From positions 1-46,376 of the forward strand of contig JAGVQM010000018.1 in NCBI GenBank assembly GCA_020051695.1: 46,376 bases of DNA, given 5' to 3'. The DNA is from Candidatus Zixiibacteriota bacterium (lineage in GTDB: Bacteria > Zixibacteria > MSB-5A5 > WJJR01 > JAJRUJ01). Under the pieces are notes generated by a model. The model was not told where the DNA came from, did not search any database, and saw nothing but the letters and a program-made list of their open reading frames with translations. Below are positions 1 through 46,376 of this stretch, piece by piece (position 1 is the stretch's first letter; every line of letters begins with the position of its first letter). Both the position numbers and the translations under genes were made by a program.

Positions 1-114
1 CATACCCCGCGCGCGGCGGGCGCGCTGCGCCGCCGCCCCGTGCCGGGAAATCATCCCCGCCGGCGGAACGAGCCGCCCAACACCAACGCAAAAAGTAACC
101 CCCGATGATCAGCA
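1..114. other. Left edge, possible 3' tail of an upstream gene
   Basis: All three forward frames are open from base 1. One stops at TAA 96-98, one at TGA 106-108, and the third runs into the first glycosyltransferase gene. The sequence is very G+C-rich and would encode an Arg/Pro-rich tail in any frame, so it may be the last codons of a gene that begins outside the window. The frame cannot be decided from this fragment. No clear Shine-Dalgarno sequence or promoter is visible before the first complete gene. Confidence 0.25.
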
Positions 115-1326
115 ATGGCCCCGCCAATGGCTCCTGAACCCCAGACACGCACACAAACCGATATTTTGTTTGTGACCCATAATTTTCCCCGGGATGATAC
201 TGATTTCGCCGGGCGGTTTATCTGGCGGCTGGCCCGCGAACTGACCGGCCGGGACCTGAAGGTCAGTGTGCTGACTCCGCACCATCCGGGAGCCAAAGAA
301 CAGGAAAAGATGGACGGCATCGATGTCCGGCGTTTCCGTTACGGCCCCGACGAAAAAGAAAATGTCGCCTATCGCGGCGACCTGGACCGCTGGTCGAGTT
401 CCTCGGCGGTGACAATCGGCGCGACATTGCGCTTTTTGCGCGCGTTCAAGCGCGAAACCGCGCAGGAAATCTCCCGCCTGCGACCCGGTGTTGTGCATGC
501 CCACTGGTGGATTCCGGCGGGATGGATGGCCAAAAAATCATACCGGTCGGCAGGCGCCAAATTTATCATCACCTCGCACGGGACCGATATCCGCATGCTC
601 GCCGGCCAACGCTGGCTGAGATATTTTGCCCGTCGAACATATCGGGCGGCCCACGAGATTACCACGGTCTCCACGTGGTTGAAAAACGATCTCTGCCGCT
701 GGTTTCCGGAACTGGCGCAAAAGATTTCGGTTATCCCCATGCCGGTCGACCGCGGCCCCTTCCTGCCGGGAAAACCGCCGCAAAACGACATCCCCATCGT
801 CCTGTCGGTGGCGCGTTTCGTGCAGCAGAAGCGGCTGTTCGATTTGATGGACGCAGCGGAAATCCTGAAAGAGCGGGGGCGGCCGTTCCGGTTTCGGCTG
901 GTCGGTGAAGGGCCGCTGGGGAAGGAATTGCACGACCGGCGGTTTGTCCGAGGGCTGGCCGACGAGGTAACACTGGTGCCGATGATGTCCGCGCAGGAAC
1001 TGGCCGCCGAATACCGCCGGGCAGACCTGGTGGTCTTGTGTTCCGAAAACGAGGGTTTCGGGATGACGCTGGTCGAGGCCCAACTCTGCGGCACCCCGGT
1101 CATTGGGACCCGCTCCGGCGGCATCACCGACATTATCGAGGACGGCAAAAGCGGGCTGCTGGTCAATCTCGGCAAGCCCGAGGAACTGGCCGATGCGATT
1201 GAGTATCTCATTGTTGATGTGCAGGAACGCCGCCGGCTGGCGGAAGCCGGATTGCAGTCGGCGCGACAGAATTTCGACCCGGAACAAATCGCGCAGCAAT
1301 TCATGAAACTATATGCAAGGAACTGA
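115..1326 (+). CDS. Glycosyltransferase family 4 (GT-B fold)
   Basis: This is a 403-residue GT-B glycosyltransferase, probably cytoplasmic and transferring a sugar from an activated donor during cell-surface glycan synthesis. The N-terminal Rossmann half starts near residue 14 (DILFVTHNFPR) with a Gly-containing acceptor loop. The linker and donor half starts at about residue 225 (PIVLSVARFVQQKR, VGEGPL). The GT4 EX7E signature appears as ENEGFGMTLVEAQ around residues 306-318, followed by GTPVIGTRSGG and the DGKSGLLV loop. Length is normal for the family. ATG at 115 has no strong ribosome site; a second ATG lies four codons later. It is followed after about 130 bases by the next glycosyltransferase, so it likely opens a glycan module. 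The sugar specificity is not readable. Confidence 0.9.
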   Translation: MAPPMAPEPQTRTQTDILFVTHNFPRDDTDFAGRFIWRLARELTGRDLKVSVLTPHHPGAKEQEKMDGIDVRRFRYGPDEKENVAYRGDLDRWSSSSAVTIGATLRFLRAFKRETAQEISRLRPGVVHAHWWIPAGWMAKKSYRSAGAKFIITSHGTDIRMLAGQRWLRYFARRTYRAAHEITTVSTWLKNDLCRWFPELAQKISVIPMPVDRGPFLPGKPPQNDIPIVLSVARFVQQKRLFDLMDAAEILKERGRPFRFRLVGEGPLGKELHDRRFVRGLADEVTLVPMMSAQELAAEYRRADLVVLCSENEGFGMTLVEAQLCGTPVIGTRSGGITDIIEDGKSGLLVNLGKPEELADAIEYLIVDVQERRRLAEAGLQSARQNFDPEQIAQQFMKLYARN

Positions 1327-1455
1327 CAGACGAAGCGGCGGGCAGTACGGCCCATGTTGATTACCCGTGACGAGCAGTCCATTATTCCTGTCGGCGGACT
1401 AACCCAAAATGTACAATGGACAGAAAAGACGGATTCCCAGCGGGATGCGGCAGAC

Positions 1456-2169
1456 ATGAAAGCACTGGTTTGCATACCGACATACAATGAGATTGAAAAC
1501 CTGCCCCGGATAATCCCGGAGGTGCTCGCGCGCGACGCGCGGTTTTCCGTGTTGGTAATTGACGATAACTCGCCGGACGGCACCGGGAACTGGGCCGATG
1601 ATGAAGCCCGGCGCAACCCCCGAGTCCACGTGCTGCATCGTCGGGAAAAACAGGGGCTGGGCCAGGCCTACTTGGCCGGGTTTCGCTGGGCACTGGAACG
1701 GGGTTTTGATTTGGTTTTTGAGATGGATGCCGATTTTTCGCATAATCCCGATTACTTGCCGCAGTTCCTGGCCGCCGCGGAACATGCCGACCTGGTCATC
1801 GGTTCGCGGTATATCAAAGGGGTCAATGTCATCAACTGGCCGATGAGCCGCCTGTTGCTGTCGTACTTTGCCAATGTCTACACGCGAGTGGTGACCGGTT
1901 TGCCGCTGCGCGATGCCACCGGGGGGTTCAAGTGCTATCACCGGCGGGTCCTGGAGAGTGTGAACCTTGACGCGGTGCGCTCCAACGGTTATTCATTTCA
2001 GATTGAGATGAGTTTCCGCGCCTGGCGGAGGGGTTTTACGCTGACGGAAATCCCCATTGTGTTTGTCGACCGTGAAATGGGCACCTCCAAGATGTCGAAA
2101 AAAATCGTGCGCGAAGCGGTCTGGATGGTCTGGCGCCTGCGCCTGTTGCGTCTTCTGGGACGTTTGTGA
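1456..2169 (+). CDS. Polyprenol-phosphate mannosyltransferase-like GT2
   Basis: This 237-residue GT-A enzyme resembles dolichyl/polyprenyl-phosphate mannose synthases, which move mannose (or glucose) from a nucleotide sugar onto a lipid-phosphate carrier at the inner membrane face. Visible landmarks are the N-terminal CIPTYNEIENL, the nucleotide-binding DDNSPDGTG, the metal-binding FEMDADFSHNP and the C-terminal IPIVFVDREMGTSKMSKKI block diagnostic of the DPM1 group. There are no C-terminal transmembrane helices, as in the short DPM1 form. The frame is open upstream to an ATG at 1354, but family alignment starts at the ATG at 1456, so that start is chosen. It could supply the lipid-linked sugar used by GT-C enzymes such as the membrane glycosyltransferase at 22.5 kb; that link is inference. 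Confidence 0.9.
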   Translation: MKALVCIPTYNEIENLPRIIPEVLARDARFSVLVIDDNSPDGTGNWADDEARRNPRVHVLHRREKQGLGQAYLAGFRWALERGFDLVFEMDADFSHNPDYLPQFLAAAEHADLVIGSRYIKGVNVINWPMSRLLLSYFANVYTRVVTGLPLRDATGGFKCYHRRVLESVNLDAVRSNGYSFQIEMSFRAWRRGFTLTEIPIVFVDREMGTSKMSKKIVREAVWMVWRLRLLRLLGRL

Positions 2170-3059
2170 GGACCGAAAGCATGGAACAACCGGCCCCCGA
2201 GAGGGTCTCGCCCGCTCCGCGAATCTCGATTATCGTCGTTACATATAACAGTCTGACATATTTAAAAGAACTGCTCGCCTCGATCGGCGTGTACCCGCCG
2301 CAAGATCATTATGAAATTATCGTGGTGGACAACGCCTCGGCCGACGAGACCGCACAATGGTGTTTGTACGCGCCGCTGGAGATGCGACTGGTGCTTAACC
2401 ACGAGAACCGGGGCTTTGCCGCGGCGGCCAATTTCGGGGCACAGCTGGCCCGTGGGGAACTCTTATTATTCTGCAATCCCGACGTCCGCTGGCTAAGCCC
2501 GGTCGCCGATCGACTCGCCGATTTTCTGGAAACGACCCCCGCGTGCGGCGCTGTTGCCGCGCGGCTGGTGTATCCCGACCGGAGTTTTCAGCCAAGTTGC
2601 CGTCGTTTCCCCACGTTCGCCAATATCTGGTTTTCGCGGGGTTCTCCCCTGTCGCGGACCTTGCGGCCGGCGGGCCGGAGATTCGAATACACACTGCCGG
2701 ACTACGACCAAACGACCATAGTCGACAGCGCCTCGGGCACGTGTCTGCTGGTAACCAAGGCGACGTTCGACAAACTCGGAGGATTTGACGAACGCTTCTT
2801 TATGTTTGCCGAAGACACCGACTTATGCCGCCGCCTGGCCGACCAGGGCTGGCAGACATGGTTTGTCCCGGCTGCCACCGCGATTCACCATTGGGGCGGA
2901 TCGTCACATGACCTGCGCGCGGTCTCCGGTCATCATATTCGTTCGATCAGACATTATTTCCGAAAACACTATCCGCGCGCACGGATCAGGAACTTCTTGT
3001 TGCGGATTTCACTGGCCGTGCTGGACATGACCCGCCACTTGCGGAAAAGGCGCGTATGA
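2166..3059 (+). CDS. Rhamnosyltransferase-like glycosyltransferase family 2
   Basis: A 297-residue GT-A glycosyltransferase of the WbbL/rhamnosyltransferase type. Motifs in order are ISIIVVTYNSLTYLKE, VVDNASADET, ENRGFAAAANFGAQLARGE, the metal-binding FCNPDVRWLSP, and the acceptor-side GGFDERFFMFAEDTDLCRRL with the ED pair usual for this group. It probably adds a deoxyhexose to a lipid-linked glycan in the cytoplasm. The GTG at 2166 overlaps the stop of the preceding gene by four bases (GTGA). An ATG at 2181 is an alternative. It overlaps the next gene by ATGA, so translational coupling in one operon is likely. Confidence 0.87.
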   Translation: MRTESMEQPAPERVSPAPRISIIVVTYNSLTYLKELLASIGVYPPQDHYEIIVVDNASADETAQWCLYAPLEMRLVLNHENRGFAAAANFGAQLARGELLLFCNPDVRWLSPVADRLADFLETTPACGAVAARLVYPDRSFQPSCRRFPTFANIWFSRGSPLSRTLRPAGRRFEYTLPDYDQTTIVDSASGTCLLVTKATFDKLGGFDERFFMFAEDTDLCRRLADQGWQTWFVPAATAIHHWGGSSHDLRAVSGHHIRSIRHYFRKHYPRARIRNFLLRISLAVLDMTRHLRKRRV

Positions 3060-4108
3060 CTGCGGGACTGTGGACATTTTATGGGACCCTTGTCGTTGCG
3101 GGAGCCGCATTCACGGCTGTTTTATTGAAATTGATTATCGTGCTTAGTCACCGCCGGGGCTGGCTGGATTATCCCGATTACCGCAAACGGCATGCGTACC
3201 CAGTCCCGCCGCTGGGCGGAGTGGCCATCTTTGTTGTATTGTGGGGCGCCATTTTTGTACTCATGCAGGTGCGGCCGGAGGCATTGGCGCTGTTTCGGCA
3301 CGATTCGGTAACGATTTTCGCAGGCGCCATAGTCATATTCTTACTGGGCCTCTATGATGATTTCCGACCGGTGCGAGCCGAAGGCAAACTGATCATGCAA
3401 ACTATTGTATGTATTTGGTTATGGGTTAATGGATTAGGTATCTTCCAACTCTGGGTGCCGACCGTCGGCGGCGTTGCCCTGGGCGTCTGGTCGCTCCCAG
3501 TCACTCTCATCTGGTTCATTCTGCTGGTCAATGCGATAAATATCATCGACGGCATGGACGCGCTGGCCGGCGGTGTGGCGCTGATCGGATTAATCTCGGT
3601 CATGATCATTGGTGTACGGGTGCAGGTTGCTGATGCCGTGGTCCTGTCGCTGATCCTGGCCGGGGCATTGGTGGGCTTTCTGCAATACAACCGGCCTCCG
3701 GCACGAGTGTTTCTAGGCGATTCCGGATCGCTGTCGCTGGGGTACTTTTTTGCGGTGCTGGCATTGTGGCTGCCGATCAAGCGATATACCGTTGTGGCCG
3801 TGTACGTTCCGATCCTTGCGGTTTTAGTGCCGTTGGCAGAGTCGGCCTGGTCGATTTTCCGTCGCCTGGCCCGGGGCAGGACGCCGACGGCGGCGGACCG
3901 TGGGCACCTGCACTATCGACTACTGGAACAGGGATTTACCGCAGGAGGGGTCCGGCTGCTGTTTTACGGATTGTCGCTTATCGGCGTGGCATTTTCGCTG
4001 GCGGTGGCCTATGGGAATCGCCGCTTCTGGCTGGTCGGCTTCGCCATTTTTGTATTGTCGCTCTGCGGGGGGTTGTATATGTTATTGCGTACACCCAGGG
4101 GGAAATGA
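3056..4108 (+). CDS. Undecaprenyl-phosphate sugar-1-phosphate transferase (WecA/TagO/MraY family)
   Basis: A 350-residue polytopic membrane enzyme with about ten hydrophobic segments that transfers a sugar-1-phosphate from a UDP-sugar to undecaprenyl phosphate, starting a lipid-linked glycan. Conserved cytoplasmic loops are all present: GLYDDFRPV with the metal-binding Asp pair, VNAINIIDGMDALAGG, VFLGDSGSLSLGY, and the His-rich ADRGHLHYRLL, which places it in the WecA/TagO branch rather than MraY. The ATG overlaps the preceding stop (ATGA). It closes a run of three glycosyltransferases, so it plausibly provides the first committed step of the glycan they extend. The identity of the sugar is inference. 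Confidence 0.9.
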   Translation: MTAGLWTFYGTLVVAGAAFTAVLLKLIIVLSHRRGWLDYPDYRKRHAYPVPPLGGVAIFVVLWGAIFVLMQVRPEALALFRHDSVTIFAGAIVIFLLGLYDDFRPVRAEGKLIMQTIVCIWLWVNGLGIFQLWVPTVGGVALGVWSLPVTLIWFILLVNAINIIDGMDALAGGVALIGLISVMIIGVRVQVADAVVLSLILAGALVGFLQYNRPPARVFLGDSGSLSLGYFFAVLALWLPIKRYTVVAVYVPILAVLVPLAESAWSIFRRLARGRTPTAADRGHLHYRLLEQGFTAGGVRLLFYGLSLIGVAFSLAVAYGNRRFWLVGFAIFVLSLCGGLYMLLRTPRGK

Positions 4109-4124
4109 CCGTATAAGGTCGGCG

Positions 4125-5096
4125 ATGAACACAGGGTTATATATCGATTTTGAGAAGCCGGTCATCGAATTGGAAAAACGCATCGACGAGATGCGCGAAT
4201 TGGCGACCGACGAGAACCTGGAATTGGGCCGGGAAATCCGTCTTCTCGAACATAAGCTGAAAAAACTGCGGGAGGAGACGTTCTCGCGCCTAACCCGCTG
4301 GCAGCGGATTCAACTGGCCCGCCACCCCCTGCGGCCCTATGCCGCGGAATATATCGAATTAATGACCACCGATTATATTGCCCTGCATGGGGATCGGGCG
4401 TTTGCCGATGACCGCGCCCTGATCGGCGGGTTTGCCAAGCTCGATGAATTGCCGGTGATGGTCATCGGACAGCAAAAAGGCCGCACCACCAAAGAAAAGC
4501 TCGCCCACAATTTCGGCATGTGCCATCCCGAGGGGTATCGCAAGGCGTTACGCTTGATGCGGCTGGCCGCCCGATTCGGCCGGCCGATCCTGATTTTGAT
4601 CGATACTCCCGGGGCGTTCCCCGGCATCGGCGCGGAGGAACGGGGGCAGGCCGAGGCCATTGCCCGCAACATCCGGGATATGGCCCAATTGGAAACGCCG
4701 ATCGTTGTCGTGGTTATCGGTGAGGGAGCTTCCGGCGGGGCGCTGGGTGTAGGCATCGGTGATCGGGTGCTGATGCTGGAAAATTCCTGGTATTCGGTTA
4801 TCGGACCGGAAGCATGCGCCGCGATCCTGTGGAAGGACCATCCGAACCCGGTGGAAAAAGCCCCCGATGCCGCCGAAGCGCTGCGCCCCACGGCGCAGGA
4901 TGTCAAGGAATTCGGGATCATTGATGATGTACTCGCCGAACCGTTGGGGGGAGCCCATCGCGATCCGGAAACCCAGGCCCTGACAATCAAAAAGGCGGTA
5001 CTGGCCCGGTTTCAGGAATTGTCCGCGCTCCCGGTCGTGGAATTGATCCGGCAACGGCATGAGAAATATCGAAAAATGGGGAAGTTTTCCGAATGA
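4125..5096 (+). CDS. accA: Acetyl-CoA carboxylase carboxyltransferase subunit alpha
   Basis: A 323-residue AccA. With AccD it forms the carboxyltransferase half of acetyl-CoA carboxylase and moves CO2 from biotinyl-BCCP to acetyl-CoA to give malonyl-CoA. The N-terminal coiled helix (YIDFEKPVIELEKRIDEM) is typical, followed by the crotonase-like core with YIALHGDRAFADD, the TPGAFPGIGAEERGQ turn and the oxyanion-hole GEGASGGALGVGIGD. The frame is open further upstream inside the preceding gene, but homology begins at ATG 4125. Length matches the family. No accD, accB or accC lies in the window. The gene starts 16 bases after the WecA-like gene and could be cotranscribed with it. Confidence 0.96.
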   Translation: MNTGLYIDFEKPVIELEKRIDEMRELATDENLELGREIRLLEHKLKKLREETFSRLTRWQRIQLARHPLRPYAAEYIELMTTDYIALHGDRAFADDRALIGGFAKLDELPVMVIGQQKGRTTKEKLAHNFGMCHPEGYRKALRLMRLAARFGRPILILIDTPGAFPGIGAEERGQAEAIARNIRDMAQLETPIVVVVIGEGASGGALGVGIGDRVLMLENSWYSVIGPEACAAILWKDHPNPVEKAPDAAEALRPTAQDVKEFGIIDDVLAEPLGGAHRDPETQALTIKKAVLARFQELSALPVVELIRQRHEKYRKMGKFSE

Positions 5097-5252
5097 GGCG
5101 CTGACGGTGATGTCAAATATGCGCACGCCCGACAATCGCCGGTGCCGAACGGCGAATAAAAACATATATTTCAATCCGACGATGTGTGGTCAACGGACTT
5201 AGGATAGCTGGACACGCGTCGCGGTATGATGACATTGACGGATATTAGCCTG

Positions 5253-5417
5253 ATGCTCAACGATTCACTGCTGGAGATCCTGGTCTGCCCGGAATGCAAG
5301 GGCGAGCTGGAGTATGACCGGGACAACGCGCGGTTGATCTGTCATGCCTGCCGGCTCAAATTTGCCGTCGAGGATGACATTCCGATCATGCTGGCTGAGG
5401 AAGCGGAGAAATTCTAG
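5253..5417 (+). CDS. Trm112/YcaR-family small zinc-binding protein
   Basis: A 54-residue protein with the two-knuckle fold of the Trm112/UPF0434 family: [16 protein letters not shown] supplies the first CPxC pair, and [10 protein letters not shown] supplies the second CxxC before the [12 protein letters not shown] tail. Such proteins bind zinc or act as small scaffold subunits. In bacteria they are often encoded near envelope or lipid genes, and their function is poorly defined. Family members normally start [13 protein letters not shown], so ATG 5253 is preferred over the ATG at 5226, which adds nine residues. It sits between accA and a PtsN-like gene. Confidence 0.85.
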
Positions 5418-5451
5418 GTGGCCGCGCGGCTACCGCCATCGTGGAGGGAGA

Positions 5452-5904
5452 ATGAAGTTATCGAAGTTCTGCGAAGAAGATTTGGTTTCATTTGACCTGA
5501 AAGCCAAGACCAAGACCGGAGCGATCGAGGAACTGGTGGATCTGGCCTCCCGCTCGACGATGATCCGTGACCGGGACGAAGTCCTGAATGCCGTGCTGGA
5601 GCGGGAAAAACTGGTCACGACGGGCGTCGGATATGGCGTCGCTTTTCCACATGCCAAGACCCGGGCCTTGAAGGGTATTGTCATCGCCTTCGCGCGTTCG
5701 AATGAGGGCATCGATTTCCAGGCCATGGACAAAAAGCCGGTACAGTTGTTTTTCCTGATCGCCGCCCCGGAGGACGCCATCGGAGCCCACTTGAACGTCA
5801 TGGCCCGGCTGTCGTTTCTCATGAAAAGTGAACAAAACCGGCAGAAGTTGCTGAATGCCCGCACGGCCGGCGAAGTGTTCATGATCCTGGACTCATTGGA
5901 TTAA
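5452..5904 (+). CDS. PTS EIIA domain protein, PtsN/fructose type
   Basis: A single-domain, 150-residue EIIA protein of the fructose/mannitol (PtsN) class. The phospho-acceptor histidine is His67 in VAFPHAKT, preceded by VTTGVGYG, followed by KPVQLFFLIAAPED and ending HLNVMARLSFLM, all characteristic of the fold. Stand-alone PtsN proteins usually act as regulators rather than in sugar uptake. GGAGGG six bases upstream fixes ATG 5452, although the frame is open earlier. No HPr, EI or EIIBC gene is in the window. It lies 24 bases before mreC, which suggests cotranscription with the cell-shape genes. A regulatory link to cell-wall synthesis is speculative. Confidence 0.9.
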   Translation: MKLSKFCEEDLVSFDLKAKTKTGAIEELVDLASRSTMIRDRDEVLNAVLEREKLVTTGVGYGVAFPHAKTRALKGIVIAFARSNEGIDFQAMDKKPVQLFFLIAAPEDAIGAHLNVMARLSFLMKSEQNRQKLLNARTAGEVFMILDSLD

Positions 5905-5928
5905 CCGCACGGCTTGTGACCAGTGGTG

Positions 5929-6744
5929 ATGGGCTTGCCGAAAATTCGCCTTTTTACGGCGGGACCGTCTGCCGCGTATGTCTGGACCATCATCGCCGCA
6001 CTCATCCTGAGCATCTCAGGATCATCGGTTAAACATGCACTATCTTCTCTGGTGATCCGCACGGCCTATGCCCCCTTCTACTCACTCAATGCGGGGCTCA
6101 AGGAAATTCTTTCAGTGCGCCGCGACAATCGGGAATTGCTGGCTCAGGTTGTCGCATTGACCGCGGAAAACGCCCATCTCGCGGAGGCCGGCCGGGAAAA
6201 CACGCGGTTGCGCGGCATGTTGGATTTTCGCATGCGGAGCGGCTTTGCCGTCACACCCGGCGAGGTGGTCGGTTCGCCTGCCGCGCCTGTGCGCGGCACG
6301 ATCTGGATTTCAGCCGGACGGGGACCAGCCCTCAACGTCGGCTCACCGGTCATCACTCCCGAAGGATTGGTCGGGAATATCGCCGACCGCGCGGGGGGGC
6401 TGCTGGTAGTCCGCTTGTTATGGAACCGGGATTGCCGCGTCGCCGCCATAGACCGTCGCAGCCGCGCGGTGGGACTGGTCCAATGGGAATCCGGCCCCGA
6501 CCTGGCTTTCAACTATGTTCCGGTCGACGGCGACATCGCCGTCGGTGATACAATCATCTCCTCCGGGATGGGCGAGCGCTATCCGGAGGGGATCCCCATC
6601 GGAGAGGTCCGCAGCGTGGCGGTGAATCCCTCAACGTTCTTTTTGTACGTGGCGGTCAAACCTTTTGTCCGCTTTGAGACACTCGAGGAAGTATTCATCA
6701 TCCAGTACGCGCGTCCATCGCCATTAACGGAGATTGACCGATGA
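5929..6744 (+). CDS. mreC: Rod shape-determining protein MreC
   Basis: A 271-residue bitopic inner-membrane protein that scaffolds the elongasome in the periplasm and links MreB-MreD to PBP2/RodA. There is one N-terminal membrane segment (AAYVWTIIAALILSISG), then a coiled coil (about residues 58-95, ELLAQVVALTAENAHLAEA), then the paired beta-barrel domain with the typical GEVVGSPAAPVRGTIWISAG, PVITPEGLVGNI and DTIISSGMGERYPEGIPIGEV signatures. ATG 5929 is preferred; two GTG codons just before it are alternatives. It overlaps mreD by ATGA. No mreB lies directly upstream, unlike the classical mreBCD order. Confidence 0.94.
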   Translation: MGLPKIRLFTAGPSAAYVWTIIAALILSISGSSVKHALSSLVIRTAYAPFYSLNAGLKEILSVRRDNRELLAQVVALTAENAHLAEAGRENTRLRGMLDFRMRSGFAVTPGEVVGSPAAPVRGTIWISAGRGPALNVGSPVITPEGLVGNIADRAGGLLVVRLLWNRDCRVAAIDRRSRAVGLVQWESGPDLAFNYVPVDGDIAVGDTIISSGMGERYPEGIPIGEVRSVAVNPSTFFLYVAVKPFVRFETLEEVFIIQYARPSPLTEIDR

Positions 6745-7253
6745 CCACCAGACTGATTCGCTGGCTGCTCGTCTTGCTGTCTGTCGTGGCCTATCAGGGG
6801 CTGCTCGCGGAATACCTGTGTCCCGGGGGAATCGGGTTGCGGTATGACCTGCTGGTCGTCTTCCTGGCCGGACTGATCGGCGGAGCGGCCCGGGGTGCAA
6901 TCGCCGGAGGATTGGTCGGTTTTATCACCGACTGTCTGACCCCGAATTATCTGGGCTGGGGCATGATGGTCAATGCCACGGTCGGTCTTGCGGCCGGCAT
7001 GTCGCGGGACCGTTTATTCCTGGAACGGGCCGCTGCCCGCTGGCTGGTGTTTGCTGTGGGTATAGCAATCCATGAAATTATTTACCTGCTGCCGGTAAGC
7101 GGATTCGACCCTAGTTTGTACGGCAAAACACTCCTGTTTGATTCATCCATTTCAATGGCCATTACCTCGGTCGTCGGCACTGCCGTACTGGTAACCCGCC
7201 AGGCCTGGCGCAGACCGGTCACCGGCGGGACATCGGTTAATTCGCCGACCTGA
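6741..7253 (+). CDS. mreD: Rod shape-determining protein MreD
   Basis: A 170-residue, highly hydrophobic protein with about five transmembrane helices, the usual length for MreD. MreD is an integral membrane partner of MreC and MreB in lateral wall synthesis. Sequence conservation in this family is low. The call rests on size, hydrophobicity, the LRYDLLVVFLAGLIGGAARGAIAGGLVGFITDC segment (typically the best conserved part) and its position between mreC (ATGA overlap) and the PBP2 gene. Confidence 0.9.
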   Translation: MTTRLIRWLLVLLSVVAYQGLLAEYLCPGGIGLRYDLLVVFLAGLIGGAARGAIAGGLVGFITDCLTPNYLGWGMMVNATVGLAAGMSRDRLFLERAAARWLVFAVGIAIHEIIYLLPVSGFDPSLYGKTLLFDSSISMAITSVVGTAVLVTRQAWRRPVTGGTSVNSPT

Positions 7254-7277
7254 GCACCGGCATAATGGGTTGATGAT

Positions 7278-9122
7278 ATGACATTGGGCACGCGGCGTAC
7301 GGTCATAATGGCCGCAATCCTGGCCGGGGCTTTGTTTCTGGCAGCCCGGCTGGCCTATCTGCAGGTTTTCCGCAGCGAGCACTACGCGCGGCTGTCTCAG
7401 GAAAACCGGATGCGGGTGAGTCCCGAACCGGCGCTGCGCGGATTGATTGTCGACCGCAACGGCGTCGAACTGGCCGGCAACCGGCCGTCGTTTGTTGTGT
7501 CGGTCGTCCCGCGTGAAATCGGCAGGCATAGTGCCGTATTGGAAAAACTATCGGCACGCCTGGGCACGGAAGTCGACGAGCTGCAGGCCCGGGTCGCCGC
7601 GGGCAGATCAATGCCCTATTGGCCGGTGGCGTTGCGCCGGGACATTGATTTCCAGTCAATCTGTTATTTTGAGGAGCATGTCGAACAATTCCCCGGCGTC
7701 CTGTTTCAGACCGCGGCTGTCCGGCGGTATATCCCCGGAAACTGGACCGGCAATGTGCTGGGTTATACACGGGAGGTGACCTCACGTGATATTGAAAAAC
7801 AACCGGCCATGGGACTGCGGCCAGGCAACTATATCGGGGCCGCCGGGATCGAGAGGGCGTACGACCACCATTTGCGCGGCGCCGACGGCCTGCGGTATCT
7901 CGAAGTTTCCGCATTGGGCCGGATGGTCGGTCCGATGCCGGGTATCGCCGACAAACCGGCGGTGGCCGGTTCGGTCACGATGCTGACCATCGATCGTGAC
8001 CTTCAGGAACTGGCCGATTCCCTGCTTGGCGAATATGGCTCCGGGGTCGCGGTCGCCCTCGATCCGGCCACAGGTGAAGTATTGTGTTTCGTAAATCGTC
8101 CCGGGTTTTCGGCGAACCTGTTTTCCGGCGTAGTGCCGCAAGACGATTGGGATCGACTGCTGGCTGATCCCCTGCGGCCATTGTTGAATCGGGCCACAAA
8201 AGGTCTATATCCGCCCGGATCGGTCGCCAAACTATGGATCGCGGCCGCCGCGTTGGAAAAAGGAGTAATTGATGAGAATACGACATTTACGCCGTGTTAC
8301 GGCGGGCTGCAGATCGGAAACCGCTATTTTCGCTGCCATAAGCCCGCCGGTCATGGCCGGTTGTCGTTGGTCGACGCCATCGCCCAATCGTGCGACGTGT
8401 ACTTCTATCAGGTGGGATTGAAGCTCGGCGTCGACACCTGGGCCGAATATACCAAAGGTTGCGGGTTTGGCCGCAAGACCGGTATCGATTTGCCCGATGA
8501 AGACGCTGGTCTGGTCCCCGACGTCGATTATTTCAATCGCCGCTATGGCAAAAAAGGCTGGACGAAGACATTGGCGGCCAACCTGGCTATCGGCCAGGGC
8601 GAACTGCTGACCACTCCCTTACAGGTGGTCCAGGCCATGGCCGGGCTGGCCAATCGGGGGCGGGTGATGCGGCCGCATTTTCTGCGGGCTTATCAGGCGC
8701 CCAACCATCCCTGGACAATGAGTACACCGGAACTGTCCTTTGAGTTGCCCTTCCATCGGCCGACAATTGATTTATTGATTAGAGGCACCCGCGCGGTCGT
8801 GGAGGACGTGCATGGTACCGCACACTGGCTGGCTGATAAACGGTACACGATGGCCGGCAAAACGGGTACAGCACAAAACCCCCACGGTAAAGAGCATGCC
8901 TGGTTCGCGGCGTTCGCGCCGGTGGATAACCCGGTGATTGCGGTGGTTGTGCTGGTGGAGAACGCCGGGCATGGATCAGTGGCGGCCGCACCGATCGCCA
9001 GAAGCATCATCGAAGCATACTTGATGAAAAACTACCCGCAAATATTGCCGCCGCCCAAAAAGGTCACACCTCTCCCCCTCCCTGCCGAAGTGGCAAAGGC
9101 CGACTCCCTGGAGAATCGCTAG
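7278..9122 (+). CDS. mrdA: Penicillin-binding protein 2 (peptidoglycan D,D-transpeptidase)
   Basis: A 614-residue class B penicillin-binding protein that crosslinks peptidoglycan in the elongasome together with RodA. One N-terminal membrane anchor (ILAGALFLAARLAYLQVF) is followed by the PBP dimerisation domain (RGLIVDRNGVELAGNRPSF). The transpeptidase domain has nucleophile Ser315 and Lys318 in PPGSVAKLW, the second motif Ser371-Cys-Asp373, and Lys528-Thr-Gly in MAGKTGTAQNP. SCD at the second motif is usual in this subfamily. Length is standard. The gene follows mreD by 24 bases. Partner rodA is displaced about 1.3 kb by an opposite-strand gene. Confidence 0.96.
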   Translation: MTLGTRRTVIMAAILAGALFLAARLAYLQVFRSEHYARLSQENRMRVSPEPALRGLIVDRNGVELAGNRPSFVVSVVPREIGRHSAVLEKLSARLGTEVDELQARVAAGRSMPYWPVALRRDIDFQSICYFEEHVEQFPGVLFQTAAVRRYIPGNWTGNVLGYTREVTSRDIEKQPAMGLRPGNYIGAAGIERAYDHHLRGADGLRYLEVSALGRMVGPMPGIADKPAVAGSVTMLTIDRDLQELADSLLGEYGSGVAVALDPATGEVLCFVNRPGFSANLFSGVVPQDDWDRLLADPLRPLLNRATKGLYPPGSVAKLWIAAAALEKGVIDENTTFTPCYGGLQIGNRYFRCHKPAGHGRLSLVDAIAQSCDVYFYQVGLKLGVDTWAEYTKGCGFGRKTGIDLPDEDAGLVPDVDYFNRRYGKKGWTKTLAANLAIGQGELLTTPLQVVQAMAGLANRGRVMRPHFLRAYQAPNHPWTMSTPELSFELPFHRPTIDLLIRGTRAVVEDVHGTAHWLADKRYTMAGKTGTAQNPHGKEHAWFAAFAPVDNPVIAVVVLVENAGHGSVAAAPIARSIIEAYLMKNYPQILPPPKKVTPLPLPAEVAKADSLENR

Positions 9123-9139
9123 CCTCCGACCAGCGGGTT

Positions 9140-10237
9140 CTACCGCCGCCGTGTTCGGGAGGATGAGTCACTCTGCCGCCCCGAGGAGGACGAACTGCCG
9201 GACGATGAGCTGTTCGAGGATGAACCTGTGGAGTATCCCCCGCCGGGGCTTTTGGATGTTGACGTCGAACCGCCGCTTTTGGTTTTGGACGTCGAGCGTT
9301 TATATGTGCTGCTCCCGGTCGAGCCGGACCGGGATTTTGCGGTTTCGCCGGAATTTTTCGGTGTCCCGGTGCGAACACGCGTTTCGCCGCCGGCCCCGCT
9401 GTTGGAGCGGGAGGTGTTTGTTTTGCGATAAGTCTTGCCGGTGGAGGATGTAGTGCTGCGCGATGATTTCCGTACCGCACCAGTTGCGGTATTATTATCG
9501 CTCTTTTTCACGACCCGGTAAGTCGATGGAGAGGAATCCGCAGCCCCACTCTTTTTATAGGCAGTCGTCCCCAGCCGCGAATCTGACCGCGTCCGGTAAG
9601 ATTTGGCAACGGCAGTGCGGGAACTCTGCGCGCGGTAAGCCGTACGGGCGCGGGACTTTTGGGCCTTTTCATGGGCGGTGACATAGCGGTAGCGATACTC
9701 GCGGTTTCCCCCGTAATAATCATGGTCGTGGTTCCAGTACCCATAATGGCCGTACGCCCAATGATGGCGGGGATACCAGTAATAGGAATCCCAGTACCAC
9801 CAGTCCCTGTACCATGGATCAATATATGGATAGCTTACCCCCCACCACGGTGAATTCCAATCGGACCACCAGGGATTGTAATACGAATAGTAGGGATACC
9901 CCCAGCCGGCATGGACATACACATGCGAGCCGGACGACCACTCATCCGAATAATAATCTTCGTCATTGCGGTCATACTCATCATCAACTTCAAAAGCGCG
10001 GGCCAGTTCCTGCACCAACTCGCGATCACAACCCTCTTCCTCCAGCCGAGTCAGGGCCTCACCGTCAAGTTGCCCGTCCAACCCCAGAGTTTCCACAAAT
10101 TCCAGGATATCGCCGGTGGAATAACCGGAATTGCACAGTTCGATGATTTCGTCAACGGTTAGAGCGTTGGTCGTGGCAGCCGCAAAAAAGGTTACCACGT
10201 TCAGGGAAAGGATGGTAAGAATTCGCCGGATCCACAT
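9140..10237 (-). CDS. Secreted Trp/Tyr-rich protein with basic Ser/Thr/Arg tail, unknown function
   Basis: Unrecognised 365-residue exported protein. A signal peptide (MWIRRILTILSLNVVTFFA) is followed by a short helical domain, LTVDEIIELCNSGYSTGDI...GALTRLEEEGC, resembling the repeat in which a hydrophobic helix and an 'xxGxSxxxI' turn occur twice. An acidic linker (about 75-95) follows. The next stretch (about 100-175) is extraordinarily rich in Trp, Tyr, His, Pro and Gly. The last 190 residues are low-complexity Ser/Thr/Lys/Arg/Gly, ending polar and basic. ATG 10237 is chosen because AGGAG lies eight bases upstream; a GTG three codons earlier is too close to it. It is transcribed against mrdA and rodA and has its own putative promoter. 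A surface, matrix-binding or glycan-associated role is only a guess. Confidence 0.75.
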   Translation of the reverse strand: MWIRRILTILSLNVVTFFAAATTNALTVDEIIELCNSGYSTGDILEFVETLGLDGQLDGEALTRLEEEGCDRELVQELARAFEVDDEYDRNDEDYYSDEWSSGSHVYVHAGWGYPYYSYYNPWWSDWNSPWWGVSYPYIDPWYRDWWYWDSYYWYPRHHWAYGHYGYWNHDHDYYGGNREYRYRYVTAHEKAQKSRARTAYRAQSSRTAVAKSYRTRSDSRLGTTAYKKSGAADSSPSTYRVVKKSDNNTATGAVRKSSRSTTSSTGKTYRKTNTSRSNSGAGGETRVRTGTPKNSGETAKSRSGSTGSSTYKRSTSKTKSGGSTSTSKSPGGGYSTGSSSNSSSSGSSSSSGRQSDSSSRTRRR

Positions 10238-10270
10238 AATGCACACTCCTACGTCTAGCGTTCACTGTAT

Positions 10271-10301
10271 ATTATACGCCTTGGGGCCGCAGGTGGAGCA
10301 A
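10271..10301 (-). promoter_or_regulatory. Putative sigma70-type promoter for the Trp/Tyr-rich protein
   Basis: On the minus strand a perfect TATAAT (10271-10276) lies about 35 bases before the chosen ATG. The best -35 match is TTGCTC (10296-10301), with a long 19-base spacer. The strong -10 and the AGGAG site downstream make transcription from here plausible. The -35 is weak. Confidence 0.4.
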
Positions 10302-10443
10302 AAAAATGCCTGCTTATGGCAGGGCAGTCGATTCGGCGTGGCGTATCCCCTTGACCGGCAATCCATATGGGAGTTCCGTCGGCGCGAAATAAAGTTGACA
10401 TAATGAAATAGATAACTAAGTTGGCCCCAGCGGGGTGGCGATT

Positions 10444-11673
10444 ATGAAACAGGCCTGGCAATGGATTAAAGAGTATGATCCGGTGATGATCGGGGCGGCG
10501 CTGGCGCTGTCGGTAGCCGGCATCCTGCTGATTTACAGCTCCCAGCACTATGCGACCGCGCAGCATTTCCGCGATTTTTACCTTAAACAAATAATCTGGC
10601 TGGGGATCAGCCTGGCCGGTTGTTATCTGGCGATGGTCGTTCCCCTGCGGGTGCACGAGGTTTTTGCCTATGTGTACCTGATCGCCGTTTGCGGAGCGCT
10701 CATTGTACTATTCGTTATAGGACGACAGGTCGGCGGGGCAACCCGCTGGGTGGTTCTGGGCCCGGCGTATATTCAACCGTCGGAATTGGCAAAATTGGCG
10801 GTCACCGTTTCACTCGCGCGGTATCTGGCCTACACGAAACGGCCCATCTTATCGGCGCGGACTTTGCTGGGAGTTTTGCTGCTGGTCGGGGTGACAGCGG
10901 TGCTGGTCCTGCGGCAGCCCGACCTGGGGACCTCACTGGTTTTCTGGGCCGTAGCCGTGGTGATGCTCTTTTGGGCCGGGGCCAATCCGCTCGTCTTGTT
11001 TTTGATTTTGTCGCCCGCACTCAGTCTGATCCTCGCCTTCCACTGGATAAGTTGGATCCTCTTTTTTGTGTCGGTCCTGGTGGCACTGCACCATTTGCGC
11101 CCGAGTTTATGGGCAGCATTGGGAACAATCGTCGCCAATCTGGCCTTCGGCATCATCACGCCCATCGTTTGGAACAGTCTGCTGGATTATCAGAAAAAGC
11201 GTATCCTGACGTTTTTGGATCCCGGCACCGACCCCACCGGCGCGGGGTACCAGATCATCCAATCCAAGGTGGCCATCGGCTCGGGGGGCATTTTCGGCAA
11301 GGGATTTTTACAGGGGAGCCAGAGTCGGCTGGATTTTCTTCCGGCGCGCCACACTGACTTCATTTTTTCGGTGGCCGGAGAGGAATTTGGTTTTCTGGGG
11401 GCCGTGATTATCATCGGACTTTTTGCCCTGCTGCTGTGGCGCATGATTTCCATCGGGTTTCTCGCGCGGAACCGCTTCAACTGTTTTCTGGCCGGCGGGA
11501 TCATGGCAATTGTCGGTTTTCAGATGCTGGTCAATATCGGAATGGCCCTGGGGCTGGCGCCGGTGACCGGCCTGCCGCTGCCGTTTGTCTCCTATGGGGG
11601 CAGCTCCCTGATGGCGTTCTGGTTCATGATCGGCCTGTTGGCCAATGTGCACCGCCATTGGCAGGAATACTAA
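10444..11673 (+). CDS. rodA: Rod shape-determining protein RodA (peptidoglycan glycosyltransferase, SEDS family)
   Basis: A 409-residue polytopic SEDS protein with about ten membrane helices. It polymerises lipid II into glycan strands together with PBP2. Family landmarks are GGATRWVVLGPAYIQPSELAKL, LRQPDLGTSLVFW with the catalytic-loop Asp, GTDPTGAGYQIIQSKVAIGSGGIFGKGFLQGSQS, LPARHTDFIFSVAGEEFGFLG and the C-terminal GLPLPFVSYGGSSL. ATG 10444 is preferred to the GTG at 10435. It is separated from its partner PBP2 gene by the opposite-strand secreted-protein gene. The comF gene starts two bases after its stop. Confidence 0.96.
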   Translation: MKQAWQWIKEYDPVMIGAALALSVAGILLIYSSQHYATAQHFRDFYLKQIIWLGISLAGCYLAMVVPLRVHEVFAYVYLIAVCGALIVLFVIGRQVGGATRWVVLGPAYIQPSELAKLAVTVSLARYLAYTKRPILSARTLLGVLLLVGVTAVLVLRQPDLGTSLVFWAVAVVMLFWAGANPLVLFLILSPALSLILAFHWISWILFFVSVLVALHHLRPSLWAALGTIVANLAFGIITPIVWNSLLDYQKKRILTFLDPGTDPTGAGYQIIQSKVAIGSGGIFGKGFLQGSQSRLDFLPARHTDFIFSVAGEEFGFLGAVIIIGLFALLLWRMISIGFLARNRFNCFLAGGIMAIVGFQMLVNIGMALGLAPVTGLPLPFVSYGGSSLMAFWFMIGLLANVHRHWQEY

Positions 11674-11675
11674 GT

Positions 11676-12437
11676 ATGCAGGCCGGGATTTATAGCTCCT
11701 CGTTACGGGCAATATGCGCCCCGGTGCGGATCGCGGCCGATTGGATCTACGCCGGCGGTTGCGTCATTTGCGGGCGCGAGTGCCGCGCGGCGCTGCCGTT
11801 ATGTGAGATCTGCCGGCGCCGGCTGCCGGTCTTCACGGAGCCACTATGCCCGGTGTGCAACCAGTTCATTCCCAGCCGACAGCCACATCGCAATTGCATA
11901 TCCGGGGCAGAGCTGCCATCGTTGCTGTGGTTCTCCGGTCTGTTCGATGCGGGCTACCGGCCACTCATTCACGCGTTAAAATATGAGCATGAACGGGCCA
12001 TCGGCACATTTTTCGGAAGACGCATCGGCCGCCATCTGCAGGAGTCTTTGCCGGAGGATGGGACAACAATAAAGGTCGTTCCCGTGCCGCTCCATCCCTC
12101 GCGGGAAAGCCGGCGAGGGTATAATCAGAGCGGGATCATCGCCGCCGGGGTGGTCCGGACGACCGGCTTGCCTTTCGTGGAAGGCGTACTGCGGCGAGTG
12201 CGCCGCACCCGTGACCAGACGCGCCTGTCCCCCGAGCAACGAATTGCCAATGTGACCGGTGCATTTGCAGTGACTGACCCCGCTGATTTCGCCGGCTGCC
12301 GAGTGATTCTGGTTGACGACGTCTGGACCACCGGCGCGACGATTAAAGAATGCACCAGGACATTGGCCGCCGCCGGTGCACTGGATGTACAGGCGGTCGT
12401 TATTGCGCTGGCCCGTCCTCAGGCAACGGTATCCTGA
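11676..12437 (+). CDS. comF: ComF-family phosphoribosyltransferase-like protein
   Basis: A 253-residue ComF/GntX-type protein. The N-terminal zinc-ribbon has CVICGREC, CEIC and CPVC cysteine pairs (about residues 30-70). The C-terminal type I phosphoribosyltransferase domain carries the PRPP loop VILVDDVWTTGATIKECTRTL (about 208-228) and the upstream VVPVPLHPSRESRRGYNQS conserved block. Family members are linked to DNA uptake and recombination in competent bacteria; the enzymatic reaction is unsettled. The frame extends upstream inside rodA, but ATG 11676 directly after the rodA stop gives the normal family length. The gene is likely cotranscribed with rodA. Confidence 0.9.
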   Translation: MQAGIYSSSLRAICAPVRIAADWIYAGGCVICGRECRAALPLCEICRRRLPVFTEPLCPVCNQFIPSRQPHRNCISGAELPSLLWFSGLFDAGYRPLIHALKYEHERAIGTFFGRRIGRHLQESLPEDGTTIKVVPVPLHPSRESRRGYNQSGIIAAGVVRTTGLPFVEGVLRRVRRTRDQTRLSPEQRIANVTGAFAVTDPADFAGCRVILVDDVWTTGATIKECTRTLAAAGALDVQAVVIALARPQATVS

Positions 12438-12478
12438 CCTGCCGAACAGAAGCGACACGGGGAGAAAAATAGCACCCA

Positions 12479-13441
12479 ATGTCGAAAAAAAAGACCACAA
12501 CCCGGGACACCATTGTCCTGACTCCTGAATTTGCCCGGCGGCTGGAGGAATTTTTAGATCACCTGCGTCTGGCCGGGGGGCGGGCAGAGACGACCACGAT
12601 GGCTTATCGCCGCGACCTCCACTCCTATTTGAGTTTTGTCCAGTCGCGGAAAACGCGCAACATCGATAAAATCACCCCGGAGACGGTCGGCGCGTATATC
12701 GTCTCGGCACAGATGCGGAAGAAAAGCCCATCGACCATCGCCCGTAACTTATCAACTATCAAAAGCTTCCACGGTTTTCAGATGAAAACAGGACGGGCGT
12801 CGTCCAACCCGGCGCGCTTGCTGCCGACCCCGCGGATCGGCCGTAAATTGCCGATGGTACTGACTGTCGAGGAAATCAACCGCATTCTTTCGGGGCCGGT
12901 GGGTGGGAACCCGCACCACCGGCGCGACCGGGCCCTGCTGGAAGTCCTGTATGGCTCAGGGCTGCGGATTTCCGAATTGGGGGGATTGCGGCTTTCCAAT
13001 TTGCTGTTGGCCGAACAATTGCTGAGGGTGTGGGGCAAGGGTAACCGTGAGCGAATTGTGCCTTTGGGGAAAACCGCAATCGCGGCATTGGAATTGTATC
13101 TGGCAGACGGTCGGTCGAATTTCGTGGGACCGCGCGCGGAGGATTTTGTGTTTTTGTCGGCGCACAAGCGACCTTTTTCGCGCATGGGACTCTGGCTGGT
13201 GATCCGCCAGTGGGTGGAGGCAGCCGGGATACGTAAAAAGGTTACCCCCCATACGTTCCGGCACACATTTGCCACCCACTTGCTGGAAGGCGGGGCCGAC
13301 TTGCGGGCAGTCCAGGCCATGCTGGGCCACGAATCGATCAACACGACTCAGATTTATACGCACCTTGACCGTCAATACCTGAGGGAAGTCCATCGGGCGT
13401 ATCATCCGCTGGAACAGGGAAACCGCGGCGGCGGCGGGTAA
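12479..13441 (+). CDS. Tyrosine recombinase XerC/XerD
   Basis: A 320-residue tyrosine recombinase of Xer size. An N-terminal SAM-like DNA-binding domain (about residues 20-110) precedes the catalytic domain. All six active-site residues are visible: Arg163 (GSGLRISEL), Lys187 (VWGKGNRE), His258 and Arg261 (HTFRHTFATHLL), His284 (MLGHES) and Tyr293 (QIYTHLD). Xer proteins resolve chromosome dimers at dif near the terminus. The context is entirely core genes and no flanking repeats are seen, so this is more likely the housekeeping recombinase than an element integrase. Whether it is XerC or XerD cannot be told here. A purine-rich GGGGAG site lies before ATG 12479. Confidence 0.93.
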   Translation: MSKKKTTTRDTIVLTPEFARRLEEFLDHLRLAGGRAETTTMAYRRDLHSYLSFVQSRKTRNIDKITPETVGAYIVSAQMRKKSPSTIARNLSTIKSFHGFQMKTGRASSNPARLLPTPRIGRKLPMVLTVEEINRILSGPVGGNPHHRRDRALLEVLYGSGLRISELGGLRLSNLLLAEQLLRVWGKGNRERIVPLGKTAIAALELYLADGRSNFVGPRAEDFVFLSAHKRPFSRMGLWLVIRQWVEAAGIRKKVTPHTFRHTFATHLLEGGADLRAVQAMLGHESINTTQIYTHLDRQYLREVHRAYHPLEQGNRGGGG

Positions 13442-13531
13442 AGATATTCTAAGTATTATGATTCGAGGTTCCGAAATAGAATATAGTGGTGCTCGCGGCG
13501 TCCTGCGTCCTTTGGGGTTTATGGGGTAGTA

Positions 13532-14455
13532 ATGATTTGCGCGTTCCGACAGGCAGATGAACGGACCGGCCGGTTGATCAAAACCGCGCTCGCCGAATTC
13601 GGCCCCGAACTGCACCGCTTCGGCAATTTCGACCAACTGACCCTGCTGGCATCTCAGAAGTATCTGGATTTGATTTTCTTGCCCTGCACCGGGACGCTGG
13701 GCGATGAAATCACCCTGATCAAAAAAATAAAAAATATTCCGGTGCTGGCCTTTATCCCGCTGGTCGTGCAGCGCCTGCACCCTGCAGCCGAAGACCTGCG
13801 GTCGTTGATCGATGCCGGCGTTGATGAAATCATCGAGAACGATCTGGAAGAACCGGTCACGAATGCCCGGCTGCGGATGGTGGTCGGCCGCAGCTTTCGC
13901 GATGTGAACATGAATCCCTCCTCCCGGCTGCCGGGACCGGTGATGATCGAGAAAATCATGCGCCGGAATATTGAGGAGGGCGGGCAGTTTGCAGTCTGTT
14001 ATGCCGACCTCGATGATTTCAAGGCCTATAACGATTATTACGGGTATTTTTCCGGAGATAAAGTGATCAAGATGACCTCGCAGGTCATCCGGAACGTGGT
14101 CTATGGCATACAAAAAACCGCGTTCGTCGGCCACATCGCCGGGGATGATTTTATTTTCATTATTGACGCGGCGCAGGTAAAAACGATATGCAGCAAGGTG
14201 CTCAGGGAATTCGATCGCCGCGTGCCGGAGATGTATGAACCCCGCGATTTGAAAAACGGCTTCATTATTTCGAAAAACCGCCGCGGTTCACCGGAGACCT
14301 ATTCATTGATGTCGCTGTCGATTGCCGTCGTGATCAACAAAGACCGGATGTTCGACCATGTCGGTGAAATCTCTCATATGATCGCCGATTTGAAAAATTA
14401 CGCCAAGACGCTGCCCGGCTCGAATTACGTCGTGGAACGGCGCAAAAAGTATTAG
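13532..14455 (+). CDS. Pseudo-receiver plus degenerate GGDEF-domain protein
   Basis: A 307-residue cytoplasmic protein. Residues 1-115 look like a CheY-type receiver, but where the phospho-accepting Asp should be, at the end of strand 3, the sequence reads YLDLIFLPCTG, with no Asp in place. Residues about 133-300 form a GGDEF-type domain: LPGP, the metal-site Asp159 in YADLDDFKAYNDYYG, and an active-site loop AGDDF (203-207) instead of GG[DE]EF. Changes at the first Gly and the Glu suggest weak or absent diguanylate cyclase activity. It may instead bind nucleotide or act as a scaffold. No inhibitory RxxD site is seen at the usual place. No partner kinase is nearby. Confidence 0.8.
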   Translation: MICAFRQADERTGRLIKTALAEFGPELHRFGNFDQLTLLASQKYLDLIFLPCTGTLGDEITLIKKIKNIPVLAFIPLVVQRLHPAAEDLRSLIDAGVDEIIENDLEEPVTNARLRMVVGRSFRDVNMNPSSRLPGPVMIEKIMRRNIEEGGQFAVCYADLDDFKAYNDYYGYFSGDKVIKMTSQVIRNVVYGIQKTAFVGHIAGDDFIFIIDAAQVKTICSKVLREFDRRVPEMYEPRDLKNGFIISKNRRGSPETYSLMSLSIAVVINKDRMFDHVGEISHMIADLKNYAKTLPGSNYVVERRKKY

Positions 14456-14474
14456 TCCCGCCGCAGCCGATGAA

Positions 14475-15134
14475 TCAGGCGTTTCGGCAGCCAAAGTCGA
14501 CCAGCGAGTTCACTTCAGTGATCACGGCAAAACCGTAGGCCAGGTTCGTCAATGACGCCAGATGCATTTCTTCGGAAACGGTAGCTGTGCCGTCCGCCGG
14601 GAAAAATACACGGTAGTCACGGTAATAGGCATCGCGGGCCGTCGATTCGCAGCAGAGATTGGTCATCACCCCGCAGATAACCACATCCCTGATTTTTTGC
14701 ACGCGGAGGACCGTTTCCAGATCGGTGTGGTAAAACGCGGAATAGCGGTGCTTGAGCACTACTTTTTCATTCGGCAGCGGCGCTACATCGGGATGGATTT
14801 CGCTGTCGGGTGTGCCGTCGATAATCAGGTCCTTCCACCACCAACCCATAATCCCGGCATCGAGACCGTCGGGGTGATGGACGTGGCGGGTGAAAATGAC
14901 CGGGCGTTTGGCATGACGAAACGCGAGAATCGCCTTAAATACATTCGGGATTATCGTCGCCCCGGCCGGCAGGAATGCCGGTGCGCCCTCGGCCAGAAAA
15001 TAATTCTGCATATCGACCACGAGCAACGCCGCGTGATCGGATTCAAGATGCAGATGACCGCGGTTATACCGTGCGACCAGCCCCAACCATTCGCGGGTTT
15101 TGGCGGGGAGGGATTTTTTGGTTACATATGTCAT
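14475..15134 (-). CDS. Isochorismatase-family cysteine hydrolase
   Basis: A 219-residue hydrolase of the isochorismatase/nicotinamidase fold. The catalytic triad is readable as Asp41 (LLVVDMQNYF), Lys128 (VVLKHRYSAF) and nucleophile Cys161 in GVMTNLCCEST, which includes the cis-peptide segment. A His-rich stretch (TRHVHHPDG, about 82-90) and a WWW segment near residue 98 are part of the substrate pocket region. Members hydrolyse amides or enol ethers; the substrate here is unknown. It converges with the GGDEF-like gene (20-base gap). Upstream is the terminator of the next minus-strand gene, so it likely has its own promoter. Confidence 0.88.
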   Translation of the reverse strand: MTYVTKKSLPAKTREWLGLVARYNRGHLHLESDHAALLVVDMQNYFLAEGAPAFLPAGATIIPNVFKAILAFRHAKRPVIFTRHVHHPDGLDAGIMGWWWKDLIIDGTPDSEIHPDVAPLPNEKVVLKHRYSAFYHTDLETVLRVQKIRDVVICGVMTNLCCESTARDAYYRDYRVFFPADGTATVSEEMHLASLTNLAYGFAVITEVNSLVDFGCRNA

Positions 15135-15235
15135 AAGAGATTACTGACCCACGCAAGCGGCGGGGTACCATGCCGCGAAGGACAGAGGCTCGATTACAGC
15201 CCACGGCCCGGTTGCCGACAATTTGTTTGACTCAT

Positions 15236-15264
15236 AAAAAAGCCAAAACCATGTGGTTTTGGCT
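15236..15264 (-). terminator. Rho-independent terminator of the ecfT-to-tatA block
   Basis: A perfect 10-bp stem (AGCCAAAACC / GGTTTTGGCT, 15241-15264) with a four-base loop is followed on the minus strand by six T. It lies about 36 bases after the stop of the unknown gene at 15300-15752 and separates that gene set from the isochorismatase gene. Confidence 0.88.
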
Positions 15265-15299
15265 GTGGTTATCGTTGCCGGGGCCAGAATACTGAACCA

Positions 15300-15752
15300 T
15301 CACCTGCCGCCCGATTGTTCATCTTTTAGGATTTCCTCGGCCAGCGACAATGCCACGCCGGAGAGCATGACCTCGACACCCAGCCGCGTAAAATCACCGG
15401 AGATCAATTCGCGGGTGACATTGGCGTACAGCGAACAAGCGGCCTCGCGTTCGACCACCAGCCCGGACAGACGGCCGGCGTGCTCGCCGACAAAGGTCAC
15501 CTCGCCGAGTTCATCAGAGCAAACGAACCCCGTGCAGTTGTGCATTTGCAGGTGTCCGCCGGAAGTGTAAACCACGACCATTGCGCCGGTCTTCTCCCCC
15601 GCGCCGGTGCGCGCGGCGGAATACAACTCGAGGACCAGCATCCGGCGTTCTTCGTTGTTGATCAGTTTCAGCCGGTGATGGTCGGACTGAAAATCGCGTT
15701 CGGCGACCTGCAGGCAGTCGCTGATGCGTTCAATATCGGCTTGTTCGAACAT
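15300..15752 (-). CDS. Conserved-looking hypothetical protein, 150 aa
   Basis: Not recognised. The soluble 150-residue alpha/beta protein has no signal peptide, membrane segment or cysteine cluster (three isolated Cys). Two beta-rich stretches (TGAMVVVYTSGGHLQMHN and LGEVTFVGEHAGRLSG) are followed by two C-terminal helices, somewhat like small dimeric scaffold folds, but no motif supports a family. It starts five bases after tatA stops and ends just before a strong terminator, so it is the last gene of this transcription unit and its product is likely expressed with TatA. Confidence 0.65.
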   Translation of the reverse strand: MFEQADIERISDCLQVAERDFQSDHHRLKLINNEERRMLVLELYSAARTGAGEKTGAMVVVYTSGGHLQMHNCTGFVCSDELGEVTFVGEHAGRLSGLVVEREAACSLYANVTRELISGDFTRLGVEVMLSGVALSLAEEILKDEQSGGR

Positions 15753-15757
15753 AGGCG

Positions 15758-15967
15758 TTACTTTTCGGATTTAACGTCATTGTCGACTTTGGTTATCTCG
15801 TCGGTCGATTTTTTCAACTGGTCCTGGGTGTCCCTGAGCGCCCCCTTGAACTCCCGGATCCCCTTGCCCAGGCCCTGGGCAATATCAGGGATGCGCTTGG
15901 CCCCAAACAAAAGCAAAACCGCGAGAAAAATCAACAGCAACTCTTGCGCGCCGAGCCCACCGATCAT
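15758..15967 (-). CDS. tatA: Sec-independent protein translocase subunit TatA/E
   Basis: A 69-residue TatA-type protein: one N-terminal membrane helix (ELLLIFLAVLLLFGAKRIPDIAQGLG) with the conserved Phe-Gly hinge, an amphipathic helix (GKGIREFKGALRD) and a short charged tail. It oligomerises to form the twin-arginine export pore for folded proteins. Its length suits TatA rather than the longer TatB. No tatC is in the window. It lies downstream of the DUF4321 gene and just before the unknown gene at 15300. Confidence 0.92.
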   Translation of the reverse strand: MIGGLGAQELLLIFLAVLLLFGAKRIPDIAQGLGKGIREFKGALRDTQDQLKKSTDEITKVDNDVKSEK

Positions 15968-15993
15968 GGCTCACCTCCGCCGTGATCCGCCGG

Positions 15994-16311
15994 TTACAAA
16001 AACCACCAGCGGAAATACACAAACACCAGTAACACAAACAGCACACTGACAAAATTGATTTTAATCAGCAAACCAAAAGTCAACGTAATGGAGAACACAT
16101 TGATGGTCAAGGGCGCATGCCGCAACGGCCCGGTTTGATCCTGTACGCTGACATAGGGTTCGGACCCAATGCCGATTGCCAGGTGTTTGACGAACAGGGT
16201 CTTGATTGTGCCATCCGGCAAAAACGACCCGACGACGTCCCCGATTACTCCGCCGAAAATGGCGGCAAGTATCATCGCCACCAGCAAGAATGTGATTTCG
16301 CGTCGGTTCAT
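15994..16311 (-). CDS. DUF4321-like membrane protein
   Basis: A 105-residue membrane protein with an N-terminal helix (ITFLLVAMILAAIFGGVIGDVVGSFLP), a central extramembrane loop and two C-terminal hydrophobic stretches ending in FVYFRWWFL. The Gly-rich first helix followed by GDVVGSFLP is what I recall for DUF4321 proteins, a small family of unknown function often near tatA or envelope genes. The ATG overlaps the purQ stop (ATGA), so it is coupled to purQ, although a purine role is not implied. Confidence 0.75.
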   Translation of the reverse strand: MNRREITFLLVAMILAAIFGGVIGDVVGSFLPDGTIKTLFVKHLAIGIGSEPYVSVQDQTGPLRHAPLTINVFSITLTFGLLIKINFVSVLFVLLVFVYFRWWFL

Positions 16312-17036
16312 GCGACTTTGGCCCTCGTTCCCCCGGCCGCCCTGCCCCCCGCGAATGAACCAAGCACTGATTCAAACAGGCGGCAGCCATCGGCCGAACC
16401 CAGGATCTCTTCCATGGCCCGCTCCGGGTGCGGCATCAGGCCCAGCACGTTGCGCCCCTCATTCAAAATCCCCGCAATCTGCCGGGCCGAGCCATTGGGG
16501 TTATACTCATCGGCGATTTCGCCGTGGGGCCCGCAATAACGGAACGCGACCCGGTCTGCGGCTTCCAGCTCATCGAGGACCCGTTCCGGGGCGTAATAAT
16601 TCCCCTCGGCATGGGCAATCGGAATTTTCAATACGGCCCCCAACTGCACACTATTTGTATACGGCGAGTCGGTCGTTTCGGTTTTCAGATAGACCTGGCG
16701 GCAGGAAAAACGCAACGCCCGGTTGCGCAGCATGGCCCCCGGCAGTAACCCGGCCTCCAGCAGCACCTGAAAACCGTTACAGATCCCCCACACCAGGCCG
16801 CCGGATTCGGCGAAGGCGATGACCGATTTCATAACCGGTGAAAAACGGGCAATCGCGCCGGCCCGCAGGTAATCGCCGTGGGCAAACCCGCCGGGAAGAA
16901 TAATGACATCAGATCCCTTCAGATTCGGATCGCCGTGCCAGAGAAACTCCACCGACTGGTTGAGCCGGTCACGCACTGCACAAAAAGCGTCATAATCGCA
17001 GTTTGAACCCGGAAAGGTGACTACGCCGAATTTCAC
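16308..17036 (-). CDS. purQ: Phosphoribosylformylglycinamidine synthase, glutaminase subunit
   Basis: A 242-residue class I glutamine amidotransferase. It supplies ammonia to PurL for the fourth step of purine synthesis (FGAR to FGAM). Visible are FPGSNCDYD at the N terminus, LPGGFAHGDYLRAGAIA, nucleophile Cys86 in WGICNGFQVLLEAGLLPG, HAEGNYY, and the C-terminal His-Glu pair in LMPHPERAME. Length is normal. Its ATG overlaps the purS stop (ATGA). The large subunit PurL is not in the window, which implies the three-gene PurS/PurQ/PurL system with purL elsewhere. Confidence 0.96.
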   Translation of the reverse strand: MKFGVVTFPGSNCDYDAFCAVRDRLNQSVEFLWHGDPNLKGSDVIILPGGFAHGDYLRAGAIARFSPVMKSVIAFAESGGLVWGICNGFQVLLEAGLLPGAMLRNRALRFSCRQVYLKTETTDSPYTNSVQLGAVLKIPIAHAEGNYYAPERVLDELEAADRVAFRYCGPHGEIADEYNPNGSARQIAGILNEGRNVLGLMPHPERAMEEILGSADGCRLFESVLGSFAGGRAAGGTRAKVA

Positions 17037-17275
17037 TTGAAAACCTCCACGGTGTAGGTTTCGATCACCGGGTTGGCGAGCAATTTGTCGGCGATCTCCT
17101 CGGCCTTTTTTCGCGCCGTCTCGGTGTCGCCATTGGTCAGCTGCAGTTCAAATACTTTGCCCGACCTGACGCCGGCAACACCGGTGTACCCCATTGAACC
17201 AAGGGCATTGGCGATCGTTACTCCCTGCGGATCCAGCACGCCGGGCTTTAAACGAACGGTTACAATGGCTTTCAT
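17033..17275 (-). CDS. purS: Phosphoribosylformylglycinamidine synthase subunit PurS
   Basis: An 80-residue PurS. This small dimeric subunit bridges PurQ and the short-form PurL. The sequence VRLKPGVLDPQGVTIANALGSMGY followed by VRSGKVFEL and a C-terminal IADKLLANPVIETYTVEV is typical for the whole family. It starts the purS-purQ unit about 100 bases after pssA ends. Confidence 0.95.
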   Translation of the reverse strand: MKAIVTVRLKPGVLDPQGVTIANALGSMGYTGVAGVRSGKVFELQLTNGDTETARKKAEEIADKLLANPVIETYTVEVFK

Positions 17276-17319
17276 TGTTCTGCATCCTATCGCCCGTGAA
17301 AATGCAAATTCCGTCTCCT

Positions 17320-17348
17320 ACAATAACATATACGTCAGCCGACAGCAA
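17320..17348 (-). promoter_or_regulatory. Possible promoter upstream of purS
   Basis: On the minus strand TTGCTG (17343-17348) and TATTGT (17320-17325) are separated by 17 bases, about 45 bases before the purS ATG. Both hexamers match consensus only partly. Read-through from pssA is an alternative. No purine riboswitch or PurR-like palindrome was seen. Confidence 0.3.
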
Positions 17349-17375
17349 GCGTGCCGATTATAGTCCGGAATTTCG

Positions 17376-18206
17376 TCACCCCGCCCCCGGTGGAGCATTG
17401 CCGTTTTTTGATTCGTCACGTCCGCCGGGGTGACGGCCGTCCCGATCCGCGCCATGTGCTTTGTGAGATATGCGCCGCCGACTTCTGCCGTCGGGCAACG
17501 ACTCCCCCGACAGGCCCGAGCGCACCAGCAGGACCGCCTCGCGGGCCAGCCCATAGAGGATATAGACGGCCACCAGCGGAAAGATGGCCAGTTGATGCAG
17601 GGACAGCAGGGCAATCCCGCCCAAGGCCATGTATCCCCATTTAATCCGCTCTTTTATGGTCCGGAAAGAAACCGGGCGTTTTTCATATTCGATGTCGGAA
17701 ACCATCAGAAACGAGCAGCCGAGAATCAGCGTGACCAGGAATTTCACGTACCGCAACTCACCCCACAATTCATAGCTACCCAGCGTGTAGCCGGTCAGCG
17801 CGGCGGCAGCGGCAGGGATCGGCAGTCCCTGGAAATGCGGTTTGGGATTGTACTGGGCGGTAAGATTGTAGCGCGCCAGACGGACTGCGCCGCACATGAC
17901 ATAGACAAATCCCAGGACCCAGCCCCATTTCCCGAGGTCCTTGAACTTGAACGAATAGAAAATCATCGCCGGGGCGACCCCGAAACAAACCATGTCGGCC
18001 AGCGAATCCAGCTCAATGCCGAAAAGCGTTTCGCCACGGGACATCCGCGCGACAAACCCATCGAGGCCATCCAGGAAAAATCCCAGGATAATAAACCAGC
18101 AGGCCTGCACCGCCTGACCGTCCGCCGAGGACATAATGGAAATAAAACCGCAAAACAGGTTCCCCATCGTAAAGACGCCGGGGAATATGGGGCGGAAATT
18201 CCGCAT
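17376..18206 (-). CDS. pssA: CDP-diacylglycerol-serine O-phosphatidyltransferase
   Basis: A 276-residue integral membrane CDP-alcohol phosphatidyltransferase that makes phosphatidylserine from CDP-diacylglycerol and serine. The family signature with its two Asp pairs is complete: DGLDGFVARMSRGE followed by GIELDSLADMVCFG (about residues 46-80). About seven hydrophobic helices follow, then a charged, poorly ordered C-terminal tail of about 35 residues. The ATG follows the psd stop directly (TAAATG), so synthesis of phosphatidylserine and its decarboxylation are coupled. Confidence 0.93.
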   Translation of the reverse strand: MRNFRPIFPGVFTMGNLFCGFISIMSSADGQAVQACWFIILGFFLDGLDGFVARMSRGETLFGIELDSLADMVCFGVAPAMIFYSFKFKDLGKWGWVLGFVYVMCGAVRLARYNLTAQYNPKPHFQGLPIPAAAAALTGYTLGSYELWGELRYVKFLVTLILGCSFLMVSDIEYEKRPVSFRTIKERIKWGYMALGGIALLSLHQLAIFPLVAVYILYGLAREAVLLVRSGLSGESLPDGRSRRRISHKAHGADRDGRHPGGRDESKNGNAPPGAG

Positions 18207-18839
18207 TTAACTCTCCGTGGCGCAGCGGGCCAGGGCGGTTGCGCCGCCTTTGACCCTGTCGCCCGGTTTAACCAGAATGGGGAGATCAGGCGCAAGCACC
18301 AGTTCGGCCCGCGAGCCGAAACGGATCAATCCAACGCGTTCGCCGGTTTGCACCTGCTGTCCCTCCGTGAGGCGGCAGACAACCCGCCGCGCCAGGATTC
18401 CGGCGATAAGCGAAAACTCGATTTTGCCGTACACGGAATTGATGACGATAACCGCCTGCTCATTTTCCCGGGAGGCCCGGGGATCAAAGGCCTTGAAAAA
18501 CCGTCCCGGCCGATACTCCACCGATTCGACTGTCCCGGCAACCGGCGCGCGATTGACGTGGACATCGAACACCGACAAGAAGATCGCAATGCGGTTGCGG
18601 CCGTCAGGGTCGGCGGCCACACTCAACACGGTGCCGTCTGCCGGGGACACAATCCAGCCGGCTCCGGCAGGCGGCTGCCGGTCGGGGTCACGAAAAAAAT
18701 ACGCTGAAAACCCGGCCAGGACCAGACAGACGAACCCGGCCGACAGGAGGATTTTGCTGCCGGACCACCAGCCCCCAACCCCGCACATCAGGGCCAGCAC
18801 GCACGCCGGACCAACAAACCGCCAACCGTCAGTTTCCAT
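18207..18839 (-). CDS. psd: Phosphatidylserine decarboxylase, short archaeal-type proenzyme
   Basis: A 210-residue enzyme of the short Psd class (about 210-220 residues), converting phosphatidylserine to phosphatidylethanolamine. Two N-terminal hydrophobic segments (FVGPACVLALMCGVGGWW and a second near residue 33) are followed by YFFRDPDRQPPAG, IVSPADGTVLSV, FLSVFDVHVNRAPVAG and the self-cleavage site Gly175-Ser176 in RFGSRAELVL; Ser176 becomes the pyruvoyl group. Length and order match the family. It is immediately upstream of pssA. Confidence 0.93.
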   Translation of the reverse strand: METDGWRFVGPACVLALMCGVGGWWSGSKILLSAGFVCLVLAGFSAYFFRDPDRQPPAGAGWIVSPADGTVLSVAADPDGRNRIAIFLSVFDVHVNRAPVAGTVESVEYRPGRFFKAFDPRASRENEQAVIVINSVYGKIEFSLIAGILARRVVCRLTEGQQVQTGERVGLIRFGSRAELVLAPDLPILVKPGDRVKGGATALARCATES

Positions 18840-18889
18840 CCCCTGCCTATTTCCCCAACGCGCTCGTATCGTGTCCTCACGGACGGAGA

Positions 18890-20188
18890 TTAATCCTCCG
18901 CCAGCGCACGGTTGATAGTTTTCTCCACGTGTTTGAAATACACCGCATCATCGAAACAGCCGGCGATCTCCTTTTTCGATAGGCGCGTGGTTATCCGCGG
19001 TTCCGCCAGGACCAGGTCGTGCAGGTCCCCGCCGGTTTCCGCAGCGCGCAGAGCTAGCGGCTGGACGATGTCGTAGGCCTCGTCGCGGGAGCCGCATTTA
19101 CCGGTCAGGGCGTTCAACACGCGCTGCGAATACACCGGGCTGCCAAACCGCCGGAGGTTGTCTTTCATGCGCGCCGGATCGATACGCAGGTTGCGCAGGA
19201 TTTCGGTGAAGGTCGCCAGCATATAATCCAGCAGGACCGTGGAATCCGGCAGGATCACCCGTTCGGCCGAGGAGTGCGAGATATCGCGTTCGTGCCAGAG
19301 GGGGATGTTTTCCATTGCCGCAGTGCTGAAACCGCGCAACAGGCGCGCCATTCCGGACATTTGTTCGCAGCCGATGGGATTCTTTTTATGCGGCATCGAT
19401 GATGACCCGCGCTGGCCCGGTCTGAAACCCTCCCCGATTTCACCGACCTCGGTGCGGTGCAACAGGCGAATTTCCAGCGCCATTTTCTCGATGGACGATG
19501 CGCACAACGCAATTGCCGCCACGAATTCCGCGTGCCGGTCACGCTGGATGATCTGGGTCGAGATCGGAGCGGGCGTGATACCCAGCTTGCGGCAGACAAA
19601 CAACTCCACGCGCGGGTCGATATTGGCATAATTGCCCACCGACCCGGAAACCTTGCCGGTGGCCACAGACTCGATGGCGGCCATCAGCCGCCGCCGCGCC
19701 CGGATCATCTCGGCATACCATAGCGCGAATTTCATCCCCAGCGCGGTCGGTTCGGCAAATACACCGTGCGTCCGACCGGCAATCGGGGTGCCGCGATATT
19801 TTTTGGCATAGCCGCGCAAAACGGCCAACAGCGGTTGAAAATCCTCCAGCAGAAGTGCCCCGGCACGGGACAACTGCACGGCCAGCGCGGGGTCCAGGAC
19901 GTCCGAAGAAGTCAGGCCAAAATGGAAATATTTGGCGTCCTCGCCCAACGATTCGCCGACGTTGGAGACAAAGGCAGCGACATCATGGCGGGTCACCGCT
20001 TCGATTTCGGCGATCCGCTGGGGATCAAACCGCGCGTTTTTGCGGATGCGCGCGGCAGCGGCACGGGGAATGCGGCCGATGGAAGCCCAACCCTCGATTG
20101 CGCACAGCTCAACTTCCAGCCAGATCGAATATTTGCTGGCGTCTGTCCACAGTCCGCCCATCCGTGGGCGCGTATAGCGTGGGATCAT
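18890..20188 (-). CDS. purB: Adenylosuccinate lyase
   Basis: A 432-residue fumarase/aspartase-superfamily lyase acting twice in purine synthesis (SAICAR to AICAR; adenylosuccinate to AMP). It has the N-terminal IPRYTRPRMGGLWTD, FHFGLTSSDVLD (about 88-99), the catalytic His141 in RTHGVFAEPTALG, and the signature loop GSSSMPHKKNP (261-271) carrying the mobile catalytic serine. Length is typical for the bacterial short form. It lies six bases after the transaldolase-like gene and 50 bases before psd. Confidence 0.96.
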   Translation of the reverse strand: MIPRYTRPRMGGLWTDASKYSIWLEVELCAIEGWASIGRIPRAAAARIRKNARFDPQRIAEIEAVTRHDVAAFVSNVGESLGEDAKYFHFGLTSSDVLDPALAVQLSRAGALLLEDFQPLLAVLRGYAKKYRGTPIAGRTHGVFAEPTALGMKFALWYAEMIRARRRLMAAIESVATGKVSGSVGNYANIDPRVELFVCRKLGITPAPISTQIIQRDRHAEFVAAIALCASSIEKMALEIRLLHRTEVGEIGEGFRPGQRGSSSMPHKKNPIGCEQMSGMARLLRGFSTAAMENIPLWHERDISHSSAERVILPDSTVLLDYMLATFTEILRNLRIDPARMKDNLRRFGSPVYSQRVLNALTGKCGSRDEAYDIVQPLALRAAETGGDLHDLVLAEPRITTRLSKKEIAGCFDDAVYFKHVEKTINRALAED

Positions 20189-20194
20189 TGTGAC

Positions 20195-20839
20195 CTACTT
20201 GGGCACTTTGGCCCAGTCTTTCAGGAACTGATCCAACCCGCGATCGGTCAGCGGATGTTTGACTATTTTCTGCAATACGCTCCAGGGAATCGTGGCCACA
20301 TCGGCCCCGGCCAGTGCGGCTTCCACCACATGCAACGGATGGCGCAAAGAGGCGGCCAGAACTTCAGTCCCAAAGGCATAGTTGTCAAATATGGCCACGA
20401 TCTGCTGAATTAGCTCCATGCCGAAATGCCCGGCATCGTCCAGCCGCCCGATAAACGGGCTGACATAGGTCGCGCCCGCCTTGGCGGCCAGCAGGGCTTG
20501 CGTGGCATTGAACACCAAAGTGCAATTGGTCGCGATTTCCCTTTGGGCCAGACGGCGGATGGCTTTCAACCCCTCGGGGATCATGGGGACCTTGATTACC
20601 ACATTCGGACCGAACTCCATTAATTTTTCGGCTTCAGCCACCATACCGTCGGCGTCGGTCGAGACGACTTCCAGCGAGACCGGCCCTTTGCACAAGGCTA
20701 CGATCTTCGGTACGAGTTCTTCGAATTTTTTATTTTCCATGGCGACCAGACTCGGATTGGTCGTCACGCCATCGAGCACACCCCAGTCGGCAGCTTCTTT
20801 AATTTGCTCGATATTGGCAGTGTCCAGAAAGATTTTCAC
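20195..20839 (-). CDS. Transaldolase-like protein (TalC/fructose-6-phosphate aldolase family)
   Basis: A 214-residue class I aldolase of the short transaldolase family. It moves a dihydroxyacetone unit between sugar phosphates in the pentose phosphate pathway, or cleaves fructose 6-phosphate. Landmarks are MKIFLDTANIEQIKEA, GVTTNPSL (25-32), the Schiff-base Lys83 in NVVIKVPM, FNATQALLAAKAGATYVSPFIGRLDD and a C-terminal TDRGLDQFLKDW. Sequence alone does not separate transaldolase from aldolase activity. It starts with GTG, supported by AAGGAG upstream. Confidence 0.93.
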   Translation of the reverse strand: MKIFLDTANIEQIKEAADWGVLDGVTTNPSLVAMENKKFEELVPKIVALCKGPVSLEVVSTDADGMVAEAEKLMEFGPNVVIKVPMIPEGLKAIRRLAQREIATNCTLVFNATQALLAAKAGATYVSPFIGRLDDAGHFGMELIQQIVAIFDNYAFGTEVLAASLRHPLHVVEAALAGADVATIPWSVLQKIVKHPLTDRGLDQFLKDWAKVPK

Positions 20840-20903
20840 CTGTGCTCCTTTGTCCCTTCACCATCAACGGTTACCGGGAATAAAAGCACTGCGGCAGTTC
20901 GAT

Positions 20904-21632
20904 TCAAGGGTATTCTACTCGGACCAGATACAGCCCCTCGGGCGGAGCGGCTTGTCCGGCCAGCCGTACGTCGCCGGCAGACAAAATCTCCCGGAGATGT
21001 CCGGGAGGCCAGCGGTGGCGCCCGATATCGACCAGAGTACCTACGATCAGCCGCACCATCCGGTGCAGGAAGCGGTTAGCGGCAATCTCAAAACAGGCCT
21101 CACGTTCGCCGCGCTGCCAAAAAGCAGTAGTCACATCGCAGGTACAGTCGTCTTTAAGCGAGCCGACACGGCAGAATCCGGCAAAATCATTCTTGCCGAT
21201 CAACAGGGCTGTTGCGGTTTCCACTGCGGACCAGTCCAACTCATCCGCAATGCGCCAGGCCAAACCGGCGGCGAAGGCGGATGGTCTGTATGCCAAACGG
21301 TAGCGGTAGGTTTTCCGCACCGCCGAATACCGGGCGTGGAAATCCGGGGCGCAATCCTCGAGCTGCAATACGCAGATATCATCAGGCAACGCCGCATTGA
21401 GCCGTGGCCCAAAATCCAACGGGAGCACCATCTCGGTGTCAAAATGCGCAACCTGGCCCAGGGCATGGACGCCAGCGTCGGTCCGCCCGGCCCCGGTGAT
21501 CCTGATGTCGCTCTGCACCAGCCACCGCAGGCATTTTTCGATCTGCCCCTGCACCGTACGCGTGCCCGGCTGCACCTGCCACCCGGCAAACCGCGCGCCG
21601 TGGTACTCGACTGTCAGCTTATATCGGGGCAC
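20904..21632 (-). CDS. truA: tRNA pseudouridine(38-40) synthase TruA
   Basis: A 242-residue TruA that converts uridines 38-40 in the anticodon stem of many tRNAs to pseudouridine. The nucleophile is Asp52 in GAGRTDAGVHALGQ, preceded by YHGARFAGWQVQPGTRTVQG and followed by YRYRLAYRPSAFA and NRFLHRMVRLIVGTLVDIG, all family hallmarks. It starts with GTG directly after the ecfT stop. The ecfT-truA adjacency is a known conserved pair in Firmicutes. Confidence 0.96.
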   Translation of the reverse strand: MPRYKLTVEYHGARFAGWQVQPGTRTVQGQIEKCLRWLVQSDIRITGAGRTDAGVHALGQVAHFDTEMVLPLDFGPRLNAALPDDICVLQLEDCAPDFHARYSAVRKTYRYRLAYRPSAFAAGLAWRIADELDWSAVETATALLIGKNDFAGFCRVGSLKDDCTCDVTTAFWQRGEREACFEIAANRFLHRMVRLIVGTLVDIGRHRWPPGHLREILSAGDVRLAGQAAPPEGLYLVRVEYP

Positions 21633-22415
21633 TCAGATAGTCCCCCTCGACCAGAGTAAAAAAACCAGCCAGCCCAGAAGCAGCCCCGCCAGCCAGTAAC
21701 CGTCGATGAGATGAAGACCGGTCTTCGCCCGTGAGCGGTATTGCCGCGCCGGATCGAAACCACGGGCTTGCAGGGCCAGAGCAAAACGGTCCGATCTCCG
21801 GGCAGCTGCAGCGAAGACCGGGATAATCATCGACAAAGTCCCGTACAGCCGGGCCTGGATCTTCCCGGAAAATTGCAGTCCCCGGGCTTGTTGGGCCAAT
21901 TTGATCAATTGTGCCTCCCCGGCAACTACCGGCGCCGAACGCATGGCAAACCAGACGATATAATAGAGCAGGTGAACCGGGACGCGGAACACACGTAGCG
22001 GGGCGCAAAACCACAGGGTGGCCCGGGCCAGCTTTTCCGGCGTGGATGTGGTATAGAGAAATAACCCACCAAGCACCAATCCCAAGAAACGAACGGCAAA
22101 AAAGACTCCGCGAGCCAGCCCATCCTGAGTGAACGATTTACCCCAGATACTAAACAGCACGGGGCCGTTGACCGGCGCAAATAGCCAAAAGACAACGGCG
22201 ATGACCAGCGCAGCGGGTAGGGCACCGAACCAGCGACGAAAAACATTCCGGGGCGCAGGGGAAAACAGCATCTGGAGCAAAACGATAATTCCAATGATTA
22301 TGCCGAATCCCACCAGGGTCTGAGTCAGCAGGAGCCACGCAGTATATGACACAAGGACTGCCAGCAACACGCGCTGATCGGGGAGCGGCTTTGTGTGTGT
22401 CGTCGAACTCATCAT
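21633..22415 (-). CDS. ecfT: Energy-coupling factor transporter transmembrane protein EcfT
   Basis: A 260-residue CbiQ/EcfT-family membrane scaffold of energy-coupling factor vitamin or metal importers. It has four to five N-terminal hydrophobic segments, then the cytoplasmic coupling helices with both Ala-Arg-Gly motifs (LAQQARGLQF and LALQARGFDP, roughly residues 175-235) that engage the two ATPases, then a last hydrophobic segment (YWLAGLLLGWLVFLLW). Met codons at 22415 and 22412 are preferred over an upstream one at 22466 that would overlap the divergent gene. No EcfA ATPase or S component is in the window, which is unusual because ecfA1-ecfA2 normally precede ecfT. Confidence 0.88.
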   Translation of the reverse strand: MMSSTTHTKPLPDQRVLLAVLVSYTAWLLLTQTLVGFGIIIGIIVLLQMLFSPAPRNVFRRWFGALPAALVIAVVFWLFAPVNGPVLFSIWGKSFTQDGLARGVFFAVRFLGLVLGGLFLYTTSTPEKLARATLWFCAPLRVFRVPVHLLYYIVWFAMRSAPVVAGEAQLIKLAQQARGLQFSGKIQARLYGTLSMIIPVFAAAARRSDRFALALQARGFDPARQYRSRAKTGLHLIDGYWLAGLLLGWLVFLLWSRGTI

Positions 22416-22502
22416 GCCCACACGCTCATAATACGGCGCAGGGCCGGACCGGCACAAGACAAACACTTGCCCGGCGATCGCCGGAGATGTTTATTTGATT
22501 AT

Positions 22503-24692
22503 ATGAGCGGGAATGATGAATCAGCGGCGACCATGCACAACGCAACATTCTGGAAGTATGTGCCGTTTTTGATCTTCTCCCTAGCCCTGGCGGCACGGGT
22601 CATCGTCCTGCTGCAACTTGCGCACAATGATCCGGGATTTGATGAGCCCATGGTGGATTCCCGGTGGCACTTGTTGTGGGCCCGGGAGATCGCCGCCGGC
22701 GACTGGCTGGGCTCGGCCGTATTTTTCCGCGCGCCCCTTTACCCGTATTTCCTGGCCGGGATCATTACCCTGCTGGGTGACAATCTTTGGGTAATCAAAA
22801 TTATTCAAGCCCTGATGGGGTCTCTGACCGCGGTACTGGTCTTTCTGCTGGCCCGGCGGGTGTTTAATCGGCATGTTGGCGCCGCCGCCGGTGTGCTCTG
22901 GGCCTTGTGGGCCACGGCGATGTACTATGAGAGTGAATTCCTGATCCCGGTGCTGGCCATCCCCTTGAACCTGTGGGCGTTGTACCGGTTGGCCGGAGCG
23001 GTGCGGGACAAACGGCTCACGCCACGAACGGCATTGTGGACGGGATTGATCTTTGGTTTTTCGGCTATCGCGCTGCCGAATATTTTGATTTTTGTGGCCG
23101 GGTTTGTGGCCTGGGCTTTCTGGCGTTTTCCGCTCGCGAAACCGCAGCGACGACTGCTTTGGGTCCCGCTTTGCGCGATGCTGACGGGAGTTTCGCTGCC
23201 TATTGCCGTGGTAGCGGTGCGCAATGCCGTGGTTGCCGATGATTTTGTGCTGATCGCCAACCAGGGTGGGATCAACCTGTATCTGGGGAATAACCGGCAG
23301 GCCGACGGGCTGACCATGATCATGCCCGACTTGCGGGCCGACCGGATGGGTGATTGGTCTACCTTTACCCGGATCACCGATTCGCTGGCCTGTGCGCAGG
23401 CGGGACGCGCATTGAAACCGTCCGAGATCTCCAGTTTCTGGACCGGCAAGGCAATCGATTCGGTGCTGGCCCATCCGGGGGTCGAACTTGGGCTGTTGGG
23501 CAAAAAATCGTTCTATTTCTGGCATGGGTTTGAAAACGGTGATCAGGGCGATATTTATCGCCACGTCGAAAATTCCGGATTATTGCAGGCGGGGCTGTGG
23601 CACAAGGTCATCTGGTTTCCGCTGGGATTGGTCTCCGCTTTGAGTCTGTGGGGCATGTGGCATGCGTGGCGCAGCAACCGGCAGGCGGAGCTGCTGGCGG
23701 TTTTTATACTGGTATATATGCTTTCGGTCATCGGGTTCCTTGTCACCGCCCGGCACCGGTTGCCGGTGGTGCCGCTGATCATCATCTTCGCCGTGTGGGG
23801 CGCAATCCGCTTGTGGCAGGTCCTCACGGAGAAATCATCATGGACCGTCAAAGGCAGTGCCGTTGTTTCATTGATCATCCTGCTGGTGGTGACCAATGTG
23901 AAGGCGTTCGATGTCGGTTTGGCCAATGATATCCAGTATCATTACCAGCAGGGCATCGTCTTCGACCGCAAAGGGGATCTCAATCGGGCAATGGCTGCGT
24001 ATCAGCGGGCGCTGGCGATCTGGCCCAACCACTTCCCGTCGCGGCACAACCTGGCCTATGATTTTTACCGCCAGGGCGATCACCAGGCCGCGATCGAACA
24101 TTTCACCTGGGCATTGGGCGCGCGGCCGGGTGACGCGATGGCGTTGAACAATCTGGGGCTGGCCTACCGGGAGTCCGGCGACACTGCCCAGGCGTTCGGC
24201 GCTTTCGATCTCGCACTGCGTTCAAATCCGCGGATGATCGAAACTTATCTCAACCAGGGCGATACATACCGGAGTGCAGGCACACTGGACAAGGCCGAGG
24301 CGGCCTACATTGCGGCCCTCACGATTGATTCCACGTTCGGTCCGGCATTCAACAATTTGGGATTGTTGTATATTGACATCGACCGGCGTGATCGAGCCGA
24401 GGAAATGTTCATGCTGGGGACCAAAAATGCGCCGGATTACCCGTATTGCTGGCTGAACCTTGGCGCACTGTTTTTGGAAACACAACGGCCGGACTTTGCC
24501 ATCGGCGCCCTGAGCAATTTCCTGCAACTTCGCCCCGATGTCGCGGCGGCCCGAGTCAATCTGGCCATGGCGTATTTATCCACCGGCCGGGTGAGCAATG
24601 CCCGCGCACAACTGGAGCAAGTACTTACGGAGCACCCGGATAACGCCCAGGCGCGAGCCCTGTTGGAACAAATAATCAACCAGGGAAAATGA
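22503..24692 (+). CDS. Membrane glycosyltransferase (GT-C/PMT-like) fused to C-terminal TPRs
   Basis: A 729-residue two-part protein. Residues about 10-480 form a polytopic GT-C-type module with ten or more helices. An acidic first periplasmic loop (NDPGFDEPMVDSRWH) and the RAPLYPYFLAGI segment resemble family 39/83 enzymes, which use polyprenyl-phosphate sugars. A large periplasmic loop contains NQGGINLYLGNNRQADG. Residues about 500-725 hold six or so tetratricopeptide repeats (for example ALNNLGLAYRESGDTAQAFGAFDLAL). The family predicts transfer of a sugar to a protein or lipid outside the inner membrane, with TPRs binding partners. ATG 22503 is chosen over an open upstream extension. It is transcribed away from ecfT. 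Substrate unknown. Confidence 0.85.
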   Translation: MSGNDESAATMHNATFWKYVPFLIFSLALAARVIVLLQLAHNDPGFDEPMVDSRWHLLWAREIAAGDWLGSAVFFRAPLYPYFLAGIITLLGDNLWVIKIIQALMGSLTAVLVFLLARRVFNRHVGAAAGVLWALWATAMYYESEFLIPVLAIPLNLWALYRLAGAVRDKRLTPRTALWTGLIFGFSAIALPNILIFVAGFVAWAFWRFPLAKPQRRLLWVPLCAMLTGVSLPIAVVAVRNAVVADDFVLIANQGGINLYLGNNRQADGLTMIMPDLRADRMGDWSTFTRITDSLACAQAGRALKPSEISSFWTGKAIDSVLAHPGVELGLLGKKSFYFWHGFENGDQGDIYRHVENSGLLQAGLWHKVIWFPLGLVSALSLWGMWHAWRSNRQAELLAVFILVYMLSVIGFLVTARHRLPVVPLIIIFAVWGAIRLWQVLTEKSSWTVKGSAVVSLIILLVVTNVKAFDVGLANDIQYHYQQGIVFDRKGDLNRAMAAYQRALAIWPNHFPSRHNLAYDFYRQGDHQAAIEHFTWALGARPGDAMALNNLGLAYRESGDTAQAFGAFDLALRSNPRMIETYLNQGDTYRSAGTLDKAEAAYIAALTIDSTFGPAFNNLGLLYIDIDRRDRAEEMFMLGTKNAPDYPYCWLNLGALFLETQRPDFAIGALSNFLQLRPDVAAARVNLAMAYLSTGRVSNARAQLEQVLTEHPDNAQARALLEQIINQGK

Positions 24693-24925
24693 TCGGCGAA
24701 GGTTGCGCAATCTCATTGATTAAGGATAACGGAAGATGACGTTTTGATTGGCAGGATTTTATGATTATGTGTCGCGTTTCACCACCGGAAAAATCTGGTC
24801 AGCAACAAGGGGACACCGGGCCTCTTTGCGCTGTGTCAAAGCCCAACATGTGAACAATCTTGACCACGAGACCAGGAGAAATACCAGGTCCCGGACGAAA
24901 GCAATTTACATTTGGGAGAATGCCC

Positions 24926-26095
24926 ATGATCCGTCGCACGGTTATCGCGTTGATCCTTTCTATTGGCTGTCCGGCAACGCATGGGCAGGCCGATTGGCGC
25001 ATTGAGTTTGAAAGCAAGACGGTTATTCCCAATCAGGCAGCTGTCAGTGTGGGCGTCACCGGGTGCTGGGAAGTCCCGCTACAAAGGTTTCTCATTCCAA
25101 TAATCGTCCGTCCACTCGATACCGGCTCCTTTTGGACCGGGGAATTACCGTATGATTCGGGCGCGGTTCAGCGGGGAGTGTCTTGGAATTGGAAGAGCCC
25201 CTGGGCGGATGTGCAGGAGGCGGTCTGGCCCGTGGTACCTGTAACACCTTATGCCACGGACGGTGACATCGGCTACGACGGCCTGCCTCCGGACCATTTC
25301 GCCATTCTGGCCGAGGGTGGGGGAGTGACCACTTCCGCCGAACCGACAGGCCGGGTGTTCGTCACGCTGACTTTTGCTGTCAACGATAATCCGGGCCAAT
25401 TCGAATTCGATACTGCCTGCCTGGCTGATGATCTTGATGCTTTATCCCTTATTGATGGGGAATTTCCCCCCCTGGATCACGGGCCGCGCAGTACCGGCGC
25501 GTGCACGTTCAACAAGGGGGTTATTACCATCGGCGGCGGTCCGCCGGAATTCGATTTGTGCATGGATACTGCATCCGTTCCGCCCGGGCATCATGCGGTG
25601 ATAACATTGAGTAAAGTCGGCGCGGCGGTCATCGGCGGACTGGACCTGGTCATCAGCTACGACCCAACGCTGGCGTTCCTGAACGCGATTCCGGTCGGCG
25701 ACCTGGCCGCGTGGGAGTATTTCACCTCTCGCCAATCGGCACCGGACAACCGCGGCAGTGGTCTTACCGGAATCCTGCGGTTAACCGGTATTGCCAACAT
25801 GCCGGACGGTGTCACGCCCGATGAGTCGGTTTATTCTCCCGCAGGCCCGCTGGTCGAGCTGACTTTTGCCGCACCGGACAGTGACGATTTTATCGGGGAT
25901 TGTTTCCACTTGCGCTGGACTTGGTTCGACTGCGGTGATAATGCCGCCTCGTCGGTGATGGGCGATACGTTACTTGTCGCCCGGGGAATCCTAAATGTGC
26001 TGCCCGACAGCGCGTGCCTGGACGGCCATAAGGGAACGACTCCGTTGCCGAATCTTGGTTTTTCTGACGGACGTATCTGCATCGTCTTGCCCTAG
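24926..26095 (+). CDS. Secreted protein with C-terminal cohesin-like domain
   Basis: A 389-residue exported protein. The signal peptide is MIRRTVIALILSIGCPATHG. Two similar beta-sandwich halves follow. The first (about 25-185) has VIPNQAAVSVGVTG; the second (about 215-370) begins FDLCMDTASVPPGHHAVITLSK and contains the cohesin-like GGLDLVISYDPTLAFLNA, ending in a FDCGDNAASSVMGDTLLVA strand. Such modules are common in surface proteins of FCB-group candidate phyla. A dockerin-type tail, frequent after this module, is absent: the frame stops shortly after DGRICIVLP. GGGAG seven bases upstream supports ATG 24926 over ATG 24920. No enzymatic domain is seen. Confidence 0.75.
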   Translation: MIRRTVIALILSIGCPATHGQADWRIEFESKTVIPNQAAVSVGVTGCWEVPLQRFLIPIIVRPLDTGSFWTGELPYDSGAVQRGVSWNWKSPWADVQEAVWPVVPVTPYATDGDIGYDGLPPDHFAILAEGGGVTTSAEPTGRVFVTLTFAVNDNPGQFEFDTACLADDLDALSLIDGEFPPLDHGPRSTGACTFNKGVITIGGGPPEFDLCMDTASVPPGHHAVITLSKVGAAVIGGLDLVISYDPTLAFLNAIPVGDLAAWEYFTSRQSAPDNRGSGLTGILRLTGIANMPDGVTPDESVYSPAGPLVELTFAAPDSDDFIGDCFHLRWTWFDCGDNAASSVMGDTLLVARGILNVLPDSACLDGHKGTTPLPNLGFSDGRICIVLP

Positions 26096-26177
26096 GCCGA
26101 CTGCGGTGATTCCAATCCAAACGGCAGCGAGCGATCGCCTTGTGCAGGTCAACAACAAAGTGCGGACCCGCAGACGA

Positions 26178-26209
26178 TAAAAAAGGCCGGATGCCACCCC
26201 ATCCGGCCT
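26178..26209 (-). terminator. Terminator after the anti-sigma factor gene
   Basis: A perfect 10-bp stem (AGGCCGGATG / CATCCGGCCT, 26184-26209) with a six-base loop is followed by a run of T on the minus strand, about 25 bases after the anti-sigma stop. It could also help end the convergent gene on the plus strand, where the T-tract is weaker. Confidence 0.88.
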
Positions 26210-26231
26210 GTATTATTTCATGATCCTGTAC

Positions 26232-27401
26232 TTACTTATTGAGAAGTGATTTCAATGCGCCGGCTTTGGCATCGAGGTCGGCATAGTCCTCTTCAGGGAG
26301 GATATCGCGGGCTTTGGCGATGTAGTCTTGTGCCGCGGCAACGTCGTCTTCGTCTTTCCAGTTTATCGCCAATTGGTAGCACATGTCCACCAGTTCGCGC
26401 CAGAGGTCACGCTGTTTACCATCAGCAGTTTTCCGGGCGAGTTCAGCGGTGAGTTCCCTGATGCGTTGTTCGAAAAACTCGCGGTCGGCGGGGGTAAAAT
26501 CATCCTTGTTCAATGCAGGATATGAGCGGTCAAACCCGGCATAATTCTGCCCCAATTGAGTACCGAGCACCCGCTGCGCTTCGGCCCCGCCGCCGGTGTC
26601 GTCATCTGTCGGGAACGGCGCATTCGGGCGTTCGGCCAGTTCCAATTCGCGCCCCTCAGGCAAACCCTTATCGCTCAATTCGGCCTGAGCAGTATCACCG
26701 CGAAGAATGATGATCTTCCGCTCGGGCAAGTCCGCTTGGGTGAGATTGCGCTCCCGCGCGGCCTGCACCGATTTCAATTCCTCGAGGGGAACCTCGTGGG
26801 GATCGTATGACGGCGCTCGTTCATCCCGGCGGTCGGCCGTCGGGGCCGGGGGAACATCCTCGGCCACAGTTTCCGGCAATTGCCCATTATCTGCCGCTTC
26901 GGCGAATGCCGGCTCCCCTCCCTGTGCCGTTGCAGCGTTCTCGGCTGATTCACCCGGGAGAGTCGGGGCCGATTCCGGTCCGACTTCCGGGGAGGTGAAT
27001 GTCCGGGACGGCGCGGTTTGAATAATCGGCGCCGGGTCCGGGATTTCGCCCTCTGGCAGCATGGCGCGGGTAATAAAAAATACCAAAACCAGCGCGGCAG
27101 CGGCGGCGGGCCAGCCATATGCTGGACGATACACAAGCCACCGGATCAAGTTACCGGATGACCGTTTCCGGTCCTCCGCGAGACGCTGTTGAACACGACC
27201 GGCGAAAGTATCCCAATATTCCGGTCCGGGGTCGGGGACGGCCAATCCTGAGGACGCGCAGTCGAGCGCCAGCAATTCGTTTTGGATTTGCCGGCACACC
27301 GGGCATTCCTCGAGATGCCGCAAAACCCACTCCCGGTCGGTAGCCGTAACCGACGCAGTACTAACGGGAAGCAGTTTCTGAATTTCAGAGCATATGGACA
27401 T
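26232..27401 (-). CDS. Anti-sigma factor with zinc-finger domain and large extracytoplasmic part
   Basis: A 389-residue membrane-anchored putative anti-sigma factor. The N-terminal cytoplasmic domain has the ZAS signature in RHLEECPVCRQIQNE (His-x3-Cys-x2-Cys, about residues 29-40). One membrane helix (WPAAAAALVLVFFITRAML) lies near residue 100. The long outer part is Pro/Ala/Glu-rich and probably disordered (about 115-270). The C-terminal 90 residues are helical and TPR-like (DLWRELVDMCYQLAINWKD, AQDYIAKARDIL). It follows the ECF sigma gene by 86 bases on the same strand, so it most likely holds that sigma factor inactive until an envelope signal arrives. The C-terminal helical module as a signal receiver is inference. 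Confidence 0.83.
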   Translation of the reverse strand: MSICSEIQKLLPVSTASVTATDREWVLRHLEECPVCRQIQNELLALDCASSGLAVPDPGPEYWDTFAGRVQQRLAEDRKRSSGNLIRWLVYRPAYGWPAAAAALVLVFFITRAMLPEGEIPDPAPIIQTAPSRTFTSPEVGPESAPTLPGESAENAATAQGGEPAFAEAADNGQLPETVAEDVPPAPTADRRDERAPSYDPHEVPLEELKSVQAARERNLTQADLPERKIIILRGDTAQAELSDKGLPEGRELELAERPNAPFPTDDDTGGGAEAQRVLGTQLGQNYAGFDRSYPALNKDDFTPADREFFEQRIRELTAELARKTADGKQRDLWRELVDMCYQLAINWKDEDDVAAAQDYIAKARDILPEEDYADLDAKAGALKSLLNK

Positions 27402-27487
27402 TACGATGTTGAACCCTTCATCCCCTTCAAGTTAATCCTCCACCCGACCGGCAAATCAACCACAGACAATACACACCAATCTCGATT

Positions 27488-28105
27488 TTACTCCCGCATT
27501 TTTTTTAATTCTTCGGTTAAATCTTCACGGAGACGATTCCTGGCCCGCGATAACCGGGACATAACTGTCCCCATCGTCAATCCCAAGACTTCGGCAATTT
27601 CCTCGTATGAGCGATTGTCTTGAACGCGTAAGATAAATACTTCCTTAAACTTAGGTGGCAATTTTTCGATTGACCGTTCCAGTTTGGCAACGAATTCCCG
27701 CCGATAATGCTGATGAACCGGATGTTGGGCATCCCTGTCCGGCGAAATAATCGCCTCGATCCCCGGGTTTTCTTCAATGGAAATCGTTGTTTTTTTTCTC
27801 CGTAAGTAATTGGTGGACAGGTTGATTACTACACGGCACAACCAGGGGCTCAGCGGGCGGGCGGCATCGATGCGTTCCAGCGCCCGATGCAGCCGGATAA
27901 ACGCCTCTTGTGCGATATCATCGGCTACATCGTGAGAATGCACCATGCGGTAAGCCCAGCGATAGGCGGCCTGTTGATGTAATTTAACCAGTTGCTCAAA
28001 CGCAGACTGGTCGCCCCGCTGAGCCAATTGAACCCATTGGCATTCTTTTGGATGACGGGCCCAGGATGGCGGCTGATCCTTTTTGTCACTCACGTCAAAT
28101 CCCAA
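27488..28105 (-). CDS. RNA polymerase ECF-type sigma factor
   Basis: A 205-residue sigma-70 family protein of ECF size. Region 2 (about 35-105) reads AFEQLVKLHQQAAYRWAYRMV, then DDIAQEAFIRLHRAL and SPWLCRVVINLSTNYLRRKK. Region 4 (about 145-195) has PPKFKEVFILRVQDNRSYEEIAEVLGLTMGTVMSRLSRARNRL, the helix-turn-helix for the -35 element. The start shown is TTG; a GTG four codons later is an alternative, and neither has a strong ribosome site. It is 33 bases after holA and upstream of its cognate anti-sigma gene. Confidence 0.93.
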   Translation of the reverse strand: MGFDVSDKKDQPPSWARHPKECQWVQLAQRGDQSAFEQLVKLHQQAAYRWAYRMVHSHDVADDIAQEAFIRLHRALERIDAARPLSPWLCRVVINLSTNYLRRKKTTISIEENPGIEAIISPDRDAQHPVHQHYRREFVAKLERSIEKLPPKFKEVFILRVQDNRSYEEIAEVLGLTMGTVMSRLSRARNRLREDLTEELKKMRE

Positions 28106-28138
28106 AAAGAGAGCGAATTTCCCGCCCTGTCGGCCGGA

Positions 28139-29140
28139 TCAACCGACCGTACGGGAATCCGTCTCCCCACACAACATTTTGATGATAAAAATCTCTGCTG
28201 CCGGCAAATCGGGCAGGATTGACATTTTGATATCTTTCTCGGCCAGATATAGCAACTCAATTCCCTGCAGCAAATCTGCAGTCGCAAAACGGGCCGCCTG
28301 TGGACGCATCAGCTTGACAACATAGGGATTCATCCCCAATTCGGCCGCGATTTCGCTGTCGTTTGTTGTCGCAGCCAGCGATTTGATCCATAGCAAACGA
28401 AAAATCGCGCCGGCCACCAGCGGCATCCAGCCGCTTTTCGAACCCGGCTCGGCATATAACTGGCGGATAACACGCACGGCACGGGAGACATCGCGCCTGC
28501 TCAGCGCGTCGGCGATGGCAAACCCGCCGAAACGATTATCGGCAAAAAGCACCTCATCGACATCCGCCTTTTCGATCCGTCGTTGGTCCCCGATATACAG
28601 AATAATCTTACGCAATTCGGCTTCGTAAGCCATCAGGTCTTCGCCCACAAGTTCGGCCATGGCGGTGGCCGCCTCCCCGGCGATCGACCAGCCCAGATCT
28701 CCGGCGATGCGGTGCACCCAGCCGGGGCGCTGCTCGGGATAAATCGGTTTGAAAGTCTCTACCGGGCCCAACGCTTCGAGGAGTTTGTAAAACTTTCTCC
28801 GCTTGTCGACCGCCGCGGCCGTGGCCACCAGCGAAACATGCGGCCCCCGCGAGGCCAGGACGGCGGCAAGCCGCTCCTGCTGCGCGGCGTGTGTTTTTTC
28901 GATATCGTGAATGATGACCGCGACCGCATCATCAAACAAGGGCATCGTCAGCAGGATACTTTCCAATTCGGCCAGGTCCCAACGGGGAGCGCGAAAAGTA
29001 TGTACCGCGTGGGGGGCGCGCGCACCCAGCGCGGTCCGCCAGCGCCGGGCGGCGTCCACACGCAAATATTCCTCGGGGCTGATCACCAGATAGAACGGCC
29101 CGCATCGTCCCGCCGCGATGTCTTCGGTGAAACTCACCAT
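28139..29140 (-). CDS. holA: DNA polymerase III subunit delta
   Basis: A 333-residue clamp-loader delta subunit, which opens the beta sliding clamp during replication. It is divergent but recognisable: an N-terminal domain with GPFYLVISPEEYLRVDAARRW and VAVIIHDIEKTHAAQQERLAAVL, a lid region with GWVHRIAGDLGWSIAGEAATAMAELVGEDLMAYEAELRKIILYIG, and the C-terminal collar helices (GGFAIADALSRRDVSRAVRVIRQL). There is no Walker A motif, as expected for delta. The frame is open to 29248, but ATG 29140 fits the family start. Moderate certainty because the sequence family is weakly conserved. Confidence 0.85.
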   Translation of the reverse strand: MVSFTEDIAAGRCGPFYLVISPEEYLRVDAARRWRTALGARAPHAVHTFRAPRWDLAELESILLTMPLFDDAVAVIIHDIEKTHAAQQERLAAVLASRGPHVSLVATAAAVDKRRKFYKLLEALGPVETFKPIYPEQRPGWVHRIAGDLGWSIAGEAATAMAELVGEDLMAYEAELRKIILYIGDQRRIEKADVDEVLFADNRFGGFAIADALSRRDVSRAVRVIRQLYAEPGSKSGWMPLVAGAIFRLLWIKSLAATTNDSEIAAELGMNPYVVKLMRPQAARFATADLLQGIELLYLAEKDIKMSILPDLPAAEIFIIKMLCGETDSRTVG

Positions 29141-29225
29141 CCCCCTCGCTTCATCGGGGAAACATAGGGAACCACGGCGGATAAAGCAATCACCAGCTAA
29201 AAACTTGATGCGGAGAAAATGGGAA

Positions 29226-29603
29226 TCAGTCGAACACCGACGGGTCAAATGCGGGATTTTCGCGCAGCTTGATCCAGTGCAGCAAATAGGGAATTCTCTT
29301 TTTATAGGCTAAGGCCTGATTTAGGAACGGTTCCAGACCCCGGCCGCAGTTGATGAGCAGGTTGACCTGCCCGACAAGCTCGTCACTGTCACAAAATATT
29401 TGCAGGATTTTTTCTTTGAATAATTGCGGATTCACCTCGGCAAACTCCAGCAGGGCCAGGAGGGCGGCGTAACGGCATTCAATCGCGGTCCCCATATACT
29501 TGGCGCGAAAGCTGATATTCAATTCCGGCACGGTAAACGACACCACGCCCAGTCCGCGTTGTTCCGGATTTTCCAACGTATGGCTATGGAAATAACATTT
29601 CAT
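29226..29603 (-). CDS. Small RNase H-fold-like protein, likely catalytically degenerate
   Basis: A 125-residue cytoplasmic protein with no close family recognised. The order strand-strand-strand, helix, strand resembles ribonuclease HI: GLGVVSFTVPELNISFRAKYMG would be strands 1-3, TAIECRYAALLALLEFAE aligns with the helix carrying the catalytic Glu, and LQIFCDSDELVGQVN aligns with the strand carrying the catalytic Asp and the 'xLVxxQ' helix. The first catalytic Asp of strand 1 is not evident (CYFHSHT instead). ATG 29603 is preferred because upstream codons look non-coding. It lies between dgt and holA on the same strand. Confidence 0.6.
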   Translation of the reverse strand: MKCYFHSHTLENPEQRGLGVVSFTVPELNISFRAKYMGTAIECRYAALLALLEFAEVNPQLFKEKILQIFCDSDELVGQVNLLINCGRGLEPFLNQALAYKKRIPYLLHWIKLRENPAFDPSVFD

Positions 29604-29837
29604 CCTTGACCTCAGTGCCTGATAAAAGCAAATCGAATGCCGGTGCTCATCCTGTGCCCGGGGGATTGGCCCGGCCGGCACGGCACGGGACGAAGCTGCC
29701 GAACAACTTATGGGACAACAACTAAGCAATCTGCGATTGATCCCGGCTGTGTCGTGAAGGGAGACCGCGAAATCTTAAAAACAGCGATTACATGAATCCT
29801 TTTGCAGGAGAGTGAGGAATGGTTGTAAGACGGGCCG

Positions 29838-30992
29838 TTATACACGTTCGAACGGATCGAAGAGTTTCTTGTATTCCAGCATGGCGAACCTGTCGGTCAT
29901 GCCGGCGATATAATCGCACACCAGAATGATCGTCTCCTCACCGGCCATGCGCCGGCGGAACCCCGGAGCGATCTGGTCGGTGTTGTTCATGTAGGCCTCG
30001 AACAACCGGGTCAGGATCAACCGTGCTTTCTGTTCCATGCGGATCAGGCGGTAGTGGCGGTACATATGCTCAAATAAGTGTCTTTTCACTGCGGCGAGTT
30101 TGGCGGCAAATGGCGTGGAGAACGCCACCAGGACTTCCGGGCAGGTGCGCACGTCATCGGGAGTGCTGATACCGAAGTCATGCAGCCGGCGCGTGGTCGT
30201 ATCGACCACATCGGTCACCTGGCGGTCGATCATGCGCCGAATCAGATGATGGCGGCGCTGGCGATCATCCAGGTGGGGGTAGACACGCTGCGATTCCTCG
30301 TATAATTCCCGCCAAAGCTGCAGAGTGCCCAATTCCTCCCAGGTCAGGATACGGGAACGGAGCCCGTCGTCGATATCATGGGAGTTGTAGGCAATCTCAT
30401 CGGCCAGGTTGACAATCTGCCCCTCCAGCGAGCATTGCCATTCCGGATGAAAATTCTGCGGCGTGGGAAGGTCGTAGATGGTCTCGTGTTTGACGATCCC
30501 CTCGCGGGTTTCATAAGTGAGGTTCAATCCCCGATATTCCGGGTAGCGTTGTTCGAGGATATCCACCACCCGCAGACTCTGCCGATTGTGAGAAAACCCA
30601 TCCGTGATGCCGTTGTCTTTCAGCAGCTTATTCAAGATCGCCTCGCCGGAATGTCCGAATGGCGTATGGCCCAGATCGTGGGCCAGGGCGACGGCTTCGG
30701 CGAGGTCTTCGTTGACCTGCAGGGCCCGGGCCAGCGAGCGGGAGATCTGGGCCACCTCAATGGTATGGGTCAGCCGGGTGCGATAGTTGTCGCCCTCGTG
30801 GTTGACAAAGACCTGGGTTTTGTACTCCAGCCGCCGGAAAGCCGCCGAATGAATGATCCGTTCCCTGTCGCGCTGAAATTCGCTGCGATAGGGGTGCACC
30901 TGCTCGGGATATTGCCGGCCGTTGGTGGAGGCCGCGGCCTGCGCATACCCCGCAAGGGTCAACCGTTCGATTTCCGCAAATGATGTGCCCAT
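29838..30992 (-). CDS. dgt: Deoxyguanosinetriphosphate triphosphohydrolase-like HD protein
   Basis: A 384-residue dGTPase-family enzyme hydrolysing dGTP (or other dNTPs) to the nucleoside and triphosphate. The HD-domain metal ligands are visible: the His of RTRLTHTIEVAQ, then His-Asp of ALAHDLGHTPFGHSGE and Asp of QIVNLADEIAYNSHDIDDGL. FQRDRERIIHSAAFRRLEYKTQVF at the N terminus is the typical type-2 dGTPase opening. ATG 30992 is preferred over an upstream in-frame ATG at 31103, whose extra 37 residues overlap the previous gene's terminator. It probably balances dNTP pools. Confidence 0.93.
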   Translation of the reverse strand: MGTSFAEIERLTLAGYAQAAASTNGRQYPEQVHPYRSEFQRDRERIIHSAAFRRLEYKTQVFVNHEGDNYRTRLTHTIEVAQISRSLARALQVNEDLAEAVALAHDLGHTPFGHSGEAILNKLLKDNGITDGFSHNRQSLRVVDILEQRYPEYRGLNLTYETREGIVKHETIYDLPTPQNFHPEWQCSLEGQIVNLADEIAYNSHDIDDGLRSRILTWEELGTLQLWRELYEESQRVYPHLDDRQRRHHLIRRMIDRQVTDVVDTTTRRLHDFGISTPDDVRTCPEVLVAFSTPFAAKLAAVKRHLFEHMYRHYRLIRMEQKARLILTRLFEAYMNNTDQIAPGFRRRMAGEETIILVCDYIAGMTDRFAMLEYKKLFDPFERV

Positions 30993-31065
30993 CACCTCAA
31001 GCTCACGGTCCGGCTTCGGAACATTGGAGTAATATACATATGACGAACACAAAACCGAAATACAA

Positions 31066-31092
31066 AACGGGGACACAGCCGGTGTCCCCGTT
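31066..31092 (-). terminator. Terminator after the esterase-like lipoprotein gene
   Basis: A perfect 11-bp stem (AACGGGGACAC / GTGTCCCCGTT) with a five-base loop starts 24 bases after the esterase-like stop and is followed on the minus strand by a short T run (TTTTGT). It also insulates dgt from upstream transcription. Confidence 0.78.
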
Positions 31093-31115
31093 CGAATATT
31101 CACCGTGCGCCGATC

Positions 31116-32330
31116 TCACCAGCCCGGCGGTTGTTCCAGGTGCGCGGAGTGGAATTTCAACACCTCGATCAGCCGCAGCGGAATCATTTGGTTGTGATCG
31201 GCCTTTAAACCGCCGCTGCCGTTGTACAGATGGAACTGGTAATCAACGTGGCCTTGCGCCGCAAGGTCCTGGGCGAACAGGGCCGACTGATATTGGAAAC
31301 CATACTCGTCGTCCGCACCCGCATCAAGATACACCGCGACGTCATCCAGATTGTCGTGGTATTGATCCATGGCATATAAGGTACGGACATCATGTTCCAG
31401 CCACCGGTCCCAGACTTCGAGTTCCAGATATGTATGCTGGTCGAAGGGCAGGTCGAAATAGACGATATCAGTGCGGTTGGGGATGGTGTCCCGCACAGTC
31501 CACGGCCGGGTATAATTGAGGTCCTCAGTCGGGGAAAACGCGACCGCCATCGAGTAAAGCATATTCGAGATAAAATTGGCGGGATTAGGGTTGTCCCGGG
31601 CGGTTTTAAACGACGCAAAATCCCCCGGCGGCAGGTTGTTTTCGATAAAGAAGTACTTGAACAATCCCGGGATTCCCGCAGTCGTAACGCCGCCGTCTCC
31701 GGCAAACGCCAGCGGCGCATTCATCGCCGATACCGAACTGAACAGATCGGGATATTTGATGGCCAGTTTCATCGCGGCCTGCCCGCCAAAACCGATGCCG
31801 CCGATAGCGCGGGCATTGCGGCCTCCCGCGGTGTGCACGGCGAAAACGCGGTCGATTTGGTCTACCAGTTCCGGGGCAATCAGATCTTCATAATTGCCAG
31901 CGACACTGGAATTGGCGTACATTCCCAACCCATACAGGTCCGTGGCTTCGATAGTGACGACCAACATCGGCTTGATCTCACCACTGGCGGTCAGATCGCC
32001 AAGGATTTCGCCCAAGTTGAACATTTCAAACTGGTTATGGTTGGAACCATAATCATGCAACAAATAGAGAACGGGGTACGGCCTGCTGGTACCCGGCATG
32101 AGATTTTCGTCGGGGCTATAGACGTAGACCGTTCGCGCCGGTTCATCGCGAAGCGCATTACCCTGCAAACTAGGCCGGCCAAGTGATTGGTTCCAGCGAT
32201 GGAATGCAGTTCCTCCCTGCACCGAATCTACCGGGTTTTCCCGTTCACTACATCCGGCCAGGAAGAGTACCCCGGAGCACAAGCCCAGCGCGACCAGCAC
32301 TAGAATCGTCTGTATAACACGTTTTTTCAC
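31116..32330 (-). CDS. Esterase-fold lipoprotein lacking the nucleophile serine
   Basis: A 404-residue lipoprotein. The signal peptide ends in the lipobox LAGC with Cys27 as the lipidation site. The rest resembles the esterase D / putative esterase alpha-beta-hydrolase family: RTVYVYSPDENLMPG, YPVLYLLHDYGSNHNQFE, LVVTIEATDLYG, and the nucleophile-elbow strand. The elbow reads AIGGIGFGGQAA (176-187), where family members have GxSxGG; the serine is replaced by Gly180. The downstream acid and His regions (LDAGADDEYGFQ and ADHNQMI) remain. It may be a non-catalytic binding protein or use another residue. The GTG start has a strong GGAGG. It begins 18 bases after the upstream outer-membrane protein gene and is likely cotranscribed with it. 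Confidence 0.8.
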   Translation of the reverse strand: MKKRVIQTILVLVALGLCSGVLFLAGCSERENPVDSVQGGTAFHRWNQSLGRPSLQGNALRDEPARTVYVYSPDENLMPGTSRPYPVLYLLHDYGSNHNQFEMFNLGEILGDLTASGEIKPMLVVTIEATDLYGLGMYANSSVAGNYEDLIAPELVDQIDRVFAVHTAGGRNARAIGGIGFGGQAAMKLAIKYPDLFSSVSAMNAPLAFAGDGGVTTAGIPGLFKYFFIENNLPPGDFASFKTARDNPNPANFISNMLYSMAVAFSPTEDLNYTRPWTVRDTIPNRTDIVYFDLPFDQHTYLELEVWDRWLEHDVRTLYAMDQYHDNLDDVAVYLDAGADDEYGFQYQSALFAQDLAAQGHVDYQFHLYNGSGGLKADHNQMIPLRLIEVLKFHSAHLEQPPGW

Positions 32331-32348
32331 GGTTTTTCCTCCCGCCGG

Positions 32349-33782
32349 TTAGAACCGGTATTTCGTCGAGATCAGGAATTCGAATTTATTCTGCGTATAT
32401 TCGCCAGGGAAGTTGTCAAACTGCCCGTCGTCGTTGACATCCATCAGTTCATCGATCGTGCGGGTGCCGGAGAATGAGGCATTCAGCCGTCCGGACAGTT
32501 CCCACTTTTCCAGCAACAGCGACACACCGCCACTCAAACCGTGCCGCGAACCATAATCGGGCAGATACGGTTTAAGGGTCTCATCCGGAACCGCTGTCTG
32601 GTCAAAGCAATACCCCCCGCGAATGATCCAGTTTTCATTGAGCAGATATTCCGCGCCCAGGGATACGGTCATCTGGTCCTCATAGTTCAGCGGCATCACA
32701 TACTCTTCGATGGGCGCGAGGTCCCTCATATGCAGTTCGTGGCCGCCGTCGTTAAACTTGAAGCGCCATTCATCCATCTGCGACCAGAAAGTCCGTACGA
32801 CGTCCAACGCCAGTGTCCACTGGTCATTGGCCTTGTAGGCCACGCCGAAGGCCAGTGAACCCGGCAGCTTGAGGTCCAGATCGAACGGTGTCCGGTCGGA
32901 ATGATAGCCGCCTTCGTAGTAGTCATTATACGTCGTATCCGCCTCCGGACCACCCAGCCCCCCGTTATCGGGGAAGATCAACCAGAGATTGGAGATGCCG
33001 GACATGCCCACGGTGACCGGGGTCTGGCCGGTGAGACCGATAGTGGTCTTTTCGTCGTATTTGTACAGCAACCCGGCGTTGGCGCCGATCCCGTAGCCGT
33101 TACCATCAAAGTCCATCTCCCCGATAAACCAGTTGTACGGGAAGACATCCTGTGGGCTGCCCCAGACATTTTCAAACAAATGAATCCGCTTGAATACCAG
33201 GTCGCCGCGTTGAACCGAAAGCCCCACGCCGGCGGAGAGCTTATCCGTAAGTTCCATGGCCGCGGTCGGATGGAAATCCCAGACGTCAAGGTCCATGCGG
33301 TGTTCGCTCTCGGTGAGGATGAAAGTTTCGTTATACCAATCGTGGGTGCGATACAAATCCCACAGGTAGTTGGCGTCATGCGCCCAGTACAGTGCCGCGC
33401 CGATCGTCAGCCCCTCGACCGACGGCAGCTGCACAAAGCCGCTGAACGTGGGGTAGGGCAACGGCCGATCCTCCGGATAGCGTTCGCCGGTCTTGAGACT
33501 GAAACCGGTGCCCTGCAAGTCGGCGCCGGCAGACGGGGTATAGGCCGGACGGGGATCGACGACAAGAAGCGTAACATCCAGTTGGTTTTCCTGCAGTTGC
33601 GTCAAACCGGCGGGGTTCCAGTACGCCGCGCTCCAGTCATCGGCGATCGCCCGAAACGCACCGCCCATACTTAAAGCCCGGGCCCCGACACCTGTCGTCG
33701 CCAGACCCGAAGCCGCAGCAGTACTGCCGACCAGCAACAAAACAGCAACACAGACAAAAAACGATCGATATCCTGACTTCAT
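32349..33782 (-). CDS. OmpP1/FadL-type outer membrane beta-barrel protein
   Basis: A 477-residue outer-membrane protein. A signal peptide (MKSGYRSFFVCVAVLLLVGSTAAAS) is followed by the FadL/OmpP1 hatch-domain opening ASGLATTGVGARALSMGGAFRAIADDWSAAYWNPAGL. The rest has alternating aromatic/polar beta strands and ends in a terminal aromatic, FEFLISTKYRF, as needed for barrel assembly. The family imports hydrophobic compounds (long-chain fatty acids, aromatics). Loop NDDGQFDNFPGEYTQN near the end is unusual for FadL and may be a Ca-binding-like turn. GGAG nine bases before the ATG supports the start. Confidence 0.87.
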   Translation of the reverse strand: MKSGYRSFFVCVAVLLLVGSTAAASGLATTGVGARALSMGGAFRAIADDWSAAYWNPAGLTQLQENQLDVTLLVVDPRPAYTPSAGADLQGTGFSLKTGERYPEDRPLPYPTFSGFVQLPSVEGLTIGAALYWAHDANYLWDLYRTHDWYNETFILTESEHRMDLDVWDFHPTAAMELTDKLSAGVGLSVQRGDLVFKRIHLFENVWGSPQDVFPYNWFIGEMDFDGNGYGIGANAGLLYKYDEKTTIGLTGQTPVTVGMSGISNLWLIFPDNGGLGGPEADTTYNDYYEGGYHSDRTPFDLDLKLPGSLAFGVAYKANDQWTLALDVVRTFWSQMDEWRFKFNDGGHELHMRDLAPIEEYVMPLNYEDQMTVSLGAEYLLNENWIIRGGYCFDQTAVPDETLKPYLPDYGSRHGLSGGVSLLLEKWELSGRLNASFSGTRTIDELMDVNDDGQFDNFPGEYTQNKFEFLISTKYRF

Positions 33783-34263
33783 GCCCTGACTCCGTTTATC
33801 TGATTGTTTATTATCTACATCTCCCGGAAGGATTGCTTACTCAATAGTAGTGCAATTACCGATTTCCGTCTTTGTTTCACTCATCCCCCACACACCACGC
33901 CTTTGCAAAAAGTCTCACCATTGTACAAAATCCCTGCTGGTGATGTCAACCCGTTTTTAGGTTTCCCCCGAGGCATGAGTAGGCATCGTTAAGCTTTTGA
34001 CAACAGTTGTATCTGCGCACCCCGCATACAGATACTTCCCCCCTGCCGCCTTTCCCGCGCCGGGGGACATATCAATCCAACCGCGCGGCTCACCGGCCGG
34101 CTTATCGTAATAGGCGCTTGAATCCTAAATATTCCCCGCTTGCACCAAATTTCCCGATTTTTCCGGGCAAAACGCGGCTCACGCGGCATTTCAGCCGAGG
34201 GCCGTAACCCGAGTAATCGGTTGTCCCGAAATCCTGCGCGCCGGTCCCGGAACCACTTATCGC
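33783..34263. other. 480-base intergenic stretch, nothing recognised
   Basis: This gap lies upstream of the OmpP1 gene and downstream of the M29 aminopeptidase gene. It is more A+T-rich than its flanks in its first half. Short open frames on both strands lack a ribosome site or protein-like composition. It must hold the OmpP1 promoter, but only a TAATAA-like -10 without a convincing -35 is seen. A TTGACA near 33997 has no -10. No RNA gene or repeat was found. Confidence 0.6.
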
Positions 34264-35400
34264 TCAATGGCCGCCGCGCAAAGCCCGGGCGGACAGAAGT
34301 TCTTTCAAGGCCGGATGCACGAAAATGCCGTCCTTGCGGATGAGCACATCATCAAAATACACCTCGCCGCCGCCGTATTCCTTGGTTTGAATCAATACCA
34401 AGTCCCAATGGATGGACGATTTGTTCCCGTTGGGGGCTTCGTCGTAACACTGACCCGGGGTTAAGTGTATGGACCCGAATATCTTTTCGTCGAATAAGGT
34501 GTCTCGCATCGGGTGTTTGATGTTGGGATGGATTCCCAAAGCAAATTCGCCGACATATCGTGCTCCCGGATCAATATCCAGCACTTTGTTGAGCTTGGCA
34601 CCGTTGCCACCCGCACAATCGGCTTTGACAATCTTGCCGTTTTTGAACTCGAAACGGATGCCTTCATAAAGGACCGACTCGTTCAACGAAGGCGTATTAT
34701 AGCTGATCACCCCGTTGATCGAAGTCCTGACCGGGGCGGTGTACACCTCGCCGTCAGGAATATTGCGGTGTCCATCGCATTTGACCGGCGGAATACCCTT
34801 GACCGAGAACGTCAAATCGGTCCCCGGCCCGACCAGCCGGATCTTGTCGGTCTTTTTCAGCAAATCGACCAGCGGGTCCATGGCCTTGGACATTTTGGCA
34901 TAATCGATATTGCACACCGAGAAATAGAAATCTTCAAAAGACTCGCGGGAGGTCTCGGCCAACTGCGACATGGCTTCGTTGGGATAACGCATGACCACCC
35001 AGCGGGTGCGTTTGACCCGCTGTTCCAGATGTACCGGTTTATAAAAATATTTGCGGTACCAGCCCATGCGCTGACTGGGGACATCGGCCAGTGTGTACGA
35101 ATTGTCGGCGCCCCGGACGGAGATATAGCAATCGATATCTTTCATCATGCGCAGGTGCATCTTCCCGAAATCCTTGAGCTGCTGCTCGCCGGCCCCGAGA
35201 ATCCACCGCCGCTCGACATGCTCGTCATTAAAATACCAGAAAGGCAGTCCACCGGCATGGGCCACCTCGGTAATAATCTCCTCGACCAACGGCGCGGTTG
35301 CGGCGCCTTTTGATTCGACCAGTACTTTGTCGCCGGGTTTGACTGCGGTGGAATACACCACCAGGCTTTTGGCCAGGACACTCAGACGCTTGTCTTTCAT
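34264..35400 (-). CDS. M29-family aminopeptidase (AmpS/PepS-like)
   Basis: A 378-residue cytoplasmic metallo-aminopeptidase of family M29. The N-terminal domain has LAKSLVVYSTAVKPGDKVLVE and IDCYISVRGADNSYTLADVP. The metal-binding C-terminal part carries HRNIPDGEVYTAPV with the first Glu, SLNESVLYEGIRFEFKNGKIV, ARYVGEFALGIHPNI with the second Glu, LFDEKIFGSIHLTPGQCYDEA and the SSIHWDLV segment with the His and Asp ligands. Length is close to the usual 370-410. It removes N-terminal residues from peptides with two divalent metals. GGGGAG precedes the ATG. It reads away from the divergent tmRNA gene. Confidence 0.92.
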   Translation of the reverse strand: MKDKRLSVLAKSLVVYSTAVKPGDKVLVESKGAATAPLVEEIITEVAHAGGLPFWYFNDEHVERRWILGAGEQQLKDFGKMHLRMMKDIDCYISVRGADNSYTLADVPSQRMGWYRKYFYKPVHLEQRVKRTRWVVMRYPNEAMSQLAETSRESFEDFYFSVCNIDYAKMSKAMDPLVDLLKKTDKIRLVGPGTDLTFSVKGIPPVKCDGHRNIPDGEVYTAPVRTSINGVISYNTPSLNESVLYEGIRFEFKNGKIVKADCAGGNGAKLNKVLDIDPGARYVGEFALGIHPNIKHPMRDTLFDEKIFGSIHLTPGQCYDEAPNGNKSSIHWDLVLIQTKEYGGGEVYFDDVLIRKDGIFVHPALKELLSARALRGGH

Positions 35401-35684
35401 CTACTCTCCCCTGCCTTGTCTGGATTGCAGTGACATAACGACTTACGCTTTCCTGAGGCCATAATAAGCCGGCCGGCGGGGGGCTTGTCAAGACCACCGC
35501 GATCGATTTTGCCCATTGCCGGACAGGCAAAGGCGGCAATCACCGCCGCTGGACGCAGCCGCAGGGAAAAAACAGTGGAAAAATCGACAACCTCCAGCAA
35601 TATTGTGCGTAGAAGTATCGGCTCCAACAGGCGGCTCGGCCCGGCGTCAGACGACGGGAAGTGTTTCCTGGGGACGCGTCCTTT

Positions 35685-36042
35685 GGGGGCGACTGGTTTC
35701 GACGGAGTCATTGAGGAAAAGTTTGCCCGTCGAGGTGCCCACTTTGCCTCGCTAAACAAGTGGGAACAAACTAAACGCAGACGATTATTCGTATGCGCTC
35801 GCGGCCTAACTAAGGCTGCGCCGTGGCCACGGGGAGGGCCTCTCAGTCCTGTGTCCCACGTCGCTGGGAGAGGCTAGCTGAACGTCACGCTCGGGGACCG
35901 AGGCGAAACTCAAACCGAGATAGCCCGACACGCGGCCTGTCGGTCGGCGGCGGGCCGGGCGAATACATAAATAGACCGACTATACGGGTAGACGGCTTTT
36001 CTGACGGGCTTTCGGACGGGGGTTCGATTCCCCCCGCCTCCA
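35685..36042 (+). ncRNA. ssrA: Transfer-messenger RNA (tmRNA, SsrA)
   Basis: A 358-base one-piece tmRNA, which rescues stalled ribosomes with SmpB and tags the nascent protein for degradation. The 5' end GGGGGCGACTGGTTTCGACG is canonical. It pairs with the 3' CGCCTCC (36035-36041) over seven base pairs including one G-U, leaving discriminator A36042; the CCA is not encoded. The T arm is a perfect GGGGG-TTCGATT-CCCCC (36018-36034). The tag reading frame lies at 35777-35809. No consensus promoter was recognised just upstream; a short GGACGCGTCC palindrome lies at 35672-35681. The element-like low-G+C genes start right after its 3' end. Confidence 0.97.
35777..35809 (+). other. ssrA proteolysis-tag open reading frame
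   Basis: Codons GCA GAC GAT TAT TCG TAT GCG CTC GCG GCC then TAA encode ADDYSYALAA. With the alanine carried on tmRNA itself the added tag would be A plus this decapeptide. The ALAA end is the usual ClpXP/ClpAP recognition end. A second in-phase-unrelated TAA follows (CTAA). The middle DYSY differs from the common NDENY type. Confidence 0.9.
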
Positions 36043-36078
36043 TTTGATATAACTCTTTATCAATAAATTGATTACATA

Positions 36079-36105
36079 GGGACGGGGGTATTGTACTCCC
36101 ATCCC
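36079..36105 (+). other. Hairpin downstream of tmRNA, possible transcription end
   Basis: GGGACGGGGG pairs with CTCCCATCCC around a seven-base loop, with one C-A mismatch and one G-U. It lies 37 bases after the mature tmRNA end and has no T-tract. It may mark the tmRNA transcript end or be incidental. Confidence 0.3.
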
Positions 36106-36225
36106 ATTCTGGCCGAATAAACTGCAATAACGCCGAACAACTGGCAACGGAAATCGTCACGTTTCGGTCACACTGCTTCGTTGCATTATGGCGCTTCTTC
36201 CTGATGTAAAATATTTATGACAATA

Positions 36226-36266
36226 TGTAAATATTACTTGACATTCTGACGACTATTATTTACAAT
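36226..36266 (+). promoter_or_regulatory. Strong promoter with flanking inverted repeats before the XRE regulator
   Basis: TTGACA (36238-36243) and TACAAT (36261-36266) are separated by exactly 17 bases and end 38 bases before the regulator ATG. TGTAAATA (36226-36233), just upstream of the -35, is mirrored by TATTTACA (36257-36264), which overlaps the -10; the two are 31 bases apart centre to centre, about three helical turns. A similar TGTAAAATA lies at 36205-36213. The regulator it precedes is a likely binder, which would give autoregulation. Confidence 0.7.
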
Positions 36267-36304
36267 GGCTTTTGGAAGCCCATTCAACAAACGATGGTGG
36301 TCAG

Positions 36305-36514
36305 ATGAAGACAAGCTTGAGAAGATTCAGATTCGATCGCGGTGAACTCAGCCAGCAGCAGCTGGCTGACATGGTCTCGGTCTCACGCCAGACAATCATT
36401 TCAATCGAACGTGGCGACTATGCCCCGTCGGTTAAGCTAGCCCTTCTGTTGGCTGCGAAGCTCGAGACGACAGTAGAGCAGCTGTTTCAACTTGAGGAGA
36501 GAGATTATGCTTAA
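36305..36514 (+). CDS. XRE-family HTH transcriptional regulator
   Basis: A 69-residue stand-alone helix-turn-helix protein of the Cro/CI (XRE) type: SQQQLADMVSVSRQTIISIERGDYAPSVKLALLLAAKLETTVEQLFQ contains the complete five-helix domain, typical of the small YozG-like regulators paired with membrane proteins. It overlaps the next gene by eight bases, so the two are coupled. The near-consensus promoter just upstream includes inverted repeats it may bind. The ATG at 36305 is the first that gives the domain. Confidence 0.9.
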   Translation: MKTSLRRFRFDRGELSQQQLADMVSVSRQTIISIERGDYAPSVKLALLLAAKLETTVEQLFQLEERDYA

Positions 36515-37196
36515 GAAGGATTCAATTTTCTGGTGGGCGACAGGCATCTTCGTCTTGGCCTTAGCCCTGTTTGCCGTAAAACAGAACCAGTTTTGGCTGG
36601 CACTGATGATCGGCTCCTATCTGCTTCGCCCGACCCTGGCCTCTCTTGGAGTTGCCAAACGCTATGTCGATGAACGTCAACTGAGCATTCAATATCGATC
36701 AAGCAACATCGGGTTTGCTGTGATTCTCATCGTGTGTGTCATCTTTGCTGTCAAACTCGGAGCCGAAAATAACCCTGACTTCGAACTGTTCGCCGCGGCT
36801 ATCATAATCGGACTTGCAGCCAAAGCCCTGTTCAATGCCATCCTCATTAAGGACCTCCGTAAAACTGCTTCCAGAATTCTCATCGGTTTGGGACTTCTGG
36901 TGGCGTTGTTCGCATCTCTTGACGCAGGATCGTTTGCTGGCATCATCATATCAGTTCTTCCGGGATTGGCGATTGCCGGTCTAGGATTGTTTGCCAGCAA
37001 ATATCCGCGAGTCATCGGCGTTGTCAATATTGTCCTTGCTGTGGCTGCCATGATCTTTCTCTTAACCTTCAAGGAGGGCTGGGGGCAAGTAACTACAGCT
37101 GCCGTAATCGGGATTCCCTTGCTCATCGCCGGGGCCGGCTTGCTGAGGGCGGGGCTTAGAGACGCCGAGATCGCACCAGAGGTAGATACGCAATAG
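36507..37196 (+). CDS. Multi-pass membrane protein paired with XRE regulator
   Basis: A 229-residue membrane protein with seven or eight helices: SIFWWATGIFVLALALFAV, FWLALMIGSYLL, a cytoplasmic VDERQLSIQYRSSNIGF segment, then further helices to residue about 215. The 'DERQ' segment between the second and third helices resembles that in DUF2178-like membrane proteins, which are commonly encoded downstream of a small XRE regulator. Function unknown; no transport or enzyme motif is visible. Its translation is coupled to the regulator by overlap. Confidence 0.75.
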   Translation: MLKKDSIFWWATGIFVLALALFAVKQNQFWLALMIGSYLLRPTLASLGVAKRYVDERQLSIQYRSSNIGFAVILIVCVIFAVKLGAENNPDFELFAAAIIIGLAAKALFNAILIKDLRKTASRILIGLGLLVALFASLDAGSFAGIIISVLPGLAIAGLGLFASKYPRVIGVVNIVLAVAAMIFLLTFKEGWGQVTTAAVIGIPLLIAGAGLLRAGLRDAEIAPEVDTQ

Positions 37197-37287
37197 ATTG
37201 GGGCGCGCCTAAATCCGGGCATAGTGGTTGGGTACTCCAAATACAAGAGACAGGAAATACACCCTCTAAGATTAAGGAGTAATTTGT

Positions 37288-38112
37288 ATGCTGGACAGGA
37301 AAATGTGGATCATCAGTCTTGCCTTTGCGGCTGTTGTCAACCTAATGCCAAGCACTGCAATCGTCGCAGGCGAACCGCAGAAGATCACTTCGACAACCTC
37401 TGTTGAGGAACTGAAGAGACTTGCATCAGAAGGAAACGCTGACGCCATGCTTGAATACGGAGAACGGTTGGTGCAGGGACAGGGAGTAGACTCGAATACC
37501 ACGCAAGGACTCAGTTGGCTTCAAAGAGCAGCCGATGCCGGCCGGAGCGAAGCCTGGTATGATATCGGCTTCGTTTATGCCAATGGCGTGGGCGTCAAGC
37601 TCAATCTGGCGGAGGCAGTGAAGTACTTCCGCAAAGGCGCTGAAGCGGGAAATGCCGACTGCCAGACAAGTATGGGGATGCTCTATCAGGCCGGGGACAA
37701 GATTCCGAGCGGATTGAAATCTGATCCGGTTGAAGCTATGAAGTGGTACCGGCTGGCGGCGGACCAGAACCATTCCGAAGCGATCCAGCATTTGGCCATG
37801 CTCTACACAATGGATCAAGGAGTCAAACTCGATGCCGCTGAAGCCGCCAAGTTGTTCCGTAAGGGAGCTGATCTGGGAAATGCCGATTGCATATGGGGGC
37901 TCGGTCAATGCTATCTCAGCGGCAAGGGCGTTCAGTTGGACACCGTGATGGCATATGCTCTCTTTTACGCCTCCTTAGATGCGGTAGAGGATCCCGAGCA
38001 AAAGAGGGCCATGACCGAAAGGTGCGACAAGCTGGGCAAAGCACTGACGACGGAGCAGCTCAAAAAGGCTGAGCCGCTCATTCGGGAATGGAAGGCCAAA
38101 GAAAAGAAATAG
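37288..38112 (+). CDS. Exported SEL1-repeat protein
   Basis: A 274-residue protein with signal peptide (MWIISLAFAAVVNLMPSTAIVAG) and about five SEL1-type TPR-like repeats across residues 50-235, for example AWYDIGFVYANGVGVKLNLAEAVKYFRKGAEAGN and CIWGLGQCYLSGKGVQLD. SEL1 proteins serve as periplasmic or surface protein-binding scaffolds. The C terminus is helical and basic (LTTEQLKKAEPLIREWKAKEKK). AGGAG eleven or so bases upstream supports ATG 37288; a second Met lies at residue 6. No enzyme domain. The gap of about 90 bases to the membrane protein gene allows its own promoter, which was not recognised. Confidence 0.85.
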   Translation: MLDRKMWIISLAFAAVVNLMPSTAIVAGEPQKITSTTSVEELKRLASEGNADAMLEYGERLVQGQGVDSNTTQGLSWLQRAADAGRSEAWYDIGFVYANGVGVKLNLAEAVKYFRKGAEAGNADCQTSMGMLYQAGDKIPSGLKSDPVEAMKWYRLAADQNHSEAIQHLAMLYTMDQGVKLDAAEAAKLFRKGADLGNADCIWGLGQCYLSGKGVQLDTVMAYALFYASLDAVEDPEQKRAMTERCDKLGKALTTEQLKKAEPLIREWKAKEKK

Positions 38113-38146
38113 TCGCAAATCACACGAAGGCATGGCCAATTGTTCA

Positions 38147-38172
38147 GCCGGCTGTCGCAACGGACAGCCGGC
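38147..38172 (+). other. Perfect hairpin after the SEL1 gene
   Basis: GCCGGCTGTC and GACAGCCGGC form a perfect 10-bp stem around a six-base loop, 34 bases after the SEL1 stop. There is no T-tract on either side, so it may stabilise the transcript end or pause polymerase rather than act as a classic terminator. Confidence 0.5.
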
Positions 38173-38241
38173 AATGGAAATCTGACCCGAATGAAGAAGG
38201 CTGAGCGCAAGGGCGCCAATCAGACGAAGGAGGGCCTTCAA

Positions 38242-38370
38242 GTGAGGACGCTGTTTTGGTCACTAGCGGCTATTGTTCTGATGCTAGTCACTGCCCAGGT
38301 TTCTTATGGCAAGGACGTAGTATCGTTTCACCCGCTGTGTCCAATCGAGATGCCGTTCTTATTCCTGTAG
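38242..38370 (+). CDS. Short secreted peptide or frameshifted gene remnant
   Basis: A GTG start with a very good AAGGAGGG site seven bases upstream begins a 42-residue product: signal peptide RTLFWSLAAIVLMLVTAQVSYG, then only about 20 residues ending in Phe/Leu. In another frame the open reading continues from about 38310 with AVSNRDAVLIPVVEDPWVPL to 38603. This looks like a longer secreted protein broken by a frameshift. It could instead be a true short peptide. Confidence 0.4.
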   Translation: MRTLFWSLAAIVLMLVTAQVSYGKDVVSFHPLCPIEMPFLFL

Positions 38371-38665
38371 TTGAGGATCCGTGGGTACCGCTGAGCTCTT
38401 CATTCGGGAAGGAACGGACTTGCCGAAGACATGATTGTGTGAGAGACTACTATTATGGCAAGATGAAGCAGTTATTCACCGGAGGTCCGGGAACGGGCCG
38501 TGCGGACGGTGGAAAAGCATTGGAAGGGGCATGGTTCTCAGTAGCTCCCGAAATCCGTTTTCTTCTCCTGAGAATTGCAACGGGTGGGCTACATCTGTCC
38601 TGATTCTATTAACATGAACTGTTTTACCTTGGAGTTTGAAGACTGATTAAAGGAGAATCTTGGCG

Positions 38666-38929
38666 ATGGGCAAAGAGATCAAAGAACAAAGTACAGAAGA
38701 ACTAAAGAGGAAAGTAAAGACCGGCAAAGTCATATTGATTGTCTGTTGGTCCGCTGCAATTATCTCCATTGTGATCACTTTGTTTTATGGGAAATCACCG
38801 TCTGTTTCCGCCTATTCGGCTGGATTTGCAGGTTTAGGTATTGTCACTATCGCAATGTTGATTGGTGGAAAGAAAATAAGGGAAGAAATAGCCCGACGAA
38901 ACGACTCACAAGATCGGACAGTTGATTAA
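38666..38929 (+). CDS. Small two-transmembrane protein, unknown function
   Basis: An 87-residue protein: charged N-terminal helix (KEIKEQSTEELKRKVKTGK), two hydrophobic helices (VILIVCWSAAIISIVITLFYG and SAGFAGLGIVTIAMLIGG), and a charged C-terminal tail (KKIREEIARRNDSQDRT). AAGGAGA about ten bases upstream supports the ATG at 38666; a TTG six bases earlier is less likely. No family recognised; it may be a membrane anchor or a small bitopic regulator. Confidence 0.65.
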   Translation: MGKEIKEQSTEELKRKVKTGKVILIVCWSAAIISIVITLFYGKSPSVSAYSAGFAGLGIVTIAMLIGGKKIREEIARRNDSQDRTVD

Positions 38930-39287
38930 CGTCATACTGCTCCCTCCCCATTAGCGCGTAGCGGGTTTTAAGAGAGCGTCTTGTGGGTGACTTTGGCGTG
39001 CCCGTTCTCGCGAATTGTGCTGACTTGACTAGTCCACGTTAGCGGGTTTCTATGCCCAAAAACGTCACAATTTGGTCGCAATACGGCGTAAGCCCTTGTG
39101 CCGCCACGTGAATCTGGGATTCGATTACCCACCTCTGGTCTTTCCATGTGAGGAAATCCACATCATAATTTTGGTGAGAAAATGCAAAAAAGAGTCAACT
39201 TTTGTCCGTATTCCTGGTTACAAGTACGCCCAACCGGAAATATTCGGACTAAGGCAGAACTTGGGCAAAAATAGGAGTAGACTCTAC
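38930..39287. other. Intergenic gap with a tmRNA-like T-loop fragment
   Basis: No gene is supported in this 358-base gap. At 39116-39135 the sequence GGGATTCGATTACCCACCTC resembles the tmRNA T-arm and acceptor end (GGGGTTCGATTCCCC at 36019-36034, followed by CCTC). A complete tRNA or tmRNA cannot be folded around it. An AT-rich segment without promoter-quality hexamers precedes the next gene. Confidence 0.4.
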
Positions 39288-39566
39288 ATGCAGATAAGAC
39301 AACGGGGAACCAACGTGGCGTCAAAAACTCGCACCACAGGCAGCAGGCGATTCAACATCCGAAAGGATCTAAAAGGATACACCTATTTAGGATGCCCCAT
39401 GACCAAAAACCGGTCCCCCTGGTGTTTCCGTATGTGTCGGCCGAATGCCGACGGTACCGGCTTTTGCGGCCGAGTGGCTCCTCATGGATTCAAAAGCCGT
39501 ATTCAACAGGGAATAGAGGATTTCAAAAAGAGACGGGCCGAGTCATCGGCCTTACTTCGTCAATGA
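39288..39566 (+). CDS. Small four-cysteine protein, possible metal-binding
   Basis: A 92-residue basic protein. Residues 27-72 (FNIRKDLKGYTYLGCPMTK to FCGRVAPHGFKSRIQQGI) contain Cys-x9-Cys-x3-Cys-x9-Cys, spaced symmetrically and surrounded by aromatic and Arg/Lys residues; the arrangement suggests zinc or Fe-S binding. It ends in a charged helix (EDFKKRRAESSALLRQ). AGGAG ten bases before ATG 39288 fixes the start, although the frame is open upstream. It has its own terminator. I do not recognise the family. Confidence 0.7.
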   Translation: MQIRQRGTNVASKTRTTGSRRFNIRKDLKGYTYLGCPMTKNRSPWCFRMCRPNADGTGFCGRVAPHGFKSRIQQGIEDFKKRRAESSALLRQ

Positions 39567-39618
39567 AATCGACCTGCAGCAAAGACGTTTGATCATTTGC
39601 ACCAGGGTAAAACGTACC

Positions 39619-39648
39619 GGCATTTCTTTGTGGAGTAATGCCTTTTTT
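39619..39648 (+). terminator. Terminator after the four-cysteine protein gene
   Basis: An interrupted stem (GGCATT-t-CT / AG-t-AATGCC, 39619-39642) is followed by six T on the plus strand, about 55 bases after the stop codon. The stem is short and rather weak, but the T-tract is good and the position is right. Confidence 0.6.
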
Positions 39649-39753
39649 ATTAACCTCTAACATTTTTCCTTTGCAACAATGTCGGCCCGCTTTCGGGGCA
39701 AGCGGCAGTTCGTCGATCCGGACGCCTGCGGCTGGGTGCGCCACCGGCCAACA

Positions 39754-41772
39754 TTACTTCAGCCACTGCGCCAGCCATGCCAACTGGACTTCGTATGCAT
39801 ACCGCAGGTTGCGCAATTTGCCGACCGAATGGCCCTCATCGGGGAAGTATAATAACTTCGACGGCACGCCCATGCGCTGCAGCGCCGTGAACATCATCAA
39901 CCCCTGGCTGACATCGACGCGGTAATCCTTCTGCCCATGGACCACCAGCGTGGGGGTCTTGAAATTGGCGACGAATTTTTCCGGCGAACGCTCCAGATAT
40001 AACTCGCGGTTGGTCCACGGCGTGCCCTGGAATTCCCACTCGGGGAACCAGAGCTCCTCGGTGGAATAATAATCGCTGAGGTTTTCAAAACTGCCGTCGA
40101 CCGATACAAGGCATTTGAAGCGGTCGGTATGGCCACAGATCCAATTGACCATGTAACCGCCGTACGAGCGCCCCAGCGCGGCCATCCGTGTCGTATCGAC
40201 GTATGCGAAGCGTCCGGCGAGATAATCGATGCCGATCATCAAGTCGTGGTAGTCTTTGCCGCCCCAGTCGCCGCTGACCGCGTCGCAGAATTTCCGACCG
40301 TAGCCCCGGCTGCCGCGCGGGTTGATCTGGGCGACAGCGTACCCCTGCGCCGCCAGCAAGTGAATATTCCAGCCATAATAGTTAAAATCATTCAGCCAGC
40401 ACCACTGCGGCCCGCCGTGGATCAACAACACCAGAGGATATTTTTTTTGCGGGTCAAAATCGGGCGGCAGAGTCAGAAAACCCTGAATGGGCAATGAATC
40501 AAAGCTGTAAAACCAGAACTCCTCGGAGGGGCGCAGCGCCACGCGGTCGGTCAGCTTCCTGGCGTAGAATGTCAGCCGCCGCAGTTCGTTTTTGGTCAGG
40601 TCATAACGATAGATATCACCCGGTTCAATCGAGGTCGAGCGCGTGAAATACAGGGCCTTGCCGTCAGGCGCGACCGCCAGATCGCCATAGACCGCATCGG
40701 TGAGGACCTCCTCCACTGCGCCGTTATTCAGGACGACACGGTAGATGCCTACCATGCCCATATCCACCGCCGTAAAATAAATATAACTGCCGTCGGAAGA
40801 GAACATCGGCGACCCGACTGAGCGGTCGAAGTCTTCGGTCAGGTTTTTGCGCAACTGCTGCCGCCGGTCATAGAGGATGATATCCTGCTGCTCGGATTCA
40901 TAGCCGGGCCGGACCATCTCGAGGTACGCCAGGTACAGCCCGTCGGGACTATAGAACGGACGGCAGTCGTTGCCGGGTTTATCGGCAATTGGCTGCACAT
41001 TGCCGCCCACGGCGGGGATAATGTACAAATCGTTATTGTACGACATGGCGGCCACCGGTTCGGTGTTCTTAGCATAACAGATTTCCAACCCGTCCGGCGA
41101 AATCGCATATGCCGGTCTGCCGCCGCCGGCCACCGGCGGCACATCATGCGGCCCCGGCGTCAGATCGATTGTAACTTCGTCGGTAATCGATCCGCTGAAC
41201 AGATGTTCGACTTTGCCGTCAGCCCATGAACCATAATGCCGAAACAGGAGCCGATCGTACACCCTGGCCTCAAGCGGGTTTTCCTCGGCCAGACTGTCGC
41301 GGACCCGGTTGCACGCGTCATTGTCGCAGTCGGGATATACCGGGGAAGTGAACAAAAACCTGCGGCTGTCGGGGAACCACATCATCCCCCCGGCGCCGGT
41401 CGAGATCCCGGTCAGCGGCCGGTAATCACCGCTGTCGGCCATCCAGATTTGTCGACCGTTTTCTCCACCCGAGGAAAACGCCAGCAGCGAACCATCCGGC
41501 GACCAGCAGGGGTCGTATTCGTCGGCTTCCCGGTCGGTCAACCGCCGCGCCTCTCCGCTGTCGGCCGGCAGCAGATAAATGTACGTGGAACGCGCATGCG
41601 CCTGCAGGTCGTTATGCGTCAAAGTGAACGCCAGCGTCTTTCCGTCCGGCGACAACTGCAAATCACCGACCTGATCGAAACCATACAAATCATCAAAAGT
41701 CATCGCCTGCTGCGGGAGGGCGCTGCCCGCCCATAAAATCAGGCAACCCAGACAATTCGCCAAGAGTCTCAT
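39754..41772 (-). CDS. S9-family prolyl oligopeptidase / acylaminoacyl peptidase, exported
   Basis: A 672-residue serine peptidase with signal peptide (MRLLANCLGCLILWAGSALP). The N-terminal seven-blade beta-propeller of TolB/WD-like repeats (about 25-410, for example LQLSPDGKTLAFTLT, PCWSPDGSLLAFSS) filters substrates. The C-terminal alpha-beta hydrolase (about 420-672) has the triad Ser536 in GRSYGGYM, Asp616 in HGQKDYRVD and His648 in PDEGHSVGK. A catalytic-loop HGGPQWCW near residue 450 is typical. It cleaves short peptides, likely in the periplasm, but the specificity is not readable. Its own promoter is not recognised. Confidence 0.92.
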   Translation of the reverse strand: MRLLANCLGCLILWAGSALPQQAMTFDDLYGFDQVGDLQLSPDGKTLAFTLTHNDLQAHARSTYIYLLPADSGEARRLTDREADEYDPCWSPDGSLLAFSSGGENGRQIWMADSGDYRPLTGISTGAGGMMWFPDSRRFLFTSPVYPDCDNDACNRVRDSLAEENPLEARVYDRLLFRHYGSWADGKVEHLFSGSITDEVTIDLTPGPHDVPPVAGGGRPAYAISPDGLEICYAKNTEPVAAMSYNNDLYIIPAVGGNVQPIADKPGNDCRPFYSPDGLYLAYLEMVRPGYESEQQDIILYDRRQQLRKNLTEDFDRSVGSPMFSSDGSYIYFTAVDMGMVGIYRVVLNNGAVEEVLTDAVYGDLAVAPDGKALYFTRSTSIEPGDIYRYDLTKNELRRLTFYARKLTDRVALRPSEEFWFYSFDSLPIQGFLTLPPDFDPQKKYPLVLLIHGGPQWCWLNDFNYYGWNIHLLAAQGYAVAQINPRGSRGYGRKFCDAVSGDWGGKDYHDLMIGIDYLAGRFAYVDTTRMAALGRSYGGYMVNWICGHTDRFKCLVSVDGSFENLSDYYSTEELWFPEWEFQGTPWTNRELYLERSPEKFVANFKTPTLVVHGQKDYRVDVSQGLMMFTALQRMGVPSKLLYFPDEGHSVGKLRNLRYAYEVQLAWLAQWLK

Positions 41773-41882
41773 ACGTGTCCGTTCCTTTCCGTACGGGAAC
41801 GGAACTGAATCGGGAAACAGAAGTCAAGCCGCGCATGGTTCGGGATGCGGCCCCCTGACGGGGTAAACGCGCGAGGCCGGAC

Positions 41883-41915
41883 AAAAAACGCCGTCCCCGG
41901 TTGTCAGGGGCGGCG
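41883..41915 (-). terminator. Terminator after the YXWGXW-type lipoprotein gene
   Basis: CGCCGTCCCC pairs with GGGGCGGCG (one bulged T) across a loop of about eight bases. It is followed on the minus strand by six T, 50 bases beyond the lipoprotein stop. Confidence 0.8.
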
Positions 41916-41963
41916 AATTTTGTCTCATTGTTCCGGAAATTCCCGCAGGAGTTGGTCGAACGC

Positions 41964-42257
41964 TCAATGCGTCCAGTGACCGGCAACCCAGGTATGGCCG
42001 CGTGCAGTTTTTTTCCAGTGGCCGGCGACCCAGCGCCCCTGGGGATTTTTCACCCAGTGGCCTGACTTCCATACATATTCGTTGCCGTTCCAATACCAGT
42101 TCCCGGTGACCCACAGGGCATTAGGACCGGGGGCAGCCGGCGTGACTTCCGCTTTGGCCGGGGGCGGGGGGCCGGGAGCATACACCGTGGCCGCGCAGCC
42201 GGCCAGAAAAAGACAAAGGACCGCAGCAGCCAGCATACCGATCAGCAGCTTATTCAT
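41964..42257 (-). CDS. YXWGXW-repeat-type lipoprotein
   Basis: A 97-residue lipoprotein: signal peptide with lipobox LAGC (Cys about residue 21), a Pro/Ala linker, then a repeat of the form 'WV.G.W...G..Y.WK.GHWVK' and two GHW copies (GRWVAGHWKK, TWVAGHWTH). This matches the YXWGXW repeat family of small outer-membrane-associated proteins, of unknown function. The tandem ATG at 42260/42257 has GGAGG before it; the second ATG has the better spacing. It has its own terminator and no obvious partner. Confidence 0.85.
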   Translation of the reverse strand: MNKLLIGMLAAAVLCLFLAGCAATVYAPGPPPPAKAEVTPAAPGPNALWVTGNWYWNGNEYVWKSGHWVKNPQGRWVAGHWKKTARGHTWVAGHWTH

Positions 42258-42365
42258 CATTCCTCCCAGTTTTTCGACATGGTGAACAGCGATGCCTTTG
42301 TTGGATTATCGGCAATTTTGGCGGCCGCATGTAACCGACATCCAAGTTATTCCAAGCCAAGCGAA

Positions 42366-42392
42366 TAAAAAAACCGGGCGGGATGCCCGGTT
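42366..42392 (-). terminator. Terminator after the membrane TPR protein gene
   Basis: An 8-bp stem (AACCGGGC / GCCCGGTT) with a five-base loop is followed by seven or more T on the minus strand, about 45 bases beyond the stop at 42439. Confidence 0.85.
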
Positions 42393-42438
42393 AATATTTT
42401 GCTGCCGTTAATGATACGGTAATATTTTCGAATGCCGG

Positions 42439-43137
42439 CTACTCCAGCGGGGGCGCCAGGTAGCGGCGCTCATACATATACATTGCCGCGGGTTCTTTGA
42501 CGCGCGGTTCATCGGCGAAGTGGGTAGTGATCAGTTCATAGGCTTGCATGGCCTTAAGCGAATCGCCGGCGGCGCAAGCCGTACGCACGGCAGAAAACAA
42601 CAACTCGCCTGCCATAATGCTCTTGGGATCAATTTCGGCGGCCTGGCGATAAGTTTCCGAGGCAGCGGCAAATTCACCCTTTTGCTCCAGGCATCCGGCA
42701 ATACCCCAGTGCGAGGAAATACTCATCAACTGGTCGTCGCCATATTCATCGAGATACCGTTTGTACAGGTTTTCCGCTTCGTTGAAATCCCGCTGAGCAT
42801 AATACGCGTTGGCCAGCGAAAAGCAGGCCAGACCCGCCAGAGGCGAGCCGCCGTGCTCGTCGATGATTTTGCGGTAGTCGATAATGGCTATGGCGGTGTT
42901 TCCCGAACGCATTTCCACCGATGCCCGGCCGTATAGCTCCTGGACCTCGGTCTTTTTGGCGCTTTGCCGGCCGACCAGCAGGACAATAATCACAATAACG
43001 GCGACAATCCCGCCCACAATGCCCAGGATGGTCCGTTTGTACTTCTGAAATTGTTCAGTTAAATAGAATACGCCGGAGACAAACTGGTCCTGTTTGATTT
43101 CTTTTTTGGTGATCCGGCCGGTGGTCTTGGGAGTCAT
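42439..43137 (-). CDS. Membrane-anchored TPR protein, YfgM-like
   Basis: A 232-residue bitopic protein: basic N-terminal cytoplasmic segment (TTGRITKKEIKQDQFVSGVFYLTEQFQKYKR), one membrane helix (TILGIVGGIVAVIVIIVLLVG) and about four TPR-like repeats outside (ASVEMRSGNTAIAIIDYRKIID, LACFSLANAYYAQRDFNEAENLYKRYLDEYG, GCLEQKGEFAAASETYRQAAE). The layout matches YfgM/ancillary SecYEG-translocon TPR proteins, which help chaperone handover. AAGGG five bases upstream supports the ATG. It is a single-gene unit flanked by terminators. Confidence 0.8.
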   Translation of the reverse strand: MTPKTTGRITKKEIKQDQFVSGVFYLTEQFQKYKRTILGIVGGIVAVIVIIVLLVGRQSAKKTEVQELYGRASVEMRSGNTAIAIIDYRKIIDEHGGSPLAGLACFSLANAYYAQRDFNEAENLYKRYLDEYGDDQLMSISSHWGIAGCLEQKGEFAAASETYRQAAEIDPKSIMAGELLFSAVRTACAAGDSLKAMQAYELITTHFADEPRVKEPAAMYMYERRYLAPPLE

Positions 43138-43235
43138 GTTTACCCTTTCAGTTGATTATCCCGGTGCGCGGGTCGGACCGGCCCGCAACTACCGGTGTGC
43201 AGCGTCCAGCTAGGATATCGGCAATAACCCACCTT

Positions 43236-43264
43236 TAAAAAAGGCGAAACCGCAGGGTTCCGCC
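43236..43264 (-). terminator. Terminator after the second OmpP1/FadL gene
   Basis: GGCGAAACC pairs with GGTTCCGCC (one A-C mismatch) around a short loop. It is followed by six T on the minus strand, about 35 bases beyond the stop at 43299. Confidence 0.8.
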
Positions 43265-43298
43265 CGTTGATATCGACCAGCAACTTCCTCCCCGGCGC

Positions 43299-44765
43299 CT
43301 AGAAATAGCCGGTAAAATTCAACGAAAGACGGCTCTGGTTTAACTTGTACTCCCGGTCGTACCCGGCCAGTTCATACCGGCTGAAATCATGGCCGTTGGA
43401 ACTGGTCACCAACCAGTAATCCCCGGAATCACCCGATGATGCGCTCGTGTATTCATATGAGAAATCCAGGTGGATCTGGCTCCAGTGAATCCCCGTACCG
43501 AAAGCAAAACCGAAACCCATGTTCTGGTCCGAGGTGGCCCCGGGGTCGACCATAACATCAAATACCGGAATATTATAATATTGAACCAGATTATTCCGGG
43601 TCCCCGAGGTGTTGCCGGAAACCATGGGCTCATTGCGGAACCCAATCCGCAAGGGAATCCGACCGTAATTCGACTCCACAATATACTCCGCGCCAAGGCG
43701 GATTTGGTGCAAATTATACCAACTCGTCGGAAAATCGGTAAAGGCACTCGCCGGATTGGGGATCCCCTCGTGTTCGTTTTCCCGGGGTTCCTCCGTTTGC
43801 TGGGTGGAGATGTTGCCGTCCTTGAACTTCCGGAACTGGTAATCAAGGGCCACCAGCAGTTTTTCCGTCAGTTGATATGAACCGCCCAGTCCGATCGAGT
43901 ACGGAATTTCGATTTTCCGTTCGGTAATGAATATCGCCTCCATGGCGTCGTAATGGATATCGCGGCTGACGCTTTGCATGAACGTTTGGTAATCCAATTG
44001 TTGCGTCAAAGTCCAGGGCGAGGTGTAGGTCAGACCGGCTGACCACTTGTCCCCACGATACATCAGCCCCAGGGTTCCGAAAACGCCCGAATAATCGACA
44101 TCGGCGGTCATGTTCATAAGCAAACTGTCAACGAAGGTAATGCCCTGGTATTCATATGGTTCAGAATACCAAGTGAAGAAATCCTGGTCTTTACGGTCAC
44201 CCAGTGCGAGGTGGATACCGCCGCCGACGGTCAAATTAGAGGTTATTTGCGTGCCGAGCCCCAGGATATTCACTGCGGCCAGACTGCCGATCGAACGGCG
44301 CCGCGTATCGACGTTTTGCACTACATCAATCGCCCCGGTAGTGGTCGTAAACGACGCAAAGATACCGTCCTCATAAAAAATATCCTGCAGGCGATAATAC
44401 GACACACCAATGACAAATTCATGTTCGCGCAGGGTCATCGGGGCGATAAACGACCAGTAGCCCACGCTGCCCAGGTTATCGGAGGCCTCGCCGAAGCCGA
44501 CCGGGTTGTTTTCCACTGCTGCATGAACGAGGTTCCAGTTCATCGAGGTCTGTACGCCCTCGTTGTACGGCAAACCTGCGGGATTCCAGGTCAATGCTGA
44601 ACCATCATCGGAAACAGCCAAAAACGCACCACCCATCCCCCGCGCGCGCGCGCCGGACCCGAGGAAATTCCAATCATAATACGATTCGTACCGCAATCCC
44701 TGGGCCACGGCCAGACTCGCCACACCAACCAACACTCCTGTTAGTATAAACACGCGAAATTTCAT
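43299..44765 (-). CDS. OmpP1/FadL-type outer membrane protein, second copy
   Basis: A 488-residue outer-membrane beta-barrel protein. After the signal peptide (MKFRVFILTGVLVGVASLAVA) it has the hatch-domain opening GSGARARGMGGAFLAVSDDGSALTWNPAGLPYNEG, similar to the paralogue at 32.3 kb. A long run of amphipathic beta strands follows, with the terminal strand LNQSRLSLNFTGYF ending in Phe. The frame is open to 44924, but the signal peptide begins at ATG 44765 with a GGAGG site. A good promoter lies at 44820-44848. The ligand is unknown; it shares only the hatch signature clearly with the first copy. Confidence 0.88.
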   Translation of the reverse strand: MKFRVFILTGVLVGVASLAVAQGLRYESYYDWNFLGSGARARGMGGAFLAVSDDGSALTWNPAGLPYNEGVQTSMNWNLVHAAVENNPVGFGEASDNLGSVGYWSFIAPMTLREHEFVIGVSYYRLQDIFYEDGIFASFTTTTGAIDVVQNVDTRRRSIGSLAAVNILGLGTQITSNLTVGGGIHLALGDRKDQDFFTWYSEPYEYQGITFVDSLLMNMTADVDYSGVFGTLGLMYRGDKWSAGLTYTSPWTLTQQLDYQTFMQSVSRDIHYDAMEAIFITERKIEIPYSIGLGGSYQLTEKLLVALDYQFRKFKDGNISTQQTEEPRENEHEGIPNPASAFTDFPTSWYNLHQIRLGAEYIVESNYGRIPLRIGFRNEPMVSGNTSGTRNNLVQYYNIPVFDVMVDPGATSDQNMGFGFAFGTGIHWSQIHLDFSYEYTSASSGDSGDYWLVTSSNGHDFSRYELAGYDREYKLNQSRLSLNFTGYF

Positions 44766-44819
44766 ACTCGTTCCATCCTCCCGCCTGTCATCCGAGTTCG
44801 CACACTCGTTAAACCCTTG

Positions 44820-44848
44820 AATAAATTTGCAGTATCTGCTAGTGTCAA
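44820..44848 (-). promoter_or_regulatory. Promoter of the second OmpP1/FadL gene
   Basis: On the minus strand a perfect TTGACA (44843-44848) and TTTATT (44820-44825) are spaced by exactly 17 bases, about 55 bases before the ATG. The -35 is consensus; the -10 matches four of six. Confidence 0.6.
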
Positions 44849-45062
44849 CTGTTTTTTGCCGCGGGAACCGAGCTTTTGGCATAATGTGCATACGTCGTAA
44901 TCCCCGCGACGCCGCCCGGTTCAACCATGTTACTCCAGGCAGAAAACCGCCATGAGCAAGAGGGGGGGCCTCCGGGGCAATACCCTGCCGGGCCGGTGTT
45001 TATTCCCCGTCAAACAGCGGTTTCCGGTTGCGTAAAAGCAGTGCGTCCACTTGATTACCGCG

Positions 45063-46376
45063 ATGGACCGCATGATAACCATTGCTGTCTGTGGGGCCGG
45101 GACGGTAAACGACGCGCTGGCGGCCCGCGCGGAAACCCTCGGCCGCGCCATTGCGGGCCTCACCCGCAGGACCAGTTCCGGCGGCTTCATCCCTGAGATC
45201 GATGGCCTTCGTTTCATTCCCATCGCCTGGGTGGTCATCTACCACGTCAATCAGGTGCTCCGGACCGAGTACGGAGGCCCTTCCAAGGAGGATCGGTTCA
45301 TCCAGTTCGTGAAGGTGGGGGCCTTCGCCCCGCACCTGTTCTTCGTGATCAGCGGATTCGTGCTGGCGCTCCCATTTGCGGCTCACCATCTGTCCGGCAG
45401 GAAGAAGGTGAGGGTGGGCGCGTACTACCTCCGGCGCGTGACCAGGCTCTGGCCAGCATACGTCGTCATTATGAGTTGCCTCTTCTTGTGGAGGCTCCCT
45501 GCAGAGCCGTCCGTTTCCCGTTCTCTTGCTCCTCACTACTTGATTGGGCTCCTCTTCCAACACGACCTGACCTACGGCACCGCTAATCCCCTCAACGGCG
45601 TCGCGTGGAGTCTCGAGGTTGAAATCCAGTTCTACGCTCTCCTGCCTCTCCTCGCGATGGTGTTCGCCGTGAAGGACGTGCGACTGCGCCGAGGGATCAT
45701 CGTCGCCGTGGTGGTGACCGCGATCGTGCTGCAGCGGAATATGAGCATGTACGCCTATGCGTGCGGACCGCGGCCCTGCCAGTCGGTCGTGAACTTCATC
45801 CAGTTCTTCTTGGTCGGTTTTCTGCTGGCGGATATCTACCTCGCGGACTGGAAGGGCAGGCCTTCGCGTCATTGGGGGTGGGACGTTGTCTGGCTGGCCA
45901 GCGTGTTCGCTCTGGCCTACGTCCTGAGGCCTGTGGTACCGCAGAGTTCGCCACTGCGGCACTGGATGTTCCCTCCGCTGGTTCTCGTGTTCTTCCTTTC
46001 GGCACTAAGGGGCGCGGCGATGTCCCGTGTCCTGAGGGCCCCCGTGATCTTTACGGTTGGAGGCATGTGCTACACGATCTACCTGCTCCACTTCGTGATC
46101 ATCACGTTCCTGATCCGGAACCTGACGAGGACGCTGGTAGGGTCTTCACCCTCGAACCTCGACATCGTGGTGCAGTCGATCCTGCTAGTTCCCGCGGTCC
46201 TAGTTGTCAGCTCCTTGTTCTTTGCGGCAGTTGAGCGCCCCACGATGAACAAGCGATGGCCACAGTTGCTGGCTGCGTGGGTGAGGCAACTCGCGTCGGG
46301 ACGGCGGACACGAGCTGTCGCGCTCCTTTCCGGCGCTGAGTCGGAGCTTCGGCCGGCCGCGCCGACCGCCCTTGGG
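45063..46376 (+). CDS. Acyltransferase family 3 (OafA/YrhL-type) membrane protein, cut by the window edge
   Basis: The frame is open without stop from ATG 45063 to the end of the window (438 residues so far). It is a polytopic membrane acyltransferase: EIDGLRFIPIAWVVIYHVN with the catalytic His61, PHLFFVISGFVLALPF, YYLRRVTRLWPAYVVI, PLNGVAWSLEVEIQFYALLPLLA, then several further helices. The family O-acetylates or O-acylates sugars of surface polysaccharides. The first 45 residues are atypically long before the first conserved block, so the true start is uncertain; an in-frame TAA about 25 bases upstream limits it. It prefers CTC for Leu and TTC for Phe more than its neighbours do. No clear ribosome site. 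A long antisense frame is a shadow of it. Confidence 0.87.
   Translation, partial: MDRMITIAVCGAGTVNDALAARAETLGRAIAGLTRRTSSGGFIPEIDGLRFIPIAWVVIYHVNQVLRTEYGGPSKEDRFIQFVKVGAFAPHLFFVISGFVLALPFAAHHLSGRKKVRVGAYYLRRVTRLWPAYVVIMSCLFLWRLPAEPSVSRSLAPHYLIGLLFQHDLTYGTANPLNGVAWSLEVEIQFYALLPLLAMVFAVKDVRLRRGIIVAVVVTAIVLQRNMSMYAYACGPRPCQSVVNFIQFFLVGFLLADIYLADWKGRPSRHWGWDVVWLASVFALAYVLRPVVPQSSPLRHWMFPPLVLVFFLSALRGAAMSRVLRAPVIFTVGGMCYTIYLLHFVIITFLIRNLTRTLVGSSPSNLDIVVQSILLVPAVLVVSSLFFAAVERPTMNKRWPQLLAAWVRQLASGRRTRAVALLSGAESELRPAAPTALG

Follow-up and report, generated by a model that had tools for sequence, protein, structure and literature searches.

The window analysed here is a stretch of 46,376 nucleotides from a Candidatus Zixiibacteriota bacterium, in which a group of low-G+C genes lies downstream of the tmRNA gene ssrA. 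The locus raises the question of what this block represents and by which means it came to lie there. An earlier note had delimited the block at 36043-39700 and offered two readings: a decayed island at the tmRNA 3' end, or a small undescribed defence/stress cassette.

At the level of base composition, G+C does drop directly after the tmRNA, from about 57% on either side (57.4% in 1-35684 and 57.1% in 39754-46376) to 50.1% in 36043-39137 and 49.1% in 39138-39750. Codon usage was scored as log-odds with the 19 core genes of the window as reference. All five block genes tested range from -0.05 to -0.19, each of them under every core gene of the window (core genes: +0.18, sd 0.044). Composition and codon usage of the block are foreign; both checks, proposed in the earlier note, set it apart from the core genes. 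In the Rfam search, there was no credible structured RNA besides the tmRNA.

The same site was compared among related genomes. In G001, a member of the same family, DNA homology spans the M29 peptidase gene and ssrA and stops at window position 36042; the sequence past ssrA is unrelated to the block and contains, judged by eye, a MarC-like gene. In G073 and G074, which share a genus, homology likewise stops about 20 nt past ssrA. The corresponding site of G001 does not contain the block, as expected of an island; it is neither common to relatives, in agreement with what insertion predicts, nor core-like in composition. The S9 peptidase gene was rejected as a fixed right flank: no homolog lies near ssrA in relatives, and therefore the ssrA-to-S9 interval can be compared on the left side only.

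The boundaries of the block emerge from a set of 58 genomes, i.e. the window's own genome and 57 relatives. Several of them have a further copy of the tmRNA 3' end downstream of ssrA, with a conserved stretch before it, and this stretch is also found in the window. An nhmmer right-end model made without the window sequence (GTCACAATTTGGTCACAATAnGGTGTAAGTCCTTGTGCCACAACGCGAGTATGGGGTTCGATTCCCCCCACCTCCA) matches positions 39058-39135 with an E-value of 5.2e-18 (64.3 bits); here the far boundary carries a copy of the target 3' end, whose core is decayed. A left-end HMM, likewise built without the window sequence, matches 36045-36178 (E 4.3e-17). When profile R1, whose 24 rows include the window sequence, is run against the whole own genome, it gives a single strong match (70.7 bits), followed by ssrA itself (20.1 bits) and a match of 17.3 bits. 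Both ends are matched by models, and the element therefore extends from 36043 to about 39137 (~3.1 kb); it is shorter than the block of the earlier note, and the Cys-motif gene lies beyond it. Judged from these matches, both ends belong to end families conserved across Zixibacteria. The features of the locus are:

35685-36042, + strand: ssrA (tmRNA) gene (ARAGORN, Rfam)
36018-36042: attachment core at the left boundary, the last ~25 bases of ssrA, GGGGGTTCGATTCCCCCCGCCTCCA; the core is repeated at the right ends of relatives' cassettes
36043-36178, + strand: left end of the cassette; contains GGACGGGGGTATTGTACTCCCATCCC and, near 36161-36172, a GGTCACA arm site (left-end HMM)
36305-36514, + strand: XRE-type regulator gene, 69 aa (HTH_3, E 2e-11)
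36507-37196, + strand: multi-TM membrane protein gene, 229 aa, overlapping the XRE gene (weak DUF2178 likeness, E 0.014, below cut-off)
37288-38112, + strand: SEL1-repeat secreted protein gene, 274 aa (Sel1, E 7.5e-30, 5 repeats)
38242-38370, + strand: short secreted-looking reading frame, ~42 aa, probably truncated (from the sequence)
about 38415-38560, + strand: remnant of the start of an IS3-type transposase gene, reading MARPSRYSPEVRQRAVRMVEEH in relatives
38666-38929, + strand: two-TM small protein gene, 87 aa (DNA identity to G037 and G027)
39058-39137, + strand: cassette right end with arm repeats GTCACAATTTGGTCGCAAT, a TTGTGCC arm and the decayed core GGATTCGATTACCCACCTCTGG (nhmmer)
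39315-39566, + strand: Cys-motif small protein gene, beyond the cassette right end (from the sequence; patchy spread)

On the minus strand, a reading frame at 35885-36160 runs antisense to ssrA (translation MEAGGIEPPSESPSEKPSTRIVGL...). Similar frames lie antisense to cassette ends and are likely to be spurious proteins in annotations.

The genes named in the earlier note (XRE, multi-TM, SEL1, two-TM and Cys-motif) are real. XRE homologs 81-88% identical occur in five relatives, and homologs of the multi-TM protein adjoin XRE in G011, G054, G043, G125 and G050; in two of these five genomes with the pair, G011 and G054, the SEL1 gene comes next as well. The XRE gene of G050 starts about 240 bp past a right end of the cassette family, not far from the 263 bp that separate ssrA and XRE in the window. 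If a guess is allowed, the task of the XRE, membrane and SEL1 proteins is most likely sensing or stress regulation. Upstream of XRE, the window contains an inverted repeat at 36226-36264 (TGTAAATATTACTTGACA / TGACGACTATTATTTACA), and the XRE homologs in G043, G011, G054 and G050 have TTGACA...TGTAA or TGCAA stretches in front of them; these elements probably act as promoter and operator.

What the earlier note called a broken secreted peptide stands in part: the short frame at 38242-38370 is there, and no family match was found for it, while the stretch that follows has to be corrected to a transposase gene fragment. This fragment (38415-38560) has copies in G014 and G044 with a DNA identity of 82-85%; we take it to be of the IS3 family from the translated relatives, not from a profile search. 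Positions 38560-38906 are 90-92% identical in G037 and G027, which belong to two other families, and from this identity we conclude that the two-TM gene moved recently. The Cys-motif gene has a patchy distribution (9 of 132 genomes) and is also found directly past a right end in G084:C166; it may be left over from an older cassette that has lost a recognisable right end. Its protein, which contains ...YLGCPMTKNRSPWCFRMCRPNADGTGFCGRVAPHG..., is assigned to no family; it resembles an rSAM-modified Cys-rich RiPP family weakly and below the cut-off (E 0.007).

The cassette of the window is not an isolated case. A 26-base right-end arm pattern occurs in 40 of 132 genomes, with zero hits for the reversed-pattern control among the matches listed, and the right-end profile finds the family in 73 of the 132 Zixibacteria genomes (the class-level and phylum-level genome sets are identical). 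Named records with the arm pattern are mostly Candidatus Zixiibacteriota and GN15. Three contigs with the right-end pattern (L235, L237, L242) are labelled Aminicenantes, Bacteroidetes and KSB1; they represent either a spread beyond the phylum or misplaced contigs. Viral contigs gave no match to the right-end pattern, and a viral origin was rejected on this ground.

The cassettes form tandem, same-orientation arrays downstream of ssrA; examples are G061:C119, with five consecutive right ends, and G066:C3, where ssrA is followed by four. Of the 40 right ends at 42 tmRNA loci, every one is found downstream of ssrA and on its strand, with none upstream or on the opposite strand. Since the sequence available downstream was about six times that upstream, the agreement in strand carries more weight in this result than the position. 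Some right ends are located away from ssrA. The 72 cassettes that could be delimited measure 179 to 11744 bp (median ~2.4 kb) and possess mostly one to three reading frames. Their cargo is mixed, including beta-lactamase-fold proteins, kinases (some of them defence-like), phosphotransferases, peptidases, methyltransferases and TPR proteins; conjugation or phage families are not among the top cargo families. Two cassettes of 196 and 179 bp (L054 13300-13092; L061 31-243) are free of cargo and consist of both ends with one pair of arm repeats in common. In full cassettes, the cargo is bracketed by two copies of GGTCACAATTTGGTCACA, and for this reason cargo loss by recombination between the two copies is possible.

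Some right ends deviate from the common form. The core copy contains a T-loop insert of ~20-30 nt in L139, L123, L125, L137, L131, L217, L218 and L057; inserts such as CGTCAACCAGGCTATGCCTG or TTTGTTTCGCCATGCTCAGCATCTGCGACGA stand between GGGG and TTCGATTCC, or replace TTCGATTCC. At ssrA-type cores, there is also another kind of right end, which ends ...CCCATTTTCGATTCCCCCCACCTCCA or CCCAATTCGATTCC... and is without GGTCACAA arms (L215 6818, L227 18399, L229 7009, L254 3645, L262 4905); it may be part of elements with an integrase, such as the one in G108. Furthermore, cassette right-end arms precede other cores (L124 8065, L256 6275 and 12544, L257 10185), one of them similar to a tRNA-Leu 3' end (GGGGTTCGAGTCCCCCCTTCGGCA) and one ending GTAGCGCTACCA; therefore, the arm is not confined to tmRNA.

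The earlier note had seen no integrase in the block, and we found none there either. A profile built from 88 integrase sequences detects a tyrosine integrase in none of the 72 cassettes, even in units with perfect ends. That the integrase is missing cannot be put down to a loss at this locus; all cassettes of the family are without one. A candidate enzyme is present in other genomes: G044:C31 encodes a 364-aa tyrosine integrase whose gene starts about 110 bp past the tmRNA 3' end. Its closest relatives (65-73% identity; G108, G098, G103) also adjoin ssrA, while relatives at 62% identity or less are almost all located beside tRNA-Ser, -Leu, -Met, -Gln or -His genes. Between target and integrase gene, there are paired TTGTGnCCA-like repeats, which come near to the cassettes' GGTCACAA arms when these are reverse-complemented. 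The att-like end met first past ssrA and the integrase of G103, at a distance of 35 kb, belongs to the right ends of the cassette family; the one after the integrase element of G108 is a different right end. Cassettes and integrase-bearing elements do not have the same left ends. The clade occurs in four genomes only, compared to 73 with cassettes, and the window's own genome has no close relative of it. Its link to the cassettes is one by sequence only and in a single case, G103. The clade of ~365-aa integrases adjacent to ssrA is the best candidate for the enzyme that acts on the cassettes in trans, and moderately likely to be it.

Elements with integrases of the tRNA type were considered as a source of a common right end, and this was rejected: among 11 elements, there is one clear distal end, which is only weakly similar. 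At L275 (G048:C17), by a tRNA-Gln integrase, a right-end-like arm stands before the reverse-complemented 3' end of tRNA-Gln, with arm and core orientation opposite to that of the ssrA cassettes. Six contigs (G104:C120, G039:C78, G055:C28, G059:C43, G048:C9, G104:C129) have a serine recombinase no more than ~1 kb away from a tyrosine-integrase match, in what looks like a recurring pair.

We consider it very probable that 36043-39137 is a single decayed, non-autonomous integrative cassette. The decayed island at the tmRNA 3' end thus holds, with both ends identified and the block absent from the sister genome; by its ends, the block appears to be a degraded representative of a family of small mobile cassettes found throughout the phylum. 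Because its right core is mutated, the genome is without an integrase of the clade and an IS remnant lies inside, the copy in the window is probably stranded and inactive. In the mechanism that we propose, a tyrosine recombinase from elsewhere would bind the repeated GGTCACAA and TTGTGCC arm sites, and strands would be exchanged within the T-loop portion of the 3' end of tmRNA. A circular cassette would be inserted and ssrA regenerated, and each insertion would displace older cassettes away from ssrA. A further-reaching reading, doubtful rather than probable, is an integron-like capture of genes on the tmRNA gene, in which a phage-type tyrosine recombinase acting in trans would insert small circles with standard ends serially and the arrays would serve as a shared accessory pool.

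A rival explanation, which we also regard as doubtful rather than probable, is as follows: the units could be remnants of ordinary prophages or integrative elements that target ssrA, from which the integrase was deleted, so that the arrays are stacked classical CIMEs. Such deletion gives rise to CIMEs in streptococci (PMC7563491), integrase-bearing elements exist at ssrA in four Zixibacteria genomes, and the window copy is decayed. However, a tyrosine integrase is found in none of the 72 units, the cassette left ends are unlike those of the integrase-bearing elements, and the top cargo families include neither conjugation nor phage families. We consider it unlikely that the genes act together as a defence or stress cassette whose place beside ssrA is incidental. 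The XRE-TM-SEL1 block does recur in G011 and G054, and some other cassettes carry defence-like kinases, but a PADLOC scan of the block gave only generic HTH matches and one weak 2TM match, hence no recognisable defence system, the two-TM gene has a separate distribution, and the ends indicate insertion at ssrA. Core or vertically inherited lineage genes next to a chance repeat of the tmRNA end are highly improbable: a 13-base core alone, with two mismatches, is not significant in the window, but the full right and left ends are, the scores of the nhmmer right-end model and of profile R1 rule out a chance repeat, and synteny (absence from the sister genome) together with the foreign composition rules out vertical core genes.

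Integrons are the best-known case of arrays built from small gene cassettes. In integrons and CALINs, small cassettes of one to three genes with diverse cargo form same-orientation arrays and the recombinase acts in trans. The Zixibacteria cassettes are alike in their tandem, same-orientation arrangement, median length of 2.4 kb and mostly one to three reading frames, but their sites combine arms of the phage type with a core from the 3' end of tmRNA; the likeness is drawn from array behaviour, not from integron-specific models. In this sense, the family resembles a loose counterpart of integrons.

In Dehalococcoides, the borders of tandem ssrA islands are formed by ssrA or a repeated copy of its 3' end, with insertion in the T-loop (McMurdie et al. 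2011, PMC3146451). 15 of these 31 islands are without integration genes and 16 contain the serine recombinase DsiB; the repeat is 20 bp long and the host range one genus (PMC3146451). Common to both systems are several units in tandem downstream of ssrA and the occurrence of units without integration genes, whereas the Zixibacteria units are smaller, conserved at both ends over ~80-130 bp, without recombinase and phylum-wide. A serine recombinase module of the Dehalococcoides type was not found: the window's own genome (G000) has no PF00239 match, and the serine recombinases of the other genomes searched are all located off the array coordinates. Streptococcal CIMEs and microCIMEs are att-flanked, possess no recombination genes and are stacked at one target; cargo-free forms measure 130-220 bp (PMC7563491), similar to the empty cassettes of 179-196 bp described here. 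As in CIMEs, both att ends are kept and recombination genes are absent, according to the ends found and the negative tyrosine integrase profile. On an origin from ICEs or IMEs, the G103 element has the right end of the family, but the left ends differ. CIMEs adjoin the ICEs or IMEs of origin, usually with one or two per site (PMC7563491), whereas the Zixibacteria arrays reach five or more units, mostly without an integrase element alongside. Tycheposons are 4-200 kb long, with tRNA-end borders and the tyrosine recombinase xerD (as described in PMC10872708). They share with our cassettes the organization of cargo elements bounded by an RNA gene end and the link to a tyrosine recombinase, but the border is tmRNA in Zixibacteria and the units are ~2.4 kb long and without recombinase.

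Hence, tandem ssrA islands (Dehalococcoides) and recombinase-less att-flanked elements (streptococci) were known before, and we found no description of such a family in the literature on tmRNA cassette arrays or Zixibacteria mobile elements. New are uniform small cassettes, conserved at both ends, phylum-wide and nearly always without a recombinase. If it is true that an ordinary integrase of the tRNA/tmRNA type builds such arrays throughout an uncultured phylum, cassette-style gene sharing would not be specific to integrons. The conserved ends provide a direct handle for finding accessory genes of Zixibacteria and for testing which recombinase moves the cassettes.
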